Below are positions 1 to 64,000 of a stretch of 64,000 bases of DNA, piece by piece (the stretch's first letter is position 1; the number at the start of each line of letters is the position of its first letter). The stretch comes from Reyranella sp. Its GTDB lineage: Bacteria; Pseudomonadota; Alphaproteobacteria; Reyranellales; Reyranellaceae. Where the stretch lies: NCBI GenBank assembly GCA_022844015.1, contig JALHMO010000005.1, positions 1 to 64,000 of the forward strand, read 5' to 3'. Below the pieces are notes generated by a model. That model searched no databases, was not told the origin of the DNA, and saw only the letters and a program-made list of their open reading frames with translations. The position numbers were made by a program, and so were the translations under genes.

Positions 1-8
1 CGCCGCGA

Positions 9-986
9 TCACACCGGCTTGAGATTGGCCCGGCGGATCACCTTGGCCCACTTCTCGGTCTCGTCGGCGATCAGCTTGCCGAACTCGGCCGGCGTCATCG
101 GCATCGGCGCGCCTCCAAGATCGGCGAACCGCGCCTTCATCCTGGGGTCGGCGAGGGCCGCGCCGATCTCGTTGTTGATCCTGTCGATGACCTCGCGGGG
201 CATGCCTTTGGGCCCGCCTACGCCATACCACGCGCTGACCTCGTAGCCCGGGACGAACTCGGCGACGGTTGGAAGGTTCGGCATGGCGTCCGAGCGTGTC
301 GCGCCGGTCGTCGCGAGCCCGCGCAGCTTGCCGGCCCTGATGTACTCGATCGACGAGGGCGGCGTGGGAAACAGGACTTCCACCTCGCCTCCCAGCAGGC
401 CGGCGAGGGCGGGTCCATTGCCCCGATATGGAACGTGAACCAGATTGACGCCGGTCATCATGTTGAACAGCTCGCCGGCGAGATGGCCGGCACTGCCAAT
501 CCCGGCGGACCCCATGTTGACCTTTCCGGCGTTTGCCCTGGCGTAGGCGATGAACTCGGGCACCGTCCTGGCCGGAAGCGAAGGGTTCGTCACCAGGTAG
601 AGCGGAATGCTCATGATCCCCGCGGCCGGCGCGATGTCGCGAAGGAAGTTGAAGGTGAGATTGTCGTACAAGGTCGTGTTGATGGCGGCCGGCACGCTCA
701 CCAGAAGGAGCGTGTAGCCGTCGGCCGGCGCACTGACGACGATCTCGGTCGCGATGTTGGTGGCGGCTCCGGGCCGGTTCTCGACAATGAATTGCTGGCC
801 GGTGCGTTCCGTCAGCCACTGCCCCATCAGGCGCGCAACGATGTCGTTGCCGCCGGCGGGGGCAAATCCAACGACCCAGCGGACCGGCCGTGAGGGATAG
901 GCCTGCGCCGCCACGCCATGCGGCAACAGGGGCAACGCGGCGGCGCCGGCCGCGACTTCCAGGATTCGTCGGCGAGGAAGCGTCAT
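9..986 (-). CDS. Bug/TctC-family tripartite tricarboxylate transporter substrate-binding protein
   Basis: Periplasmic binding protein of about 325 residues from the Bug (TctC) family, which captures carboxylates or other small organic solutes. The start is the ATG at 986 because it is followed at once by a twin-arginine-like signal (TLPRRRILEVAAGAAALP, ending AQA); upstream in-frame residues look untranslated. Family landmarks are YPSRPVRWVVGFAPAGGNDI near the mature N-terminus and the VNMGSAGIGSAGHLAGELF and HVPYRGNGPAL stretches. No TctA/TctB membrane subunits are visible within the window, so it is an orphan binding protein, which is common for this family. The ligand cannot be predicted. 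Confidence 0.9.
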   Translation of the reverse strand: MTLPRRRILEVAAGAAALPLLPHGVAAQAYPSRPVRWVVGFAPAGGNDIVARLMGQWLTERTGQQFIVENRPGAATNIATEIVVSAPADGYTLLLVSVPAAINTTLYDNLTFNFLRDIAPAAGIMSIPLYLVTNPSLPARTVPEFIAYARANAGKVNMGSAGIGSAGHLAGELFNMMTGVNLVHVPYRGNGPALAGLLGGEVEVLFPTPPSSIEYIRAGKLRGLATTGATRSDAMPNLPTVAEFVPGYEVSAWYGVGGPKGMPREVIDRINNEIGAALADPRMKARFADLGGAPMPMTPAEFGKLIADETEKWAKVIRRANLKPV

Positions 987-1226
987 GGCGTTCCCTTTGC
1001 TTGGCAGGTGCCCGGTGGACGACAACGCAACCCAACGCGCGACCGCGCGGCGCAATCCCGCCGGCAGGCGATCCAATCAAAGTGTTCGCTACACGACCGC
1101 GCGCGAGGCAACCATTGCGGTCGACGACGCGGCTACGGCACTCGCTCGACGCTTACACGCGAATAGTACGGCGTTGGCCAAAGCATGGGAAGGACGACGA
1201 CGCTGGCGGCCGTCCCGCGCCTCTCT

Positions 1227-2507
1227 CTAGAAGAAGACGTAGGACCGGACGACGACGTTCTTGCGGCAGCGCGCGCTCGCGGGGGCGGTCGGGTCGATGC
1301 AGGCGGTGTGGAACGACCAGCGCGACACCGAGCCGTCATGGACGGAATCGTAACACTTCAGCATCGACACCTCCGTCGATGTCTGCCGCGGGAACCAGTA
1401 CCACTCGTGGTCGGGGCGGTGCGTGAAGCGCGTGGTCTCGCCGACGCGATCGTCGTAGACCCGATAGTTGGTGATGTACGGCTGGTCGGCGAAGGACGGC
1501 CAGGCGCAGAGCACGAAGGGGAACTGCTCGACCGTCTCCATCGGCTTGGCGAGATTGATCGACACGAAGCGCCGTGACATCTTCCGGTCGGCCTCCTCCT
1601 CCGTGTAGTGCTGCGGGCGACCGAAGTTACGCAGGTTCTTCGTGAGCAGCTCGCGGCACCGCACGCGACCGCTGTTGTCGTTCAGGTCGTTGTGCACGAG
1701 GTTGACGTAGCGGGCGTTCACGCCCGGGTTCTTGTTGTCCTGGTCCTCCGTGCGGTCGCCCGTGTAGTCCTTGTCGAAGACGTCGTGGTTGTAGACCAGG
1801 GCATCGGTCGCGCCGGGGAAGAACTCGAGAAGGAGCTTCTCGATCTCCGGGTAGAAAACGCGTTCCACCTCGGCCGAATCGTAAAAGTTCCGGCACTTCG
1901 ATTCCAGGTGCGCCAGCGAGACGCCGAGCCGATCCATGCTCTCGGGCGTGTCGGGCGAGAGACCCGGATGGTACTCGCCGATGCGCCGCGCATCGCGCAT
2001 CACGTGCGGGAAGTAGAGATCGCGCCGCCGGTTCTGCTCCTCGTTCTTGCGCAGGATCTTCGCGATCTCGGCGCGCGCCGGATCGCGCCACAGGGCATTG
2101 GACGGGACGATCGAGTAAGTCGGGCGCTCGTAGACGGTATAGGCCAGCGGCAGCGCCAGGCCGCCTTCGGGCGCCGTCATGCCCGTCGCACGGATGTAGT
2201 CCAGGCACGCGTCGTAGTCGCGGAACGCGGGACCCCACCGGGTCTCGACCGGACGTCCCGGCGGCGCGCTGTCGATCATGTCGACGACGCGCTGGCCCTC
2301 GCCCTCGGCGATCTGGGCGAGTGCATCCTCCAACGCCTTGGTGGTTCCGGCATCGCCATGCCGGTCGAACGACATGTAGGACAGGCCGCCGTTCGCCGCG
2401 ATCGGCGGCGGCTGCCCCTGCGTGAGCTGGAGCGGCGGCACATAGGCCGAGGAAGCCGTCTTCGTGCTTGCGGCAACGCTTCTTTCCGCGACGTCGAGCT
2501 GGCTCAT
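1227..2507 (-). CDS. CmcJ/NvfI-like oxidoreductase (methoxylase/hydroxylase family)
   Basis: Protein of 426 residues resembling the CmcJ/NvfI (GA4-desaturase/AsaB-like) family, whose members act with iron and 2-oxoglutarate or in cephamycin 7-alpha-methoxylation. The ATG at 2507 is preceded by a strong GGAGG ribosome site, while the longer in-frame extension has intergenic character. Family-like stretches are VYNHDVFDKDYTG, VHNDLNDNSG (histidine and aspartates that could ligand metal), RFVSINLAKPMETVEQFPF, and the C-terminal WYWFPRQTSTEVSMLKCYDS. It is monocistronic and divergent from the downstream SDR gene. The substrate is unknown, and the family assignment rests on recalled similarity rather than a search. 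Confidence 0.7.
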   Translation of the reverse strand: MSQLDVAERSVAASTKTASSAYVPPLQLTQGQPPPIAANGGLSYMSFDRHGDAGTTKALEDALAQIAEGEGQRVVDMIDSAPPGRPVETRWGPAFRDYDACLDYIRATGMTAPEGGLALPLAYTVYERPTYSIVPSNALWRDPARAEIAKILRKNEEQNRRRDLYFPHVMRDARRIGEYHPGLSPDTPESMDRLGVSLAHLESKCRNFYDSAEVERVFYPEIEKLLLEFFPGATDALVYNHDVFDKDYTGDRTEDQDNKNPGVNARYVNLVHNDLNDNSGRVRCRELLTKNLRNFGRPQHYTEEEADRKMSRRFVSINLAKPMETVEQFPFVLCAWPSFADQPYITNYRVYDDRVGETTRFTHRPDHEWYWFPRQTSTEVSMLKCYDSVHDGSVSRWSFHTACIDPTAPASARCRKNVVVRSYVFF

Positions 2508-2949
2508 CGCACACCTCCGGCTGGTTTCGACGTGACGGTGGCACACGGAGCCTGCGCTTTCCAGATCATGAATCTTGTCCGGGTCATTAATCCTGGTCAT
2601 GCGAAGCGACGCTGCCGGCCAGGCAAATGCCAGGCCCTCCTCCTGATCCCTCGCGGCGAGCGACTTGCGCGGCACCCGACCCATCGTTCGGTCCCCGCTC
2701 TCTTCCCGATCCGCGTGGCACAGCCCAGTGGCCGCCGCGCCAGGGGCCTCCATGGTCAGCGATCCATGGCGCCCGGAACCGCCCGAGGCAGGCCGCGCCC
2801 CGACCCGGGCTACACCGCGGGTGCGTTCGCTTCCGGGGTGCTGGAGAGCGTCTGGCGTTGCAGCCCATCCGGCCGCTATCGTCATCGCTCGTATCAAACA
2901 TCATCCTGGCCATCGAACAGCAGGATGGCCGATAGCAAGGGAGAACGGC
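2508..2949. other. divergent intergenic region between the CmcJ-like and SDR genes
   Basis: About 440 bases with no convincing coding potential; translations in all frames look like shadows. It must hold the promoters of both flanking genes. A 7-base inverted pair CATCCTG (2902-2908) and CAGGATG (2921-2927) lies just upstream of the SDR ribosome site (GGGAGA, about 2939) and could be an operator or part of a dispersed repeat. No sigma-70 promoter stands out. Confidence 0.4.
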
Positions 2950-3696
2950 ATGAAGCTCGCGGGAAAAATCGCCCTGGTCACCGGCGGCTCGCGCGGGATC
3001 GGCCGCGCCACGGCGCTCGCCTTCGCTGCCGAGGGCGCCGACATCGCCTTTTGCCATCTGAACGACGGCGCCAAGGCCGATGAAACCGCGGGTGAAATCC
3101 GAGCCCTGGGCCGCCGCGCCCTGCACCGCTCGGTCGATGTCGCCGACATTGCGTCCGGCCGCGCCTTCGCGGCCCAGGCGGCGCGAGAGCTGGGGCCCAT
3201 CGATATCCTGTTCAATAATGCAGGCATGAACGTCCGCAAGCCGTTCGAGGCCTACACCGAGGAGGAGTTCGACCGGATACTGGCCGTGCACCTGAAGGGC
3301 ATGTTCTTCATGGCCCAGGCGGTCTACCCCGCGATGGTGGCGCGCGGCCAGGGTTGCATCATCAACGTCGCCTCCCAGCGGGGGCTGAAGGGCGCGGTGA
3401 ACTCGGCGCCGTACTCGGCTGCCAAGGCGGCCATCATGGGGTTCACGCGCGCGCTGGCGTGGGAGGCGACGCCGAAGGGCGTTCGCGTCAACGCCATCGC
3501 GCCAGGCCCGGTCGTCACCGACCTGACCGCGACCATGACCCCCGAGGATCGCCAGGCCTTCATCGATGCCCTGCCGGTCGGCCGCTTCGGCCGACCGGAG
3601 GAGATCGCCGCCACTGCGCTGCTGCTGGCCGGTCCGGACGGCGGCTTCTATGTTGGCGCCACCCTTTCGCCCAACGGGGGAGACGTGATGCATTAG
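2950..3696 (+). CDS. SDR family NAD(P)-dependent oxidoreductase (FabG-like)
   Basis: Classical short-chain dehydrogenase/reductase of 248 residues. Visible motifs in order: the cofactor glycine motif TGGSRGIG near residue 12, NNAG near residue 90, the catalytic serine region INVASQRG, the active-site YSAAK, and the PGPVVTDL segment after it. The ATG at 2950 follows GGGAGAACGGC, a good ribosome site, and gives the standard start just before KLAGKIALVTGG. It probably oxidises or reduces a hydroxy/keto substrate, but the substrate is not readable from sequence. It stands alone between the divergent oxygenase gene and the toxin-antitoxin pair. Confidence 0.93.
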   Translation: MKLAGKIALVTGGSRGIGRATALAFAAEGADIAFCHLNDGAKADETAGEIRALGRRALHRSVDVADIASGRAFAAQAARELGPIDILFNNAGMNVRKPFEAYTEEEFDRILAVHLKGMFFMAQAVYPAMVARGQGCIINVASQRGLKGAVNSAPYSAAKAAIMGFTRALAWEATPKGVRVNAIAPGPVVTDLTATMTPEDRQAFIDALPVGRFGRPEEIAATALLLAGPDGGFYVGATLSPNGGDVMH

Positions 3697-3853
3697 CGGC
3701 CGAAGTTCCCCTGATTGAAGGACATGGTGAACGTGCTCGGCGAGGCTCCCCGCCGCTGTCATGACGATGCGCGCTGAGGTGCTGTGCTTGTGCCGGCCGT
3801 CGCCGGCACCGTAGGTCCGCGTCCCGCCTGACTGGTTATGGCCCAGATTGATG

Positions 3854-3875
3854 AAGTAGCCTCTGGTAGCTACTT
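3854..3875. promoter_or_regulatory. candidate autoregulatory operator of the toxin-antitoxin pair
   Basis: Perfect inverted repeat AAGTAGC (3854-3860), 8-base spacer, GCTACTT (3869-3875). Inside it sits an 8-base palindrome GTAGCTAC (3866-3873), and GTAGC recurs at 3856 and 3866, exactly one helical turn apart. It lies 8-30 bases upstream of the antitoxin ATG. Phd/VapB antitoxins normally bind such palindromes to repress their own operon; that this one is the operator is inference. Confidence 0.55.
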
Positions 3876-3883
3876 TATTGGCC

Positions 3884-4174
3884 ATGCGCGCAGTGGGGCT
3901 CAAGACGCTCAAGAACAAGCTGAGCGAGTATGTGCGTCTCGCCGCAAGCGGCGAGACCGTGCTGGTGACCGACCGCGATCGCGTGGTCGCCGAAATCGTC
4001 GCGCCGCAGGCCGGGCGAAGTGCCTTTCTCGGGGACGCCATGCTGGCGGAGGCCGTGCGCCGGGGCTGGGTGACGCCACCGACGCTGGTCGCCGCTGGCG
4101 TGCCCCCACGCAAGCCTGTCATGAAGTTTCGCGATCTCATGACCGACCTGGATCAGGATCGCGACGACCGATGA
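3884..4174 (+). CDS. Phd/YefM-type antitoxin of a VapBC-like pair
   Basis: Small protein of 96 residues with the prevent-host-death antitoxin fold: an N-terminal AVGLKTLKNKLSEYVRLAASGE segment (beta strand plus helix, DNA binding) then VLVTDRDRVVAEIV, followed by a C-terminal tail (VMKFRDLMTDLDQDRDDR) that would wrap the toxin. It should neutralise the PIN toxin encoded next and repress the operon. The start is the ATG at 3884; a TTG six bases upstream is possible, and neither has a strong ribosome site. Its stop overlaps the toxin start in an ATGA, so the two are probably translationally coupled. Confidence 0.88.
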   Translation: MRAVGLKTLKNKLSEYVRLAASGETVLVTDRDRVVAEIVAPQAGRSAFLGDAMLAEAVRRGWVTPPTLVAAGVPPRKPVMKFRDLMTDLDQDRDDR

Positions 4175-4557
4175 TCTACGTCGACAGCTCGGTAGCGCTT
4201 GCACATTTGCTGGCCGAGAATCGTTCTCCGTCAGACTTTTTCTGGCTGGGCAATCTGATTTCCAGCTGGCTTCTCGAGTATGAAGTCTTGACCCGCTTGC
4301 ATGCCCGGAAGCTGGAGCGGTCGCATGGCGAGCTCGCCCGCGAGCTGATTGGCCGTATGGCCCTGGTTGAATTGGCCCCTGCCGTGCTTGCTCGCGCAGC
4401 CGAGCCCTTCGCGTTGGCGGTGCGGACGCTCCACGCCCTGCATCTCGCGTCGATCGAGTTCCTGCGCGCCAGCGGCCAGTCCATCGAGCTCGCGACCTAC
4501 GATCAGCGCATGCTTGCCGCGGCCCGGACGCTCGCCATCAAGGAAGCAGCAATCTGA
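4171..4557 (+). CDS. vapC: VapC-like PIN-domain toxin, one catalytic acid substituted
   Basis: PIN-domain protein of 128 residues, predicted Mg-dependent ribonuclease toxin. Expected acidic residues are D5 (IYVDSS), E38 (LEYEVLTRL) and D111 (ATYDQRM). The usual LDALHLA motif reads LHALHLA, so the third PIN aspartate is histidine at residue 88 (codon CAC). Length and fold are otherwise normal. It starts inside the antitoxin stop codon (ATGA). The fold call is firm; whether the ribonuclease is still active is uncertain because of the Asp-to-His change. Confidence 0.88.
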   Translation: MIYVDSSVALAHLLAENRSPSDFFWLGNLISSWLLEYEVLTRLHARKLERSHGELARELIGRMALVELAPAVLARAAEPFALAVRTLHALHLASIEFLRASGQSIELATYDQRMLAAARTLAIKEAAI

Positions 4558-4686
4558 TCGCGCCGACGGCGCCTGCGAAGTCATGCGACCACAATCCCGA
4601 TCGCTTCCCGCAGCACACGCGGATCGAAGCGCGACGCGTGTTTGCCTACTTCACGTGACTTAGCGGGAGCACCATTCTCTCTCGTC

Positions 4687-4771
4687 GATCATGCTCTTGC
4701 GGGACCGCCAGCGTCCCGCCCGCTCAGGGTCATGGGCGAGCGGGACGCTGGCGGTCCGCAAGAGCCTGATC
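4687..4771. repeat. long inverted repeat between convergent genes
   Basis: Left arm 4687-4719 and right arm 4740-4771 pair over about 27-32 bases with a single-base bulge (GGGACCGCCAGCGTCCCGC against its complement). It lies between vapC and the convergent soeC gene and covers the soeC stop codon. The structure could terminate transcription from both sides, but there is no T-tract, and the length suggests a dispersed palindromic element. Confidence 0.7.
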
Positions 4772-5705
4772 AGACCTCCGACCTGCCGTAAAACAGGGTG
4801 ACGGCGTGCTGCGCCTCGGCGAAGAACAGCCAGCGCTCGACGAAGACGCCCGCCGTCCCCAGAGCCGCGGCGACGAAGGCGGCAGCGACGGCCGGCCAAC
4901 CTGCAACGACGAAGGGTGCCAGCGAAAGCACGAAGGGCAGGCCGAAGCCCAGTCCGGTCGCGATCCTGCGCAGCCTGGCGGCATGCTTGCGGGCGATCTG
5001 GAAGCCCATCTCCTTCAGCAGATAGTTCTCCGACGTATGCGGTGCCTCGAAGAGCCGCACCGTGCCCAGGGAACCCAGTCCGGTCGCACTGCCGGCGGTG
5101 CTGGTGGCCGGGGCGCTGTCGATGAAGCGCCAGTAGGCAAGTTTCAGGAAGGCGGCGAGCACGATCGTCGCCGGCGCCAGCACGTAGAGTTCCGGCCGCG
5201 GGCCAAAGATCTGCAGCACCAGCATGAGCCAGAGGGTGCCGCTCATGAGGGCGAGCGCCAGGTAGTTCGGCACGACCCAACGGTTGTGCCAGCGCGGGAC
5301 CGGCTTCAGCGACCGGTAGATCATCGCCGTGCAGAAGACCGTGGCAACGGCGCCGAGCGCCGACAGCAGGCCAGCCGCCTTCATGACGACACCGAGGAAA
5401 ACCCAGCCGATGCCGAACAGCCCGGCCGGCAGGTAGGTCGCCACCGCGGCGACGCCCTCGCGCGACAGCCACGACGTGCGCCATTGCGAGAACGCCCGCC
5501 AGGCGCGCTGGCGCTGCCCGAGATGGAAGGCCGACGACACGAGGCCGCCCGTGATCGCGCCCAGCGCCAGGGCCAACGCCACCAGACCGAACATCCGGTC
5601 GGCAGGCAGCACGCCGAACGGGGCCAGCACACCGAGCAGGGCCAGGAGCCCGTAACCGGCGCCCGAGGCCGTGGTGAACAGGATCACCGACAGTGAGGGA
5701 TGCAC
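4770..5705 (-). CDS. soeC: DmsC-family membrane anchor subunit of a molybdoenzyme (SoeC-like)
   Basis: Integral membrane protein of about 311 residues with eight or so hydrophobic segments, of the DmsC/NrfD type that exchanges electrons with the quinone pool. The start chosen is GTG at 5705, because the translation then begins HPSLSVILFTT, the usual DmsC N-terminus, 31 bases after the FeS subunit stop and behind GGGAAG. The ATG at 5777 lies inside the preceding gene. It is the last gene of the A-B-C operon and would anchor the two hydrophilic subunits. A DMSO-reductase anchor is the alternative reading. Confidence 0.82.
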   Translation of the reverse strand: MHPSLSVILFTTASGAGYGLLALLGVLAPFGVLPADRMFGLVALALALGAITGGLVSSAFHLGQRQRAWRAFSQWRTSWLSREGVAAVATYLPAGLFGIGWVFLGVVMKAAGLLSALGAVATVFCTAMIYRSLKPVPRWHNRWVVPNYLALALMSGTLWLMLVLQIFGPRPELYVLAPATIVLAAFLKLAYWRFIDSAPATSTAGSATGLGSLGTVRLFEAPHTSENYLLKEMGFQIARKHAARLRRIATGLGFGLPFVLSLAPFVVAGWPAVAAAFVAAALGTAGVFVERWLFFAEAQHAVTLFYGRSEV

Positions 5706-5736
5706 GGCGTCTTCCCGATTTCCATCTGGACTCTCT

Positions 5737-6483
5737 TCATTGCGACAGCAGCCGGTCGAGCCATCCCAACAGGCCACCGGCCTGGGCTGGAGTCGCAGGT
5801 GCCAATCGGGCCGGAGCCCCGGTGCAGCCGGCGCTCTGCTGGCGTGGACGCGGCGGCAAATACTTGTTGGTGGGCGCGTAGCCCATCTCCGCCATCAGGT
5901 CGAACCCTTCGCGCTCGGCGACCAGCTTCGATACGGCGGAGTCGGGATCGCCGAGGTCGCCGAAGTGGCGCGCCGAGGCCGGACAGGTGGCGACACAGGC
6001 CGGCACCCGGTCTTCGGGGTCGAAGGTCGTGTTGTAGATGCGATCGATGCAGAGCGTGCACTTCTTCATCACGCCGGCGTCCTCGTCGAACTCGCGGGCG
6101 CCATAGGGGCAGGCCCACGAGCAGAGCTTGCAGCCGATGCAAAGGTCCTCGTTGACCAGGACAATGCCGTCCTCGGCCCGCTTGTAGGAGGCACCCGTCG
6201 GGCACACCGTCACGCACGCCGGCTCGGCGCAATGCAGGCACGAGCGAGGGAAATGCACGGTGCGGCCGGCCGCGCCCTCGCCGACCTCGAACGTGTGCAC
6301 GCGGTTGAACCACACACCGTCGGGATCGGCGCCATACGGCGCAAGATCCGTCAGCGGCGCGGCGACGCCGCCGGAGTTCCATTCCTTGCAGTTCACGGCG
6401 CAGGCGTGACAGCCGACGCAGATGTCGAGGTCGATGACCAGGCCGAGGCGCTTGGCGGACGGCTGAGCAGGCAGGCTGGTCAC
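5737..6483 (-). CDS. soeB: four-cluster 4Fe-4S ferredoxin subunit of a molybdoenzyme (SoeB/DmsB-like)
   Basis: Electron-transfer subunit of 248 residues. Four cysteine groups are visible: CVGCHACAVNC near residue 21, CLHCAEPACVTVCP, CIGCKLCSWACP, and CTLC with CVATCP, enough for four [4Fe-4S] clusters as in DmsB. No Tat signal precedes them. The start is GTG at 6483, overlapping the catalytic-subunit stop by four bases (GTGA), a coupling signature. The C-terminal 40 residues are proline/alanine rich and end in LLGWLDRLLSQ. It should pass electrons between the molybdenum subunit and the DmsC-type anchor. Confidence 0.88.
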   Translation of the reverse strand: MTSLPAQPSAKRLGLVIDLDICVGCHACAVNCKEWNSGGVAAPLTDLAPYGADPDGVWFNRVHTFEVGEGAAGRTVHFPRSCLHCAEPACVTVCPTGASYKRAEDGIVLVNEDLCIGCKLCSWACPYGAREFDEDAGVMKKCTLCIDRIYNTTFDPEDRVPACVATCPASARHFGDLGDPDSAVSKLVAEREGFDLMAEMGYAPTNKYLPPRPRQQSAGCTGAPARLAPATPAQAGGLLGWLDRLLSQ

Positions 6484-9404
6484 TTCGCATCTCCGGTGGC
6501 TTTGGCGTCTCCATGAACGGCCGCCCTGAAGCCCGCGCCATAGCGCAGCACGCCGGGACGCTCGGGCAGATGGGGCGGCACCGGCAGGGTCGCGAACTGG
6601 GGTTCGCTCACGCTGTCCCCTGCCGCAATCTTCTCGACCCTGACGCGCAGGTCGTACCAGGCGGCCTGGCCGGTGACCGGATCGCTGTTGCCGTAGCGAT
6701 AGCCGTCGCCGCGCACGGGCAGCAGCTCGGAGATGACGTGGTTGAGCAGGAAGCCGCGCTGCGATTCGCCCGCCTTCGGCGCGAGGTTCCAGGCGCCGGA
6801 ACGCTTGCCGATGGCATTCCACGTCCACACCGTGTTCGGGTTGACGCCGTCCATCAGCTTGGCCTGGACCTTGATGCGCCCGTGATGGCTGGTGACCGCG
6901 ACCCAGTCGTCGTCGGCGATGCCGAGCCTCGCCGCCGTCGCGCGATGGATGTGAAGGCGGTTCTCGCCGTGGATCTGACGCAACCAGGCGTTCTGCGAGC
7001 CCCACGAATGATACATCGCCATCGGCCGCTGCGTGATGGCGTGCAGCGGAAAGGCATCGCGCGCGACAGCGGCCTCCTCGAACGGCATGTACCAGAGCGG
7101 CAAGGGATCGAAGTAGGTCCTGACCCGTTCGCGATGCTGATCGGGCGGCTGCACGTCGCCGTGGCCCTCCGCGGCCAGCCGGAACTTCTGCAGGACCTCG
7201 CTGTAGAGCTGCAGGACGATGGGCTCGGCCTTGTCGATCAGGCCCATGCCGACCGCCCAGTCGAGATAGGCCCGATTGACATGCTTGAAGTAGCGGGCTT
7301 CAGCCGGGATCTCGTGGCGCCAGAAGCACCCGTTGGCGACATAGGCGTCGAGCTGCCCCTCGTTGACGGCGCCGACACCCTGCTTGTCGCCTGCCGCGCC
7401 GCGCCAGCCCGCCAGCATGCCGACACCGGGCTTGCGCTCGTGATGGACGAGGTAGTCGGGAAAGCCGCCGGGATAGCGCGGGCTGCCGTCCTCCTTCACC
7501 AGGCCAGGCAGGCCCAGGCGCGTTCCCAGGTCGATCAGCACCTCCTGGAAAGGACGCACGTCGCGATCGGGCGCGACCACGGGCTGTCGAATCGAGTCGG
7601 CAACGCCGTCGGCGTCGCAGATCGGACGGTCGAGCAGCGAGATGCAGTCCCAGCGCTCGAGATAGGTCGTGTCGGGCAGCACGAGGTCGGCGTAGGCCAC
7701 CATCTCGCTGGCATAGGCGTCGGAATAGATGATGTGCGGGATCCTGTAGTCGCCGGTCGCGGGATCCTTGTCGGTCAGCATGTCGATGGTGCCCGTCGTG
7801 TTCATCGACGAGTTCCAGCTCATGTTCGCCATGAACAGGAAGAGCGTGTCGATCTTGTGCGGATCGCCCGCCCAGGCATTGTGGATGACCTGGTGCATCA
7901 TGCCGTGGGCAGCCAGCGGCGCCTCCCACGAGTACGCCTTGTCGAGCCGCCGCGGCGTGCCGTCGGCCTCGACCAGGAGATCCAGCGGCGACGTCGGGAA
8001 GCCGAGCGGCGGCCCGGGCATTGGCTTGCCGGCCTGCACCTGGGCCGGGCTGCCGGTCGGCTTGATGGCGGGCGGCGTGGGCCGCGGGAACGGCGGCTTG
8101 TAGCGGAAGCTGCCCGGCGAATCGACGGCGCCCAGCAGCATCTGCAGGACGTGGATGGCGCGACAGGTGTGGAAGCCGTTGGAATGGGCCGAGATTCCGC
8201 GCATGGCATGCATCGAGACCGGCCGGCCGACCATCCTGTCGTGGCGACGACCGGTCCAGTCCGTCCACGGCTGGTCGATCACGACGGTCTGCTCGAAGGC
8301 GGCATGCGCCAGCTCGGCGGCGATCCGGCGAATGACATCGGCGCCGATGCCGGTCTCGGCCGCGACGGCGTCGGCGGAGTATTGCGGCTCGAGGCAGCGC
8401 TTGGCGACGACGTGGAAGGCCGGCACGGCACGCCGCCCGTCGGCCAACGTTACCTTTCCGGCGAGCTGCGGCCTGGCATCGACCTGGTGGGCGCTGGCGA
8501 CGACCTGGGTCACGCTGTCGAACACCAGCGGCTGGCCCGCCGCGTCGCGCGCAAAGAGCCCGTGGTCGGCGGCGCCCTCGTCCTGGATCACGAGCCAGGG
8601 CGCGTTGGTGTATCGACAGAGATATTCCTCGTCGATCTTGCCGGCGCGCAGCAGTTCCTGGATCAGCGCCAGGACGAGCAGGCCGTCGGTGCCGGGCCGT
8701 ATGCCGATCCATTCGTCGGCGATCGCCGAGTAACCGGTGCGGACCGGGTTGACCGAGACGAACTTGGCGGCGCCGCGGCTCTTGAGCTTGCCGAGGCCGA
8801 TCTTGATCGGATTGGAATCGTGATCCTCGGCGACGCCGAACATCAGGAAGTAGCGGGTGTGCTCCCAGTCGGGCTCGCCGAACTCCCAGAACGACCCGCC
8901 GATGGTGTAGAGCCCGGCGGCGGCCATGTTGACCGAGCAGAAGCCGCCATGAGCGGCATGATTGGGCGTCCCGAACTGGCTCGCCCACCAGCCAGTCAAG
9001 GCCTGGCTCTGGTCACGGCCGGTGAAGAAGGCGAGCTTGCGCGGGTCGCTGCGCCGGATGGCGCCCAGCCAATCGGTGGCGATCGCCATCGCCTCGTCCC
9101 ACTCGATCTCCTGGTACTCGCCGCTGCCGCGCGGCCCGACCCGGCGCAGGGGCTTGCGCAGTCGCGCCGGCGAGTAGTGGGTCATGATCCCGGCGGAACC
9201 CTTGGCGCAGAGCACCCCCTTGTTCACCGGATGGTCTCGATTGCCCTCGATGTAGCGGATACGGCCGTCCTTCAGGTGAACCTTGATGCCGCATCGGCAG
9301 GCGCACATGTAGCAGGTCGTGCGCGTGATCCGGTCAGCGCTCGATGTGTCGAGCCTGAGGGTCGCGTCCTGGCGATCATTGTTCCCGTTCCCCGCGTCCG
9401 GCAT
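6480..9404 (-). CDS. soeA: molybdopterin oxidoreductase catalytic subunit, probably cytoplasmic sulfite dehydrogenase SoeA
   Basis: Molybdopterin-bis-MGD oxidoreductase of 974 residues. The N-terminal [4Fe-4S] site is CYMCACRCGI (C31, C34, C38) with a fourth cysteine at C66 (GVLCAKG). The likely molybdenum ligand is C156 in HGGFCSVNM. The C-terminal molydopterin-binding segment includes HSWGSQNAWLRQIHG and the DDWVAVTSHHG region. There is no Tat leader before C31, unlike DmsA or PsrA, and this together with a DmsC-type anchor matches the cytoplasm-facing SoeABC sulfite dehydrogenase. A GGAGG site precedes the ATG at 9404. DMSO reductase or another family member is the alternative; substrate is inferred. 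Confidence 0.85.
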   Translation of the reverse strand: MPDAGNGNNDRQDATLRLDTSSADRITRTTCYMCACRCGIKVHLKDGRIRYIEGNRDHPVNKGVLCAKGSAGIMTHYSPARLRKPLRRVGPRGSGEYQEIEWDEAMAIATDWLGAIRRSDPRKLAFFTGRDQSQALTGWWASQFGTPNHAAHGGFCSVNMAAAGLYTIGGSFWEFGEPDWEHTRYFLMFGVAEDHDSNPIKIGLGKLKSRGAAKFVSVNPVRTGYSAIADEWIGIRPGTDGLLVLALIQELLRAGKIDEEYLCRYTNAPWLVIQDEGAADHGLFARDAAGQPLVFDSVTQVVASAHQVDARPQLAGKVTLADGRRAVPAFHVVAKRCLEPQYSADAVAAETGIGADVIRRIAAELAHAAFEQTVVIDQPWTDWTGRRHDRMVGRPVSMHAMRGISAHSNGFHTCRAIHVLQMLLGAVDSPGSFRYKPPFPRPTPPAIKPTGSPAQVQAGKPMPGPPLGFPTSPLDLLVEADGTPRRLDKAYSWEAPLAAHGMMHQVIHNAWAGDPHKIDTLFLFMANMSWNSSMNTTGTIDMLTDKDPATGDYRIPHIIYSDAYASEMVAYADLVLPDTTYLERWDCISLLDRPICDADGVADSIRQPVVAPDRDVRPFQEVLIDLGTRLGLPGLVKEDGSPRYPGGFPDYLVHHERKPGVGMLAGWRGAAGDKQGVGAVNEGQLDAYVANGCFWRHEIPAEARYFKHVNRAYLDWAVGMGLIDKAEPIVLQLYSEVLQKFRLAAEGHGDVQPPDQHRERVRTYFDPLPLWYMPFEEAAVARDAFPLHAITQRPMAMYHSWGSQNAWLRQIHGENRLHIHRATAARLGIADDDWVAVTSHHGRIKVQAKLMDGVNPNTVWTWNAIGKRSGAWNLAPKAGESQRGFLLNHVISELLPVRGDGYRYGNSDPVTGQAAWYDLRVRVEKIAAGDSVSEPQFATLPVPPHLPERPGVLRYGAGFRAAVHGDAKATGDAK

Positions 9405-9752
9405 CCTGTTCCTCCCGGGGAAAGGCTAGTCTTCCACCTTGGTTCCAGAAAGAAAATTTTTCCACGCCATTTCGCGAAGGCGACAAGACCTTGCGTTCCC
9501 TCTCGGCCTCTGCTCTGCTGAAACTGCGTAGGTCCCTACATCTGCGCATGTCACATGCAAGCTGCAAGTCGTGTAGCGCGACGGCGTGGCGCGTCGCTGC
9601 CGACCGGCACGCAGGCGATGGCGACGCCGAGTGTCCGGTTCACTCTGTGGCGACGAGGCATCTGCTGTCGTTTTGCGCCCTTGTAGCACCTGCCCGGTCG
9701 CCGACAGTCCAAGCGCTGTCGTCGCCGAACCACACTGACGGAGGATGATGCC
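9405..9752. other. divergent intergenic region upstream of soeABC and the MBL-fold hydrolase
   Basis: No coding potential seen. It contains a perfect 6-1-6 palindrome GCATGT-C-ACATGC at 9546-9558, a candidate operator placed between the two divergent genes, and an AT-rich patch around 9447-9462 (GAAAATTTTTCC) that could be part of the soeA promoter. The GGAGG at about 9740 is the ribosome site of the rightward gene. Confidence 0.45.
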
Positions 9753-10544
9753 GTGATCGTCAAGCAGATCTGGACCGCCAACGCCTACCGCAACTTCAAC
9801 TATCTCATCGCCTGCGGCGAGACTGGCGAGGCCCTGGCCATCGATCCCCTGGATCACGAGAAGTGCCTGAAGGCCGCCAAGGACGAGGGATGGACGATCA
9901 CCCAGATCCTGAACACGCACGAGCATGGCGACCATACCGGCGGCAACGAGGCGCTGGCCCGCAAGACCGGCGCAAAAATCCTGGCGCACAAGAATGCCAA
10001 GGACAAGATCGCCGACATGGCCCGAGGCCTGAGCGCGGGCGACGTCGTCAAGGTGGGCAAGACTGTCGAGCTCGAGGCGCTGGACACGCCGGGCCACACC
10101 ATGTGCCACATCTGCCTGCGCTCGCATACCGACCAGCCCGCCCTGTTCTGCGGCGATACGCTGTTCAATGCCGGCGCCGGGAACTGCCACAACGGCGGCC
10201 ATCCGAACGAGCTGTACAAGACGTTCGACGCGCAGCTCGCGAAGCTGCCGAGCTCGACACTGATCTATCCGGGACACGACTACATCGAGAACAACCTGCG
10301 CTTCACCCTCGATCGCGAGCCCGACAATGCGAGCGCCCGCAAGATGCTCGACAAGCTCGCGGGACAGGACCCGAACAACGCATACGTATCCACGCTCGAG
10401 GTCGAACAGGACATCAACACCTTCTTTCGACTCGACAGCCCGACGGTGATCGCGAGGCTGCGCGAGTCCTTTCCCGAGCTGCCCGAGAAGCCCGACCAGC
10501 GCACGGTGTTCCTGAAGCTCCGCGAGCTGCGCAACTCGTGGTAA
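9753..10544 (+). CDS. hydroxyacylglutathione hydrolase-like metallo-beta-lactamase-fold enzyme
   Basis: Protein of 263 residues. It shows the dinuclear metal motif THEHGDHTGG, then DTPGHT (histidine), the bridging aspartate in FCGDTLF, and the late histidine in YPGHDYIENN, all canonical for glyoxalase II. The C-terminal part (DSPTVIARLRE to the end) resembles the substrate-binding domain of hydroxyacylglutathione hydrolases, which hydrolyse S-lactoylglutathione in methylglyoxal detoxification. The start is GTG at 9753 behind GGAGG. It is monocistronic and divergent from soeA. Another thioester substrate is possible. Confidence 0.88.
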   Translation: MIVKQIWTANAYRNFNYLIACGETGEALAIDPLDHEKCLKAAKDEGWTITQILNTHEHGDHTGGNEALARKTGAKILAHKNAKDKIADMARGLSAGDVVKVGKTVELEALDTPGHTMCHICLRSHTDQPALFCGDTLFNAGAGNCHNGGHPNELYKTFDAQLAKLPSSTLIYPGHDYIENNLRFTLDREPDNASARKMLDKLAGQDPNNAYVSTLEVEQDINTFFRLDSPTVIARLRESFPELPEKPDQRTVFLKLRELRNSW

Positions 10545-10608
10545 TCGCTGCGTCACATCTCATGTCTCTCCCTGGCGGGCGGGGCATTCGTACTGGCCAA
10601 AAGAGCCC

Positions 10609-10751
10609 GTCATCCCGACCCAAGCCGAGCGCAGCGAGGCGTAGTGAAGGGACCCTTCTTCCTTGCAGCATCGACAAGAAAGGTCCCTCGACTGCGCCGC
10701 CAATGGCGCTGTAAACAGCGCCTGACCGGGCGGCTCCGCTCGGGATGACGG
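10609..10751. repeat. intergenic palindromic repeat of the CCGTCATCCCGA family
   Basis: Outer arms CCGTCATCCCG (10609-10619) and CGGGATGACGG (10741-10751) flank an interior that also folds: GAAGGGACC with GGTCCCT pieces, and a GGCGCTG-TAAA-CAGCGCC hairpin. It fills the gap between the convergent hydrolase and amidohydrolase genes. The same vocabulary (GTCATCC, GCGCAGCGAGG, GGGACC) recurs at 40055-40174 and 50846-50904, so this is one of a dispersed family. Confidence 0.7.
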
Positions 10752-10838
10752 CGATTTTTGACGTGTGAATGCTCTGCCCTGGCAGGCAGAGGAGCATGAA
10801 GTTCGCTCGCGAGGCATCGATGGCTCGAACTGGGTGAT

Positions 10839-11981
10839 TCAGGAACAGCCGACTCGCGCCAAGTCGAACCCGTAGACGCGCGCGGTGTTGCCGCTGGCGA
10901 TCTTGGCCTGCTCGTCGGCCGGCACCCCGGCGAGGATCTCGGCCAGGATCCTTTGCGATTCGGGGAACGTCGATTCGCTGTGCGGGTAATCCGAGCCCCA
11001 CATCATGTTGTCGACGCCGATCAGGTCGCGCAGGCGAACGCCCACGGCATCCTCCTGGAAACTCAGCACGACATTACGGTGAAAAAAGTCGCTCGGGATC
11101 ATGCCGTCCTTGAACCGGTAGATCGCCTCGCCGTGGCGCTCGCGATACGTATAATCCATTGAGGAAAGCACGTGCGGCACCCACGCCAGCTCGAACTCGA
11201 CGATGGCCAGCGTGAGGCGCGGATGGCGCTCGAAGACGCCGGAGAAGATCATGTCGCACATCGACAGCGCCGGATAGAACGCCTTCGTCGAGCGGCTGCT
11301 GGCGTCGCGCAGCGTCTTCTCGCCGGCGCCGCGAATCTTGCCCTGCCGACGCGTCGCCGTGTGCAGGCTGATCGGCTGGCCGAGCGCCGCCGCGGCAGCC
11401 CAGAACGGCTCGTACTCGGGCTGGTCGTAGCGCCGGTGCTCGAACGGATACTCGGTGATCATGGCGCCGGCTAAGCCGAGGCGGGCGGCGCGCTCCAGCT
11501 CCCCGACGGCATCCTGCACATCGTCGAGGTTGATCATCGCGATGCCCTTCAGCCGCGCGGGATCGGTCGTGCAGAACTCAGCCAGCCAGTCATTGTAGGC
11601 GCGAAAGATGGCGGACATCAGCTGCGAGTCCGCCAGCCTGAAATAGAACAGCCCCTGCGAGGGGTAGAGGACCTCGCCGGCCACCCCGTCGAGCGCCATG
11701 TCCTGGAGGTGCTGCCGGGGATCGTAGCCGCCGCGCAGCACGTCCTCGAAGCGCCCGTCGGCGGAGATCGTCTCGGGCGCCTCGAACCGCGCGCCGGCGT
11801 TCGAGATGAGGCCGATCCCGGAGAGGATCTGATCGGCCTCCACCACGATCTGGTCGGCATCGTCGATCCGCTGGATGCGCGGCGCACGATCGCGGAACGA
11901 CGCATCGATGCGCGTCTGCCACAGGTCAGGCGGCTCGAACACGTGCGAGTCGGACGAGAGAATCAAGGGCGGCACCGGCAT
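10839..11981 (-). CDS. amidohydrolase family protein (ACMSD-like TIM barrel)
   Basis: Protein of 380 residues of the amidohydrolase_2 type. The N-terminus ILSSDSHVFEPPDLW has the SDSHV metal motif seen in ACMSD-like decarboxylases and hydrolases; later come SLHTATR (histidine), IVEFELAWVPH, and the late metal aspartate in MMWGSDYPHSEST. The ATG at 11981 has AGAGAGGAG just upstream; an earlier ATG at 12059 lies inside the preceding gene. It sits 28 bases downstream of another amidohydrolase on the same strand, so the two may form a catabolic operon. The substrate is unknown; decarboxylase rather than hydrolase activity is possible. Confidence 0.88.
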   Translation of the reverse strand: MPVPPLILSSDSHVFEPPDLWQTRIDASFRDRAPRIQRIDDADQIVVEADQILSGIGLISNAGARFEAPETISADGRFEDVLRGGYDPRQHLQDMALDGVAGEVLYPSQGLFYFRLADSQLMSAIFRAYNDWLAEFCTTDPARLKGIAMINLDDVQDAVGELERAARLGLAGAMITEYPFEHRRYDQPEYEPFWAAAAALGQPISLHTATRRQGKIRGAGEKTLRDASSRSTKAFYPALSMCDMIFSGVFERHPRLTLAIVEFELAWVPHVLSSMDYTYRERHGEAIYRFKDGMIPSDFFHRNVVLSFQEDAVGVRLRDLIGVDNMMWGSDYPHSESTFPESQRILAEILAGVPADEQAKIASGNTARVYGFDLARVGCS

Positions 11982-12009
11982 CTCCTCTCTCCGTGGATCG
12001 GTCACAGCG

Positions 12010-13377
12010 CTACTCCGCCGCCCTGCGCAGCGGCTTGTCGCGCCTGAGCTCGGCGACACGCGCCTGGGTGTAGACGTCGCTCCAGTTGGTCATGGCCGCG
12101 TCGGTGACCTGGCGCGGATCGTAGTCGCGCGCCGGCAGCGCCATGCGCTTCCCGCCGAGGTACACGGCGTGGATCCGGCTCTTGTCGAGCAGCATCGATA
12201 TGTCCTCGAGCGGCGAGCCGTCGAGCGCGATGAAGTCGGCGGCGCGGCCGGGCTCGAGGCAGCCGACCCGCTCGCCCTCGACGAGGAAGCCCGCGTTGGT
12301 GCGGGTCGCGGCGCACAACGCCTCGGCAGGCGTGAAGCCCAGGTCGTCGACGAAGATCTCAAGCTCGCGGGCATGCCATTCGCCGTAGGGTGTGACCGCA
12401 AAGCCCGAATCGGTGCCGGCCATCATCGGCACGCCGGCCTCGCGGGCCCTGGCGAGGCTGCGGCAGGCGCGCTCGTACTGGCGCTGCACATGGCCGACCC
12501 GGCCATTCACCGCGGCGCCCTCGTGCGACTGGGTGAACTCGATGATGTTGCGCTGGAAGGTGAGCGTGGGCGCGATCGCCGACCCGCCCTTCAGCACCGC
12601 GTCGATGCCTTCATCGTCGATATCGAAAGCGTGGAAGATCAGGTCGACGCCGGCGCGCGCGGCGTACAGGATGGCCTCGCGGCCGATCGCATGGACCACC
12701 GCCTTGCGGCCGAGCCTCTGGATCTCGCGCACCATGGCGACGGTCTCTTCCTCAGTGAAGGCGGCGATCAGCGACCCGTCGGGACGGCGCTGGATGCCGT
12801 CGAGCGCGATCTTCACGCAGTCGACGCCGTTCTTGGCCTGGACGCGGATCTCCTCGATCGCCTCGTCGCGGTTGGCGACCAGCCTGCCGATCGACGTCGA
12901 CGGCGCGCCGATCCAGCTCGGATACCAGTCGGTCAGGCTCTGGCGTGCCGTGATGTAAGGTCCGGCAGCGGTGATGCGCGGCCCATCGAACAGGCCGGCA
13001 CGGATGGCGTTGCGGATCGACAGGCTGACCTGGCCGGCATCGCCCGGCGAGCACAGCGCGGTGTAGCCGGCAGCCAGGAGCTTCTGGGCAAAGAACAGGC
13101 CACGCAGGGCGCGGAACTCGAGCGGTGTATAGAGGTCGATATCCTCCTCGCTCTTGGCGTTGCCATAGGCCAGATGGACGTGGATGTCGATGAGGCCCGG
13201 CATGACGAAGTGCCGGGAATGATCGAGCACGGGCTCGCCGGGCATCGCCCTGGGCGCCTGCTCCGTCGGGCCGACGAATTCGAGGACGCCGCGGTCGTCG
13301 AACACCAATGTCTGCCCGGGCCTCGCCTCCCGGTCGCCGGCGCCGAACAGCGTGCCGCAACGGACGTGAGTCTTCAT
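12010..13377 (-). CDS. metal-dependent amidohydrolase (imidazolonepropionase/prolidase-like)
   Basis: Protein of 455 residues from the cyclic amidohydrolase superfamily. Metal-site motifs are the HxH in DIHVHLAYG near residue 66, VKIALDG (possible carbamylated lysine), the histidines of AVVHAIGR and IFHAFDID, and the aspartate of GTDSGF. A small beta-sandwich domain at both ends (MKTHVRCGTLF and GRAADFIALDGSPLEDI) is typical. The ATG at 13377 follows GAGGGG; the longer frame is upstream sequence. It precedes the ACMSD-like gene by 28 bases. The substrate is unknown. Confidence 0.88.
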   Translation of the reverse strand: MKTHVRCGTLFGAGDREARPGQTLVFDDRGVLEFVGPTEQAPRAMPGEPVLDHSRHFVMPGLIDIHVHLAYGNAKSEEDIDLYTPLEFRALRGLFFAQKLLAAGYTALCSPGDAGQVSLSIRNAIRAGLFDGPRITAAGPYITARQSLTDWYPSWIGAPSTSIGRLVANRDEAIEEIRVQAKNGVDCVKIALDGIQRRPDGSLIAAFTEEETVAMVREIQRLGRKAVVHAIGREAILYAARAGVDLIFHAFDIDDEGIDAVLKGGSAIAPTLTFQRNIIEFTQSHEGAAVNGRVGHVQRQYERACRSLARAREAGVPMMAGTDSGFAVTPYGEWHARELEIFVDDLGFTPAEALCAATRTNAGFLVEGERVGCLEPGRAADFIALDGSPLEDISMLLDKSRIHAVYLGGKRMALPARDYDPRQVTDAAMTNWSDVYTQARVAELRRDKPLRRAAE

Positions 13378-13514
13378 GGTTGTCCCCTCGGGCTGCAGCG
13401 CGACTCTAGTCGCGCCGGCCGCCTCCGGATAGCCCTCAGCTTGCTTTGGCATTCATTGGATGTGTGAATTCAACAGAGCGAAGCTGGAGAGGAGAGCCAA
13501 AAGTTGGCGCCTAT

Positions 13515-13534
13515 GAGTGGCGCGCTCCCGGCGA
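13515..13534. repeat. 20-base sequence repeated at 55793-55812
   Basis: GAGTGGCGCGCTCCCGGCGA occurs here and, identically and in the same orientation, at 55793-55812. Flanking bases are also partly similar (CTCGGAGT follows both). The repeat lies in front of the SGNH gene and argues that the reading frame upstream of 13600 is non-coding. Confidence 0.7.
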
Positions 13535-13599
13535 CGGGTCTCCTCGGAGTCGCCAACCGCTTGCGTCTATCCGCCGGGCACGCCAACAATCCACTCATC

Positions 13600-14289
13600 A
13601 TGACGATCAAACCGACACCGCAGCATTGGCCACCCCAACGTCGCTCGTTCAGCCGGATCTGCTTCCTGGGCGACGCCTTCACCGCCAGTGCGGGCGACGA
13701 GACGGCGCTCGGCTGGGTCGGCCGCCTGGCCGCTGGCGAATGGCAACGCGGCCACGACGTGACCGCCTATAATCTCGGCATCCGGGGCGATTCCACCCGC
13801 GGCCTGCTGAAGCGCTGGCGGGCGGAATGCGAGGCCAGGCTGCCGGCTGCCGCCAACGGCGGGCTGGTCTTCGCCTTCGGCGGCAATGACGCCAAGGAAG
13901 TGATCGGGCAAGGCATCGACGTGCCGCTGGCCGAGTCCGTCGACAATGCCCGCGCCCTGATGAGCGCGGCGGCAGCCTGGAAGCCGACGCTGTGGATCGG
14001 GCTGATCCCGATGAGCGAGATCAAGCCCTATCCGCAGCTCCTGGCGGGACCCCAGTTCCGCTTCTCCAACGCGCGCCAGGCCGAGTACAACGATGCCTAT
14101 GCCCGACTCGCCGCCGATCTCGGCATCCCGTTCCTCGACCTGCATACGCCCCTGCAGGCCGATCCGGAGTGGGAACGCATGACCCAGGCCGGCGACGGCA
14201 GCAATCCGGCAGCGGAAGGCTATGCAAAGCTCGCGGGCATGATCGCGCAGTGGCCGGCCTGGCGGCACTGGTTCGACCAGGAGCCGTGA
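13600..14289 (+). CDS. SGNH/GDSL-fold protein lacking catalytic Ser and His
   Basis: Protein of 229 residues with the order of GDSL-lipase blocks: block I ICFLGDAFTAS, block II NLGIRGDS, block III FGGND, block V DGSNPAAEGYAKLA. The nucleophile serine of GDSxT is alanine (A26, codon GCC) and the histidine of the usual DGxHP is asparagine (N202, codon AAT), so the ester-hydrolysis triad is missing while the oxyanion glycine and asparagine remain. The start is put at the ATG at 13600, because upstream in-frame sequence overlaps an intergenic repeat; a TTG at 13504 or ATG at 13513 behind GGAGAGGAG is possible. It may be a pseudoenzyme. Confidence 0.78.
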   Translation: MTIKPTPQHWPPQRRSFSRICFLGDAFTASAGDETALGWVGRLAAGEWQRGHDVTAYNLGIRGDSTRGLLKRWRAECEARLPAAANGGLVFAFGGNDAKEVIGQGIDVPLAESVDNARALMSAAAAWKPTLWIGLIPMSEIKPYPQLLAGPQFRFSNARQAEYNDAYARLAADLGIPFLDLHTPLQADPEWERMTQAGDGSNPAAEGYAKLAGMIAQWPAWRHWFDQEP

Positions 14290-14293
14290 CTCG

Positions 14294-15282
<989 letters not shown>

Positions 15283-15286
<4 letters not shown>

Positions 15287-16068
15287 GGACGCCGCCGCGA
15301 CAGCATCAGCCGGTCGAGCCCGAAGCCGAGCTCGAGCGCCACCAGGACGGCCACCACGAGCACGATCTTGATCAGCGAGATGGCCGCGATCGCCGGATCG
15401 TAGTTGTTGGCGACGTGGTTCAGGATGGCGACTGGCAGAGTCATCGTCGACACCGTCGACATCAGGAGCGCCACGGCGACCTCGTCGAACGAGACCAGGA
15501 AGGCGAACAGCGCGCCGGCAACGATGCCCGGCCGCAGGATCGGCAGGGTGACATGCAGGAAGCTGCGCCATGGATCGGCGCCGAGGACGAACGCGGCCTC
15601 CTCGAGAGCCGGATCGGCGCCGCGGGCAACCGCCAGGACGGTGCGCAGCATGTAGGGCAGGACGATCACGGTGTGGCCGACCAGCAGGCCGATGAAGCCT
15701 GCGCCCATTCCCAGCCGGCTGAAATAGAACAGCAGCGCGATCGACAGGATCAGCGCCGGCAGGCTGAGCGGCGAGAGCAGGAAAGCCTCGATCTCGGCGG
15801 CCCCCCGGAAGCCGCCGCGCGCCAGGGCGAGTGCCGCCGGCACGGCCAGGAAGGCCGCCGAGACGGCCGCGGCCAGCCCGAGCAGCACGCTGTTGGCGAG
15901 CGGCCGCATGAACGCCGGATCGGCGAGGACCTTGATGATCCAGCGCAGCGAGAAGCCGGGCGTCGGGAAGCTCACGAACGATGCGGAGGTGAAGGCGACG
16001 ACGCAGACCACCATCAGCGGCGTCAGGATGAAGAGCCCGGCCAGGACGACATAGGCACCGCGAATCAC
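15283..16068 (-). CDS. ABC transporter permease (PotC-like)
   Basis: Inner-membrane permease of 261 residues with six hydrophobic segments. The EAA cytoplasmic loop, EEAAFVLGADPWRSFLHVTLP, contacts the ATPase. The start is GTG at 16068, which overlaps the stop of the upstream permease by four bases (GTGA); its own stop overlaps the ATPase start in the same way. It forms the transmembrane channel with the adjacent permease. Confidence 0.92.
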
Positions 16069-16865
16069 GATCGCATGCTCCTGACCAGCCTGCCCTGCAG
16101 CCAGAAGACCGCCACCACCGTCGCCAGCAGCACCATGCCGAGCGCGGCGGCAAAGGCCTGGTCCCCGGCGACCGTGAGCTGCTGGTAGATCAGCAGCGGC
16201 AGCACCATGGTGCTGTTGCCGCCCATCATCATCACGGTGACGAAGCTGCCCATGCACAGGGCGAAGACCAGGATCGAGCCGGTCACTGCGCCATGCAGGC
16301 TGAGCGGCACGACGACATGCACGAAGGTCCGGAGGGGCCGCGCGCCCAGCGTCGCCGCCGCTTCCTCGAGAGCCGGATCGAGCGCTTCCAGGGTCGCGGC
16401 GATCGACAGGACCATGAAAGGCATCAGGACGTGCACCAGGGCGATGACGATGGCCGTCCAGCTGTTGAGCATGTCGATGGCCGGCAATCCCACTGCCGCC
16501 AGCACGGCGTTGATCAGGCCGCTGCGCCCGAACACCACCATCCAGCCGAAGCTGCGCACGACCACGTTGACCAGGAGCGGCGCGACCAGCAGCAGCAGCA
16601 GCGCCGCCTTCCGCCAGCCGCGCGCCCGCGCCAGGATCAGCGCGTAGGGATAGCCGATCGCCAGGCTGATCAGGGTCACGACCGCCGACAGCGCCAGCGT
16701 GCTCGCGATCACCTCGAGATAGTAGGAATCGCCGAAGATCTTGCCATAGAGGCCGAGACCGGCCCGCAGACTCTCTCCCAGGCCGACGGCGATCGGCGCC
16801 AGGAAGCCGAACAGCAGGAAGAGGATCGCCGGGGCGAGCAGCAGCGCGACGGTCGACCGCCGCAT
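16065..16865 (-). CDS. ABC transporter permease (PotB-like)
   Basis: Inner-membrane permease of 266 residues with six predicted membrane helices, starting with ALLLAPAILFLLFGFLAP. The EAA loop EEAAATLGARPLRTFVHVVVP is clear. Its ATG lies four bases after the binding-protein stop, and its end overlaps the second permease. Partner of the 15283-16068 permease in a polyamine- or amine-type importer. Confidence 0.92.
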   Translation of the reverse strand: MRRSTVALLLAPAILFLLFGFLAPIAVGLGESLRAGLGLYGKIFGDSYYLEVIASTLALSAVVTLISLAIGYPYALILARARGWRKAALLLLLVAPLLVNVVVRSFGWMVVFGRSGLINAVLAAVGLPAIDMLNSWTAIVIALVHVLMPFMVLSIAATLEALDPALEEAAATLGARPLRTFVHVVVPLSLHGAVTGSILVFALCMGSFVTVMMMGGNSTMVLPLLIYQQLTVAGDQAFAAALGMVLLATVVAVFWLQGRLVRSMRS

Positions 16866-16869
16866 CGCG

Positions 16870-17883
16870 TCAGCGGATCTCCCTGTTCCAGCGATCGAGC
16901 CAGCCCGGCACCTTCTGGATGATCACCTGGAAATCGGGCTGACGGACCCTCTCGAGCGGCGTGAGCTGTGCCTTGAGCGCCGGCGGATAGACGACGGTCG
17001 AGTTGACGATCGGGTACTTGACCATCTGCGCATGGCCGAGCTGCGCCTTGGGCGACAGAACGCAATCGACATACTGCCAGGCCAGGTCGGGCGCGCCCTT
17101 GGGCTTGGCAAGCATGGCCGCCGACTGGAACGCCCCGGGCTCGGGGATGTAGGCCTTGGCCCACTTGTTCTCCTCGGCAAAGGCGTAGGCGCGGCCGTCC
17201 CAGTAGACCAGGATGTCGATCTCCTTGGCGGCGAACATGTTCAGCGCCTCGACCGGCGAGACCCAGTACTTGGCGATGTTGGGCAGCATCGCCTTGTACT
17301 TCTGGAAGACCATGTCCTCATTGCCGTCGTAGAGCGTCGTCAGGAACCAGGTGAACATCGGCCCCCACGGCATGGTGAGCGACGGGAACGACACGCGCTT
17401 GCCGTACTTTCCGGCGGCGACCTCGTCGATCAGGGTCTTCCAATCCTTGGGCGGGTTCGGCACCTTCTCGCCATTCACCATGACGATCATGGCGCCGAAA
17501 TTCTGGATGGTCGCGAAGTCGTTCCACTGCTTGCGGAAGACCTCCGGCACGTCCTTGATGTTGGGCACCTTCTCGACCGTGATCTTCTCGAGCAGGCCCT
17601 CCTGGCCGGCGCGTATGGCGTCGGTCTCGGACAGCACGACGACGTCGAGCGGCGGCTTGCCCGGGCTGGCCCGCAGCTTCTGCATGATCTCGTTCGAGGC
17701 CGAGAGCAGGATCTCCGCCTCCTTGCCCGTGCGCTCCTTGAAGCAGGCGGCGAAGTTCGCCTTGGCAGATTCGAGCCAGACACCGCCCGAGGAGGTCACG
17801 ACGATCTTGTCCTGGGCGACAGCGGCAGCGAATGGCGCACTAGCGATCAGGGCGGCCAAGCACAGCAAGCGGTTCAACGCCAT
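16870..17883 (-). CDS. ABC transporter extracellular solute-binding protein (PotD/family 1 type)
   Basis: Periplasmic binding protein of about 337 residues. The ATG at 17883 is chosen because a hydrophobic Sec signal (LNRLLCLAALIASAPFAAAVAQ) starts there and AGGGGAAG lies upstream; ATGs at 17907 and 17925 are in frame but add charged residues. The fold is that of spermidine/putrescine-type binding proteins (VVTSSGGVWLESAKANF at the start, YWVSPVEALNMFAAKEIDI in the middle, WDRWNREIR-like end as GWLDRWNREIR). First gene of a complete four-gene importer. Exact ligand unknown. Confidence 0.9.
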   Translation of the reverse strand: MALNRLLCLAALIASAPFAAAVAQDKIVVTSSGGVWLESAKANFAACFKERTGKEAEILLSASNEIMQKLRASPGKPPLDVVVLSETDAIRAGQEGLLEKITVEKVPNIKDVPEVFRKQWNDFATIQNFGAMIVMVNGEKVPNPPKDWKTLIDEVAAGKYGKRVSFPSLTMPWGPMFTWFLTTLYDGNEDMVFQKYKAMLPNIAKYWVSPVEALNMFAAKEIDILVYWDGRAYAFAEENKWAKAYIPEPGAFQSAAMLAKPKGAPDLAWQYVDCVLSPKAQLGHAQMVKYPIVNSTVVYPPALKAQLTPLERVRQPDFQVIIQKVPGWLDRWNREIR

Positions 17884-18077
17884 TGGAATACTTCCCCTCT
17901 TCCCCATCTCGTTCGATCGTCGCAACCGTCACCGCCTCCGTCAAGCGACAGCCATGCTCCGCAAGGACTGGGGAAACCGCGTGCCAGCAACGCTGCGCTC
18001 CGGGGCACGCGCCAGCTCTGGCAGAGCATTCGACGCAGGTCTCGGCGAAAGCTATCGTGACCTTCCAGGCTGGACAC

Positions 18078-18611
18078 ATGACTGCACGAAGAGAAAGCAC
18101 GCTTCCGGGGACCCGGCTTGCCGCAAGCCCGAAGCGACCGGTCGAGGAACCGGGCAGGGTCGCAGGCGAATGCCTGTGCGGTGCCGTCCATGTCGAGATC
18201 GACTTCCCGGCCCGCTGGGCCTGGCACGACCATTCCGCGGCGAGCCGGCGCGCTCATGGCGCCGCCTACGCGACCTATGTCGGCAGCTGGCGCAAGCGCT
18301 TCCGGGTGACCAAGGGCGTCGCCAAGATCGTGCGCTACGACGACAAGGCCACCGGCACGACACGCAGCTTCTGCGGGCGGTGCGGCACGCCGCTGTTCTA
18401 CGAGCGCACCCGCTCGCCCCACATGGTGAACGTCCCGCGAGCGATCCTGCAGGGCCGAACCGGCCGGCATCCTCTCTACCATGTCGGCATCGCGGAGTTG
18501 CAGGACTGGACCTACACCGGCGGGAAGCTCGGGCCGCTCAAGGGATTTCCCGGCGTCGTCTGGGAGCGTCCCAGAAGAAAGCAGCGGCCTCGCGACGACG
18601 GCATGTTCTGA
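18078..18611 (+). CDS. GFA-fold protein without the catalytic zinc cysteines
   Basis: Protein of 177 residues with the glutathione-dependent formaldehyde-activating (GFA/CENP-V) fold. The structural zinc cysteines are present: C32 and C34 (ECLCGAV) plus C99 and C102 (FCGRCG). The catalytic CxCxxC that normally precedes RRAHGA is replaced: D51, S53 and S56 in WHDHSAASRRAHGAAY. The region after it (AYATYVGSW, FRVTKG) aligns well with the family. It is therefore probably not a normal Gfa; it may belong to a divergent subfamily. The ATG at 18078 is preferred over the longer frame, which runs into upstream intergenic DNA. It is divergent from the ABC operon. Confidence 0.82.
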   Translation: MTARRESTLPGTRLAASPKRPVEEPGRVAGECLCGAVHVEIDFPARWAWHDHSAASRRAHGAAYATYVGSWRKRFRVTKGVAKIVRYDDKATGTTRSFCGRCGTPLFYERTRSPHMVNVPRAILQGRTGRHPLYHVGIAELQDWTYTGGKLGPLKGFPGVVWERPRRKQRPRDDGMF

Positions 18612-18625
18612 CATAGGGTGCCAGC

Positions 18626-18988
18626 ATGATCGAAGCGATTAGCGCAATCACCCTCGGTACGCACGACATGCGGCGGGCCGTCGGGTTCTACCTTTCTCTC
18701 GGATTCGAGCTCGTCTACGGCGGCGAAGCGGCCCCCTTCACCAGCCTCCGCGCCGGCCCGGGCTATCTCAACCTGATCGCCCAGCCCGCGGACAAGACCT
18801 GGTCGTGGTGGGGACGCATCATCTTCCATGTCGCCGACGTCGACGCGCTGTACGAACGCGCGCTGGCGGCCGGCTGGAAGCCCTCGACGACACCGCGCGA
18901 CGCCGAGTGGGGCGAGCGGTTCTTTCATCTGACCGATCCCGACGGCCACGAGCTCAGCTTCGCGCGGCCCCTGCGATCGCCGAGATAG
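18626..18988 (+). CDS. VOC family protein (glyoxalase/bleomycin-resistance fold)
   Basis: Protein of 120 residues covering the two beta-alpha-beta-beta-beta units of one vicinal-oxygen-chelate domain: AISAITLGTHDMRRAVGFY then IFHVADVDALYERALAAGW and FHLTDPDGHELSFARPL with the usual C-terminal glutamate. It follows the GFA-like gene by 14 bases on the same strand and probably shares its transcript. The substrate is unknown; a simple metal-dependent isomerase, dioxygenase or binding role is possible. Confidence 0.85.
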   Translation: MIEAISAITLGTHDMRRAVGFYLSLGFELVYGGEAAPFTSLRAGPGYLNLIAQPADKTWSWWGRIIFHVADVDALYERALAAGWKPSTTPRDAEWGERFFHLTDPDGHELSFARPLRSPR

Positions 18989-19002
18989 GGCGCGCGGCCA
19001 AC

Positions 19003-19392
19003 TCAGATCTCGGCGTAGATCTCCAGGACGTTGCCGTCGGGATCGCGAAAGAAGATCGTGCGGTGGCCCCAGGGATGGTCGGTCAGCGGAGAGACGAGCG
19101 CGACTCCCTTCGCCTCGAGAGCTGCGGCGCACTCGGCCACCGCCTGCGGCGGCACGCGGAACGCGAGCTGAAGGGACAGCGTGCCTCTGGCAGGCGGCGG
19201 ATCGTCGAAGCGACCGCCATGGACGGTGAGCGCGAGAGTCGTCGCTCCGACCCGATACTCGACCCAGCGCTCGCTCAGGACGCGCAACAGCGGGAACTCC
19301 ATGACCTGCTCGTAGAAGTGCCGCATCGCCTCGAGGTCACGGGCGAAGACGACGGTGTAGTCGATCTGGCGGATCTGGCTCAGCGCCTGCAT
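19003..19392 (-). CDS. VOC family protein
   Basis: Protein of 129 residues with a single VOC domain: QIDYTVVFARDLEAMRHFYEQ at the N-terminus, WVEYRVGATTLAL in the middle, and the terminal TIFFRDPDGNVLEIYAEI with the metal-ligand glutamate. The ATG at 19392 fits the domain start; a longer frame adds low-complexity residues. It converges on the other VOC gene, with only 14 bases between stops and no visible terminator. Function beyond the fold cannot be given. Confidence 0.86.
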   Translation of the reverse strand: MQALSQIRQIDYTVVFARDLEAMRHFYEQVMEFPLLRVLSERWVEYRVGATTLALTVHGGRFDDPPPARGTLSLQLAFRVPPQAVAECAAALEAKGVALVSPLTDHPWGHRTIFFRDPDGNVLEIYAEI

Positions 19393-19625
19393 CGGTCGGG
19401 TTCCTGCATCTGGGGGCGCAACCCTACCGCCGTGTTGCGCCGGTGAAAGGGCCATGCCATGTGCGATAGCCCTTCGTGAAAGTGGGGGACGTCATAGCGG
19501 ATTCCCAGCGCGCGACGGTAACCGAATCTCGGATACAAAGGTTACAGTCCCGAGACCGGCGGCCGTTGGACCCGCGACCGCCGCTGACCTAGACTGCGCA
19601 CGGCCTTCTGTTCGGGAGTATTTCG

Positions 19626-20513
19626 ATGCCGCGATCCACGTGGAAGGGCTACCTCAAGCTGTCGCTCGTCTCCTGTGCAGTGGCGCTCTACACCGCTACC
19701 TCGACGTCGGAGCGCGTGTCGTTCAACACCTTGAACCGCAAGACGGGCAACCGCCTGAAGCAGAACCTCGTCGATTCGGTGAGCGGCGAGCCGGTCGACA
19801 CGGCCGACCGCGTCAAGGGCTACCAGGTCAGCAAGGGACAGTATGTCCTCGTCGAGGATTCCGACCTCGAGGGCCTGAAGATCGACAGCACCAAGACCAT
19901 CGAGATCGAGACGTTCGTCCCGCAGGCCGAGGTCGACCAGATCTATCTCGACAGCCCCTACTATCTCGCGCCCGACGACAAGGTCGCCGAGGAGGCTTTC
20001 GCCGTCATTCGCGACGCCATGATGCGCAAGGAGATGGTCGGCATCGGCCGCGTCGTGCTGAACCGGCGCGAGCGCATGCTCATGCTCGAGCCGCGCGGCA
20101 AGGGCATGCTGGCGACGACGCTGCGCTATCCCTACGAGGTCAGGCAGGACGGCGAGTACTTCGCCGACATCACCGACGTGAAGCTGCCCGCCGAGATGCT
20201 CGACATCGCCCAGGAGATCATCGGCCGCAAGTCGGGACACTTCGAGCCCGACAAGTTCACCGATCGCTACGAGGAAGCCGTCGTCGGCATGCTGCGCGCC
20301 AAGCAGGCCGGCCAAGCCTTCGCCATGCCCGAAGCCGAGGCACCGGCCAACGTCGTCAACATCATGGACGCGCTGAAGCGCAGCCTGGAGGCGGAAGGAG
20401 CGGATGCCGGTGCGATCCGCCGGCCGCGCGCCCCGAGCAAGAAGGCGGCCGAGGCACCGGCCGCAGCTGCCCAGCCGGCGCGCAAGCCGAAAGCGCGCAA
20501 GGCCGCCCGCTGA
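19626..20513 (+). CDS. ku: Ku protein, non-homologous end joining
   Basis: Bacterial Ku homologue of 295 residues, which would form a homodimeric ring on DNA ends and recruit LigD. The core is clear: STWKGYLKLSLVSCAVALY at the start, FNTLNRKTGNRLKQN, YVLVEDSDLEGLKI, and YYLAPDDKVAEEAFAVIRDAM. The C-terminal 50 residues are lysine, alanine and proline rich (RKPKARKAAR), a tail thought to bind DNA and LigD. The ATG at 19626 fits the family start. The next gene follows 15 bases downstream, and ligD lies 3.3 kb away on the same strand. Confidence 0.96.
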   Translation: MPRSTWKGYLKLSLVSCAVALYTATSTSERVSFNTLNRKTGNRLKQNLVDSVSGEPVDTADRVKGYQVSKGQYVLVEDSDLEGLKIDSTKTIEIETFVPQAEVDQIYLDSPYYLAPDDKVAEEAFAVIRDAMMRKEMVGIGRVVLNRRERMLMLEPRGKGMLATTLRYPYEVRQDGEYFADITDVKLPAEMLDIAQEIIGRKSGHFEPDKFTDRYEEAVVGMLRAKQAGQAFAMPEAEAPANVVNIMDALKRSLEAEGADAGAIRRPRAPSKKAAEAPAAAAQPARKPKARKAAR

Positions 20514-20528
20514 CGGCGGGAGGCCGGC

Positions 20529-21623
20529 TTGCCTCTCGCCGGACAGACACTTCACCTCGTTGGCCGCATCCACGGCCTGACGCGGCGACGCCTCGAGCAG
20601 CTGGTGCTGAGCCGCGGCGGCAAGCTCGCGCCCCGGCCCTCCAATCGCGTGACGATCGTCGCTTTCGGCCATTCGTCGGTCGCCCAGGCGCTCGATGACG
20701 GCCGGGTGAAGCTGCCGCCGGGATTGCCGCCGGCCGCAGCGTTGATCAGCGAGAATGTGCTGCGCCGCCATCTTGGATTGCTCGAGCCCCCGCCGGAGGT
20801 CGAGCGCGGCATGGCGCGCGCGGAGATCGAGCGGCTGGCCGGCCTCTCCCCCAATCTGCTCTCGTGCCTGGTGCTGTTCGACGTGCTGGAGCCGGTCGAC
20901 GAACGCTTCGCTTACCGCGACCTCGTGGCGGCGCGCGAGACCGCGCGCCTCCTGAAGCGCGGCGTCGCCCTGGGCGACGTGCTCGTCGCTTCGGTCGCGC
21001 TCCGCCGGCGCGGCAGCCATCTGGCCGAGGCGCGGCTTACCGAAGGTCCGGCGGGCGAGCTGGTGCGCGAGATCGGCGGCCAGCTCGCCGATCTCAGCGG
21101 CCAGCTCACCATGCGCCTGGAGCAGACGGCGCGCAGCCTCGACGACCTGCTGGTCGAGGCTGAGGAGGCCGCGGAGCGCGGCGATCTCGCCGCCGCCGAA
21201 AGCCTCTATGCGACGGCGATGCGCGCCGATGCCGCCGATCCGGTGCTGCCCTTCAACCTCGGCAACGTGTTCCAGTCGCAGGGCCGCACACCCGAGGCGA
21301 AGATCGCCTGGCAAATTGCGGTGGCCCGCGACCCCGCGTTCGCCGAGGCCTGGTACAATCTCGCTCTGACGGCGGAGGACGAGAAGCAGAGCGATCTCGC
21401 CGTGGCCGAGTACCGCCGGGCCGTGCAGGCCCAGCCCGACTACGCCGACGCATACTTCAACCTGGCGCTGCTGCTCACCAGGCTCGACCGCTGCGCCGAG
21501 GCGCTGGCGACCTGGGAGCGCTTTCTCGAGCTCGAGCCCTCCTCGCGACACGCCGGCACCGCGCAGAAGGCGATCGCCCTCTGCCGCATGCGCCTGCAGC
21601 AGGAGCGTGCCCAGACGGGGTGA
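20529..21623 (+). CDS. BRCT-like / MerR-like / TPR protein linked to ku
   Basis: Protein of 364 residues in three parts. Residues 1-60 (HLVGRIHGLTRRRLEQLVLS then RGGKLA) look like a BRCT domain. Residues 100-160 (LSPNLLSCLVLFDVLEPV, FAYRDLVAARETARLL) look like a MerR-type helix-turn-helix. Residues 215-350 are tetratricopeptide repeats (GDLAAAESLYATAM, AEAWYNLALTAEDE, ADAYFNLALLL). The start is TTG at 20529 behind GGGAGG, five bases away; no nearby ATG keeps the BRCT-like start. It is 15 bases after ku and almost certainly co-transcribed. A role in DNA-end repair is suggested only by context; domain calls are by eye. Confidence 0.72.
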   Translation: MPLAGQTLHLVGRIHGLTRRRLEQLVLSRGGKLAPRPSNRVTIVAFGHSSVAQALDDGRVKLPPGLPPAAALISENVLRRHLGLLEPPPEVERGMARAEIERLAGLSPNLLSCLVLFDVLEPVDERFAYRDLVAARETARLLKRGVALGDVLVASVALRRRGSHLAEARLTEGPAGELVREIGGQLADLSGQLTMRLEQTARSLDDLLVEAEEAAERGDLAAAESLYATAMRADAADPVLPFNLGNVFQSQGRTPEAKIAWQIAVARDPAFAEAWYNLALTAEDEKQSDLAVAEYRRAVQAQPDYADAYFNLALLLTRLDRCAEALATWERFLELEPSSRHAGTAQKAIALCRMRLQQERAQTG

Positions 21624-21624
21624 C

Positions 21625-22302
21625 TCAAAGCCCCTTCGCCCACGCCACCAGCACGTCGAGCATCTCGCGCAGGACGTCGGCATCCTTGCGGCCGGTGCGG
21701 GCCGGCACATGGAACGAATGGTCGGCCTCCTCGACGAGGTGCAGCGTGGCGCGCGCGCCCAGCGCGGCCACCACCGGGCGCAGCATCGCAAGGTCGGCCA
21801 GCGCATCGCGCGTGCCTTGCAGGAACAGCATCGGAACCTGCACTTCGGCGAGATGCGTGGCCCGCGCGTCGGACGGACGCTTGGCCGGATGCAGCGGGAA
21901 ACCGAGGAAAGCCAGGCCGCGGACGCCGGCGAGCGGCTGGGTCGCCTGGGCCTGCGAGGTCATGCGGCCGCCGAACGACTTGCCGCCGGCGATGAGCGGC
22001 AGGCCGGGCGCCAGCCTGCCGGCTGCCGCCACGGCGGCGCGCACCGTGGCCTGCGCCAGCGCCGGCGGGTCGGGCCGCTTGCCGCCCTGCTCCATGTACG
22101 GGAACTGATAGCGCAGGGTGGCGATGCCGCGTTCGGCAAGCTCCGCCGCGACGCTCGCCATGAAGGCATGCGTCATGCCGGCACCGGCACCGTGCGCCAG
22201 CACGTAGCAAGCGCGGGACCGCTCGGGCACCTGCAGCAGGCCCGAGACGCGGCGGCCTGCGTCGACGTCGATGCCGACCTCGCGCGCGCTAGGCGGTGCC
22301 AT
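21625..22302 (-). CDS. alpha/beta hydrolase of the KANL3/Tex30 type
   Basis: Protein of 225 residues with a small alpha/beta-hydrolase fold: oxyanion HGAGAGMTH near residue 37, the nucleophile elbow GGKSFGGR, the acid in LQGTRDALAD, and the histidine in EADHSFHV. These match dienelactone-hydrolase-like proteins called KANL3/Tex30. The ATG at 22302 overlaps the stop of the upstream DUF2277 gene by 14 bases, so the two are probably coupled. It converges on the TPR gene with a one-base gap. Substrate unknown. Confidence 0.85.
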   Translation of the reverse strand: MAPPSAREVGIDVDAGRRVSGLLQVPERSRACYVLAHGAGAGMTHAFMASVAAELAERGIATLRYQFPYMEQGGKRPDPPALAQATVRAAVAAAGRLAPGLPLIAGGKSFGGRMTSQAQATQPLAGVRGLAFLGFPLHPAKRPSDARATHLAEVQVPMLFLQGTRDALADLAMLRPVVAALGARATLHLVEEADHSFHVPARTGRKDADVLREMLDVLVAWAKGL

Positions 22303-22576
22303 CGGCCGGGCGGGCGAAACGCAAAGCGGAGCGGGCGCGTGCTTTCTCGGCCTCGACCTCGCGGTCGCGCGGCGCCGCCGTCGTCGTCAGCGAGCCGATC
22401 AGCTCGCGTGCGGCACGGGCTACCGCGTCCACGGCGCGGTCGAAAGCCTCCTCGTTGGCTTTGGACGGCCGGTTGAACCCGCTCAGCTTGCGCACGAACT
22501 GGAGTGAGGATGCTTGAATTTCCTCTTCGGTCGCGGGCGGCTCGAAGTTGTACAGGTTCTTGATGTTGCGGCACAT
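22289..22576 (-). CDS. DUF2277 family protein
   Basis: Small protein of 95 residues with the strongly conserved DUF2277 opening MCRNIKNLYNFEPPATEEEI, then QFVRKLSGF and SKANEEAFDRAV. The function of the family is not known to me. A GGGAGG site lies upstream of the ATG at 22576. The C-terminal third (ELIGSLTTTAAPRDREVEAE) is charged and probably helical or disordered. It overlaps the downstream hydrolase start. Confidence 0.88.
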   Translation of the reverse strand: MCRNIKNLYNFEPPATEEEIQASSLQFVRKLSGFNRPSKANEEAFDRAVDAVARAARELIGSLTTTAAPRDREVEAEKARARSALRFARPADGTA

Positions 22577-22742
22577 GAGATACCTCCCGGTCAAGCTGGT
22601 CGGGGCAGGATGCTCGCATGATGCTGGCATGCCACCGCCGACCGCATCAAGCCTGCCGAGTTCGCCGATGCGTCCCCCGAAGAGGACACGGGCATCCGCA
22701 TATGAAAGCCGGAAGGCGAACGCCTCGCGGAGTAGACGAGCC

Positions 22743-23597
22743 TCAATGCTTCGGATTGCGCTTGCGGATGTGGTCGAAGCCTTTCTTGATCGCAGCGAAT
22801 CGCGCTTCGATGAACGGCTCGAACTCGGCGTCGGTGAAGATGTATGGCCAATCGTTCTCGATGCCTTCGCGGACGAGTTCGCCGACGTAGTCGGGATCGA
22901 TGCCCTGGGAAACGCGGTCGCGAATCCTTTGGACCCGTTCCGCGATCGGGCCGGACGCCGGTACTGCGCCGACCGCCCCTTCGAAGCGCTCGGGTAGATT
23001 GCGTGCCGAGTCGATGATCTGAGTGCGGATGAAGCCTGGGCACAGCACCGATACGCCGATTCCACGCAGCGCGAGCTCGCCCCGCAAGCCCTCGGACAGC
23101 GCGACAACGCCGTACTTGGAAACGTTGTAGGGGGTGCTCCCCGATGAAATGAGGCCGGCGATCGAGGCCGTGGAGACGATGTGCCCTCCCTCGCCATGCT
23201 GCTCGATCAGCGGCCCGAGTATCTCGATCCCCCATATGACAGCCATGAGGTTTACGCCCAGCGTCCAATTCCATGCAGAATCAGTCCAGGCACCAAAGGG
23301 CCCGCCACCGCCCACGCCTGCGTTGTTGACGAGGATGTGCACCTTGCCATAGCGGCCAATCGTGGCTTCCGCTGCCGCCCTGAGCTCGCCCTTGAGCGAA
23401 ACATCCGCCCGAACTCCTTCGACATCGACATTGGTGAGCCTCAGCTGCCCGAGGGCGGCGGACAGAGCCTTTTCCTCGATGTCGCAAAGCATCACCTTCA
23501 TCCCCGCCTGGGCCAAGGCGGTGGCAATCCCCAATCCAATGCCCGAGGCGGCGCCCGTAACGAACGCGGTCTTCCCGGCCAGTTCCTTCATGCGCAT
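22743..23597 (-). CDS. SDR family NAD(P)-dependent oxidoreductase
   Basis: Short-chain dehydrogenase of 284 residues. Visible are the cofactor motif TGAASGIG, NNAG at about residue 92, the catalytic STASIAG, the YNVSK active site, and PGFIRTQI. The long C-terminal tail (YVGELVREGIEN to RKRNPKH) matches SDRs annotated as short-chain alcohol dehydrogenases acting on bulky substrates. A second methionine at residue 3 is an equally good start. It is monocistronic and lies between ku and ligD; no functional link to end joining is implied. Confidence 0.9.
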   Translation of the reverse strand: MRMKELAGKTAFVTGAASGIGLGIATALAQAGMKVMLCDIEEKALSAALGQLRLTNVDVEGVRADVSLKGELRAAAEATIGRYGKVHILVNNAGVGGGGPFGAWTDSAWNWTLGVNLMAVIWGIEILGPLIEQHGEGGHIVSTASIAGLISSGSTPYNVSKYGVVALSEGLRGELALRGIGVSVLCPGFIRTQIIDSARNLPERFEGAVGAVPASGPIAERVQRIRDRVSQGIDPDYVGELVREGIENDWPYIFTDAEFEPFIEARFAAIKKGFDHIRKRNPKH

Positions 23598-23765
23598 GTT
23601 CCCCCGTGCATTCTCGTTCGATCCAACCTGGCCAAGCGAGCATTCGCTCCCGGCGGTGCGAGAGATCGATCAAACAGTCGCGCATTGTCACTGGCAATCG
23701 AACAGTGGCGGTGCGTCAATCCGCACGGGGTGGCATCCGCATCAAGCATCCCCTACCCTGCCGCC

Positions 23766-26700
23766 GTGGCCAAATCGCTGGACACCTACAGCGCCAAGCG
23801 CGACTTCTCGAAGACGCCTGAGCCGCCCGCACGCACCGGCAGCACGACCGCGGGCAACGCCTACGTCGTCCAGAAGCACGCCGCCCGGCGCCTGCACTAC
23901 GATTTTCGCCTCGAGCTCGACGGCGTGATGAAGAGCTGGGCGGTGCCGGAAGGCCCGAGCCTGATCGCCGGCAAGAAGCGGCTCGCCGTGCATGTCGAGG
24001 ATCATCCGCTGGAGTACGCGGGCTTCGAGGGCGTCATCCCGCCGGGCCAGTACGGCAGCGGCACGGTGATGATCTGGGATCGCGGCACGTGGATCCCCGA
24101 TTTCGATCCCGCGTTCGGCTACCGCAAGGGCCATCTCAAGTTCCGGCTCGACGGCCAGAAGCTCAAGGGCCAATGGCATCTCGTGCGCATGGCGAAGAAG
24201 CCGCGCGAGAAGCAGGAGGCGTGGCTGCTCTTCAAGTCAGACGACGCGGCGGCGCGTCCCGCCGATGCCTTGGACATCCTCGACGACAAGCCGAACTCGG
24301 CCGCGACCGGTCGCACCCTGGAAGCGATCGCGCGTGACCAGGATCGCGTCTGGGCGTCGGGCCAGGGCGAGGTCACGGAGCCGGCTAAGAAGCGCCGGCG
24401 ACGCAAGCCCGTCATCGATCCGGCGACGCTCGCCAAGGCGAAGGCCGGTGCGCTGCCCGGCTTCATCGAGCCGAGCCTGCCGTCGCCGACCGACAGGGCA
24501 CCCTCGGGCCGCAGCTGGCTGCACGAGATCAAGCACGACGGCTATCGCCTGCAGGCGCATCTGGAGAACGGCCGCGTCAGGCTGTTCAGTCGCCAGGGGC
24601 TCGACTGGACCGAGCGCTTCCCGACCGTCGCGCGGCTGTTCGCCAACCTGCCGGCGAAGTTCGCCATCATCGACGGCGAGGTGGTGGTCCACACCGAAGC
24701 CGGTATCGCGAGCTTCGCGGCGCTGGTCGACGCGCTGAAGAATGGCAGCGGCGACATGGCGTTCTATGCCTTCGATCTGCTCTATCTCGACGGCTTCGAT
24801 CTGCGCGACACGCCGCTTGGCGACCGCAAGGCGACGCTCGCGCGGCTGCTGGCCAAGGCCGACGACCCGACTCGCCTGCGCTACAGCGATCACATTGCGG
24901 GCGACGGCGATGCGGTGTTCCGGCACGCCTCCCGGCTGGGCCTCGAGGGCATCATCTCGAAGATGGAGGCCTCGCCTTACCGCTCGGGCCGGGTGAAGAC
25001 GTGGCTCAAGGTGAAGTCGAGCGCGACCGACAGCTTCGTGATCGCAGGCTATGTCCCCTCGACCGTCGACAAGGCGGCTGTCTCGGCGCTGGTGCTCGGC
25101 GAGTACGCCGGCAACAAGCTTGTGCCGGCCGGCCACGTCGGGTCGGGCTTCACGGTGGCGATCGCACGCGAGCTGCGGCAGCGGCTCGAGCCGTTGCGCA
25201 CCGTCACGCCGCCGCTCGAGGATGAGACGGCGGACGCCAAGGGCGCGCGCTGGGTCCAGCCCGTGCTGTCGGCAGAGGTCGAGTATCGCGGGCGCACCGG
25301 CGGCGGGCTGATCCGTCACGCCGTGTTTCGCGAGATCGTCGAGGGCAAGGCTCCGCCGCGTCAGGCCGAGGCGAGCGAGCGCGAGCCCCGAAGCAAGGAC
25401 GAGGGCAAGAGCAAAGCCAAGGACAGGGGCAGGGCAAGCGACGACACGGCGCTGCCGGTACGGCTGACCAATCCGGGGCGCCTGCTGTGGCCAGAGCAGG
25501 GCATCACCAAGCAGGGCCTGGCCGAGTTCCATGCCGAGATCGCCGACTGGATCCTGCCGCACATCGTCGGCCGGCCGCTCAGCCTGCTGCGCTGTCCCGA
25601 AGGCATCGCCCAGCAATGCTTCTTCCAGAAGCACGCCTGGGCTGGCCTGGGCAGCGCGGTGCGCCAGGTCGCGGTGCCCAACGACGCGCAGCCGATGCTG
25701 GTCGTCGACGACCTCGCGGGCCTGCTCGCGCTAGTCCAGGCGAGCGTGCTCGAGATCCATCCCTGGGGCGCCCGGGCCGACCGGCCAGAGCTGCCCGACC
25801 GCGTGACCATCGACCTCGATCCCGACGATGCCGTGCCGTGGCAACGGGTGATCGAGGCGGCCCTCGAGGTCCGCCGGCGCCTCCGGGCGAGCGGGCTCGA
25901 GAGCTTCGTCAAGACGACCGGCGGCAAGGGCCTGCACGTGGTGTTCCCGCTGACCCCGAAGGCCGACTGGGACAGCATCAAGGCATTCGCCCAGTCGATC
26001 GCCGCGACCATGGCGGCCGACCAGCCGAAGCTCTACACCGACAACATGGCCAAGAGCGGCCGCCGCGGCCGCATCTATGTCGACTACCTGCGCAACACCA
26101 TGGGCGCCACCGCCGTCGGCGCCTACTCGCCGCGCGCCCGCGACGGCGCGCCCGTCTCGGTTCCGCTCGACTGGGACGAGCTCGGCCCCGACATCCGCGC
26201 CAATCACTTCACTGTCCTCAACCTGCCCAACCGCCTCGCCTTTCTCGATCGCGATCCCTGGCACGGTTTCGCCGCGCTGAAGCAGACCCTGCCGGCCACA
26301 GCCACCAAGTCGCAGGAGCGCAATGCCGCCGCGCCGTCGAAGGCCGCTCTCGCCGCCTACTGGAAGCAGGTCGGCAAGAAGGCACTGGTCCATCTCGCCC
26401 GCCGACCGCTCGACCTCGTGCCCCACGCCCCGTTGGGCGCGCTGCCCAAGGCGGTGCAGCGGGTCGCGGTCGGCGACGGCCATCGCCTGTGGATCGACAG
26501 CATCGACGGCCTGCTCGCACTGGCCGCGATTGGCGCGATCGAGCTCCATCCATGGAACGTCACGATCGATGATCCCGACCATCCCGACCTGCTCGTGTTC
26601 GCGATCGCTGCCGACAAGGGCAATGACTGGCAGCGAACCGTGGCGACGGCGCTCAGCCTGCGCGCGCTGCTGCAGGCGGAAGGCCTGGAGAGCTGGCCCA

Positions 26701-26984
26701 AGCTCAGTGGCGGCCAAGAGCTGCACGTGATGGTGCCGATCGAGCCGGAGCTCAGCTGGCGGGAGGCCCTTCGCTACAGCAGGGAAATCGCCGGCCGGCT
26801 GGCCGATGCCGCAGTGGATTGCCGCTACAACGCGCGCGACGCCGCGGCCATCGGCGCCTTCTCGCCGCGCGCCCTGCCCGGCGTGCCGATCGCCGCTCCG
26901 CTTGACTGGGATCGACTGCAGAGCGGCGTCGATCCGGCCGGCTTCACGCTGCAGCACCCCCAGGTGGCACGAAAGAAAGCGTGA
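23766..26984 (+). CDS. ligD: DNA ligase D with a second, degenerate polymerase domain
   Basis: Multifunctional end-joining ligase of 1,072 residues; the family is usually 800-900. Order: phosphoesterase domain (VVQKHAARRLHYDFRLEL, H38; HVEDHPLEYAGFEG), ATP-dependent ligase domain with adenylated lysine K256 in KHDGYR, then an intact primase-polymerase domain from about residue 563 with metal aspartates D683 and D685 (TIDLDPDD) and TTGGKGLHVVFPL. A second polymerase-like domain runs from about residue 860 to the end (HPWNVTIDDPDHPD, LSGGQELHVMVPI, IGAFSPRALPG, PLDWDRL); there the two aspartates are A946 and A948 (FAIAAD). Start GTG 23766 gives the normal SLDTYSAKRDFSKTPEP N-terminus. Works with the Ku protein encoded upstream. 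Confidence 0.95.
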   Translation: MAKSLDTYSAKRDFSKTPEPPARTGSTTAGNAYVVQKHAARRLHYDFRLELDGVMKSWAVPEGPSLIAGKKRLAVHVEDHPLEYAGFEGVIPPGQYGSGTVMIWDRGTWIPDFDPAFGYRKGHLKFRLDGQKLKGQWHLVRMAKKPREKQEAWLLFKSDDAAARPADALDILDDKPNSAATGRTLEAIARDQDRVWASGQGEVTEPAKKRRRRKPVIDPATLAKAKAGALPGFIEPSLPSPTDRAPSGRSWLHEIKHDGYRLQAHLENGRVRLFSRQGLDWTERFPTVARLFANLPAKFAIIDGEVVVHTEAGIASFAALVDALKNGSGDMAFYAFDLLYLDGFDLRDTPLGDRKATLARLLAKADDPTRLRYSDHIAGDGDAVFRHASRLGLEGIISKMEASPYRSGRVKTWLKVKSSATDSFVIAGYVPSTVDKAAVSALVLGEYAGNKLVPAGHVGSGFTVAIARELRQRLEPLRTVTPPLEDETADAKGARWVQPVLSAEVEYRGRTGGGLIRHAVFREIVEGKAPPRQAEASEREPRSKDEGKSKAKDRGRASDDTALPVRLTNPGRLLWPEQGITKQGLAEFHAEIADWILPHIVGRPLSLLRCPEGIAQQCFFQKHAWAGLGSAVRQVAVPNDAQPMLVVDDLAGLLALVQASVLEIHPWGARADRPELPDRVTIDLDPDDAVPWQRVIEAALEVRRRLRASGLESFVKTTGGKGLHVVFPLTPKADWDSIKAFAQSIAATMAADQPKLYTDNMAKSGRRGRIYVDYLRNTMGATAVGAYSPRARDGAPVSVPLDWDELGPDIRANHFTVLNLPNRLAFLDRDPWHGFAALKQTLPATATKSQERNAAAPSKAALAAYWKQVGKKALVHLARRPLDLVPHAPLGALPKAVQRVAVGDGHRLWIDSIDGLLALAAIGAIELHPWNVTIDDPDHPDLLVFAIAADKGNDWQRTVATALSLRALLQAEGLESWPKLSGGQELHVMVPIEPELSWREALRYSREIAGRLADAAVDCRYNARDAAAIGAFSPRALPGVPIAAPLDWDRLQSGVDPAGFTLQHPQVARKKA

Positions 26985-27088
26985 CCCCCATCGGCCTGCA
27001 ATCGGTCACCCCGCAGGGGTGGATTGAACGCTGCACTCACGCGACTATGGTAACGTCGCAACGGGCTCCACCTGGAGTAGGGCTACGG

Positions 27089-28045
27089 ATGACGACGACC
27101 GTCTATTTCGCGACCAACCGCGGCGTGAACAATCCGCGGGAGGCGCCGAGCAGCTATACCCTCAACATGATCTCGCCAGCCGATGAGATGTCGTATGGAA
27201 CGGCGTTCGTCGACAGCGCCGACTTCCCGGCCGACAACGTCGGTGTCATTCGATCCCTCCAGGACTTCCGGAAGGGCAACTTCTCCGACGCCGCAAGACG
27301 CGATATCGGATCTGGCGGCCGCAATATCCTCGTCTTCATCCATGGCTTCGCAAACTCGTTCGCGGATTCAATCACGCGCGCCGGCTTCAACCGCGAATGG
27401 CTGGCCAAGTCGGGCGTCGCCGGCGCCGATACGACGGTGATTGCCTTCTGCTGGCCGTCACGCGGCCACGTGATCGAGCCGCCGTTCCCCTCCTACGCCT
27501 ATCGTTCCGATCAGAACTCTGCCGGCCGGTCCGGATCGCACCTCGTCCAGTTCCTCACCACCCTGAGCCCCATGCTGCAGTTTGCACGCAGCGAAGGCCT
27601 GCGCACCTTCCTGCTGGCCCACAGCATGGGGAACTGGGTGTTGCAGGCCGCCATGGAAGCGTGGTTCGCCCACGGCGGCGGAGGCCCAATCGAGCTGTTC
27701 GACGAAGCCCTGCTGGCGGCAGCGGATGAAGAGCACACGTCATTCGGCCGCGGCCCGACCGGTCGGCTCAGCAGCTTGAGCCGGTTGGCTCGTCGCATCT
27801 CGATCTACCACAGCACCGGCGACCAGGTCCTCGACCACCTCAGTGAAACGATAAACCTGTTCGTCGAGCGCCTGGGCCAGCGCGGGCCGGCGGGATACCC
27901 CAACGCCATTCGTTTCCCGCCCGCGACTTACCGCGTGGTCGATTGCAGCGGGTTCACCGACTACCAGCGCACCTTCCAGGCGACGCACCAGTACTACCGC
28001 CGTTCCGAAGGCGTGCGGGCCGATATCGCGAGAGTCATGGCGTAG
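27089..28045 (+). CDS. alpha/beta hydrolase of the DUF900 type
   Basis: Protein of 318 residues. It begins TTTVYFATNRG, the usual DUF900 N-terminus, followed by FIHGFANSFADS (oxyanion histidine-glycine), the nucleophile elbow AHSMGN, and later DQVLDHLS (acid) with no obvious catalytic histidine assigned. The ATG at 27089 follows GGAGTAGGG and fits the domain start; the upstream in-frame part is intergenic. It is downstream of ligD but separated by about 100 bases. Substrate unknown; possibly an esterase. Confidence 0.86.
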   Translation: MTTTVYFATNRGVNNPREAPSSYTLNMISPADEMSYGTAFVDSADFPADNVGVIRSLQDFRKGNFSDAARRDIGSGGRNILVFIHGFANSFADSITRAGFNREWLAKSGVAGADTTVIAFCWPSRGHVIEPPFPSYAYRSDQNSAGRSGSHLVQFLTTLSPMLQFARSEGLRTFLLAHSMGNWVLQAAMEAWFAHGGGGPIELFDEALLAAADEEHTSFGRGPTGRLSSLSRLARRISIYHSTGDQVLDHLSETINLFVERLGQRGPAGYPNAIRFPPATYRVVDCSGFTDYQRTFQATHQYYRRSEGVRADIARVMA

Positions 28046-28173
28046 CGCTACGGCTCGAAGCGCCGCTCTTTGTGAAAGGACTTGGCGGTGATACTCCGGG
28101 CGTCGTCGACGGCCACGCCAACGAACGCGCTCTCAAATGTGCCTGCTGGAACGACCAACCCCGGCGCACGCAT

Positions 28174-28217
28174 TTCCGATCAGGCAGCGCCACACAAGTG
28201 GCGCTGCCTGATCGGAA
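28174..28217. repeat. 20-base perfect inverted repeat (hairpin)
   Basis: Arms 28174-28193 and 28198-28217 are perfectly complementary with a four-base ACAA loop; the core is CCGATCAGGCAGCGCCAC. It lies about 130 bases after the DUF900 stop and 70 bases before the DUF72 gene. No T-tract follows on either strand, so it may be a processing site or mobile-repeat remnant rather than a classic terminator. Confidence 0.75.
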
Positions 28218-28289
28218 GCCGCTCTAGCGTCCGTCTGGCCCGGGAATGCGGCGCATGGTACCCCACGCGCCTCGGACAAGGAGCAGGTC

Positions 28290-29030
28290 ATGGGCGGCAA
28301 GATCTATGTCGGCGTCGGCGGCTGGACCTTCGAGCCATGGCGCGGGACGTTCTATCCCGAGGGCCTCGCCCACAAGCGCGAGCTCGAGCACGCCAGCCGC
28401 AAGCTCACCTCGATCGAGATCAATGGCACCTATTACTCGAGCTTCAAGCCCGCGAGCTGGGCCAAATGGCGTGACGAGACGCCCGAGGGCTTCGTCTTCG
28501 CCATGAAGGCATCGCGCTTCTGCACCAACCGCCGCGTTCTCGCCGAAGCGGGCGAATCGGTGCAGCGCTACGTGAGCCAGGGCCTGGTGGAGCTGCGCGA
28601 CCGGCTCGGCCCGATCAACTGGCAGTTCATGGCCAGCAAGAAGTTCGACCCCGAGGATATCGACGCCTTCCTGAAGCTGCTGCCCCGCCAGGCCGGCAAG
28701 CTGCCTCTGCGCCACGCGCTGGAGGTGCGCCATCCGAGCTTCGGCGATCCGCGATTCTACGATCTTGCGCGCAAGCACAACGTCGCCATCATCCACGCCG
28801 AGGGCGACGACGATTTCCCGACCATCGACGAGCCGACCGCCGACTTCACCTATGCCCGCCTGATGGGCTCGCAGGACACGCCGAAGGCCGGCTTCAAGCC
28901 GGCCGCGCTCGACGCCTATGCCAAGCAGGCCAGGAAATGGGCCAAGCGCGGCGACGTGTTCCTCTATTTCATCTCCGGCGCGAAGGTGCGCAATCCCGCC
29001 GCGGCACAGGCACTGCTCGAGCGGCTGTGA
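28290..29030 (+). CDS. DUF72 domain protein (YecE-like)
   Basis: Protein of 246 residues with the DUF72/YecE TIM-barrel signature: IYVGVGGWTFEPWRGTFYPEG at the start (GGW/F then WRGTFYPE), then SIEINGTYYSSFKPASWAKW, FVFAMKASRFCTN, GPINWQF, and the late ALEVRHPSF. The ATG at 28290 fits exactly. The family is widespread and of unsettled function. It is monocistronic. Confidence 0.93.
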   Translation: MGGKIYVGVGGWTFEPWRGTFYPEGLAHKRELEHASRKLTSIEINGTYYSSFKPASWAKWRDETPEGFVFAMKASRFCTNRRVLAEAGESVQRYVSQGLVELRDRLGPINWQFMASKKFDPEDIDAFLKLLPRQAGKLPLRHALEVRHPSFGDPRFYDLARKHNVAIIHAEGDDDFPTIDEPTADFTYARLMGSQDTPKAGFKPAALDAYAKQARKWAKRGDVFLYFISGAKVRNPAAAQALLERL

Positions 29031-29139
29031 CGCCGCGCTGCCGAATCGCACCGGGACGGCGACACCTTCCCAGCGAAGCTGCTGCGGAGTGGACACATCC
29101 AAGCTGATACTTCCGTCTACATGGAGGTCGCTCTCCCAA

Positions 29140-29168
29140 CCTCTCCCCCCGCTATGCGGGCGGAGAGG
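29140..29168. repeat. short intergenic hairpin, CCTCTCC(G/C)CCCGC family
   Basis: Arms 29140-29152 and 29156-29168 pair over 13 bases with one mismatch and a TAT loop. A related half, CCTCTCCGCCCGC, follows at 29186-29198 with a GTAA loop and GCGGG. Both copies are followed by (G)GAACATGAG or AAACATGAG. This looks like a tandem dispersed repeat in the 240-base gap before the ArsR operon; it could also terminate the DUF72 transcript. Confidence 0.6.
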
Positions 29169-29235
29169 AACATGAGGCTTTGCATCCTCTCCGCCCGCGT
29201 AAGCGGGAGAAACATGAGTAACGCGCGGGCGCCCC

Positions 29236-29281
29236 TTGACTTCCCGGGCATAGCCTCCTAATTGTTAACTATATGGTTAAC
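29236..29281 (+). promoter_or_regulatory. promoter and overlapping operator of the ArsR/SRPBCC operon
   Basis: TTGACT (29236-29241), 17-base spacer, TAATTG (29259-29264) is a reasonable sigma-70 promoter. Directly after it GTTAAC at 29264-29269 and 29276-29281 form the inverted pair TTAAC-N6-GTTAA, centred on the ATG at 29273. A promoter here would start transcription within a few bases of the start codon and there is no ribosome site, so the mRNA is probably leaderless. ArsR-family autorepression through this operator is inference from its position. Confidence 0.6.
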
Positions 29282-29713
29282 TTTCAAGCGGCCACACTCG
29301 ATCGCACCTTCGCCGCCCTCTCCGATCCCACGCGGCGGGCGCTGCTCGCCCGCCTCGACGCGGAGGACGGCCTCACCGTCAGCGAACTGGCGCGGCCCTT
29401 CCCTGTGTCGCTGCCGGCGATCATGAAGCACCTCGACGTTTTGAGCGATGCCGGCCTGATCGCCCGCTCGAAGACGGGCCGCACCGTGACCTGCCGGCTC
29501 GAGGCTGCGCCCATGGAGCAGGCGATGAACTGGCTCGCCCACTATCAGCGCTACTGGACCGAGCAGCTCGACCGATTGGCCGCATTCCTGGAGGAAGAGT
29601 CATGCAATCCACCCCCGACCTCGCCCTCGCCAAGCCCGGTCTCACCCTCGAGCGCCGCTTCACGGCCTCGCCGGCGCAGCTCTTCCAGGCCTGGACGCAA
29701 CCGGAAAAAATGA
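29273..29713 (+). CDS. ArsR-family transcriptional regulator with an overlapping C-terminal tail
   Basis: Winged-helix regulator; residues 1-109 match the ArsR type that travels with SRPBCC genes (FAALSDPTRRALLARL, VSELARPFPVSLPAIMKHLDVL, AGLIARSKTGRTVTC). The frame does not stop at the usual place but runs 112 bases into the next gene in a different frame, adding a serine/proline/arginine-rich tail of about 37 residues. It carries no obvious metal-binding cysteines. Predicted to repress this operon; the inducer is unknown. Confidence 0.86.
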   Translation: MVNFQAATLDRTFAALSDPTRRALLARLDAEDGLTVSELARPFPVSLPAIMKHLDVLSDAGLIARSKTGRTVTCRLEAAPMEQAMNWLAHYQRYWTEQLDRLAAFLEEESCNPPPTSPSPSPVSPSSAASRPRRRSSSRPGRNRKK

Positions 29714-30054
29714 TCCGCTGGTGGGGCGTCACCGGGTCCGGCAAGGCGCCCATCGCCGAGACCGACCTGAGAGTCGGCGGCCGCTTCCGCGTCCAGTTCT
29801 GGTCTCCGGACGGTGAGCATCACTCGGTGAGCGGCGTCTATCGCGAGGTGGTGCCGGAGCGCAGGCTGGTGTTCTCGTGGGCCTGGCAGAGCACGCCCGA
29901 GCGCGAATCGCAGGTCACGGTCGCCCTGGCGCCTCATCGCGACGGCACGCTCCTGACCCTGAAGCACGAGCAGTTCTTCAACGAGACGGCGCGCGACGAT
30001 CACCGGCGCGGCTGGACGGCAGCCCTCGACAATCTCGAGAAGGCCCTGGCATGA
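29602..30054 (+). CDS. SRPBCC domain protein (AHSA1-like)
   Basis: Protein of 150 residues with the activator-of-Hsp90-homologue-1 type START-like fold: LTLERRFTASPAQLFQAWTQ, MIRWWGVTGSG, DLRVGGRFRVQFWSPDG, GVYREVVPERRLVFSWAW, and the terminal RRGWTAALDNLEKAL. It starts inside the ArsR reading frame behind GAGGAAGAG and ends overlapping the next start (ATGA). Proteins of this pairing bind hydrophobic ligands; the ligand is unknown. Confidence 0.92.
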   Translation: MQSTPDLALAKPGLTLERRFTASPAQLFQAWTQPEKMIRWWGVTGSGKAPIAETDLRVGGRFRVQFWSPDGEHHSVSGVYREVVPERRLVFSWAWQSTPERESQVTVALAPHRDGTLLTLKHEQFFNETARDDHRRGWTAALDNLEKALA

Positions 30055-30908
30055 GCCTCGACCCGTTCCGGACGCCGGTCGACATGAGCGATGCCGGCCA
30101 GCACGCGAGCCTGCTCGACGCCCTGCCCGGCGACGCCGGCCGGCTGGCCGAGATCATCCAGGGTATGCTGCTCCATCAGCATGTCGCGCCGGCCTATGGC
30201 GTGACGCTGACAGCGACGCAGAAGCTCGAGCCGCACATCCGTGGCGTCGAGCCGATGCTCGAGCGGATCGCGACGCGCGACGCCCGGCCATTGACGACCG
30301 CTCGCCCGGCGGCCGAGCGCCTCGTCGGCAACTGCCGGCATTTCAGCCTGCTGCACGTGGCGATGCTGCGCCGCCATGGCACGCCGGCACGCGCGCGCTG
30401 CGGCTTTGCCGCCTACTTCGAGAAGGGCCGGTTCGTCGATCATTGGGTGACCGAGCTGTGGAACGAGGCCGAGCGACGCTGGCAGCTGTTCGACGCGCAG
30501 CTCGACGCCCGTCAGCGCGCGCTGTTCCACATCGCCTTCGATCCGCACGACACCCCGCGTGACCAGTTCCTGGTCGCGGGCGAGGCCTGGCAGCTCTGCC
30601 GCACCGGCAAGGCCGATCCGCACGCCTTCGGCATCCTCGACATGCACGGACTGTGGTTCATCGCCGGCAATGTCATCCGCGACCTGGCGGCCCTCAACAA
30701 GCGCGAGATGCTGCCGTGGGATGTCTGGGGCGCGATGCGGCAGAGCGACGCCGAGCTCGACCGCGATTTCATCGACCGCATGGCGGCGCTGTCGCGCCAG
30801 CCCGACCGCGATCCTGCCGCCCTGCAGCGCGCCTGCCGGGACTCGCGCATCGCCGTTCCCGACACGGTGTTCAACGCCGTGCTCGGGCGCCCCGAGCCAA
30901 TCCACTGA
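30051..30908 (+). CDS. transglutaminase-like superfamily protein
   Basis: Protein of 285 residues. The likely catalytic triad is the cysteine in VGNCRHFSLLHVAMLRRHG, the histidine in DHWVTELWNE, and the aspartate in WQLFDAQLD, in the order seen in bacterial transglutaminase-like cysteine proteins. The C-terminal half is helical and of unknown role. Start overlaps the SRPBCC stop (ATGA), and DUF899 follows after 14 bases, so a five-gene unit from ArsR onward is likely. Activity is not predictable. Confidence 0.82.
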   Translation: MSLDPFRTPVDMSDAGQHASLLDALPGDAGRLAEIIQGMLLHQHVAPAYGVTLTATQKLEPHIRGVEPMLERIATRDARPLTTARPAAERLVGNCRHFSLLHVAMLRRHGTPARARCGFAAYFEKGRFVDHWVTELWNEAERRWQLFDAQLDARQRALFHIAFDPHDTPRDQFLVAGEAWQLCRTGKADPHAFGILDMHGLWFIAGNVIRDLAALNKREMLPWDVWGAMRQSDAELDRDFIDRMAALSRQPDRDPAALQRACRDSRIAVPDTVFNAVLGRPEPIH

Positions 30909-30922
30909 GGAAGGACCCGATC

Positions 30923-31672
30923 ATGCATGAGCCCGCGATCGTTTCGCGCGAGGAATGGCTGGAAGCACGCCGCGCCCTTCTGGCCGAGGAGAAGGCCCAT
31001 CTCAGGGCGCACGACGCTCTGGCAGAGCGCCGCCGCGCGCTGCCCTGGGTGCGGGTCGACAAGGCCTACGCGTTCGACGGGCCGAATGGCAGGGAGACGC
31101 TCGGCGACCTGTTCGCCGGCCGCAGCCAGCTGATCGTCAAGCACTTCATGCTGGGCCCGGGCTGGAAGGAAGGCTGCATCGGCTGCTCGTTCGGCGCCGA
31201 CCAGCTCGACGGCGCGCTGATCCACCTGGTCAACCACGATGTCATGCTGGTCGCCGTGTCTCGCGCGCCCTACGCCGAGATCGAGCCCTTCCACAAGCGC
31301 ATGGGCTGGCGCTTCAAGTGGGTTTCCTCGCATGGCAGCGACTTCAATTTCGACTTCCATGTCTCCTTCACCGAGGCCGACAAGGCGCGCGGCAAGGTCT
31401 TCTACAATTTCCAGGAGATCGACTATGCCGGCGAGGAGCTGCCGGGTTACAGCGTCTTCACCAAGAATGAATCCGGCCAGATATTCCATACCTATTCGGT
31501 GTTCTCCCGGGGCACCGAGGATGTCGGCACGGTCTACGGCTTCCTCGACGTGACGCCCCGGGGGCGCAACGAGCCACCCGGTACCAACCTTTCCCGCTGG
31601 GTCCGCCACCACGACAAATACGAGCAGGGTACCGGCATTTCCTGCTGTCACGGCCGATCGGGAGTGCTGTAA
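30923..31672 (+). CDS. DUF899 thioredoxin-like protein
   Basis: Protein of 249 residues with DUF899 hallmarks: VSREEWLEARRALLAEEK near the start, LPWVRVDKAYAFDGPNG, the thioredoxin-like segment FMLGPGWKEGCIGCSFGAD (CxxC at the redox site), and SSHGSDFNFDFHVSF. The ATG at 30923 is preferred over the longer frame because the preceding gene ends at 30908 and AAGGA lies upstream. Often co-occurs with SRPBCC/ArsR genes. Function unknown. Confidence 0.92.
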   Translation: MHEPAIVSREEWLEARRALLAEEKAHLRAHDALAERRRALPWVRVDKAYAFDGPNGRETLGDLFAGRSQLIVKHFMLGPGWKEGCIGCSFGADQLDGALIHLVNHDVMLVAVSRAPYAEIEPFHKRMGWRFKWVSSHGSDFNFDFHVSFTEADKARGKVFYNFQEIDYAGEELPGYSVFTKNESGQIFHTYSVFSRGTEDVGTVYGFLDVTPRGRNEPPGTNLSRWVRHHDKYEQGTGISCCHGRSGVL

Positions 31673-31705
31673 TCTCCCGGCAACGGCAATGGTCGGAGGT
31701 GACAG

Positions 31706-32152
31706 ATGCCCGCTCTTTCGCTCGATCACTACAACATCTACTGCAAGGACCTCGAGGCGACGGTTCGCTTCTACGAGCGCTACGTCGGCCTGCGGAACGG
31801 CGATCGGCCGCCGTTCAACTTTCCCGGCGCCTGGCTTTATGCCGGAGACAAGGCGATCCTCCATCTCCTGTCGGAGACGGGCCGCGACGAGCACGGCAGC
31901 GGCGCGATCGATCACATCGCCATCAACTGCGCCGACATCCGCGGCACGATCGACCAGATCAAGAAGGACAACGTGCCATTCGAGGTCAAGAAGGTGCCGG
32001 CTCGGCCCCTCCAGCAGATATTCGTGCACGACCCCGACGGCGTCATGATCGAGCTCAATTTCTGGCACGAGGCCGATGTGCCCGAGCTCAGCGACAACAT
32101 GGACCCGGTGTCGCGCAGCGCATTGGCCGACAAGGCCAAAGTCCCGGCGTGA
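31706..32152 (+). CDS. VOC family protein
   Basis: Protein of 148 residues with one VOC domain: LSLDHYNIYCKDLEATVRFY (with the first metal histidine), AILHLLSE, AIDHIAINC, and FVHDPDGVMIELNFW (glutamate ligand). The tail beyond WHEADVPE is unusual and probably disordered. It follows DUF899 by 33 bases. Its stop overlaps the GTG of a truncated hydrolase frame. Substrate unknown. Confidence 0.87.
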   Translation: MPALSLDHYNIYCKDLEATVRFYERYVGLRNGDRPPFNFPGAWLYAGDKAILHLLSETGRDEHGSGAIDHIAINCADIRGTIDQIKKDNVPFEVKKVPARPLQQIFVHDPDGVMIELNFWHEADVPELSDNMDPVSRSALADKAKVPA

Positions 32153-32403
32153 TCCGGCGCTGCGTCTGGGCCGCGTTCACTCTTGCGGCGACGGCGCAGC
32201 AACGCCAGACGATCGACTTCGAGGACCGGCAGAAGGGACAGCCGGTCCGGGTCACGGTGGAAATCCACTGGCCCGCCGTCCACAGCGTCGTGCCGGCGAT
32301 GGTGCTCGGTCACGGCAGTGGCGGTATCTGGGTGCCGCCTAGGGCCTCCAGGGTGGAGGCTGATCAGTCGACTGTCGGGGTGGCAGCCAGCCGGCGGAAA
32401 TAG
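32149..32403 (+). pseudogene. truncated alpha/beta hydrolase remnant
   Basis: A frame of about 85 codons opening with GTG in a GTGA overlap with the VOC stop. It has a short signal-like start (VIRRCVWAAFTLAATAQQ), then QKGQPVRVTVEIHWP and AMVLGHGSGGIWV, which looks like the N-terminal third of a dienelactone-hydrolase-type protein up to the oxyanion HGSGG. It then stops making sense and runs over the 3' end of the opposite-strand GGCT gene. The nucleophile region is absent, so it is probably a decayed 5' fragment. Confidence 0.5.
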
Positions 32404-32828
32404 TCGGCCGGCAGCAGATCCTCGCCGGCCAACAGATGGGCGAGGTAGGCCCGGGTCGGCCTCAGGTCCTCCCCGGTCAGCAAGGCGACATAGGTGATCG
32501 CCTCGAGGATCTCGCCCGTGTCGAGGCGCGCGACGGCGACGCTCCGCCGTTCGTAGTGGCCGCCGGCCACCCCTTCGTAGCGATCGAGCACGACGAAGCC
32601 TGCCTCGGGGAGCCGGTTCAGCGTGCCAAACACGGAGCCGCCCTCGCTCACGACGATGTTGCCGGCGCCCGAGCCGGCCGGGTGGCGGGCGCGCTTGTTG
32701 AAGGCGAGTTGCCAGCCGTCGAGCCGGCCGGCGATGCGCTCTCCGGCAGGAATGCCTTCCGGCACCAGCCGCTCCTCGAACAGCCGTGCAGCGCTCATGT
32801 TCGAGCCATAGGCGAAGTACCAGCTCAT
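32364..32828 (-). CDS. gamma-glutamylcyclotransferase family protein
   Basis: Protein of 154 residues with the GGCT-like fold: WYFAYGSNMSAARL (the YGSN motif), RLDGWQLAFNKRA, GSVFGTLNRLPEAGF, and the catalytic glutamate region VLDRYEGV. The ATG at 32828 overlaps the cyclase stop (ATGA); the in-frame ATG at 32840 is inside that gene. Family members release 5-oxoproline from gamma-glutamyl compounds, but substrates vary. Confidence 0.9.
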   Translation of the reverse strand: MSWYFAYGSNMSAARLFEERLVPEGIPAGERIAGRLDGWQLAFNKRARHPAGSGAGNIVVSEGGSVFGTLNRLPEAGFVVLDRYEGVAGGHYERRSVAVARLDTGEILEAITYVALLTGEDLRPTRAYLAHLLAGEDLLPADYFRRLAATPTVD

Positions 32829-34129
32829 GCCACCCGCCATACCCGGACTGGCTCGCCATAGCCGCGAATCGGCTGCGGCCCGAGGTCGGTCGCGCCGTCG
32901 GCGCCGGCGGTGTCGGCATGCACCGAGCCCGAGATCAGGAGTTGCGAGCCGGTTTCCTTGGTGAGCTGCTCGAGTCGGGCGGCGAGGTTCACCGTGTCGC
33001 CGATCACCGTGTACTCCTTGCGCTGCGGCGAGCCCACGGTGCCTGTCACCGCATCGCCGATGTGGATGCCGATGCCGATGCGCAACGGCTGTCCCGGGCG
33101 CGCCGCGTTCCAGGCGTCGACCGCCTTCAGCATGCCCCGCGCTGCTGCCAGGGCGCTGGCGGCGGCCCGCGGATCCTCGAGCGGCGCACCGAACAGGGCG
33201 AGAAAGCCGTCGCCCAGGAACTTGTTGATGATGCCGTGATGGCGGTCGACGATCTCGATCATGTCGGCGAAGAAATCGTTGAGCAGCGCCACCGTCTCGT
33301 CCGCCGGCCGCACCCGCGTCATGGCCGTGAACCCCCTGATGTCGAGGAACAGCACGCAGACGCGGCGCATCTCGCTCGGCGGGTCGGACTGCTGGGCCAG
33401 CAGCCGCTCGACCACGGCCGGCGAGACGTGCTGGCCGAACAGGTTGGTGACGCGATCATGCGCCGCCGACACCGCCACCGAAGCCTCGAATTGGCGGCGC
33501 AGGCTGCCTGCCACGATGCCGGCGATCACACCAGCCCCCAGCAGCACGATGCTGCGGCTGAGGTGATAGACCAGGGAGTGCTCGGGTACGTCGAAGAACA
33601 GCTCGAGCGGCATCAAGTGCCCCGCCAGCATGAACTGCTGGACCGCCGCAACCGCCCCTGTCCATACCGACAGCCAGAAATCGAGCCGTAGCGTCGACAG
33701 CAGGATGAACACGAAATAGAGCATGGGCGGCCAGAACCCGAGCACGGCTGCCGGTTCCATGTGGAGGCTGAGCTCGAAGATGACGACGCTCGGCAGGCTG
33801 GTCTCGATCAGGGCATTGGCAAAGCGGGCGATGCGCGGAAAATCGAGATCCCGGGCCATCCGCCAGCGCAGCACCATCAAGGCGATCCATTCATAGACGA
33901 CGAACGGCCCGATGCCGGCCAAGGGGGTCCACGGCTCGACGGCCTTGCGAAACATGCGCTCGGCGAACTCGGGCGTGAGATTGAGCGCGCCCAGGGTCGC
34001 GGCCAGCAGAACCGTCAGCACGATGGCGAGGACCCGCATTCGCTGGACCTCGCTGCGCAGGATCTCGCGGCGCAGCGCCGTTGCGAAGTTGTCGGTCGTC
34101 CCGTCCGCCATCGCCGGCAACCTAGCCAT
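32825..34129 (-). CDS. membrane-bound class III adenylate cyclase
   Basis: Protein of 434 residues. An N-terminal region (to about residue 220) has five or six hydrophobic segments (VLAIVLTVLLAATLGAL, FWPPMLYFVFILLS, VLLGAGVIAGIVAG). The cyclase domain follows a LFGQHVSPAVVERLL linker: FLDIRGFTAM with the first metal aspartate, NKFLGDGFLALFG with the substrate lysine and second metal aspartate, and YTVIGDTVNLAARLE. The lysine and aspartate at the base-recognition positions favour ATP over GTP. ATGs at 34129 and 34111 are both plausible. It overlaps the GGCT gene. Confidence 0.92.
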   Translation of the reverse strand: MARLPAMADGTTDNFATALRREILRSEVQRMRVLAIVLTVLLAATLGALNLTPEFAERMFRKAVEPWTPLAGIGPFVVYEWIALMVLRWRMARDLDFPRIARFANALIETSLPSVVIFELSLHMEPAAVLGFWPPMLYFVFILLSTLRLDFWLSVWTGAVAAVQQFMLAGHLMPLELFFDVPEHSLVYHLSRSIVLLGAGVIAGIVAGSLRRQFEASVAVSAAHDRVTNLFGQHVSPAVVERLLAQQSDPPSEMRRVCVLFLDIRGFTAMTRVRPADETVALLNDFFADMIEIVDRHHGIINKFLGDGFLALFGAPLEDPRAAASALAAARGMLKAVDAWNAARPGQPLRIGIGIHIGDAVTGTVGSPQRKEYTVIGDTVNLAARLEQLTKETGSQLLISGSVHADTAGADGATDLGPQPIRGYGEPVRVWRVA

Positions 34130-34189
34130 CCGAAATCGGCTTCACAACGCCGAGTGGTCGGCGACTGGCAGGGATGCTAGGAACGCCCC

Positions 34190-35251
34190 ATGGCGATGAA
34201 GGAGATTGCGCGCGACGTGGTGGGCAGGGCCGCCAACCTGGCGCTGCGCATGCCAATCTCCTGGGTCAACATCCTCGCCGGCCCGCCGATCGCAGTCGAC
34301 GGCCGTACTCTCGACGGTCGCACGCAATGGTTCCTGCGGCTGCTGGCGCGCAGCGGACAACCGGCGATGCACCGGATGACGGTGCGCGAGGCGCGGGCCG
34401 AATACGATGCCGTGTTGCCCCTGCTCGGCGGACGGCCGGCACCCGTTGGCGAGATCGTCGACCGCACGATCGCAGGTCCGGCGGGCCGGATGCGGATCAG
34501 GCTCTATCGCCCGGCCGGCACGGTCGCCCGCCTGCTGCCGGCCATCCTCTATTTTCATGGCGGCGGTTGGGTGATCGGCAGCCTCGAGGGCTACGAGTTG
34601 GTCTGCCGCTATCTCTGCGCCCGCAGCGGCTGCGCCGTCGTCGCCGTCGACTATCGGCTGGCGCCCGAGCACAAGTTCCCGGCAGCCGTCGATGACGCCG
34701 TCGCCGCCTTCCGCTGGCTGGCGGCAGAGGCGACCACGATCGGCATCGACCCGGCACGCATCGTCGTGGCGGGCGATTCGGCCGGCGCGACGTTGGCGAC
34801 GGTGATCTCCCGGCTGCTGCGCGAGGAACGCCGGCCGCCCTGCCTGCAATGGCTGGTCTATCCGGCCACCGACCTCTCCGCGAGCACGCCGTCCTACGTC
34901 AGCTGCGGCGAAGGCTTCCTGCTGACGCGCGCCGACATGGAATGGGTGCGTGGCCACTATCTGAACAAACCGGACGAGGCGGACGATCCGCGGGCCTCGC
35001 CGCTGAAGGCCCTCGATCTCGAGGGCCTGCCCCCGGCCCTGATCTATACGGCAGGCTTCGATCCGCTGCGCGACGAGGGCCAAGCCTATGCCGCGCGCCT
35101 CTCGGCGGCCGGCGTGAAGACCATCCATCGCGAGTTCGACTCGCTGATCCACGGTTTTGCCGGCATGCGCGGGGTGCTTCAGGCTGCCGCCCGGGCAATG
35201 GACGACATGGTGGCGGGCCTGCGCCACGAACTGGCACAGTTGGGCCGTTGA
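34190..35251 (+). CDS. alpha/beta hydrolase, hormone-sensitive-lipase (HSL) type esterase
   Basis: Esterase of 353 residues. The oxyanion motif HGGGWVIGS, nucleophile GDSAGA, acid in FDPLRDEGQAYA and histidine in LIHGFAGM are all present in HSL order. The N-terminal cap (residues 1-95) is helical. It is followed two bases later by a TetR regulator, suggesting a regulated esterase unit, and is divergent from the cyclase. Natural substrate unknown. Confidence 0.92.
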   Translation: MAMKEIARDVVGRAANLALRMPISWVNILAGPPIAVDGRTLDGRTQWFLRLLARSGQPAMHRMTVREARAEYDAVLPLLGGRPAPVGEIVDRTIAGPAGRMRIRLYRPAGTVARLLPAILYFHGGGWVIGSLEGYELVCRYLCARSGCAVVAVDYRLAPEHKFPAAVDDAVAAFRWLAAEATTIGIDPARIVVAGDSAGATLATVISRLLREERRPPCLQWLVYPATDLSASTPSYVSCGEGFLLTRADMEWVRGHYLNKPDEADDPRASPLKALDLEGLPPALIYTAGFDPLRDEGQAYAARLSAAGVKTIHREFDSLIHGFAGMRGVLQAAARAMDDMVAGLRHELAQLGR

Positions 35252-35253
35252 GC

Positions 35254-35883
35254 ATGAACGAGGACACCAGCATTGCGGCAGAGCCCCGCAGCGGCCGGCG
35301 AGAGCAGAACAAGGCGGAGAACCGCATCGCGCTTCTCAAGGCGGCGCGCGCGGTTTTCGCCGAGATGGGCTTTGGCGCGGCAAGCGTCCGCGACATCGTC
35401 CGGCGCACCGATCTGGCCTCGGGCACGTTCTACAACTACTTCAAGGACAAGGACGAGATCTTCGAGGCGGTGGTCGGGGAGCTGACCGGCGAGCTCCTGC
35501 GACGGCACAATCTGGGTCGTGCCAGGGCGACCTCGGCCGAGGAGTTCTTCCGCCGCCATTACGCCGTGTACTTCGATTTCATCGTCGAGGACGCCGAGCT
35601 GCTGGCGCTGGCCCGCAAGAACTTCACCGCCATCCGAACCCTGCTCGACAAGCCCGACGTGCGGGCATTGGCCCAGGCGCTCAACGCCGACATCCGCGCC
35701 GCCATGGCCAATGGCCTCCTGCCCAGGCTCGACGTGCCCTACCTCTGCGCCGCGATGTCCGGCATCGCCTTCGAGATCTCCGTGATCATGGTCGCGCGCG
35801 ATCCCGTCGACCCGATCGCTGCCGCCGAGTTCGCCACCCGCCTGATGATGGGCGGCCTCGAGGGGCTGCCGCCCAAAGCCTAG
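35254..35883 (+). CDS. TetR/AcrR family transcriptional regulator
   Basis: Regulator of 209 residues. The N-terminal HTH is clear: AENRIALLKAARAVFAEMG, then AASVRDIVRRTDLASGTFYNYFKDKDEIF. The C-terminal ligand-binding half is all helical. The ATG at 35254 is two bases after the esterase stop; a TTG at 35248 would overlap it. Predicted to repress the esterase operon in response to a small ligand. Confidence 0.92.
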   Translation: MNEDTSIAAEPRSGRREQNKAENRIALLKAARAVFAEMGFGAASVRDIVRRTDLASGTFYNYFKDKDEIFEAVVGELTGELLRRHNLGRARATSAEEFFRRHYAVYFDFIVEDAELLALARKNFTAIRTLLDKPDVRALAQALNADIRAAMANGLLPRLDVPYLCAAMSGIAFEISVIMVARDPVDPIAAAEFATRLMMGGLEGLPPKA

Positions 35884-36053
35884 CAGCGCAGCGAGCCCGC
35901 CACCTGGTGCTCCTGGTAGCGCCAGGCCGCGCGAATCTCGGGCACGGCGCCAACCAGCGCGGGCAGGTAGCGCTGATGATAGAAGGCGCTGAACGGCGCT
36001 TCCGGCTCGACGTCGAGACGGAACGAGGCCAGGACCAGGGCAGCTCCCGGCAT
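35880..36053 (-). pseudogene. short ORF, fragment of an EthD/DUF4286-like protein
   Basis: A 57-codon frame. The product (PGAALVLASFRLDVEPEAP, then FSAFYHQRYLPALVGAVPEI and RAAWRYQEHQVAGSLRC) reads as natural protein, with the SFYHxxYLP and xxRYQ features of small dimeric ferredoxin-like EthD/DUF4286 domains, but it stops halfway through such a domain. Its stop lies over the TetR stop on the other strand, and it follows the FAH-family gene in the same frame. No good ribosome site, only GAGG two bases from the ATG. Likely a decayed gene; may be a real short peptide. Confidence 0.4.
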
Positions 36054-36083
36054 CGCCTCGGCCGAGATGGGGCGCCTCGCCCG

Positions 36084-36956
36084 TCAGGCCCCCTGCACGA
36101 TCGGGTTGCGCAGGACGCCGATCCCCTCGATCTCGACCTCGCAGACGTCACCCGGCTTCAGCCACGGCTGCGGCTTGCGCGCCGCGGCGACGCCCGACGG
36201 CGTGCCGGTGATGATGATGTCGCCGGGGTCGAGCGTCATGACCTTGCTGAGCTCGTGCACCAGGGTCGGCACGTCGAAGATCAGGTCGTCGGTGTTGCTG
36301 TCCTGCATGACCTCGCCATTGACGCGGGTCATGATGCGCAGCGGCGCGGCACCCGGCGGCAGCTCGTCGGAGGTGACGATGTCGGGGCCGAAGCCGCCGG
36401 TGCCGTCGAAATTCTTGCCCAAGGTGAACTGGCCACCCGACTTCCTCTGCCAGTCGCGCACCGAGCCATCGTTGAAGCAGGCGTAGCCCGCGATCACGCC
36501 GAGCGCCTTCTCCTTCGGGACATTGCGGCACTTCTTGCCGATCACGATGGTGAGCTCAGCCTCCCAGTCGAGCTGGTCGGACGCGGTCGGCCGCGGCATC
36601 TTGCCGTTGTGCGCCACCAGCGTGTTGCCGAAGCGGCAGAACACCACCGGATAGTCCGGGATCGGGTTCTTCGTCTCCTCGGCGTGCTTGCGGTAGTTCA
36701 GCCCGATGCACAGGATCTTGCCCGGATTGGGGATCGGCGGCAGGTACTTGGCCGACTTCTCCGACACCAGAGCGGCCGGCTTGGGTTTGGCGCAGGCCTT
36801 GGCGACCTCGGCCTGGACCTTCTTGCCGCCGGCCAGGATCTCGACCACGGTCTTCGGTCCGCGCGGCATCTGCTTCGACAGGTCGATGATCTTGCCGTTG
36901 CCCGGCTTGACGCCGACCACTGGCTTGCCGCCGCTCATGATTGTGCACAGACGCAT
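36084..36956 (-). CDS. fumarylacetoacetate hydrolase (FAH) family protein
   Basis: Protein of 290 residues. FAH landmarks are ILCIGLNYRKHAEE, the metal-site LDWEAELTIVIGK (two acidic ligands), ACFNDGSVRDWQ, FDGTGGFGPDIV and the terminal ITGTPSGVAAARKP. The ATG at 36956 has GGGGGGA upstream; the longer frame is rejected. Family members hydrolyse or decarboxylate acylpyruvates and 2-oxo-hydroxy acids in aromatic catabolism. Substrate not known. Confidence 0.92.
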   Translation of the reverse strand: MRLCTIMSGGKPVVGVKPGNGKIIDLSKQMPRGPKTVVEILAGGKKVQAEVAKACAKPKPAALVSEKSAKYLPPIPNPGKILCIGLNYRKHAEETKNPIPDYPVVFCRFGNTLVAHNGKMPRPTASDQLDWEAELTIVIGKKCRNVPKEKALGVIAGYACFNDGSVRDWQRKSGGQFTLGKNFDGTGGFGPDIVTSDELPPGAAPLRIMTRVNGEVMQDSNTDDLIFDVPTLVHELSKVMTLDPGDIIITGTPSGVAAARKPQPWLKPGDVCEVEIEGIGVLRNPIVQGA

Positions 36957-37077
36957 TCTGGTCCCCCCAAAGTTTGGACAATTCAGCCGGGGCGTAAACT
37001 CCCTCTTGCCGCACATGCGGTCAAGCGCAGCGCGCTCGAGGCGCGCTTTATCGCGATCACGGCGCTACACTGACGCC

Positions 37078-37707
37078 ATGCGTGCCCTGGTATTTCTGCT
37101 CAGCCTCGCGCTTGCCGCACCGGCTTCCGCCCAATTGGTCGTGCCGCTCGCCACGGCCGACGGCCGGATCGCCTGCGTCCAGGGCAAGACCGGCATCGGC
37201 CGGCCGTCCGAGTGGCGTGCCGTGGCCGACCCGGACGGCCCCCATGGCTGGGCCTTGGCCGAGATGGCGGGCGACGCGACCGATTCACGCTTTCCCCTGT
37301 GCATTGCCGAACGGGCGGTCGGACGCGACCTCGATGCCACCCTGCGCTTCAAGCCGGTATCCGGCAGCCGCGCCCAGGTCGCTGGCCTGGTCTTCCGCGC
37401 CCAGAACGCCAACGACTACTACTTCGTGCAGGCCAACGCGCTCGACAAGACGGTCCGCCTCTACCGCATGGAGAAGGGCAAGCGCAGCCAGCTCGCCCGC
37501 AAGGACGCCCCGATCGAGGCCGGCAAATGGCATTCGCTGCGCGTCGTCGCGGCGAACGACCACTTCGAGGCGGCGCTCGACGGCACGCCGATGTTCGATG
37601 TCACCGACCGCAGCCTGCCGCAAGCGGGCGCGATGGGTGTCATCACCCAAGCCGACAGCATCACCCATTTCGGCTCGTTGCTGCTCAGCCCGCCCCAGCC
37701 TCGATAG
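37078..37707 (+). CDS. secreted LamG/concanavalin-like domain protein
   Basis: Protein of 209 residues with a Sec signal (RALVFLLSLALAAPASAQ) and a jelly-roll of the DUF1080/LamG type: DLDATLRFKPVSGSRAQVAGLVFRAQNANDYYFVQA, split by eye into DATLRFKPV and AGLVFRAQNANDYYFVQA, then VRLYRMEKGKR, KWHSLRVVAANDHFEAALDG, and AGAMGVITQADS. It probably binds or acts on a carbohydrate in the periplasm; catalytic residues are not obvious. The ATG at 37078 fits the signal peptide. Between the divergent FAH gene and the convergent HAD gene. Confidence 0.84.
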   Translation: MRALVFLLSLALAAPASAQLVVPLATADGRIACVQGKTGIGRPSEWRAVADPDGPHGWALAEMAGDATDSRFPLCIAERAVGRDLDATLRFKPVSGSRAQVAGLVFRAQNANDYYFVQANALDKTVRLYRMEKGKRSQLARKDAPIEAGKWHSLRVVAANDHFEAALDGTPMFDVTDRSLPQAGAMGVITQADSITHFGSLLLSPPQPR

Positions 37708-37727
37708 CCCGGCTGGCCGCGTCAGCG

Positions 37728-38531
37728 TCACGTCGCGCGGCGCGCCGCGAGCAGCGCCTCGGCAAGCTCGACGAACCCTGCCCCCGAGCGGCGGGTCGTG
37801 ACCCAGCGCGGCAGGCGCTCCATGCCGTCGGCAAAGTCACGCACGTTGGCGACGCCGACAGAATTGGGGAAGTAGCCGAACATCGGCGCATCGTTGGGCG
37901 AGTCACCTGAAAAGACCCAGCGGGCGCGTTCTGTCTCGAGGTCGATGCCGAACAGTTCCCGCATCATCTCGCGGCTGGTGGTGAGCTTGTCGTAGTCGCC
38001 AAACCATCCGTTGACATGGATCGAGCTCGCCTTGGCGTGCGCGCCGTGGCGCGCGAAGACTTCCAGGATGCGGCTCACCTCGGCCTGGCCGAGCGGCGGG
38101 ACGTCCTCGCAAAAATCGACGGCGAGATCGGCCACGCGGTAGGGCTGGTCGGAAGCGATGCCGGCGCCCGGCACCTCGTGCAGCACCTCGGCCCGCACCG
38201 CCTCGAGCCGACGCCGGCCCTCGGCGCGCTCGCTTTCGCCTTGCACGAAGCGCGTCCGGAGCTTGCCGGCCGCCCGATCCTGCCACATCCAGAAGGCACC
38301 GTTCTCGCCCACGACCGCGTCGACGGGCCAGAACCGCGCGATGTGATCGCACCAGCCGGCCGGCCGGCCGGTGACCGGGATCAGCCGGAGGCCGGCCGCC
38401 TGGAGCGACGCCATCGCCTGGTAGGCCTCGGCGGTCAGCCGGCCGTTGGTCGAGATCGTCTCGTCGACGTCGGTGAGGACGCCCACGACTGAGCCCAGGA
38501 CGTCCGCCGGGCATTGGGACAAGGGGGTCAT
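37728..38531 (-). CDS. HAD-IIB family phosphatase (mannosyl-3-phosphoglycerate phosphatase/Cof-like)
   Basis: Protein of 267 residues. Motif I is LTDVDETIS, which keeps both aspartates and the threonine of DxDGT with glutamate in place of glycine. Motif II is PVTGRPAGW, and motif IV is FSGDSPNDAPMFGYFP. The cap between (residues 85-190) matches the C2B type. Likely a sugar-phosphate phosphatase. Divergent from purB, with an 84-base gap. Confidence 0.9.
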   Translation of the reverse strand: MTPLSQCPADVLGSVVGVLTDVDETISTNGRLTAEAYQAMASLQAAGLRLIPVTGRPAGWCDHIARFWPVDAVVGENGAFWMWQDRAAGKLRTRFVQGESERAEGRRRLEAVRAEVLHEVPGAGIASDQPYRVADLAVDFCEDVPPLGQAEVSRILEVFARHGAHAKASSIHVNGWFGDYDKLTTSREMMRELFGIDLETERARWVFSGDSPNDAPMFGYFPNSVGVANVRDFADGMERLPRWVTTRRSGAGFVELAEALLAARRAT

Positions 38532-38615
38532 CGGTGGATCTGAAGCGACGGCCGGCGCATGGCGGGGCCGTTTCTAGCATGGCGTCGCATTACCATCGGG
38601 ACTAAAAGGCCAGCC

Positions 38616-39941
<1,326 letters not shown>

Positions 39942-40431
39942 GGAACTTCATGGCTAAAGCGTCATGTGCTGGGAGCGCCCCTTACAGGCGCCAGCCGTAC
40001 TGAAGACTCTCCCTGGGAACCTTTGACTTTATTGAACTCTGTCGTCCCTCTCCTGTCATCCTGAGCAAAGGCGCTTGCGAAGCAAGCGCCGCAAGCGAAG
40101 GATCTCATCGCCAGAAGTTCCAAAGTACACTCGTACCAAGCGGCGATGAGGTCCTTCGCTGCGCTCAGGACGACAGAAAAGTTCGCGGCAGCGACCTCAT
40201 CAATCGCCAAAAAAACGACTATCGAAAAAGTCACGCGCTCTCAGGATGAGGACTTCGTGGGTCCCATCGGGAGCGCAATTTTGCCGGCGGATGCTCCGCC
40301 GCCAGTAGCTCGCTGCCCGCGAACGAAGCCGGCCGCGCCCTCGGACGTTGCCAAGGCCAGCGCCTTGCGAAGGCGTGCGCGCTCCCGGCGATGAGCGTTT
40401 GGCGCAAAGCCTCGCGTGGCGGCGCAGGCGC
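39942..40431. other. 490-base intergenic region after purB holding a long palindromic repeat
   Basis: No gene seen. A large inverted repeat spans 40055-40174: GTCATCCTGAGC and GCAAGCGAAGGATCTCATCG on the left pair with GGCGATGAGGTCCTTCGC and GCTCAGGACGAC on the right. Inside the left half is a 9-base hairpin GGCGCTTGC-GAA-GCAAGCGCC (40070-40090). The rest (40180-40430) is low-complexity coding shadow without a start or family. Confidence 0.6.
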
Positions 40432-40758
40432 CTACTTCTGCTCGGCGATCACCTGCGTCTTTGCCTCTGCCATCAGCCGCTCGCCCTGCTTGCGGATGGA
40501 ATGCTCCTCCATCGGCTTGCCGGCGGCAGCGAGGTCCGTCATCAGCTTGTGGATGACGTCGGAATCGCCTGGCTTCTCGAAATCGGCCATGACGACGTCC
40601 TTGGCATAGGCCTCGGCATCCGCGCCGGCCTTGCCGATCAGGCCGGCGGCCCACAGGCCGAGCAGCTTGTTCTTGCGGGCATTGACCTTGAACTGAAGCT
40701 CCTGATCGTGCTGGAACTTCTTCTCGAAGGATTTCTCGCGATCATTGAACGTCGTCAT
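40432..40758 (-). CDS. DUF1476: ATPase inhibitor subunit zeta of alphaproteobacterial F1-ATPase
   Basis: Protein of 108 residues. It begins TTFNDREKSFEKKFQHDQEL, the diagnostic zeta-subunit N-terminus whose first part inhibits ATP hydrolysis, then VNARKNKLLGLWAAGLIG, DVVMADFEKPGDSDVIHKL and a final alpha helix. Known from Paracoccus as a ratchet-like inhibitor of F1. Restricted to Alphaproteobacteria and commonly next to purine genes, as here, which supports the taxonomic call. Confidence 0.95.
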   Translation of the reverse strand: MTTFNDREKSFEKKFQHDQELQFKVNARKNKLLGLWAAGLIGKAGADAEAYAKDVVMADFEKPGDSDVIHKLMTDLAAAGKPMEEHSIRKQGERLMAEAKTQVIAEQK

Positions 40759-40866
40759 CGCCGCTCCGCTGGTCTGGGTGCAAGGTTATATAGCGATGCA
40801 GACCCGCTCTTTCCACCCCACTGCAGCGATGGCAGACTCGCCAGCAACCCCGGCTGAGGAGACGGC

Positions 40867-41715
40867 ATGTCACTGGAAAAGCTGCGCGAATGGGTCGGCC
40901 GGACGCGCGCCGTCGAGGATCTCGTCACGCCCTTCCCGGTGCGGGCCCTTTCCGCCACGTTGGACGAGCCGGATCCCGATCCGGTGGCCGGCGATCTCCT
41001 GCCGCCGCTGTGGCACTGGCTGTTCTTCCTCGAGGCAGCCCCGCTGTCGAAGGTCGGTTCCGACGGCCATGCCGAGCGCGGCGACTTCCTGCCCCCGGTG
41101 CCGCTGCCGCGCCGCATGTGGGCGGGCAGCCGCTTCGCCTTCACAGGCGAGCCGCTGCACATCGGCGAGACGGTCCACCGCACGTCGCGCATCAAGTCGG
41201 TCGAGCCCAAGACCGGCTCGACCGGTTCGATGGTCTTCGTCACCGTCGAGCATACCGTCGCGGGTCCGCGCGGCACTGCCTTCGTCGAGGATCACGACAT
41301 CGTCTACCGCGAGGCGCCCAAGCCCGGCGAGCGACAGCGCGAGCCCAGGCCGGCGCCGGCCGACGCGACGTGGTCGAGGGCGATCGTGCCGGACCCGGTG
41401 CTGCTGTTTCGCTTCTCCGCCCTCACCTTCAACGGCCATCGCATTCACTACGATCAACCTTACGTCACGACCGCCGAAGGATATCCCGGGCTGATCGTGC
41501 ACGGACCATTGATGGGTCTTCTGCAAATGGAGTTGGCGCGCCGATCGAACCCCGGTAGGGTTCCGCTCAGCTTCGAGTTCCGCGCGCTCGCACCGGTCTA
41601 CGCGGGACCAGCTCTCTCGGTCCATGGCCGGCGCGACCCCGATGGTTCCGTGACAACCTGGATCGCCGATAGCAACGGCGGTCTGGCTCAGCAGGGAAAG
41701 GCCACGTTCAAATGA
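40867..41715 (+). CDS. MaoC/HTD2-like acyl-CoA hydratase (itaconyl/mesaconyl-CoA type)
   Basis: Protein of 282 residues with two hotdog-fold halves. N-terminal half: LPPLWHWLFFLEAAPLS, then FTGEPLHIGETVHRTSR. C-terminal half has the hydratase motif FNGHRIHYDQPYVTTAEGYPGL followed by LIVHGPLMGLLQ, as in itaconyl-CoA and 3-methylfumaryl-CoA hydratases. Predicted to hydrate a branched unsaturated acyl-CoA. The stop overlaps the carbonic anhydrase-like start (ATGA). Divergent from DUF1476. Confidence 0.87.
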   Translation: MSLEKLREWVGRTRAVEDLVTPFPVRALSATLDEPDPDPVAGDLLPPLWHWLFFLEAAPLSKVGSDGHAERGDFLPPVPLPRRMWAGSRFAFTGEPLHIGETVHRTSRIKSVEPKTGSTGSMVFVTVEHTVAGPRGTAFVEDHDIVYREAPKPGERQREPRPAPADATWSRAIVPDPVLLFRFSALTFNGHRIHYDQPYVTTAEGYPGLIVHGPLMGLLQMELARRSNPGRVPLSFEFRALAPVYAGPALSVHGRRDPDGSVTTWIADSNGGLAQQGKATFK

Positions 41716-42245
41716 AGACTCACATCCACCACACTGCCTGCGGATGCATGCCCGCGATGACGCGCCGCGGCGCGCTGGGCCTTGGGTTCGGTGCCGCCGT
41801 GGCGGCCGCCTTTCCGGCTGCAGCCCAGAGCACCCAATACGACGCGATGCTGATGAACTGCATCGATCCCAGGGTCACGACGGCGTCGCTCGCCTTCATG
41901 GTCAGCCGCGGATTCCAGGACAGCTACAGCCAGTTCGCCTTCGCGGGCGGGCCGATCGGCGCGGTCGCCCCGGCTTTCGAGGGCTGGCACAAGACGTTCT
42001 GGGACAATCTCGCCATCAGCCTCCAGCTCCACAAGATCAGCCGTGTCGTCGGCCTCACCCATCGCGACTGCGGCGCCGCCTTTGTCGCCTACGGCGACGC
42101 GCTGCGCACCGACAAGGCCCTCGAGACCGCGAAGCAGACGGAAGCGCTGAAGGCCTTCAAGGCGGAAGTCAACAAGCGCCATCCCGCGCTTGCCGTCGAT
42201 CTGGGCATAATGGCCATCAACGGCGTCGTGACGATGGTCAACTGA
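41712..42245 (+). CDS. Tat-exported beta-carbonic anhydrase-like protein
   Basis: Protein of 177 residues. A short His/Cys-rich lead (HIHHTACGC) precedes a twin-arginine-like signal MTRRGALGLGFGAAVAAAFP. The mature part has the beta-carbonic anhydrase zinc motifs: C50-x-D52-x-R54 in MNCIDPRV and HxxC in THRDCGAA. It is shorter than typical beta enzymes. Predicted periplasmic zinc protein; CO2 hydration is likely but unproven. Start overlaps the hydratase stop; M13 or M16 are alternative starts directly before the signal. Confidence 0.82.
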   Translation: MKTHIHHTACGCMPAMTRRGALGLGFGAAVAAAFPAAAQSTQYDAMLMNCIDPRVTTASLAFMVSRGFQDSYSQFAFAGGPIGAVAPAFEGWHKTFWDNLAISLQLHKISRVVGLTHRDCGAAFVAYGDALRTDKALETAKQTEALKAFKAEVNKRHPALAVDLGIMAINGVVTMVN

Positions 42246-42310
42246 GGGACTGGCACCCTCGAACGAGAGGGCGCGACGGGGTATAGAGCCGACTGACGGA
42301 AACCTCCTTC

Positions 42311-43360
42311 GTGCTCGAATCGGTCATTCCTCCTCCGCGTGTCCAGAACGGCGCTCAAGGCAGAACGCTGGAACGACAGCTCGCCATCCAGCGTGACCGT
42401 CGGCCAACGGATCCGCTGCTGTCTCTGGTCGTCCCGGTCTTCAACGAGGAGGAGTCGATCGACATCTTCCTCGCGGCGGTGACCGGCCTCATGGAGCGCG
42501 ATGGCTTCCGCTTCGAGATCGTCTTCGTGAACGACGGCTCGCGCGACAACACGCTGGTCCATCTGCTCGACCGCAGCGCGGCCGACAGCCGGCTGCGGAT
42601 CGTCAACCTGTCGCGCAATTTCGGCAAGGAAGCCGCCCTCACCGCCGGCATCGACCACGCCAAGGGCGACGTCATCGTGCCCATGGACATCGACCTGCAG
42701 GACCCGCCCGAGCTGATCGAGCCGTTCATGAGCCGGTGGCGCGAGGGCTACGACATCGTCTACGGCGTTCGCACCCTGCGGACCTCCGACACCACGGCCA
42801 AGCGGCTGTCGGCCAGCTGGTTCTACAGGGTGTTCAACTCGATGTCTCCGGTGCGCATCCCCGAGAATGTCGGCGACTTCCGGCTGGTCGACCGGCGCGC
42901 CGTCGAGGTGCTGCGCCAGCTGCCCGAGCGCAATCGCTTCATGAAAGGCCTGTTCGCCTGGGTTGGCTTCAATGCCGTCGGCGTGCCCTACGAGCGGCCG
43001 CAACGGGCCGCCGGCTCGACCAAGTTCAACTTCTGGCGCCTGTGGAACTTCGCGCTCGACGGCGTGGTGAGCTTCTCGACCGCGCCGTTGCGGGCCTGGT
43101 TCTACGTTGGCGTCGTGATCGCGAGCATCGCCGTGCTCTACGCCTTGTTCATCATCACGCGGGTGCTGATCTTCGGGATCGATACGCCCGGCTATGCCTC
43201 TCTGCTGATCGCCGTGCTGCTGATGGGCGCCATCCAGCTGCTTTCCCTCGGCATCATCGGCGAGTATCTGGGTCGCCTGTTTCTCGAGGTGAAGAGCCGG
43301 CCGATCTACGTCGTCGAGGGCATCTACGCAGACGGCACCGTCCAATCCGCCAAGCCCTGA
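42311..43360 (+). CDS. GtrB/ArnC-like family 2 glycosyltransferase, polyprenyl-phosphate
   Basis: Protein of 349 residues. Catalytic domain: LSLVVPVFNEEESIDIFL, VFVNDGSRDNT, SRNFGKEAALTAGI, MDIDLQDPP (metal DxD) and the RFMKGLFAWVGF segment. Two C-terminal transmembrane helices (WFYVGVVIASIAVLYALFII and LIAVLLMGAIQLLSLGIIG). Such enzymes move a sugar from a nucleotide onto undecaprenyl phosphate. The start is GTG at 42311; no strong ribosome site. A methyltransferase follows after four bases. Confidence 0.93.
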   Translation: MLESVIPPPRVQNGAQGRTLERQLAIQRDRRPTDPLLSLVVPVFNEEESIDIFLAAVTGLMERDGFRFEIVFVNDGSRDNTLVHLLDRSAADSRLRIVNLSRNFGKEAALTAGIDHAKGDVIVPMDIDLQDPPELIEPFMSRWREGYDIVYGVRTLRTSDTTAKRLSASWFYRVFNSMSPVRIPENVGDFRLVDRRAVEVLRQLPERNRFMKGLFAWVGFNAVGVPYERPQRAAGSTKFNFWRLWNFALDGVVSFSTAPLRAWFYVGVVIASIAVLYALFIITRVLIFGIDTPGYASLLIAVLLMGAIQLLSLGIIGEYLGRLFLEVKSRPIYVVEGIYADGTVQSAKP

Positions 43361-43364
43361 GCGC

Positions 43365-44069
43365 ATGGACCTCAAGGAAGAGGACATCCTGGGCGCCGAC
43401 ATCGGCCGACACTGGTATTACCGCGCCAAGTCGGCCGCCCTGCATCGCGCCGTGACGTCGCTGCAGCCGCGGCACATTCTCGATGTCGGCGCGGGCTCGG
43501 GGTACTTCTCGCGGAGCCTTCTGGAAAGAACCGGCGCAACGGCGGCGCTGTGCGTCGACACCGGCTATCCCGCCGACCGCGACGACAGCAGCCACGGCAA
43601 GCCGGTGCGTTTCCGCCGGACGATCGGCGCCGTCGACTGCGATCTCGTGCTGATGATGGACGTGCTGGAGCACGTCGACGACGACCGCGGCCTGGTCGTC
43701 GACTATGCGGCCAAGGTGCCGGTGGGAGCCCACTTCCTCGTTACCGTGCCCGCTTTCCAATTCTTGTGGAGCGGTCACGACGTCTTTCTCGAGCACAAGC
43801 GGCGCTATCGGCTGGGCGAGATCGAGGCCGTCCTGCGCGCCGCCAAGCTGGAGATCGTGCGCGGTTCCTACTATTTCGGCTTGGTCTTCCCGCTGGCCGC
43901 CGCCGTCCGGCTGGCCTCGCGCCACGCAGGCGAGCCGCGCACCGGCCTGAAGCGGCATGGTGCCCTGACCAACGGCCTGCTCGGCGCTGCCTGCGCGGTC
44001 GAGTTGCCGTTCTTCGCGATCAACCGGCTGGCCGGCCTGTCCGCCTTCGTGCTGGCCAGAAAACCCTAG
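43365..44069 (+). CDS. class I SAM-dependent methyltransferase
   Basis: Protein of 234 residues with motif I ILDVGAGSGYFSRSL (SAM binding), acidic motif CVDTGYP, and LVLMMDVLEHVDDD (motif IV-like). The C-terminal part (YYFGLVFPLAAAVRL, VELPFFAINRLAGLSAFVLA) is hydrophobic and may touch the membrane. Together with the preceding glycosyltransferase, four bases upstream, it probably modifies a surface lipid or glycan. Acceptor unknown. Confidence 0.9.
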   Translation: MDLKEEDILGADIGRHWYYRAKSAALHRAVTSLQPRHILDVGAGSGYFSRSLLERTGATAALCVDTGYPADRDDSSHGKPVRFRRTIGAVDCDLVLMMDVLEHVDDDRGLVVDYAAKVPVGAHFLVTVPAFQFLWSGHDVFLEHKRRYRLGEIEAVLRAAKLEIVRGSYYFGLVFPLAAAVRLASRHAGEPRTGLKRHGALTNGLLGAACAVELPFFAINRLAGLSAFVLARKP

Positions 44070-44099
44070 CTGGCCCTAACCTTCCTCGAGGAGGACGCC

Positions 44100-44888
44100 A
44101 TGCCACTTCTCTACCGAAAGCAGGCCCACACGGGCATTCTGACCTTGAGCCGCCCCGAGGCCCGCAACTGCTGGGGCCAGGACTATGCCGATGGCCTGCT
44201 GCGCCATCTCGACGAAGCGGCCGACGACGACGAGGTGCGTTCGGTTATCCTGACCGGGGACGAGGCGGGCGGCGCCTTCTCCGCCGGCGCCAACCTGCGC
44301 GATCCCAACACCCACAACACGAAGTCGGCCGAGGCCTTCATCAAGCGGATGGGCCGAGCGCGCGACTTCCCCTCGAACCTGGTCAGCGACTTCCCCAAGC
44401 CGGTGATCGGCGCGGTCAACGGCTATGCCATCGGCATCGGCTGCATCATCACCTTCTGCTGCGATCTGATCGTCGCGTCGGAGCGCGCCGAATGGCGGCT
44501 GCCGCAGGTCGCCCTCGGCATTCTCCCCAACTACGGCGGCGCGACGCGGCTTGCCCGGATCGTCGGCAAGGGGCTGGCCATGCGGGTGGCGCTCGGCTTC
44601 CCGATCAAGGCCGAGGAGGCCTACCGCATCGGCCTGGCGCAGTGGCTGGTGCCGCACGCCGAGCTGATGGAACAGGCGATGGCCGTGGCCGACCACATCG
44701 CCGGCCTGCCCCCGCTCGCCACGCGGATGGTCAAGGAATCGATGAACCGCGGGCTCGACATCCCCAACATCGCCGACTCCTCGCTGGTCGATTCCTACCG
44801 CTTCATGGTGCTGGAGATGAGCGAGGACAAGGCCGAGGCGCACGAGGCCTGGCGGCAGCGCCGCAAGCCCAGCTTCCGCGGGCGGTGA
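44100..44888 (+). CDS. crotonase-family protein with altered catalytic residues
   Basis: Protein of 262 residues with the enoyl-CoA hydratase/isomerase fold: oxyanion loop AFSAGANLRD, then VNGYAIGIGC, CDLIVASERAEWRLPQVALGILP and NYGGATRLARIVGKGLAM. The two glutamates of true hydratases (QPEI and AMEM in the rat enzyme) are here Q136 and R162, so hydration is unlikely. The oxyanion hole is intact, so it could be an isomerase, hydrolase or lyase of an acyl-CoA. Ends before a hairpin terminator. Confidence 0.88.
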   Translation: MPLLYRKQAHTGILTLSRPEARNCWGQDYADGLLRHLDEAADDDEVRSVILTGDEAGGAFSAGANLRDPNTHNTKSAEAFIKRMGRARDFPSNLVSDFPKPVIGAVNGYAIGIGCIITFCCDLIVASERAEWRLPQVALGILPNYGGATRLARIVGKGLAMRVALGFPIKAEEAYRIGLAQWLVPHAELMEQAMAVADHIAGLPPLATRMVKESMNRGLDIPNIADSSLVDSYRFMVLEMSEDKAEAHEAWRQRRKPSFRGR

Positions 44889-44895
44889 TCGGACC

Positions 44896-44921
44896 CCTCC
44901 CCAGCGAAGACGCTGGGGAGG
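44896..44921. terminator. bidirectional hairpin between convergent genes
   Basis: Perfect 11-base arms CCTCCCCAGCG (44896-44906) and CGCTGGGGAGG (44911-44921) with an AAGA loop, in the 41-base gap between the crotonase gene and the convergent diiron gene. No clear T-tract, but position and symmetry suit a terminator for both strands. Confidence 0.7.
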
Positions 44922-44929
44922 AGAGGAAC

Positions 44930-46054
44930 CTATGATGCTGCTGCCGCCATATCCTTGCCGCTGATGCGCTTGCGTCTGGCGTTGATCTCGCGCAGGACCA
45001 CCAGCATCTCATCGGCGACGACGTCGCCGGGGATACCATCGCCTTCGGCCTCGAGCTCCTTCATATCGACCCACACGGCATAGAGGGGCGCCGTCCGGCT
45101 GGTGATGATGCCGGCGTGCAGCAGCGTCTTGATCAGCACGCGGAATATGTTGGTGCTTTCCTTGAGCTGGGCGCGACGCTCCTCGTCGCCGAACGTCTCC
45201 TTGACGGCGTCTCGCACCCACTGCCAGTCGAGCCCGTACTTGACGTAGATGACCTGCTTCTGCTCGGCATTGATCAGGTTGAACAACAGCATCTGGAAGA
45301 GCTGGGCGGCCCAGTCCTCGACTTTCCTGTGCTCGTCCTCGCTGAGATGGCGGATGGTCTTGGCCGCCCAGATGCGGCCGAAGCGGTGATGGAAGGCCTC
45401 GTCGCTCATCACCAGCTGGACCAGCCGGCGCAGCACCGGGTCGTTGGTCTTGGCGTTGAAGGTGGCGAAGGACCCCATTGCCAGGCCTTCGATCAGCATC
45501 TGCATGCCGACGATCTTCTTGTAGACCTCGGGCGTGCCGACGAGGTCGGACAGCACGATGGCGATCGTCTTGCCGACCGGCAGCGGCTCGCCCCAGCGCT
45601 TGGCGATGTAGCGGGTGAAGCCGGTGACGTGGCGCGCCTCCTCGCGCGCTTGGTTGGCGGCATACTCCTGGGCGCCCGGGTCGAGCAGGATGTGGCACAG
45701 GCTGGCCGACAGCGACAGCGCCCCCTGCTCGCCGTGCAGCAGGTTGGAGACCGACCAGTGGGTGACGTCGTTGGCGAGCTGGATCTGCTGGCGCTCGTCG
45801 AGCCGGTCGCGCACGGCGCTGCGCAGCTCCAGCACCATGTCGAGCGGCAGGATCGGCGTCGTCGCCATGTCGAACGGGGCATCGAAATCGATGTAGGTCT
45901 TGTCCAGCGGGTCCCAGAAATGATCGTGGGTGGCCGAGATGATGGCGTCGAAGGCATCGCTGCGCCGGCCGTAGCGCGGCACCTCGATCATTGCCGCGAA
46001 ATCCTCGGGTCCCACGGCATCATAGGCCTTGTCGTAGGTGATTTGCTGGGCCAT
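44930..46054 (-). CDS. ferritin-like diiron protein, probable oxygenase (AurF-like)
   Basis: Protein of 374 residues, all helical. Likely diiron ligands: the glutamate of LLHGEQGALSLS, REEARH, the glutamate of LIEGLAMGSF, and SDEAFHHRFG; this is a four-helix carboxylate-bridged site as in AurF-type N-oxygenases. The ATG at 46054 has AGGAG upstream and the longer frame lacks coding character. Substrate unknown; a ferritin-like storage or DUF455-type role is possible. Divergent from purC with a 155-base gap. Confidence 0.82.
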   Translation of the reverse strand: MAQQITYDKAYDAVGPEDFAAMIEVPRYGRRSDAFDAIISATHDHFWDPLDKTYIDFDAPFDMATTPILPLDMVLELRSAVRDRLDERQQIQLANDVTHWSVSNLLHGEQGALSLSASLCHILLDPGAQEYAANQAREEARHVTGFTRYIAKRWGEPLPVGKTIAIVLSDLVGTPEVYKKIVGMQMLIEGLAMGSFATFNAKTNDPVLRRLVQLVMSDEAFHHRFGRIWAAKTIRHLSEDEHRKVEDWAAQLFQMLLFNLINAEQKQVIYVKYGLDWQWVRDAVKETFGDEERRAQLKESTNIFRVLIKTLLHAGIITSRTAPLYAVWVDMKELEAEGDGIPGDVVADEMLVVLREINARRKRISGKDMAAAAS

Positions 46055-46209
46055 GTGGAGACTCCTGGAAACCGGCAAATATGACGTCCATGTCACCTTT
46101 TTCAATGGATTTTTTCTCCGCCCCGGCGCATGGGACTTCCGCCATAGTCCGCCCCGCCGGCGGGGGCCCCAATGGGGCGGGTTCCTTGCGGCCCGCCAAG
46201 GAGTAAGAG

Positions 46210-46974
46210 ATGTCCCGCCGCCGTCGCATCTACGAGGGCAAGGCAAAGACCTTGTTCGAAGGGCCCGAGCCCGGGACGATCGTCCAGTACTTCAAGGACG
46301 ATACCACCGCATTCAACAACCAGAAGAAGGGCACGATCACCGGCAAGGGCGTGATCAACAACCGCATCTCCGAGTTCCTGATGACCAAGCTCGGAGAGAT
46401 CGGCGTGCCGACCCATTTCATCCGCCGGCTCAACATGCGCGAGCAGCTCATCCGGCAGGTCGAGATCATCCCGCTCGAGGTGGTGGTGCGCAACGTTGCG
46501 GCCGGCTCCTTCGCCAAGCGCTTCGGCCTCGAGGAGGGCACCCAGCTGCCGCGCTCGATCATGGAGTTCTTCTACAAGAACGACACCTTGGGCGACCCTC
46601 TGGTGACCGAGGAGCACATCACCGGCTTCGGCTGGGCGACGCCGCAGGACCTCGACGACATCGTCGCCCTGACCCTGCGCGTCAACGACTTCCTGTTCGG
46701 GCTGTTCCTCGGCTGCGGCATCAAGCTGATCGATTTCAAGGTCGAGTTCGGTCGCCTCTACGAGGACGACATGGTGCGGATCGTGCTGGCCGACGAGATC
46801 AGCCCCGATTCGTGCCGGCTGTGGGACCTCAGGACCAACGAGAAGATGGACAAGGACCGTTTCCGCCGCGACCTCGGCAAGGTCGAGGAGGCCTACCAGG
46901 AAGTGGCGCGGCGGCTCGGCATCCTGGTCGACCAGGGGCCGGGCGACGTCCGTGGCCCCACGACCATGCAATGA
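46210..46974 (+). CDS. purC: SAICAR synthetase (phosphoribosylaminoimidazolesuccinocarboxamide synthase)
   Basis: Enzyme of 254 residues joining aspartate to CAIR. Start [20 protein letters not shown], then [36 protein letters not shown] and [10 protein letters not shown]. Standard length. AAGGAG lies upstream of the ATG at 46210. First of the purC-S-Q-L run; purS follows 36 bases later. Confidence 0.97.
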
Positions 46975-47010
46975 CGCCGACCAGCCGGTAGGCGAGCGAC
47001 AAGAGGCGAC

Positions 47011-47253
47011 ATGAAAGCCAGAGTTCACGTGACCCTGAAGAACGGCGTGCTCGATCCGCAGGGCAAGGCAATCGGCCACTCCCTCAACCGTCTGGGCTTC
47101 GCCGAGGTCGGCGACGTCCGCCAGGGCAAGTTCATCGAGCTCGAGCTGGCGGAGACCGACGCGACCAAGGCCCGCGCGCGGCTCGACGAGATGTGCCGCA
47201 AGCTGCTCGCCAACACGGTGATCGAGAACTACTCGATCGAGCTGGTGGGCTGA
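47011..47253 (+). CDS. purS: FGAM synthase small subunit PurS
   Basis: 80 residues. [20 protein letters not shown] and the terminal [13 protein letters not shown] are diagnostic. PurS bridges PurQ and PurL in the three-part FGAM synthase. Its stop overlaps the purQ start in TGATG, giving translational coupling. Confidence 0.97.
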
Positions 47254-47938
47254 TGAAGGCCGCCGTTCTCGTCTTTCCCGGATCGAACCGCGAGGTCGAT
47301 GTCGCCCAGGCGATCGAGCTGGTCACCGGGCGCAAGCCGCAGATGGTGTGGCACGGTGACGGCGACTTCGAGAAGACCGACCTGATCGTCGTGCCGGGAG
47401 GCTTCTCCTACGGCGACTACCTGCGCTGCGGCGCCATGGCCGCGCAGTCTCCGGTCATGGCCGAGGTCAAGCGGCGGGCCAACCAGGGCGTGCCGGTGCT
47501 GGCGATCTGCAACGGCTTCCAGATCGTCACCGAGGCGGGCCTGCTGCCAGGCACCCTGATGCGCAATGCCCATCTCAAGTTCGTCTGCCGCGACGTGCAT
47601 CTCAAGGTCGAGACCAGCCAGAGCCTGTTCACCAACCGCTACCAGGCGGACCAGGTCATCCGGATTCCCGTGGCCCACGCCGAGGGCAACTACTTCGCCA
47701 GCGAGGACACGCTGAAGCAGCTCGAGGATCGAGGCCAGGTGGCGTTCCGCTACTGCGCGCCCGACGGCGCCGTCGATGCCGGCGGCAACCCCAACGGCTC
47801 GATCCGCAACATCGCCGGCGTGTTCAACGAGACCAAGACGGTGATGGGCCTGATGCCGCATCCGGAGAACGCGGTCGAGCCGATGTTCGGCGGCTGCGAC
47901 GGCCGCGCCCTGTTCGAAGGCCTGGTCGACGCCCTGTC

Positions 47939-47942
<4 letters not shown>
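47253..47942 (+). CDS. purQ: FGAM synthase glutaminase subunit PurQ
   Basis: 229 residues of class I glutamine amidotransferase type that supply ammonia to Pur[16 protein letters not shown] start, [15 protein letters not shown], the nucleophile cysteine in [11 protein letters not shown], and HPENAVEP near the end. The ATG at 47253 shares one base with the purS stop, and its own stop overlaps the purL ATG (ATGA). Confidence 0.97.
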
Positions 47943-50167
<2,225 letters not shown>

Positions 50168-50184
50168 CCCAGGAAAGACACGCC

Positions 50185-50421
50185 ATGCCGATGGCCGCGC
50201 AAGACATCGTCCGCCTTATCCAGGAGGGCATTCCCGGCGCCCAGGTCGAGATAGAGGACCTCGCCGGGGACGGCGATCACTACGCCGCTACGGTCGTCGC
50301 CGCGGCCTTTGCCGGCAAGTCGAAGGTCCAGCAGCACCAGATGGTCTACGGCGCGTTGGGCGGCCGGATGGGTGGCGTTTTGCACGCCCTCAAGCTGACC
50401 ACCATGGCGCCCAAGCCCTAA
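50185..50421 (+). CDS. BolA family protein
   Basis: 78 residues: QDIVRLIQEGIPGAQVEIEDL, GDGDHYAATVV, and VQQHQMVYGALGGRMGGVLHALKL, the small BolA/IbaG type. With the monothiol glutaredoxin that follows it would form a BolA-Grx complex carrying a [2Fe-2S] cluster. AGGAAAGA precedes the ATG. Next to purL in many alphaproteobacteria. Confidence 0.95.
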   Translation: MPMAAQDIVRLIQEGIPGAQVEIEDLAGDGDHYAATVVAAAFAGKSKVQQHQMVYGALGGRMGGVLHALKLTTMAPKP

Positions 50422-50475
50422 CCGCCCTATATTGAGGCCAAGTCCGCGCCCGTTGGGCGCTCACAGGAGACTAAC

Positions 50476-50817
<342 letters not shown>

Positions 50818-50845
50818 GAGCCGGGCGGCCCGTACAGAAGAGAAG

Positions 50846-50904
50846 GGTCCCTCGCTGCGCACGGGATGACGTCGAGACTGTCATCCCGTGCGCAGCGAGG
50901 GACC
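50846..50904. repeat. 25-base hairpin ending the purine/glutaredoxin cluster
   Basis: Perfect arms 50846-50870 and 50880-50904 (GGTCCCTCGCTGCGCACGGG then ATGAC against its complement), nine-base loop GTCGAGACT. TTTGCTTTT follows on the + strand, so it can serve as a rho-independent terminator for grxD. It belongs to the same family as the repeats at 10609 and 40055 (shared GTCATCC, GCGCAGCGAGG, GGGACC). Confidence 0.75.
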
Positions 50905-50935
50905 TTTGCTTTTGGGCAAGGCCCAATCCCACCCC

Positions 50936-51023
50936 ATTCCGGATTGGGCGGCTTGGCATTCCAGATTGGACGGCCTAGCATTCCGGATTGGACGGCGCTA
51001 GATTCCCGATTGGACGGGCACGC
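50936..51023. repeat. four tandem 22-base imperfect repeats
   Basis: Units start at 50936, 50958, 50980 and 51002, each close to ATTCCNGATTGGACGGCNNNGC. The unit period is exactly 22 bases, two helical turns. Just before them, GCCCAATCC and GGATTGGGC form a 9-base inverted pair that includes the first unit. They end about 50 bases before the ATPase pseudogene start. Confidence 0.75.
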
Positions 51024-51070
51024 CCGTGATGACCCCGCCGGGGTCGTACTGCGTCGGGGGAGTCGACGAC

Positions 51071-52065
51071 ATGGCGGCAGTCCTGGATCTCACGGCACCG
51101 GTACCACGTCATGTCGAAGCGCAAGTCAGGACCGCCCTGGCGGATACACGCGTCGTCGCGATCGTTGGCCCGCGCCAGTCTGGCAAGACGACGCTGGTGC
51201 GGAAATTCGCCGAGGAGGACGGCAGGACCTACTTCACCCTCGACGATGAGGCGACGCGGCTTTTTGCGCGCAACGATCCGAACGGCTTCCTGCGAGGACA
51301 CGACAGGGCCGTCATCGATGAAATCCAGCGTGCACCGGGGCTCGTGCTCGCGATCAAGAAGTCCGTCGATGAGAATAGGCGCCCCGGCCGCTTCCTGATC
51401 ACCGGTTCTGCCGATTTGTTTGCGGGTGCAATCGCTCCCGATTCGCTGGCGGGACGGGTTCAAACGATCGAGCTCCTGCCCTTGTCCCAGGCGGAGATCG
51501 AGAGACGTCCGCCGTCGGCGTTCCTGGATGCCGCCTTCAGCGGCACAATCCCCCCTGGCGTTCAGGCAATCACGGCGAACCTCGTCGAGCGCGTCCTGGC
51601 GGGCGGCTTTCCCGAAGCGCTGGCGCGGCCGACACCCGCGCGTCGGAGAGACTGGCTCACGAGCTACGCGCAGTCGCTGGCGGAGGGAGACGTCGTCGAG
51701 ATCGCGGAACTCGCCAAGGCCGACATGATGCGATTGTTGATCGAGCACGCTGCCCTGATGTCCGGCCAGCTGCTCAACATGTCGGAGCTGGCTCAGCGCG
51801 TCGGGGTCGACGCCAAGACGATCGATCGATGGCTGTCGCTGCTCGGCAAGATATTTCTCGTTTCGAGAGAACCCCGGGAAGGATCGTCGGCATCGAGGTG
51901 AAAGCGTCCGCGACCGTTCGACCCCAGGATTTCAAGGGACTGACAAGGCTCGAGGAAGCGGCCGGCGGGGCGTTCGCCATGGGGATCCTGCTGCACGATG
52001 GCGAACGCGTGCTGCGCTACAGCGACAGGCTGGCTGCAGCGCCGCTCTCGAGCCTATGGATGTAA
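51071..52065 (+). pseudogene. frameshifted and internally deleted AAA/DUF4143 ATPase
   Basis: Frame one (51071-51901) encodes an AAA_14 ATPase: Walker A VGPRQSGKTTLVRKF, Walker B RAVIDEIQRAPGL, sensor GRFLITGSADLF, and the start of DUF4143 (TIDRWLSLLGKIFLVSREP). A second frame (ending 52065) supplies the DUF4143 tail: GRIVGIEVKASATV, DFKGLTRLEEAAGG. The roughly 100 residues normally between them are missing and the frame changes near 51870-51890, so the gene is broken. Intact relatives are often found in mobile or toxin-antitoxin settings. Confidence 0.82.
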
Positions 52066-52087
52066 GGCCGGTGCGGCTCGAGCCGGA

Positions 52088-52852
52088 TCAGCCGAACGCA
52101 TACGACGCCATCGAAAGGTTGCCGAGCGTGAAGCTCCGGTGCAGCGGGCGGCCGCGGGCGCCTTCGCCGGCGGCGCCGAATGCGACATGCAGGGGCAATA
52201 GATGCTCGTCGGAGGGATGGTTCTCCTCGGCAAAGGGCGCCCGTGTGCGGTAGCCGGCCAGCGCTCCCTCGTCTCCCTGCGCCACCGCATCGGCGAGCCA
52301 GTCGTCGAACGCCTTGGCCCACGGCTCGGGCTCGGGGCTGGTGCCATGGCGGACCAGGGCACGCAGATTGTGGGTCGCGCTGCCCGACCCCATCACCAGC
52401 ACACCTTCGTCGCGCAGCGGCGCGAGCTTGCGGCCGAGCGCGATGTGGTGCGCCGGGCTCTCGTCGGGCTGGACGGACAGCTGGAATATCGGGACATCGG
52501 CCTCGGGCCAGCCTAGCAAGGCCGGCACCCAGGCGCCGTGATCCAGCCCGCGATGCGGATCGTGGGCAGCGCCGGTCAGCCTGGCCACCCGCTCGGCCAG
52601 CGCCGGCGCCCCCGGCGCCTCGTAGCGCAACCGATAGAGCGCTTCCGGGAAGCCATAGAAATCGTGGATGGTCCCCGGCCGGCGCGCTAGCGACACCGCC
52701 GGCACGTCGGTGCCCCAATGGGCGGACACCGCGACGATCGCCGTCGGCTTCGGCAGTTCCCTGCCGAGCGACGCCAGGAAGCCGCGTGCCGGCACGTCGC
52801 TCAGGATCAGCGTCGGAGAGCCGTGCGACACGAAGATCGTTGGCATGGACAT
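52088..52852 (-). CDS. LigB-family extradiol dioxygenase (DODA/YgiD-like)
   Basis: 254 residues. Non-haem iron or zinc ligands are visible as histidines in IFVSHGSPTL, VSAHWGTD and GLDHGAWVP, with GSGSATHNLR later. These match the class III extradiol, 4,5-DOPA-dioxygenase-extradiol-like family. The ATG at 52852 (or 52846) fits the domain start; the longer frame overlaps the promoter of the next gene. Ring substrate unknown. Divergent from the binding-protein gene. Confidence 0.9.
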   Translation of the reverse strand: MSMPTIFVSHGSPTLILSDVPARGFLASLGRELPKPTAIVAVSAHWGTDVPAVSLARRPGTIHDFYGFPEALYRLRYEAPGAPALAERVARLTGAAHDPHRGLDHGAWVPALLGWPEADVPIFQLSVQPDESPAHHIALGRKLAPLRDEGVLVMGSGSATHNLRALVRHGTSPEPEPWAKAFDDWLADAVAQGDEGALAGYRTRAPFAEENHPSDEHLLPLHVAFGAAGEGARGRPLHRSFTLGNLSMASYAFG

Positions 52853-52920
52853 CGCTTTATTCCTCATGCTGCCCGTGGCAGCCTCTTTGCAATCAGGTTC
52901 GAACACAAGGGTATGCTGAA

Positions 52921-54504
52921 ATGTTGAATTCGTTGCGCAGACGGGCGGTCGCGGTGGCGGCCGCCTGCCTCATGGCCTTGCCGATCGCCGCCACACCGGC
53001 CGGCGCCCAGACGTTGAAGCTGGTCGCCCATTCCGACCTCAAGGTGCTCGATCCCATCTGGACCACGGCCTTCATCACGCGCAACCACGGCTACATGATC
53101 TACGATGTCCTGTTTGCAAGGGACGATGAACTGCGGATCCGGCCGCAGATGGTCGACAAGTACGAGGTCTCGGCCGACAAGCTCTCCTGGACCTTCACCC
53201 TGCGCGATGGGCTCGAATGGCACGACGGCAAGCCGGTCACGTCCGAGGACTGCGTCGCCTCGATCAAGCGCTGGGGTGCACGCGACGCGCTTGGCCAGCA
53301 GCTCATGGCCTCGGTCGGCGAGATGAAGGCGATCGATGCCAAGACATTCCAGATCGTGCTCAAGGAGCCGTTCGGCCTGGTGCTCGACGCGCTCGGCAAG
53401 CCCTCCTCCACCGTGCCGTTCATGATGCCCAAGCGGGTGGCCGAGACCGATCCGTACAAGCAGATCGACGACTATACCGGCTCGGGCCCGTTCATCTTCA
53501 AGAAGGACGAATGGAAGCCCGGCGAGAAGGTCGTCTACGTCAAGAACCCCAAGTACAAGCCGCGGCCCGAGCCACCGTCGATGCTGGCCGGCGGCAAGGT
53601 CGTTAAGATCGACCGCGTCGAGTGGATTGCCGTCAGCGATCCCCTCACCGCCGTCAACGCCCTTCAGCAGGGCGAGATCGACGTCCTCGAGGTGGCGGTG
53701 ACCGATCTTTTCCCGATGATGAAGGCAGACAAGAACATCGCGCTCTACGGCTGGAATGCGCTCGGCAGCCAGATCATCATGCGCTTCAACCACCTCCATC
53801 CGCCGTTCAACAACGTCAAGGCACGCCAGGCGGCGATGTATGCCGTCGCCCAGGAGGATTTCCTGCGCGCCCAGGTCGGCGATCCGGAGATCTACCGCGT
53901 CTGCAATTCCCCGCTGGTCTGCGGCTCGCCCTACGAGAAGAGCTACGGCGACCTGCTGATCAAGCCCAACCTCGAGAAGGCCCGCCAGCTCCTGAAGGAA
54001 AGCGGCTACGATGGCACGCCCATCATCATGATGCAGGCGACCGACCTGCAGTCGTCGAACCAGTTGCCGCCGGTCGGCAAGCAGGCGCTCGAGAAGATCG
54101 GCTTCAAGGTCGACCTGCAGGCGATGGACTGGCAGACCCTGGTCGCGCGCCGCGCCAAGAAGGACGCCCCCGACAAGGGCGGCTGGAGTATTTTCTACAC
54201 GACCACCGTCACCGCCGGGACCGAGGATCCGGCCGGCAATGCCTTCACCAGCGGCGGCTGCGAGAAGGCATGGTTCGGCTGGCCGTGCGATCCGGAGATG
54301 GAGAAGCTGCGCGCCAGCTACGCCCGCGAGAACGACGACGGGAAGCGCAAGCAGCTCGCCCTCGCCGTATCCGACCGTGTCATGGACCAGGCAACCTACA
54401 TCGTGCTTGGCCAGTACAAGGCGTTCGGCGCCTACCGAAAGGACCGCGTCTCGGGCTGGCTGGCCGGGCCGGTGCCGGTGTGGTGGAACGTCACCAAGAA
54501 GTAG
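52921..54504 (+). CDS. ABC transporter substrate-binding protein, family 5 (peptide/opine type)
   Basis: 527 residues. Signal peptide RRRAVAVAAACLMALPIAAT ending AGAQ, then LKLVAHSDLKVLDPIWTTAF, LRDGLEWHDGKPVTSEDCV, IDDYTGSGPFIFKKDEW and NPKYKPRPE. No permease or ATPase genes adjoin it. A close paralogue lies at 58247-59812 on the opposite strand (about 90 percent identical over the IDDYTGSG region by eye). Ligand not predictable; peptides, opines or other amides are possible. Confidence 0.92.
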   Translation: MLNSLRRRAVAVAAACLMALPIAATPAGAQTLKLVAHSDLKVLDPIWTTAFITRNHGYMIYDVLFARDDELRIRPQMVDKYEVSADKLSWTFTLRDGLEWHDGKPVTSEDCVASIKRWGARDALGQQLMASVGEMKAIDAKTFQIVLKEPFGLVLDALGKPSSTVPFMMPKRVAETDPYKQIDDYTGSGPFIFKKDEWKPGEKVVYVKNPKYKPRPEPPSMLAGGKVVKIDRVEWIAVSDPLTAVNALQQGEIDVLEVAVTDLFPMMKADKNIALYGWNALGSQIIMRFNHLHPPFNNVKARQAAMYAVAQEDFLRAQVGDPEIYRVCNSPLVCGSPYEKSYGDLLIKPNLEKARQLLKESGYDGTPIIMMQATDLQSSNQLPPVGKQALEKIGFKVDLQAMDWQTLVARRAKKDAPDKGGWSIFYTTTVTAGTEDPAGNAFTSGGCEKAWFGWPCDPEMEKLRASYARENDDGKRKQLALAVSDRVMDQATYIVLGQYKAFGAYRKDRVSGWLAGPVPVWWNVTKK

Positions 54505-54563
54505 GCCCTCGCATGGCGACGGCATCCGGCAGGCAGTATCGTGCCGGATGCCGTGCAGCGCTG

Positions 54564-55148
54564 CTACGCCGCCCTGGCCAGCGGCTCGTCCCGCCAGCGT
54601 AGCGCCGCCTCGGCCACCCGCCTGCCAAGCGCCTCCATGGTGCGGAAGTCGCTGGTAGCGATTCCCTCGACTCTCTGGTCGGCATTGGCCTGGGCCATCG
54701 CGCCGACCGAGGCGCCAAGCCGGTTGAGGTCGTCGGCCGACCCCTTGGAATGGTTGAAGCCGGGCGGCAGGCCAAGCCCGACCCACACCATGCCGTGCTG
54801 AAGGGCGAGGGTCAGGAGCTGGTAGAGCGTGTTGTGCTTGTCGCCGTTCCACGATGCCGAGGAAGTGAAGCCTGCCGCCAGCTTGTTGCGCCACGCCCCT
54901 TCCAACCAGCGCTTCGACGTCCAGTCCTTGAACTTGGCGAACTCCGCCGAGACACCGCCCATATAGGTGGGGCTGCCGAAGACGATGGCGTCGGCGCTGT
55001 CGAGATCGGCTGCGCGAGCCTCGGCCTCGGAGACGGGAACCAGGATGGCCTTGGCACCGGCAGTCGCCCCGATGCCGCGCGCAACCGCCTCGGCCAACGC
55101 CTGGGTGTGGCCGAAGCCCGAGTGATAGACGACGGCAATGTTGGTCAT
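54564..55148 (-). CDS. flavodoxin-family NAD(P)H:quinone oxidoreductase (WrbA-like)
   Basis: 194 residues with the flavodoxin fold: NIAVVYHSGFGHTQALAEAV (FMN phosphate loop), DAIVFGSPTYMGGVSAEFAKF, LAAGFTSSASWNGDKHNT, MVWVGLGLPPG. The ATG at 55148 is the family start. Divergent from an HxlR regulator, a classic arrangement in which HxlR represses the reductase until an electrophile or quinone appears. Confidence 0.92.
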   Translation of the reverse strand: MTNIAVVYHSGFGHTQALAEAVARGIGATAGAKAILVPVSEAEARAADLDSADAIVFGSPTYMGGVSAEFAKFKDWTSKRWLEGAWRNKLAAGFTSSASWNGDKHNTLYQLLTLALQHGMVWVGLGLPPGFNHSKGSADDLNRLGASVGAMAQANADQRVEGIATSDFRTMEALGRRVAEAALRWRDEPLARAA

Positions 55149-55169
55149 GACTATCTCCAATTCTCTGAT

Positions 55170-55229
55170 TTGACTGGAGAAATCGTCCGTGCGTTGCTCC
55201 AGTCAAGTTGCTTACACAAAGTGACTGGA
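55170..55229. promoter_or_regulatory. candidate HxlR operator in the divergent promoter region
   Basis: TTGACTGGAG (55170-55179) and CTCCAGTCAA (55197-55206) form a perfect 10-base inverted repeat; TGACTGGA recurs at 55222-55229 as a third half-site. They lie in the 146-base gap between the flavodoxin-like gene and the HxlR gene. An AT-rich TATATAAG at about 55249 could be the -10 of hxlR-like gene. Binding by HxlR is inference. Confidence 0.55.
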
Positions 55230-55294
55230 ACGATCTGGGGAGTGCACTATATAAGTTCTAGTAGGTACCGATTCGTAACTTTGGAGGTGATTCG

Positions 55295-55681
55295 ATGACC
55301 GCCGCCGAAGCCCACGGCAAGGAAAGCGCGTCCTGCCCCATGGACTTCATCCTGCGCATGCTGATGGGGCCCTGGACGACGTACATTCTGTACAACCTCA
55401 AGACCCACGGCCCGCAGCGCTTCGGGCAGCTCAAGCGTCGTGTGTCGGGCATCTCGGCCAAGATGCTGACCGAGCGACTGCGCACCCTCGAGGGTGCAGG
55501 CCTGGTGCGACGCGACTACGAGGCGACCATCCCGCCCAAGGTCACGTACTCGTTGACCCGGCGCGGCCACGAGCTCGACGAGGTCATGGGCAAGCTCGCC
55601 GAGATCGGCACTCGGTGGGGCGAGGAGGACGCCGCCCTGCGCGCCGCCCGGGCCACCGAGCTGAAGGCGGCGGCAGAGTGA
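55295..55681 (+). CDS. HxlR-family transcriptional regulator
   Basis: 128 residues: SCPMDFILRMLMGPWTTYIL with the conserved Cys14, GPQRFGQLKRRVSGISAKMLTERLR (recognition helix) and DYEATIPPKVTYSLTRRGHEL (wing). HxlR/YodB-type proteins often sense thiol-reactive compounds through such a cysteine. GGAGG sits upstream of the ATG. Probably controls the divergent flavodoxin-like reductase. Confidence 0.92.
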   Translation: MTAAEAHGKESASCPMDFILRMLMGPWTTYILYNLKTHGPQRFGQLKRRVSGISAKMLTERLRTLEGAGLVRRDYEATIPPKVTYSLTRRGHELDEVMGKLAEIGTRWGEEDAALRAARATELKAAAE

Positions 55682-55792
55682 TCGGCTGAGGGGGTCATCT
55701 TGCCGGGAGCGCGCCGGTCATCGGGTGCGAGACGGGGGAGGGATTAGAGATGTGTCCACTCCGTAGCGGCGAAGTTGGGGAGGAGCGCCAGT

Positions 55793-55812
55793 GAGTGGCG
55801 CGCTCCCGGCGA
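55793..55812. repeat. second copy of the 20-base repeat at 13515-13534
   Basis: GAGTGGCGCGCTCCCGGCGA, identical to 13515-13534, within the 160-base gap between the HxlR gene and the convergent binding-protein gene. A related GGGAGCGCGCC lies just upstream on the same strand, giving a loose inverted pair. Confidence 0.7.
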
Positions 55813-55841
55813 TGAGCCCTCGGAGTTCCCTCGCGGCGCGG

Positions 55842-56873
55842 TCACTTCGCCGGCACGTTGAAGTGACCCTGGATGAAACTGAGATCGATGAACGCCTTGG
55901 GATCGGCGTCGCGAGCGACCTGGCCGGTCGATTGCCAGAAGGCGACTTGCTTGTAGATGTCGCCGACATCGAGCCGGCCCTCGGGGTCGATGAAGGGCAG
56001 CCCGGCGGCAACCCGTTCGGGCGGCTGCTTGAGCACCGTCGACAGGATGCCGATCATCTCGTCGTAGTTGGGGCCAGGGATCAGCTTGCCGTTCTCGCGC
56101 TTGCCGAATGCCAGGTGATAGGCGGCGGCACCGCGCCGGTAGCCGACGAGGAATTTCTCGACCAACGGCCGGCGATTGGCGACCGTCTTGGGCGAGGTGA
56201 ATACCGCCCCGAGCTGCCACGGCACCTCGTCGCCGACATAGGCGATCGGCTTGCCGTTGCCCTCCGCCTCGACCTGGCGAAAGGTGGTGATCGGAAACAC
56301 CGCCGCGTCGACCTGCCCGCCCTTGAACGCCGCCACCATGTTGGGGATCGTTTGCAGGGCCACGATGGTGAGCGCCTTGGTGTCGACGCCGTGCTTGCGC
56401 GCCACGATCTCCAGCGAATAATGCACCGAGGAGCCGACCGTGGTCACGGCGACCCGCTTGCCGACGAGATCCTTGACGCTGCGCACGCCGGCATCCCAGG
56501 CCGCATTGGTGACGGCGATGACGTTCAACTGATAGCCCGGCCGCTCGGCGCTTTGCGCCGCCACGACGACGAGGCCGCCCTTGGCGGCAAGATTGTAGAA
56601 GCCAGCGGTGAAGGCGGTTACGCCGAGATCGGCATCGCCCGACACGACGGCCAGAGGCACCTGGGCCGCCGCCTGGAAGTCCTTCATCGTGAGTTCGAGG
56701 CCGGCCTCCTTGAACCAGCCCTTCTCCTGGGCGATGAAGATCGGCCCCGAAGAGGCTAGCCGGAGCAGCGCGATGGTCGCCTTGGTCGACTCCTGGGCAC
56801 CGAGCGGCCGCACGGCGGATAGTGCGAGCAGCCCGCCCAACGTCGCACGGCGGGTCGTGGAATGCCGAAACAC
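55842..56873 (-). CDS. NMT1/TauA-type ABC transporter substrate-binding protein
   Basis: 343 residues with a Tat-like leader (TTRRATLGGLLALSAVRPLG then AQE) and the NMT1 fold: IFIAQEKGWFKEAGLELTM, ALTAFTAG-like GVTAFTAGFYNLAA, VKDLVGKRVAVTTVGSS, MVAAFKGGQVDAAVFP. Binds sulfonates, nitrate-like ions, pyrimidines or other small solutes in the family. No permease or ATPase adjoins it. Divergent from the FAD oxidoreductase 47 bases away; a shared pathway is possible. Confidence 0.92.
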   Translation of the reverse strand: MFRHSTTRRATLGGLLALSAVRPLGAQESTKATIALLRLASSGPIFIAQEKGWFKEAGLELTMKDFQAAAQVPLAVVSGDADLGVTAFTAGFYNLAAKGGLVVVAAQSAERPGYQLNVIAVTNAAWDAGVRSVKDLVGKRVAVTTVGSSVHYSLEIVARKHGVDTKALTIVALQTIPNMVAAFKGGQVDAAVFPITTFRQVEAEGNGKPIAYVGDEVPWQLGAVFTSPKTVANRRPLVEKFLVGYRRGAAAYHLAFGKRENGKLIPGPNYDEMIGILSTVLKQPPERVAAGLPFIDPEGRLDVGDIYKQVAFWQSTGQVARDADPKAFIDLSFIQGHFNVPAK

Positions 56874-56920
56874 CGAGTCCTCCCGTTCTTCCCTGAGCCG
56901 GAGTATGGTCGGATTGCAGC

Positions 56921-58195
56921 ATGAATCCCATCGAATGTGACGTCCTGGCGAGCGGCGGCGGCATGGCAGGCACCGTGGCCGCCGTGGCCGCCGCCCGACA
57001 GGGTGCCCGAACCGTCCTGTTCGAGCGCCACGGTTTCCTGGGCGGCGCAGCCACGGCGGGCGCAGTCGGACAGTTCGTCGGCTGGGAAACCCGCGCCGGG
57101 CGGCGCGTCATCGCCGGCATTGCCGAGGAGATCGTCGAGCGGCTGCACAGGGCCGGGGGCACCTCCGGCCATGGATCCTTCGTCATGTCGACAGGCCATC
57201 GCATGGACCGCGTCGAGTACGACACCGAGATTCTCAAGGTCGTGCTCGACGAGATCGCCCACGAGGCCGGCGTGCGCGTGCTGCTGCACAGCCAGCTCGC
57301 CCAGGCGAGCCGGCGCGGCCGGGCGATCGGCTCGGCCAGCCTGCTCACCAAGGGCGGCCTGCTCGACGTCCGGGCCCGCGTCTTCATCGATGCGTCGGGC
57401 GATCTCGACCTGATGGCGCTGGCCGGCGTGCCCTTCCTGGCGCTCGAGGCCGGCGAGAGCCTGCAACCCGCAACCATGATGTTCCGGCTCGGGCCGATCG
57501 ACTTCGCCCAGTTCGACGGCATGAGCCTCGAGACCAAGGCGGCGCTGTCGGCGCGCGGCGTCGCCGAGGGCGCGCTGCCGCGTGCGGCACTGCATTGCAG
57601 CCGCGTGCCGGGCAGCGATGACGGTTGGTTCAATGTCACGAGAGTGGCGATCGACGCCAGCGATCCGTTCGCCCTGTCGGACGGCGAGCGCGAGGGCCGG
57701 CGCCAGGCGCTGGCGGCCGCGCGCTTCATCGCCGCCCAGGTGCCCGGCTGCAGCCGGGCACGGCTGGTCTCCTTCGCCCCGCAGCTCGGCATCCGCGAGA
57801 CGCGACGCATCGCCGGCCTCGCGACGCTCACCGCCGACGACCTGCGCAGCGGTGCGGAGTTCATCGACACCATGGCGCTCGGCGCCTATCCGATCGACGT
57901 GCATCACGCCGGCGGCGCCGCCATCACCTTCGAGGAGCTGGGGCCCGACCACGTCTACGCATTGCCGTACCGCATCGCCGTGCCGCAGGGCCTCGACAAT
58001 GCCCTGGTCGCTGGTCGCGGCCTGTCGGCGACGCACGAGGCGCACGGCGCCATCCGGGTGATGCCGACCGCCATGGCGGTGGCGCATGCCGTCGGCACCG
58101 CCGCGGCCCTCACCGCCGCTTCCAACCAGCCGGCGGCATCCCTCGATCCGGCCACCCTGCGCGAGAAGCTCAGGGCCGCGGGGGCTATCCTGTGA
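56921..58195 (+). CDS. FAD-dependent oxidoreductase (FAD_oxidored type)
   Basis: 424 residues. Dinucleotide-binding start IECDVLASGGGMAGTVAAVA, where GxGxxG is GGGMAG, then ERHGFLGGAATAGA, FIDASGDLDLMALAG, RLVSFAPQLGIRETRRI, and the terminal VAGRGLSATHEAHGAIRVMP. This is the PF12831-like family seen in catabolic gene sets. It may oxidise the solute captured by the divergent NMT1 protein. Substrate unknown. Confidence 0.9.
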   Translation: MNPIECDVLASGGGMAGTVAAVAAARQGARTVLFERHGFLGGAATAGAVGQFVGWETRAGRRVIAGIAEEIVERLHRAGGTSGHGSFVMSTGHRMDRVEYDTEILKVVLDEIAHEAGVRVLLHSQLAQASRRGRAIGSASLLTKGGLLDVRARVFIDASGDLDLMALAGVPFLALEAGESLQPATMMFRLGPIDFAQFDGMSLETKAALSARGVAEGALPRAALHCSRVPGSDDGWFNVTRVAIDASDPFALSDGEREGRRQALAAARFIAAQVPGCSRARLVSFAPQLGIRETRRIAGLATLTADDLRSGAEFIDTMALGAYPIDVHHAGGAAITFEELGPDHVYALPYRIAVPQGLDNALVAGRGLSATHEAHGAIRVMPTAMAVAHAVGTAAALTAASNQPAASLDPATLREKLRAAGAIL

Positions 58196-58246
58196 GGCGA
58201 AAATGCTGCTTTCACATCGGTGTGACGGCGAGCGTGAGGCCTGAAC

Positions 58247-59812
58247 CTACTTCTTGGTGACGCCCCAGAACACCGTGACCGGCGGCGGCACGGGCATGGT
58301 GCCGATGTTGCTGCGCACCGCGGAGACGCCGAACCACTCGCCGAGATGGACGTGAGTGACGATCTCGACGAAGTGGCGCTGCACCTCCTCGGCCGCCTTC
58401 TTCTTCTCCTCGGGCGTCGCCGCCTGCACATAGGCGTCGCGCAGCTTCTCCATCTTCTCGTCGCACGGCCAGCCGGCCCGCGCCTTGTCGCAGGTCGCCG
58501 CCAGATAGGGCGTCATCAGCGGGTCGAGGATATCGACCTGCGTCCAGCTCGTCGCGAATGCCGTCCAGCCGCCTTCCGACGGTGGCCCCTTCTTGGTGAC
58601 CAGGCGATTGACCATGGTCGTCCAGTCGGACGGCTGGACCTCGACCTTGAAGCCGGCGCGCTCGAGCTGGGCCTTGGCGACGATCGGCAGCTGCTTGATC
58701 ACGTTGAGATCGCTGGGCTGCGGCATCACCACGACGGTGCCATCGTAACCCGCCTCCTTCAGCATCTCGCGCGCCTTCTGGGCGTTGCCGTTCAGCACGT
58801 TGTCCATGCCGACCTCGGAAGCGAGCGGCGTGCCGCAGGTGAACAGCGCCTTGCAGGTCCGGTAGAAGCGGTTGTCGCCGATATTGGCCTGCAGGAATTC
58901 CTCCTGCGCGAGCGCCACCATCGCCGCCTGGCGAATCTTCACGTTGTTGAACGGCGGGATCAGCCAGTTCATGCGGAAGACGTACTGGTTTGCCGTCCGG
59001 CCCTTGATGATCCGGATGTTCTTGTCCTTCTCGAGAATCGGCAGCGAATCGTAGTTGACGCTCTCGATGTAGTCGATCTCGCCGCGCTGCAGGGCGTTCA
59101 CCTGGGTCTCGGTGTCGGGGATCCACATCCATTCGACGCGGTCGACGCCGACGACCTTGCCGCCGGCCAGGCCCGACATCGGCTCGGCGCGCGGCTTGTA
59201 CTTGGGATTCTTCACATAGACGGTTTTCTCGCCGGGCTTCCATTCGTCCTTCTTGAGAATGAACGGTCCCGACCCGGTGTAGTCGTCGATCTGCTTGTAG
59301 GGGTCGGTCTCGGCGACACGCTTGGGCATCATGAACGGCACCACGACCGACGGCTTGCCGATCGATTCGAGTACCGGACCGAACTTCTCCTTGAGCACGA
59401 GCTGGAAGGTCCTGGGGTCGACGACCTTGTACTCCTGCAGCGCCTGCGAGAGCTTCAGCCCCATCGAATCGCGCACTGCCCAGCGCTTGAGCGAGGCAAT
59501 GCAATCCTCGGCGGTCACCGGCGTGCCGTCGTGCCATTCCAGCCCGTCGCGCAGCTTGAAGGTCCAGGTCTTGCCGTCGTCGCTGGTGGTCCAGCTCTCG
59601 ACCATCTGCGGCTTGATCTGGAAGCTCTCGTCCATCGCAAACAGCGTGTCGTAGACCATATAGCCGTGGTTGCGCACGATGTAGGCGCCGCTCCAGATCG
59701 GATCGAGCACCTTGAGATCGGAGTGCATGACCACGCGCACGGTCTGCGCCGAGGCGACCGATGCCGCCAAGGCCGCGAGCCCGCCTGCCAAGCCGAGAAG
59801 AATACGCCGCAT
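58247..59812 (-). CDS. ABC transporter substrate-binding protein, family 5
   Basis: 521 residues, paralogue of the 52921 gene. Signal peptide RRILLGLAGGLAALAASVAS then AQ; mature VRVVMHSDLKVLDPIWSGAY, LRDGLEWHDGTPVTAEDCI, IDDYTGSGPFILKKDEWKPG. The ATG at 59812 has TTGGGGAC upstream. No permease nearby. The pair is in inverted orientation around 54.5-58.2 kb. An amidohydrolase follows upstream of it on the same strand (38-base gap). Confidence 0.92.
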   Translation of the reverse strand: MRRILLGLAGGLAALAASVASAQTVRVVMHSDLKVLDPIWSGAYIVRNHGYMVYDTLFAMDESFQIKPQMVESWTTSDDGKTWTFKLRDGLEWHDGTPVTAEDCIASLKRWAVRDSMGLKLSQALQEYKVVDPRTFQLVLKEKFGPVLESIGKPSVVVPFMMPKRVAETDPYKQIDDYTGSGPFILKKDEWKPGEKTVYVKNPKYKPRAEPMSGLAGGKVVGVDRVEWMWIPDTETQVNALQRGEIDYIESVNYDSLPILEKDKNIRIIKGRTANQYVFRMNWLIPPFNNVKIRQAAMVALAQEEFLQANIGDNRFYRTCKALFTCGTPLASEVGMDNVLNGNAQKAREMLKEAGYDGTVVVMPQPSDLNVIKQLPIVAKAQLERAGFKVEVQPSDWTTMVNRLVTKKGPPSEGGWTAFATSWTQVDILDPLMTPYLAATCDKARAGWPCDEKMEKLRDAYVQAATPEEKKKAAEEVQRHFVEIVTHVHLGEWFGVSAVRSNIGTMPVPPPVTVFWGVTKK

Positions 59813-59850
59813 GTTGGTCCCCAAAGCTACGAACGCCAGAAGGCCCGAGC

Positions 59851-60915
59851 CTACGGCGTTTGCGGGCGCTCCGACAGGGCGATTCTGTAGACCCGTGCGG
59901 CAGTGCCCGAAAACAGGGCAGCCTTTTCCGACTCGGAGGCCTTGGCAGCGAGCCGCTTGAAGGCATTCCACAGCACGCCGTAGCCCGACGTGATCTTGTC
60001 GACCGGGAAGTTGCTCTCGAACATGCAGCGCTCGGCGCCGAACAGCTCGATGCAGGTCTCGACCCAGGGCCTGAAGGCGTCGGCCAGCATCTGCGACGTG
60101 GGTGGCGCCGGCCGCTGGTAGAAGTCGAACCAACCCATCGCCATGCCGAGCCCGCCGACCTTGACGGTGACGTTGGGCCGGCGTGCCAGCTCCGCCATCG
60201 ACCCTTTCCAGGTGGCGAACACCTCGGCATGCCGGCTGGCATAGGAGGCGTAGCCGAGTGGGCCGCCGACGTGATCGAGGATGATCTGGGTGTCGGGAAA
60301 CGCCGCCGCGAGGTCGGCGACCTCGGAGAGTTGCGGATGGTAGGCCCAGGCGTCGAAGGTGAGGTCGCGGCGCGCCAGCTCGCGGAAGCCGTCGCGCCAG
60401 GTCGCATCGGCCATCAAACCAGGCGTCGGGTTGGTGCGTGTCGCGCGAATCCCCGGATCCTCGTCGAGACCGGTCTGATAGCGGATGCCGGCGAATCGGC
60501 CGTTGCCGGCGGCGATCTGCGCATCGAACACCGCGCCCGCCCTGCTCCCGAGGCGCAGATCGACGTGGCTCAAGATCCTGGCGCAGGCGCGCAGGTTGCC
60601 GTAGAGGCCGCTGGCGCTCATCGCCGCCACGCCATTGGCGAACTCCGTCTCGCCGACGCAGCGCAGCTCGGCCGGACCTTCCTTGCGGTACATCGAATGG
60701 CAGTCGACGAACACCGTGGCGACGATGTTGTGGCCGGTCCGCGTATCCGCCAGCAGGTCGTGGAACATGTAGTCGTTGTCGGCGCGCTGCCAGAGATGAT
60801 GATGCGGATCGACGATCGGCAGCGCCGGCTCGAGCGCGTCCTCCGTGACCTTGGCGACCCAGGCGGGGTCGACAGGAATGACATTGCCGAGCCTGGGTGG
60901 CGGCGCGGTGCTCAT
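59851..60915 (-). CDS. amidohydrolase of the 2-pyrone-4,6-dicarboxylate hydrolase (PDC hydrolase) type
   Basis: 354 residues, TIM-barrel amidohydrolase. VDPHHHLWQ near residue 36 is the metal HxH motif; VFVDCHSMYR, FDAWAYHPQL, IILDHVGGPLGY and FESNFPVDK follow in the expected order. The family splits lactones and related esters in lignin-type catabolism. Transcribed toward the family-5 binding protein 38 bases downstream, so uptake and hydrolysis of one compound may be linked. Substrate inferred only by class. Confidence 0.9.
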   Translation of the reverse strand: MSTAPPPRLGNVIPVDPAWVAKVTEDALEPALPIVDPHHHLWQRADNDYMFHDLLADTRTGHNIVATVFVDCHSMYRKEGPAELRCVGETEFANGVAAMSASGLYGNLRACARILSHVDLRLGSRAGAVFDAQIAAGNGRFAGIRYQTGLDEDPGIRATRTNPTPGLMADATWRDGFRELARRDLTFDAWAYHPQLSEVADLAAAFPDTQIILDHVGGPLGYASYASRHAEVFATWKGSMAELARRPNVTVKVGGLGMAMGWFDFYQRPAPPTSQMLADAFRPWVETCIELFGAERCMFESNFPVDKITSGYGVLWNAFKRLAAKASESEKAALFSGTAARVYRIALSERPQTP

Positions 60916-60959
60916 GGTTTCCTCCGGGTTTCAGTAGCGTCGTTGCGGCATTCTATCCC

Positions 60960-61005
60960 GTCGTCCCGCGAAAGGCGCTTGCCGAGCAAACGCCCTAAGC
61001 GAAGG
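60960..61005. repeat. solo half of the AAAGGCGCTTGC intergenic repeat
   Basis: GTCGTCCCGCGAAAGGCGCTTGC, seen as GTCGTCCCGCG then AAAGGCGCTTGC, followed by GCAAACGCCCTAAGCGAAGG, matches the left half of the palindrome at 40055-40112. Lies in the 204-base gap upstream of the PDC-hydrolase-like gene. The other half is missing. Confidence 0.6.
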
Positions 61006-61119
61006 TCGTCGGCCGTCTGGCGTGATCGAGGTTCGACTGTAGGCGACGCGCTTCCCCGGTTTGGCGTCGCCCGGCACGAGCGCCTCGCCGGCGGCGCCCG
61101 AAGGACTGCGCGCCCGGCA

Positions 61120-61521
61120 TCACCACAGCGGCTTGCCGTCCATGGTCGAGACGTGGGCGGCGATCACCTTCCAGCCGTCACCGGGAAAGCGGACCCAGGT
61201 CTGGCTCTGTCGGCCGACCAGATCCTTGCCGCGAATCTTGAACTCGAGGTTCACCGTCGCGATGTCGCGACCGAGCGTGAGGATCTCCAGCCGGATGCGC
61301 CGCTCCTTGATGCCCGGGCCGGGCGGCCGCGCGACGCGATGGGCGTGAATCTCGTCGAAGCCGTAGCCGTTCTCGTGCATGGCGTATCGGATGGTGTGCG
61401 GGCTTCTCCAGAAGGTGGCATCGAGCACGTCGACATTCTTGTCGATCAGCGCCTGCTCGTAGCGCTCGAACAGCGCGCGCACCTCCTCGACGATCTCGGC
61501 GATGTTGGGCGTGAGGTCCAT
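61120..61521 (-). CDS. DUF3225 / AtzH-like SnoaL-fold protein
   Basis: 133 residues of cone-shaped SnoaL-like fold: EIVEEVRALFERYEQALIDK, VDVLDATFWRSPHTIRYAMHE, YGFDEIHAHRVARPPG, TWVRFPGDGWKVIAAHVST. Matches the DUF3225 group (AtzH, HpxZ) found beside amidases in s-triazine, allantoin and oxalurate pathways. The ATG at 61521 is the family start. An amidase gene lies upstream on the same strand. Confidence 0.88.
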   Translation of the reverse strand: MDLTPNIAEIVEEVRALFERYEQALIDKNVDVLDATFWRSPHTIRYAMHENGYGFDEIHAHRVARPPGPGIKERRIRLEILTLGRDIATVNLEFKIRGKDLVGRQSQTWVRFPGDGWKVIAAHVSTMDGKPLW

Positions 61522-61665
61522 CGTGTTGCTCCGTTGCACTCCGAATTGGTCGTCTTGGGCGCCACCAGGGATCTCGGCGCCAGACGTCGGACGCAAGCTC
61601 CAGGCAGGCGGCAACCTGTTCCGTCGCGACGACCGGATGTGCGTACTTCCTGTCCCTCGAGCGCC

Positions 61666-62835
61666 TCACCCCGCCATCGCCTGCGCCACCGCCACCAGCA
61701 TGGCGTCGCTGCCGCGCGGGCCGATGATGGAGAGGCCGATCGGCAGGCCGTCGACCGTAGCGCCCGGCAGGTTCACCTGAGGATGCCCGGCGAGGCCGCC
61801 CTGGGCACACAGGCAGGTGATGCGATCACGCAGAGGATCGAGGTGGGAAAGCGGCTGGCCGCGCAGCGGCGCCGGGAACGGCGTCGTCGGCAGGCAGAGG
61901 ATCGTGCCGGCAGGCAGCAGATGGGCCATGCGGCCCCTCGCCTCCAGGCGCATCAGGTTGGCCCAGCCGCGCTCGCTCTCGGGAATCGACGATGCCAGCA
62001 CCAGCCCGCGGGCGACGGAGAAAGCCATGCGGGGATTGCGCTCGTCGAGCCAGCTTCTGAACGTCGCGAGTGCCTCGCAGGGTTGCAGGGTGCGCTGCGC
62101 GCGCGCCCAGACCGACAGGCCCTGCGGCGCCATCACCTCCTCGCGGCTCGCGCCGATCAACGCCTCCAGCTTCTTCACCATGGGCTGCAATGCCACCGCG
62201 ACGCCGGCGTCGGCGAAGCCGAACGTGTCAACAGCGACCACCACCCGGCTGGGCAAGGTCGCCGGGATCGCCTCTCCCAGCATCACGGCCGACACGCGCG
62301 CGAAGGTCGCCGCGTCGCGCGCGAACCAGCCGGTCGTATCGGAGGTCGGCGCCTGCGGCGCCATGCCGGCGAGGTCGAGGCGGCCATGGGTCGGCCGGAT
62401 TCCGTAGAGGCCGCAAAAGCTCGCCGGCACGCGTACCGACCCGCCGGTGTCGGTGCCGAGGGCGGTATCGCACAGGCCGGCCGCCACGGCGGCGGCCGAG
62501 CCCGACGACGAGCCGCCGGGCACCCGGTCCGGCGCCGCCGCATTGACCGGTGTGCCGTCGAAAGCGTTCTCGCCCAGGATTCCCAGCGATACCTCATCGG
62601 TAATGGTCTTGCCGATCAGGGTGGCGCCGGAATCGAGCAGGGTCTGCACCGCCCAGGCATGCCGCGCCGGCAGCGGCCGGCCGCTCGGCCAGTCGGGATT
62701 GCCGCCACCGGTCGGCACGCCGGCGACGTCGAACAGGTCCTTCGCGGCGAAGGTGAGCCCGGCCAGCGGGCCGCCGGCGCGGCCCTCGATGCGCACCCGC
62801 GGGCCTACCACGAAGGCACCGACTGGATCGTCCAC
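61666..62835 (-). CDS. amidase (amidase signature family)
   Basis: 389 residues. The catalytic Ser-cisSer-Lys triad is visible: K in TFAAKDLFD, S in PGGSSSGSAAAVA, and TDTGGSVRVPASFCG with the nucleophile serine. The C-terminal end is VDGLPIGLSIIGP. With the DUF3225 gene 145 bases downstream it resembles AtzE/AtzH-type systems that hydrolyse biuret-, allophanate- or oxalurate-like amides. It starts 12 bases after the RND gene stop. Substrate unknown. Confidence 0.9.
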   Translation of the reverse strand: MDDPVGAFVVGPRVRIEGRAGGPLAGLTFAAKDLFDVAGVPTGGGNPDWPSGRPLPARHAWAVQTLLDSGATLIGKTITDEVSLGILGENAFDGTPVNAAAPDRVPGGSSSGSAAAVAAGLCDTALGTDTGGSVRVPASFCGLYGIRPTHGRLDLAGMAPQAPTSDTTGWFARDAATFARVSAVMLGEAIPATLPSRVVVAVDTFGFADAGVAVALQPMVKKLEALIGASREEVMAPQGLSVWARAQRTLQPCEALATFRSWLDERNPRMAFSVARGLVLASSIPESERGWANLMRLEARGRMAHLLPAGTILCLPTTPFPAPLRGQPLSHLDPLRDRITCLCAQGGLAGHPQVNLPGATVDGLPIGLSIIGPRGSDAMLVAVAQAMAG

Positions 62836-62847
62836 GCGCTACTCCGC

Positions 62848-64000
62848 CTATTCGGCGGGCGCCGCCGGCGCGGCGCGCCGCGAGCGCCTGCTCCAGGCGG
62901 CCCGCCAGTTCATGCCGGCGAGCTTGTCGAGCCAGATGTAGACGACGGGCGTGATGAACAGCGTCAGCAGCTGCGACACCAGGAGGCCGCCGACGACCGT
63001 GATGCCGAGCGGCTGGCGCAGCTCGGCGCCGGCGCCTGCGCCGATCGCGATCGGCAAGGCACCCAGCAGGGCGCAGGCGGTGGTCATCATGATCGGGCGG
63101 AAGCGCAGCCTCGCGGCCTCGACGATCGCCTGCTCGGCCGACGCACCCTGAGCACGCCGATCGATCGCGAAATCGACCATCATGATGGCGTTCTTCTTGA
63201 CGATGCCGATCAGCATGACGACGCCGATCATGGCGATGACGCTGAGATCCATGTCGAACATCATGAGGATCAGCAGCGCCCCGATGCCCGCCGACGGCAG
63301 GCCGGACAGGATGGTCAACGGGTGAATGAAGCTCTCGTAGAGGATGCCGAGGATGATGTAGATCACCAGCACCGCGGCGAACAGCAGCAGGCCCTGGTTA
63401 GCGACAGCCTGCTGGAAGACCTGCGCGCTGCCCTCGAAGCTGGTGGCGATGTTCGGAGGCAGCCCGACGTCGGCCGCGGCCGCCTGGATCTCCGCGACGG
63501 CCTGGCCGAGCGCGACGCCCGGCGCCAGGTTGAAGGAGACGATCACCGAGGGCAGCTGGGCGATGTGGTTGACCGTGAGCGACGTCGGCTTGTCGCTGCG
63601 CTTGGCGACGGTATCGAGCGGCACCAGCGCGCCGCTCGGCGTGCGCACCTGCATGCGGCGAAGCACGTCGTTGACGTCGGCGTACTTGGGATCCGCCTCG
63701 AGGATCACCTGGTAGGTGTCGTCCGGGGCATAGATGGTCGAGACCTGACGGCTGCCGAAGGCGGAGTACAGGAGCAGGCGGATCTGATCGACCGACAGGC
63801 CGAGACGGGAGGCGGTGTCACGGTCGACATCGATGACCGTGGAGCGCGCGCGCACCTGCAGGTCCGAGTTGACGTCGAGGATCTGCGGGATGCGCCGCAT
63901 GCGCTGCTCCATGAGCGGGGCGTACTCGCGCAACGTGGCGAGGTCGCTCGAGCGCATGCCGAATTGATACTGCGCGCGGGTCTGGGTCGTGCCGAGGTTG
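62848..64000 (-). CDS. RND efflux transporter permease, C-terminal part (continues beyond window)
   Basis: Partial gene; about 384 C-terminal residues are seen, and the frame continues past base 64000. Family landmarks: VIDVDRDTASRLGLSVDQIR, VPLDTVAKRS, YIILGILYESFIHPLTILSGLPSAGIGAL, GIVKKNAIMMVDFAI and FRPIMMTTACALLGALPIAIG, all typical of AcrB/MdtB-like hydrophobe/amphiphile efflux pumps with hydrophobic helices 8-12. Its periplasmic adaptor should lie upstream outside the window. Confidence 0.93.
   Translation of the reverse strand, partial: NLGTTQTRAQYQFGMRSSDLATLREYAPLMEQRMRRIPQILDVNSDLQVRARSTVIDVDRDTASRLGLSVDQIRLLLYSAFGSRQVSTIYAPDDTYQVILEADPKYADVNDVLRRMQVRTPSGALVPLDTVAKRSDKPTSLTVNHIAQLPSVIVSFNLAPGVALGQAVAEIQAAAADVGLPPNIATSFEGSAQVFQQAVANQGLLLFAAVLVIYIILGILYESFIHPLTILSGLPSAGIGALLILMMFDMDLSVIAMIGVVMLIGIVKKNAIMMVDFAIDRRAQGASAEQAIVEAARLRFRPIMMTTACALLGALPIAIGAGAGAELRQPLGITVVGGLLVSQLLTLFITPVVYIWLDKLAGMNWRAAWSRRSRRAAPAAPAE

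Follow-up and report, generated by a model that had tools for sequence, protein, structure and literature searches.

The question raised by this locus is why a LigD, a one-protein repair machine, should carry two polymerase (POL) domains when the second has lost its metal-binding aspartates. The window analysed here is a stretch of 64,000 nucleotides from Reyranella sp. (contig JALHMO010000005.1). Its ligD gene (23766..26984, + strand, GTG start) encodes 1,072 amino acids in the order PE-LIG-POL1-POL2, with zero internal stops in the frame. The start codon is uncertain, as the near relative P0002 starts 12 codons upstream and position 23730 is a possible earlier GTG; this leaves POL2 unaffected. 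A genome search found no other LigD POL frame in the window's assembly, which is about 83% complete.

The domains all lie on the + strand. They are the 3'-phosphoesterase PE (residues 5–160, 23778..24245; TIGR02777, 217 bits); the ATP-dependent ligase LIG (residues 245–530, 24498..25355; TIGR02779 at 241–530, PF01068 and PF04679); the active-type polymerase domain POL1 with D683, D685 and D773 (residues 581–832, 25506..26261; PF21686, 304.5 bits); and POL2, an inactivated polymerase domain traced by its tree to LIG-POL enzymes (residues 855–1062, 26328..26951; PF21686). A first-pass annotation of the window had read the same PE-LIG-POL-POL layout, which is borne out by the NCBIfam and Pfam domains, including the second PF21686 region. 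With PE, LIG and POL in one chain, matches to PRK05972 (1106 bits, cut-off 895) and TIGR02776 (749 bits, cut-off 373) and a Ku gene in the genome, the tandem-POL protein qualifies as a LigD on all the tests applied, and the second, inactivated POL is what sets it apart. No published LigD with two POLs or with a dead POL was found among the titles and abstract openings of open-licence papers.

POL2 belongs to the LigD POL/AEP fold by sequence family and by fold. The last 220 amino acids, searched by themselves, match PF21686 at 123 bits (cut-off 27.4) and five distinct solved LigD or NHEJ-type polymerase sequences, and the predicted fold of POL2 is confident (pLDDT 90.4). POL1 and POL2 align over 222 columns with 34% identity (E 1e-34). 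The first-pass annotation had the second copy aligning with the first through its whole length; the alignment stands, but only with gaps, since POL2 is without the first ~20 POL residues, the FFQKH block and ~16 residues ahead of VDYLRN. It also held that its reading would fall if residues 860–1072 showed no POL alignment, or if the arrangement came from a frameshift or duplication confined to a single genome. Neither is the case: the second PF21686 match and the POL1 alignment are there, and an artefact of one genome is ruled out by 12 genomes and 44 further tandem proteins.

Those proteins come from a search that scored the 8,000 candidates with the most words in common and gave 57 matches: 44 tandem by an overlap rule, seven LIG-POL, P0053 and five others (P0054–P0058). 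Pfam labels show other POL fusions in this last group, with PF03372 ahead of LigD in P0055 and PF01261 fused to POL, with no ligase label, in P0056 and P0058. For residue counts in POL2 we used 45 tandem proteins, 39 of type II (the window's included) and six of type I, leaving out P0053, a tandem protein out of frame in POL2. P0037 was counted as type I; its POL2 has a type I front half and a type II end, a recombinant or a chimeric assembly.

The window's family is represented by 75 genomes. A LigD POL occurs in 50 of them, and 12, spanning two genera, have two POLs in one frame, which leaves 63 without the POL2 domain. A POL2-profile match at E < 1e-65 picks out exactly these 12 carriers; in G032, G056 and G057 a profile match crosses a stop near its end, which we took as the gene's own end. 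Eight carriers correspond to named records by identical sequence (among them G015, Reyranella soli NBRC 108950, and G072, Reyranella sp. CPCC 100927), and among named genomes 9 of 49 loci are tandem (L005–L013). Wider surveys, which are samples rather than censuses and each take in a few family members, found POL in 59 of 385 genomes of the class, where G000 and G071, members of the window's family, were alone in having a second POL in the same frame, and in 97 of 398 of the phylum, where G000 alone had one. One added genome from another family of the order had no second POL in frame. Carriers outside the window's family are possible.

Can POL2 still act as a polymerase? In the window's protein the motif I residues D683-L684-D685 of POL1 stand opposite A946-I947-A948 (26601..26609, + strand), as the first-pass annotation had numbered them. 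The metal aspartates of POL1 are intact in all 45 tandem proteins. In POL2 the first Asp of the DxD is kept in none of the 45, and the second position is Asp in 1 of 39 type II copies and D or E in all six of type I, so the motif I DxD that marks an active AEP is missing. Other parts of the site persist. The motif III Asp (D773 in POL1, D1018 in POL2; 26817..26819, + strand) is D in 39/39 type II copies and N in four of the six type I. The triad that holds the NTP phosphates, equivalent to Ser172, His178 and Arg244, is kept in type II as S/T (39/39), H (32/39, with Gln in 7) and R (39/39); the window's POL2 has S981, H987 and R1035 (26868..26870, + strand). Judged by the known chemistry of the family, POL2 is very unlikely to work as a normal two-metal polymerase.

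POL2 might instead keep a metal-independent chemistry, such as that of an abasic-site lyase. LigD is reported to have a metal-independent 5'-dRP lyase, which maps, however, to LIG (PMC4770248). An AP lyase activity is attributed to the PolDom of Bacillus subtilis LigD, but AP incision by that LigD near recessed 5' ends is described as needing bound Mn and a further ligand (PMC13201618), which POL2 should not hold. We regard a lyase role as highly improbable.

Where, then, did POL2 come from? The first-pass annotation spoke of a tandem polymerase domain; if that is taken to mean a duplicate of POL1, the trees do not support it. Seven of the search matches are separate LIG-POL proteins (P0046–P0052, two named Mesorhizobium) with intact metal aspartates; their POLs have DLD and (I/L)DYLRN in 7/7. 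In a tree of 77 rows, our selection from the available sequences, POL2 and the LIG-POL POLs form one group (100/100), while POL1 falls in a separate group (100/97) that includes, among others, LigD POLs from Methylobacteriaceae. Support for POL2 as a single clade is just 88/63. Long branches that meet prompted a warning from the tree program in two places, L115 with the POL2/LIG-POL group and P0055 with P0057. A tree constrained to hold POL1 and POL2 together is 223 log units worse (p-AU 2.8e-64), which rejects an internal tandem duplicate of POL1. Since POL2 groups with the LIG-POL POLs and the constrained tree is rejected, POL2 was captured by fusion. The linker is like that of the LIG-POL enzymes in part: NI(L/M)QLLPDA precedes POL in 7/7 LIG-POL proteins, and a close form precedes POL2 in 5 of 45 tandem proteins (P0037, P0041, P0043, P0044 and P0045), the window's own being without it.

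Tree and linker show that, in an ancestor within the family, the POL of a separate two-domain LIG-POL enzyme was joined to the C-terminal end of a full PE-LIG-POL LigD. The added POL lost the first metal Asp, as in all copies seen, and most copies also lost the second metal Asp, the Phe-Phe/Lys wedge and loop 2. That a fusion and a loss of polymerase catalysis took place we hold to be almost certain.

A domain captured and disarmed could be a mere passenger, functionless and slowly decaying. POL2 does evolve faster than POL1 (mean identity 69% versus 87% over 741 pairs), its deletions are stepwise, and the metagenomic P0053 is out of frame in POL2. Yet 48 positions are at least 95% conserved across the 39 type II copies, the predicted fold is a confident one, and POL2 shares a frame with POL1 across the 12 carriers, which span two genera, although this is partly by choice as carriers were found as such frames. 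Pooled Nei-Gojobori omega, calculated on the close group of 7 of the 12 loci, is 0.234 (0.171–0.300) for POL2, 0.180 (0.130–0.232) for LIG and 0.091 (0.061–0.124) for POL1. By these values POL2 is under less constraint than POL1 and about as much as LIG. Over all 66 pairs of the 12 loci, POL2 omega spans 0.16 to 0.83, the highest value (L006/L058) being unsafe on account of composition and distance; the frames used here were cut from stop to stop, so their freedom from stops carries no independent weight. An upper bound of 0.30 on the pooled value rejects simple decay as the main reading, and we give little credence to the passenger. In contrast to the fused copies, one isolated, unfused POL of LIG-POL type, at 2873–3523 of L135 in G036, is apparently broken by a stop.

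Since the fold is kept, as predicted, and the sequence is constrained, POL2 should have a non-catalytic job; this is a strong inference, and we think a selected role of this kind highly probable. The first-pass annotation had also proposed a non-catalytic role, the natural reading given the lost motif I aspartates, the conservation of POL2 beyond the window's genome and the purifying selection.

The first candidate for such a job is holding DNA. POL2 could be a second holder of DNA ends, a pseudo-partner that takes the place of the second LigD in the POL-POL synaptic pair. Crystal structures of Mycobacterium tuberculosis POL are reported to show POL domains paired over a break (PMC8656161), and type II copies keep, besides the Ser172, His178 and Arg244 equivalents that may form a phosphate site, the Lys26 equivalent (K in 36/39). 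Against this, the other elements expected for DNA synapsis, namely Asn13/Lys16 of the 5'-phosphate pocket, the Phe63/64-Lys66 wedge and loop 2 with R220, are absent in 39/39 type II copies. A caveat applies to Lys16: its equivalent is already Gln in 7/7 LIG-POL POLs, as aligned, so that change predates the fusion. Mean net charge is −0.8 for type II POL2, −4.7 for type I and +4.7 for the LIG-POL POLs; it does not decide the matter, because the active-type POL1 is, at −4.4, as acidic as POL2. A role in synapsis is thus weakened by the loss of several DNA-touching parts, although the kept triad could still hold a phosphate, and we consider the pseudo-partner unlikely. The DNA-binding module suggested in the first-pass annotation is weakened likewise for the usual POL surfaces.

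A second candidate is a role in cis, in which POL2 would lie against POL1 or LIG, to stabilise or gate them, with no outside partner. The covalent fusion beside POL1, and selection about as strong as on LIG, agree with it. A model of POL1 with POL2 is poor (pLDDT 57, pTM 0.40, 12 rows) and uninformative on packing, so it lends the cis role nothing usable, and in ordinary LigDs of the family POL has no such companion. We think this role fairly unlikely.

The third candidate is docking, and here the neighbourhood of ligD is informative. The ku gene (295 amino acids, 19626..20513, + strand), the sole Ku found in the ~83% complete assembly, lies ~3.3 kb upstream of ligD on the same strand. Ku is upstream on the same contig and strand in 10 of the 12 carriers, about 3 to 20 kb off; in G032 and G071 it is on a different contig from the POL2-bearing LigD. 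In the Ku tree the 12 carriers share a single clade (98/97); the Ku next to ordinary LigDs (four genomes, 99/97) and the Ku next to LIG-POL fall outside it. The window's Ku type (80–100% identical) occurs in 16 of 75 family genomes, that is in 12/12 carriers and 4/63 non-carriers, and every other family Ku match is at most 48% identical to the window's Ku. This distribution supports a link between POL2 and Ku and also limits it: the POL2-bearing LigD goes with one Ku type, yet that Ku can occur without POL2.

Sixteen bases after ku begins a TPR-repeat gene (20529..21623, + strand) with a weak BRCT-like N-terminus (sub-threshold, E 0.022). It occurs in 16 of 75 family genomes, precisely those that have the Ku type, and adjoins Ku in 16/16, which makes its product a possible third partner of the repair system, a membership inferred from this company. 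The four non-carriers, G034, G036, G040 and G042, keep both the Ku type and this gene with no POL2-bearing LigD in the assembly, through loss or assembly gaps. G056 (L113, L114) holds several parallel NHEJ sets: besides the tandem LigD it has four Ku genes, an ordinary LigD with Ku next to it and two LIG-POL ligase genes, one with Ku nearby. Downstream of the window's ligD is a DUF72 gene (28290..29030, + strand).

In the docking proposal, the likeliest of these jobs, POL2 would dock LigD on a partner, Ku, or in the complex of Ku with the DNA end, and POL1, PE and LIG would act in turn. Ku is our proposed partner for two reasons: in M. tuberculosis LigD, POL is reported as the likely main site of Ku binding (PMC9638933), and the POL2-bearing LigD is found in the company of a single Ku type. 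Binding of Ku by POL2, one of the options raised in the first-pass annotation, would fit the published POL-Ku contacts. Several observations count against docking. A 2026 AlphaFold model is reported to place the minimal C-terminus of B. subtilis Ku on LIG, not POL (PMC13201618); POL1 alone might already bind Ku, and a second site would then be without explanation; and the faster evolution of POL2, the 63 of 75 family genomes without the domain and the four genomes with this Ku alone point the same way. As a whole, a chimeric LigD with POL2 as its docking domain has, in our judgement, an even chance of being right, and Ku itself as the partner falls just short of that.

Compared with the three-domain LigD in the Pseudomonas-type order PE-LIG-POL, the window's protein has the same PE, LIG and POL1 motifs, with Ku in the genome, and adds a fourth, inactivated C-terminal POL of other origin. 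The two-domain LIG-POL LigD (e.g. Mesorhizobium, P0050, or the two copies in G056) represents the source clade of POL2 and has a like linker motif, but its POL is intact and joined to its own LIG, whereas POL2 is inactivated and sits on another LigD. In the Pol2 subunit of DNA polymerase epsilon, an active polymerase at the N-terminus is reported to be fused to a C-terminal one without catalysis, the inactive half being the one that is essential (PMC7308368; PMC2669801, PMC6265327). This parallel, the closest in logic, lies in joining an active to a dead polymerase and is not one of kinship: Pol epsilon is a B-family enzyme of replication. PriX is an inactivated AEP fold. The archaeal primase is described as an AEP enzyme with the non-catalytic subunits PriL/PriX and has also been implicated in break repair (PMC12019639). 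There the subunits are separate, while here the domain is fused to LigD.

Tentatively, one NHEJ system may have captured the polymerase of another and disarmed it as an assembly domain needed to engage its own Ku, perhaps with the TPR/BRCT-like protein. If true, this would be a bacterial counterpart of the design of Pol epsilon, a LigD with one working and one scaffolding polymerase. LigD is a model for one-protein repair machines, and its coordination with Ku is still debated between a LIG and a POL contact. In POL2 the rest of a POL domain is parted from its chemistry, so that whatever job remains is most likely a non-polymerase one, and POL2 could reveal how a POL domain takes part in recruitment and assembly. 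The graded series from intact LIG-POL POLs, through copies that lack mainly one Asp, to strongly reduced copies is a clear record, with its parallel in Pol epsilon, of an enzyme domain turning structural.
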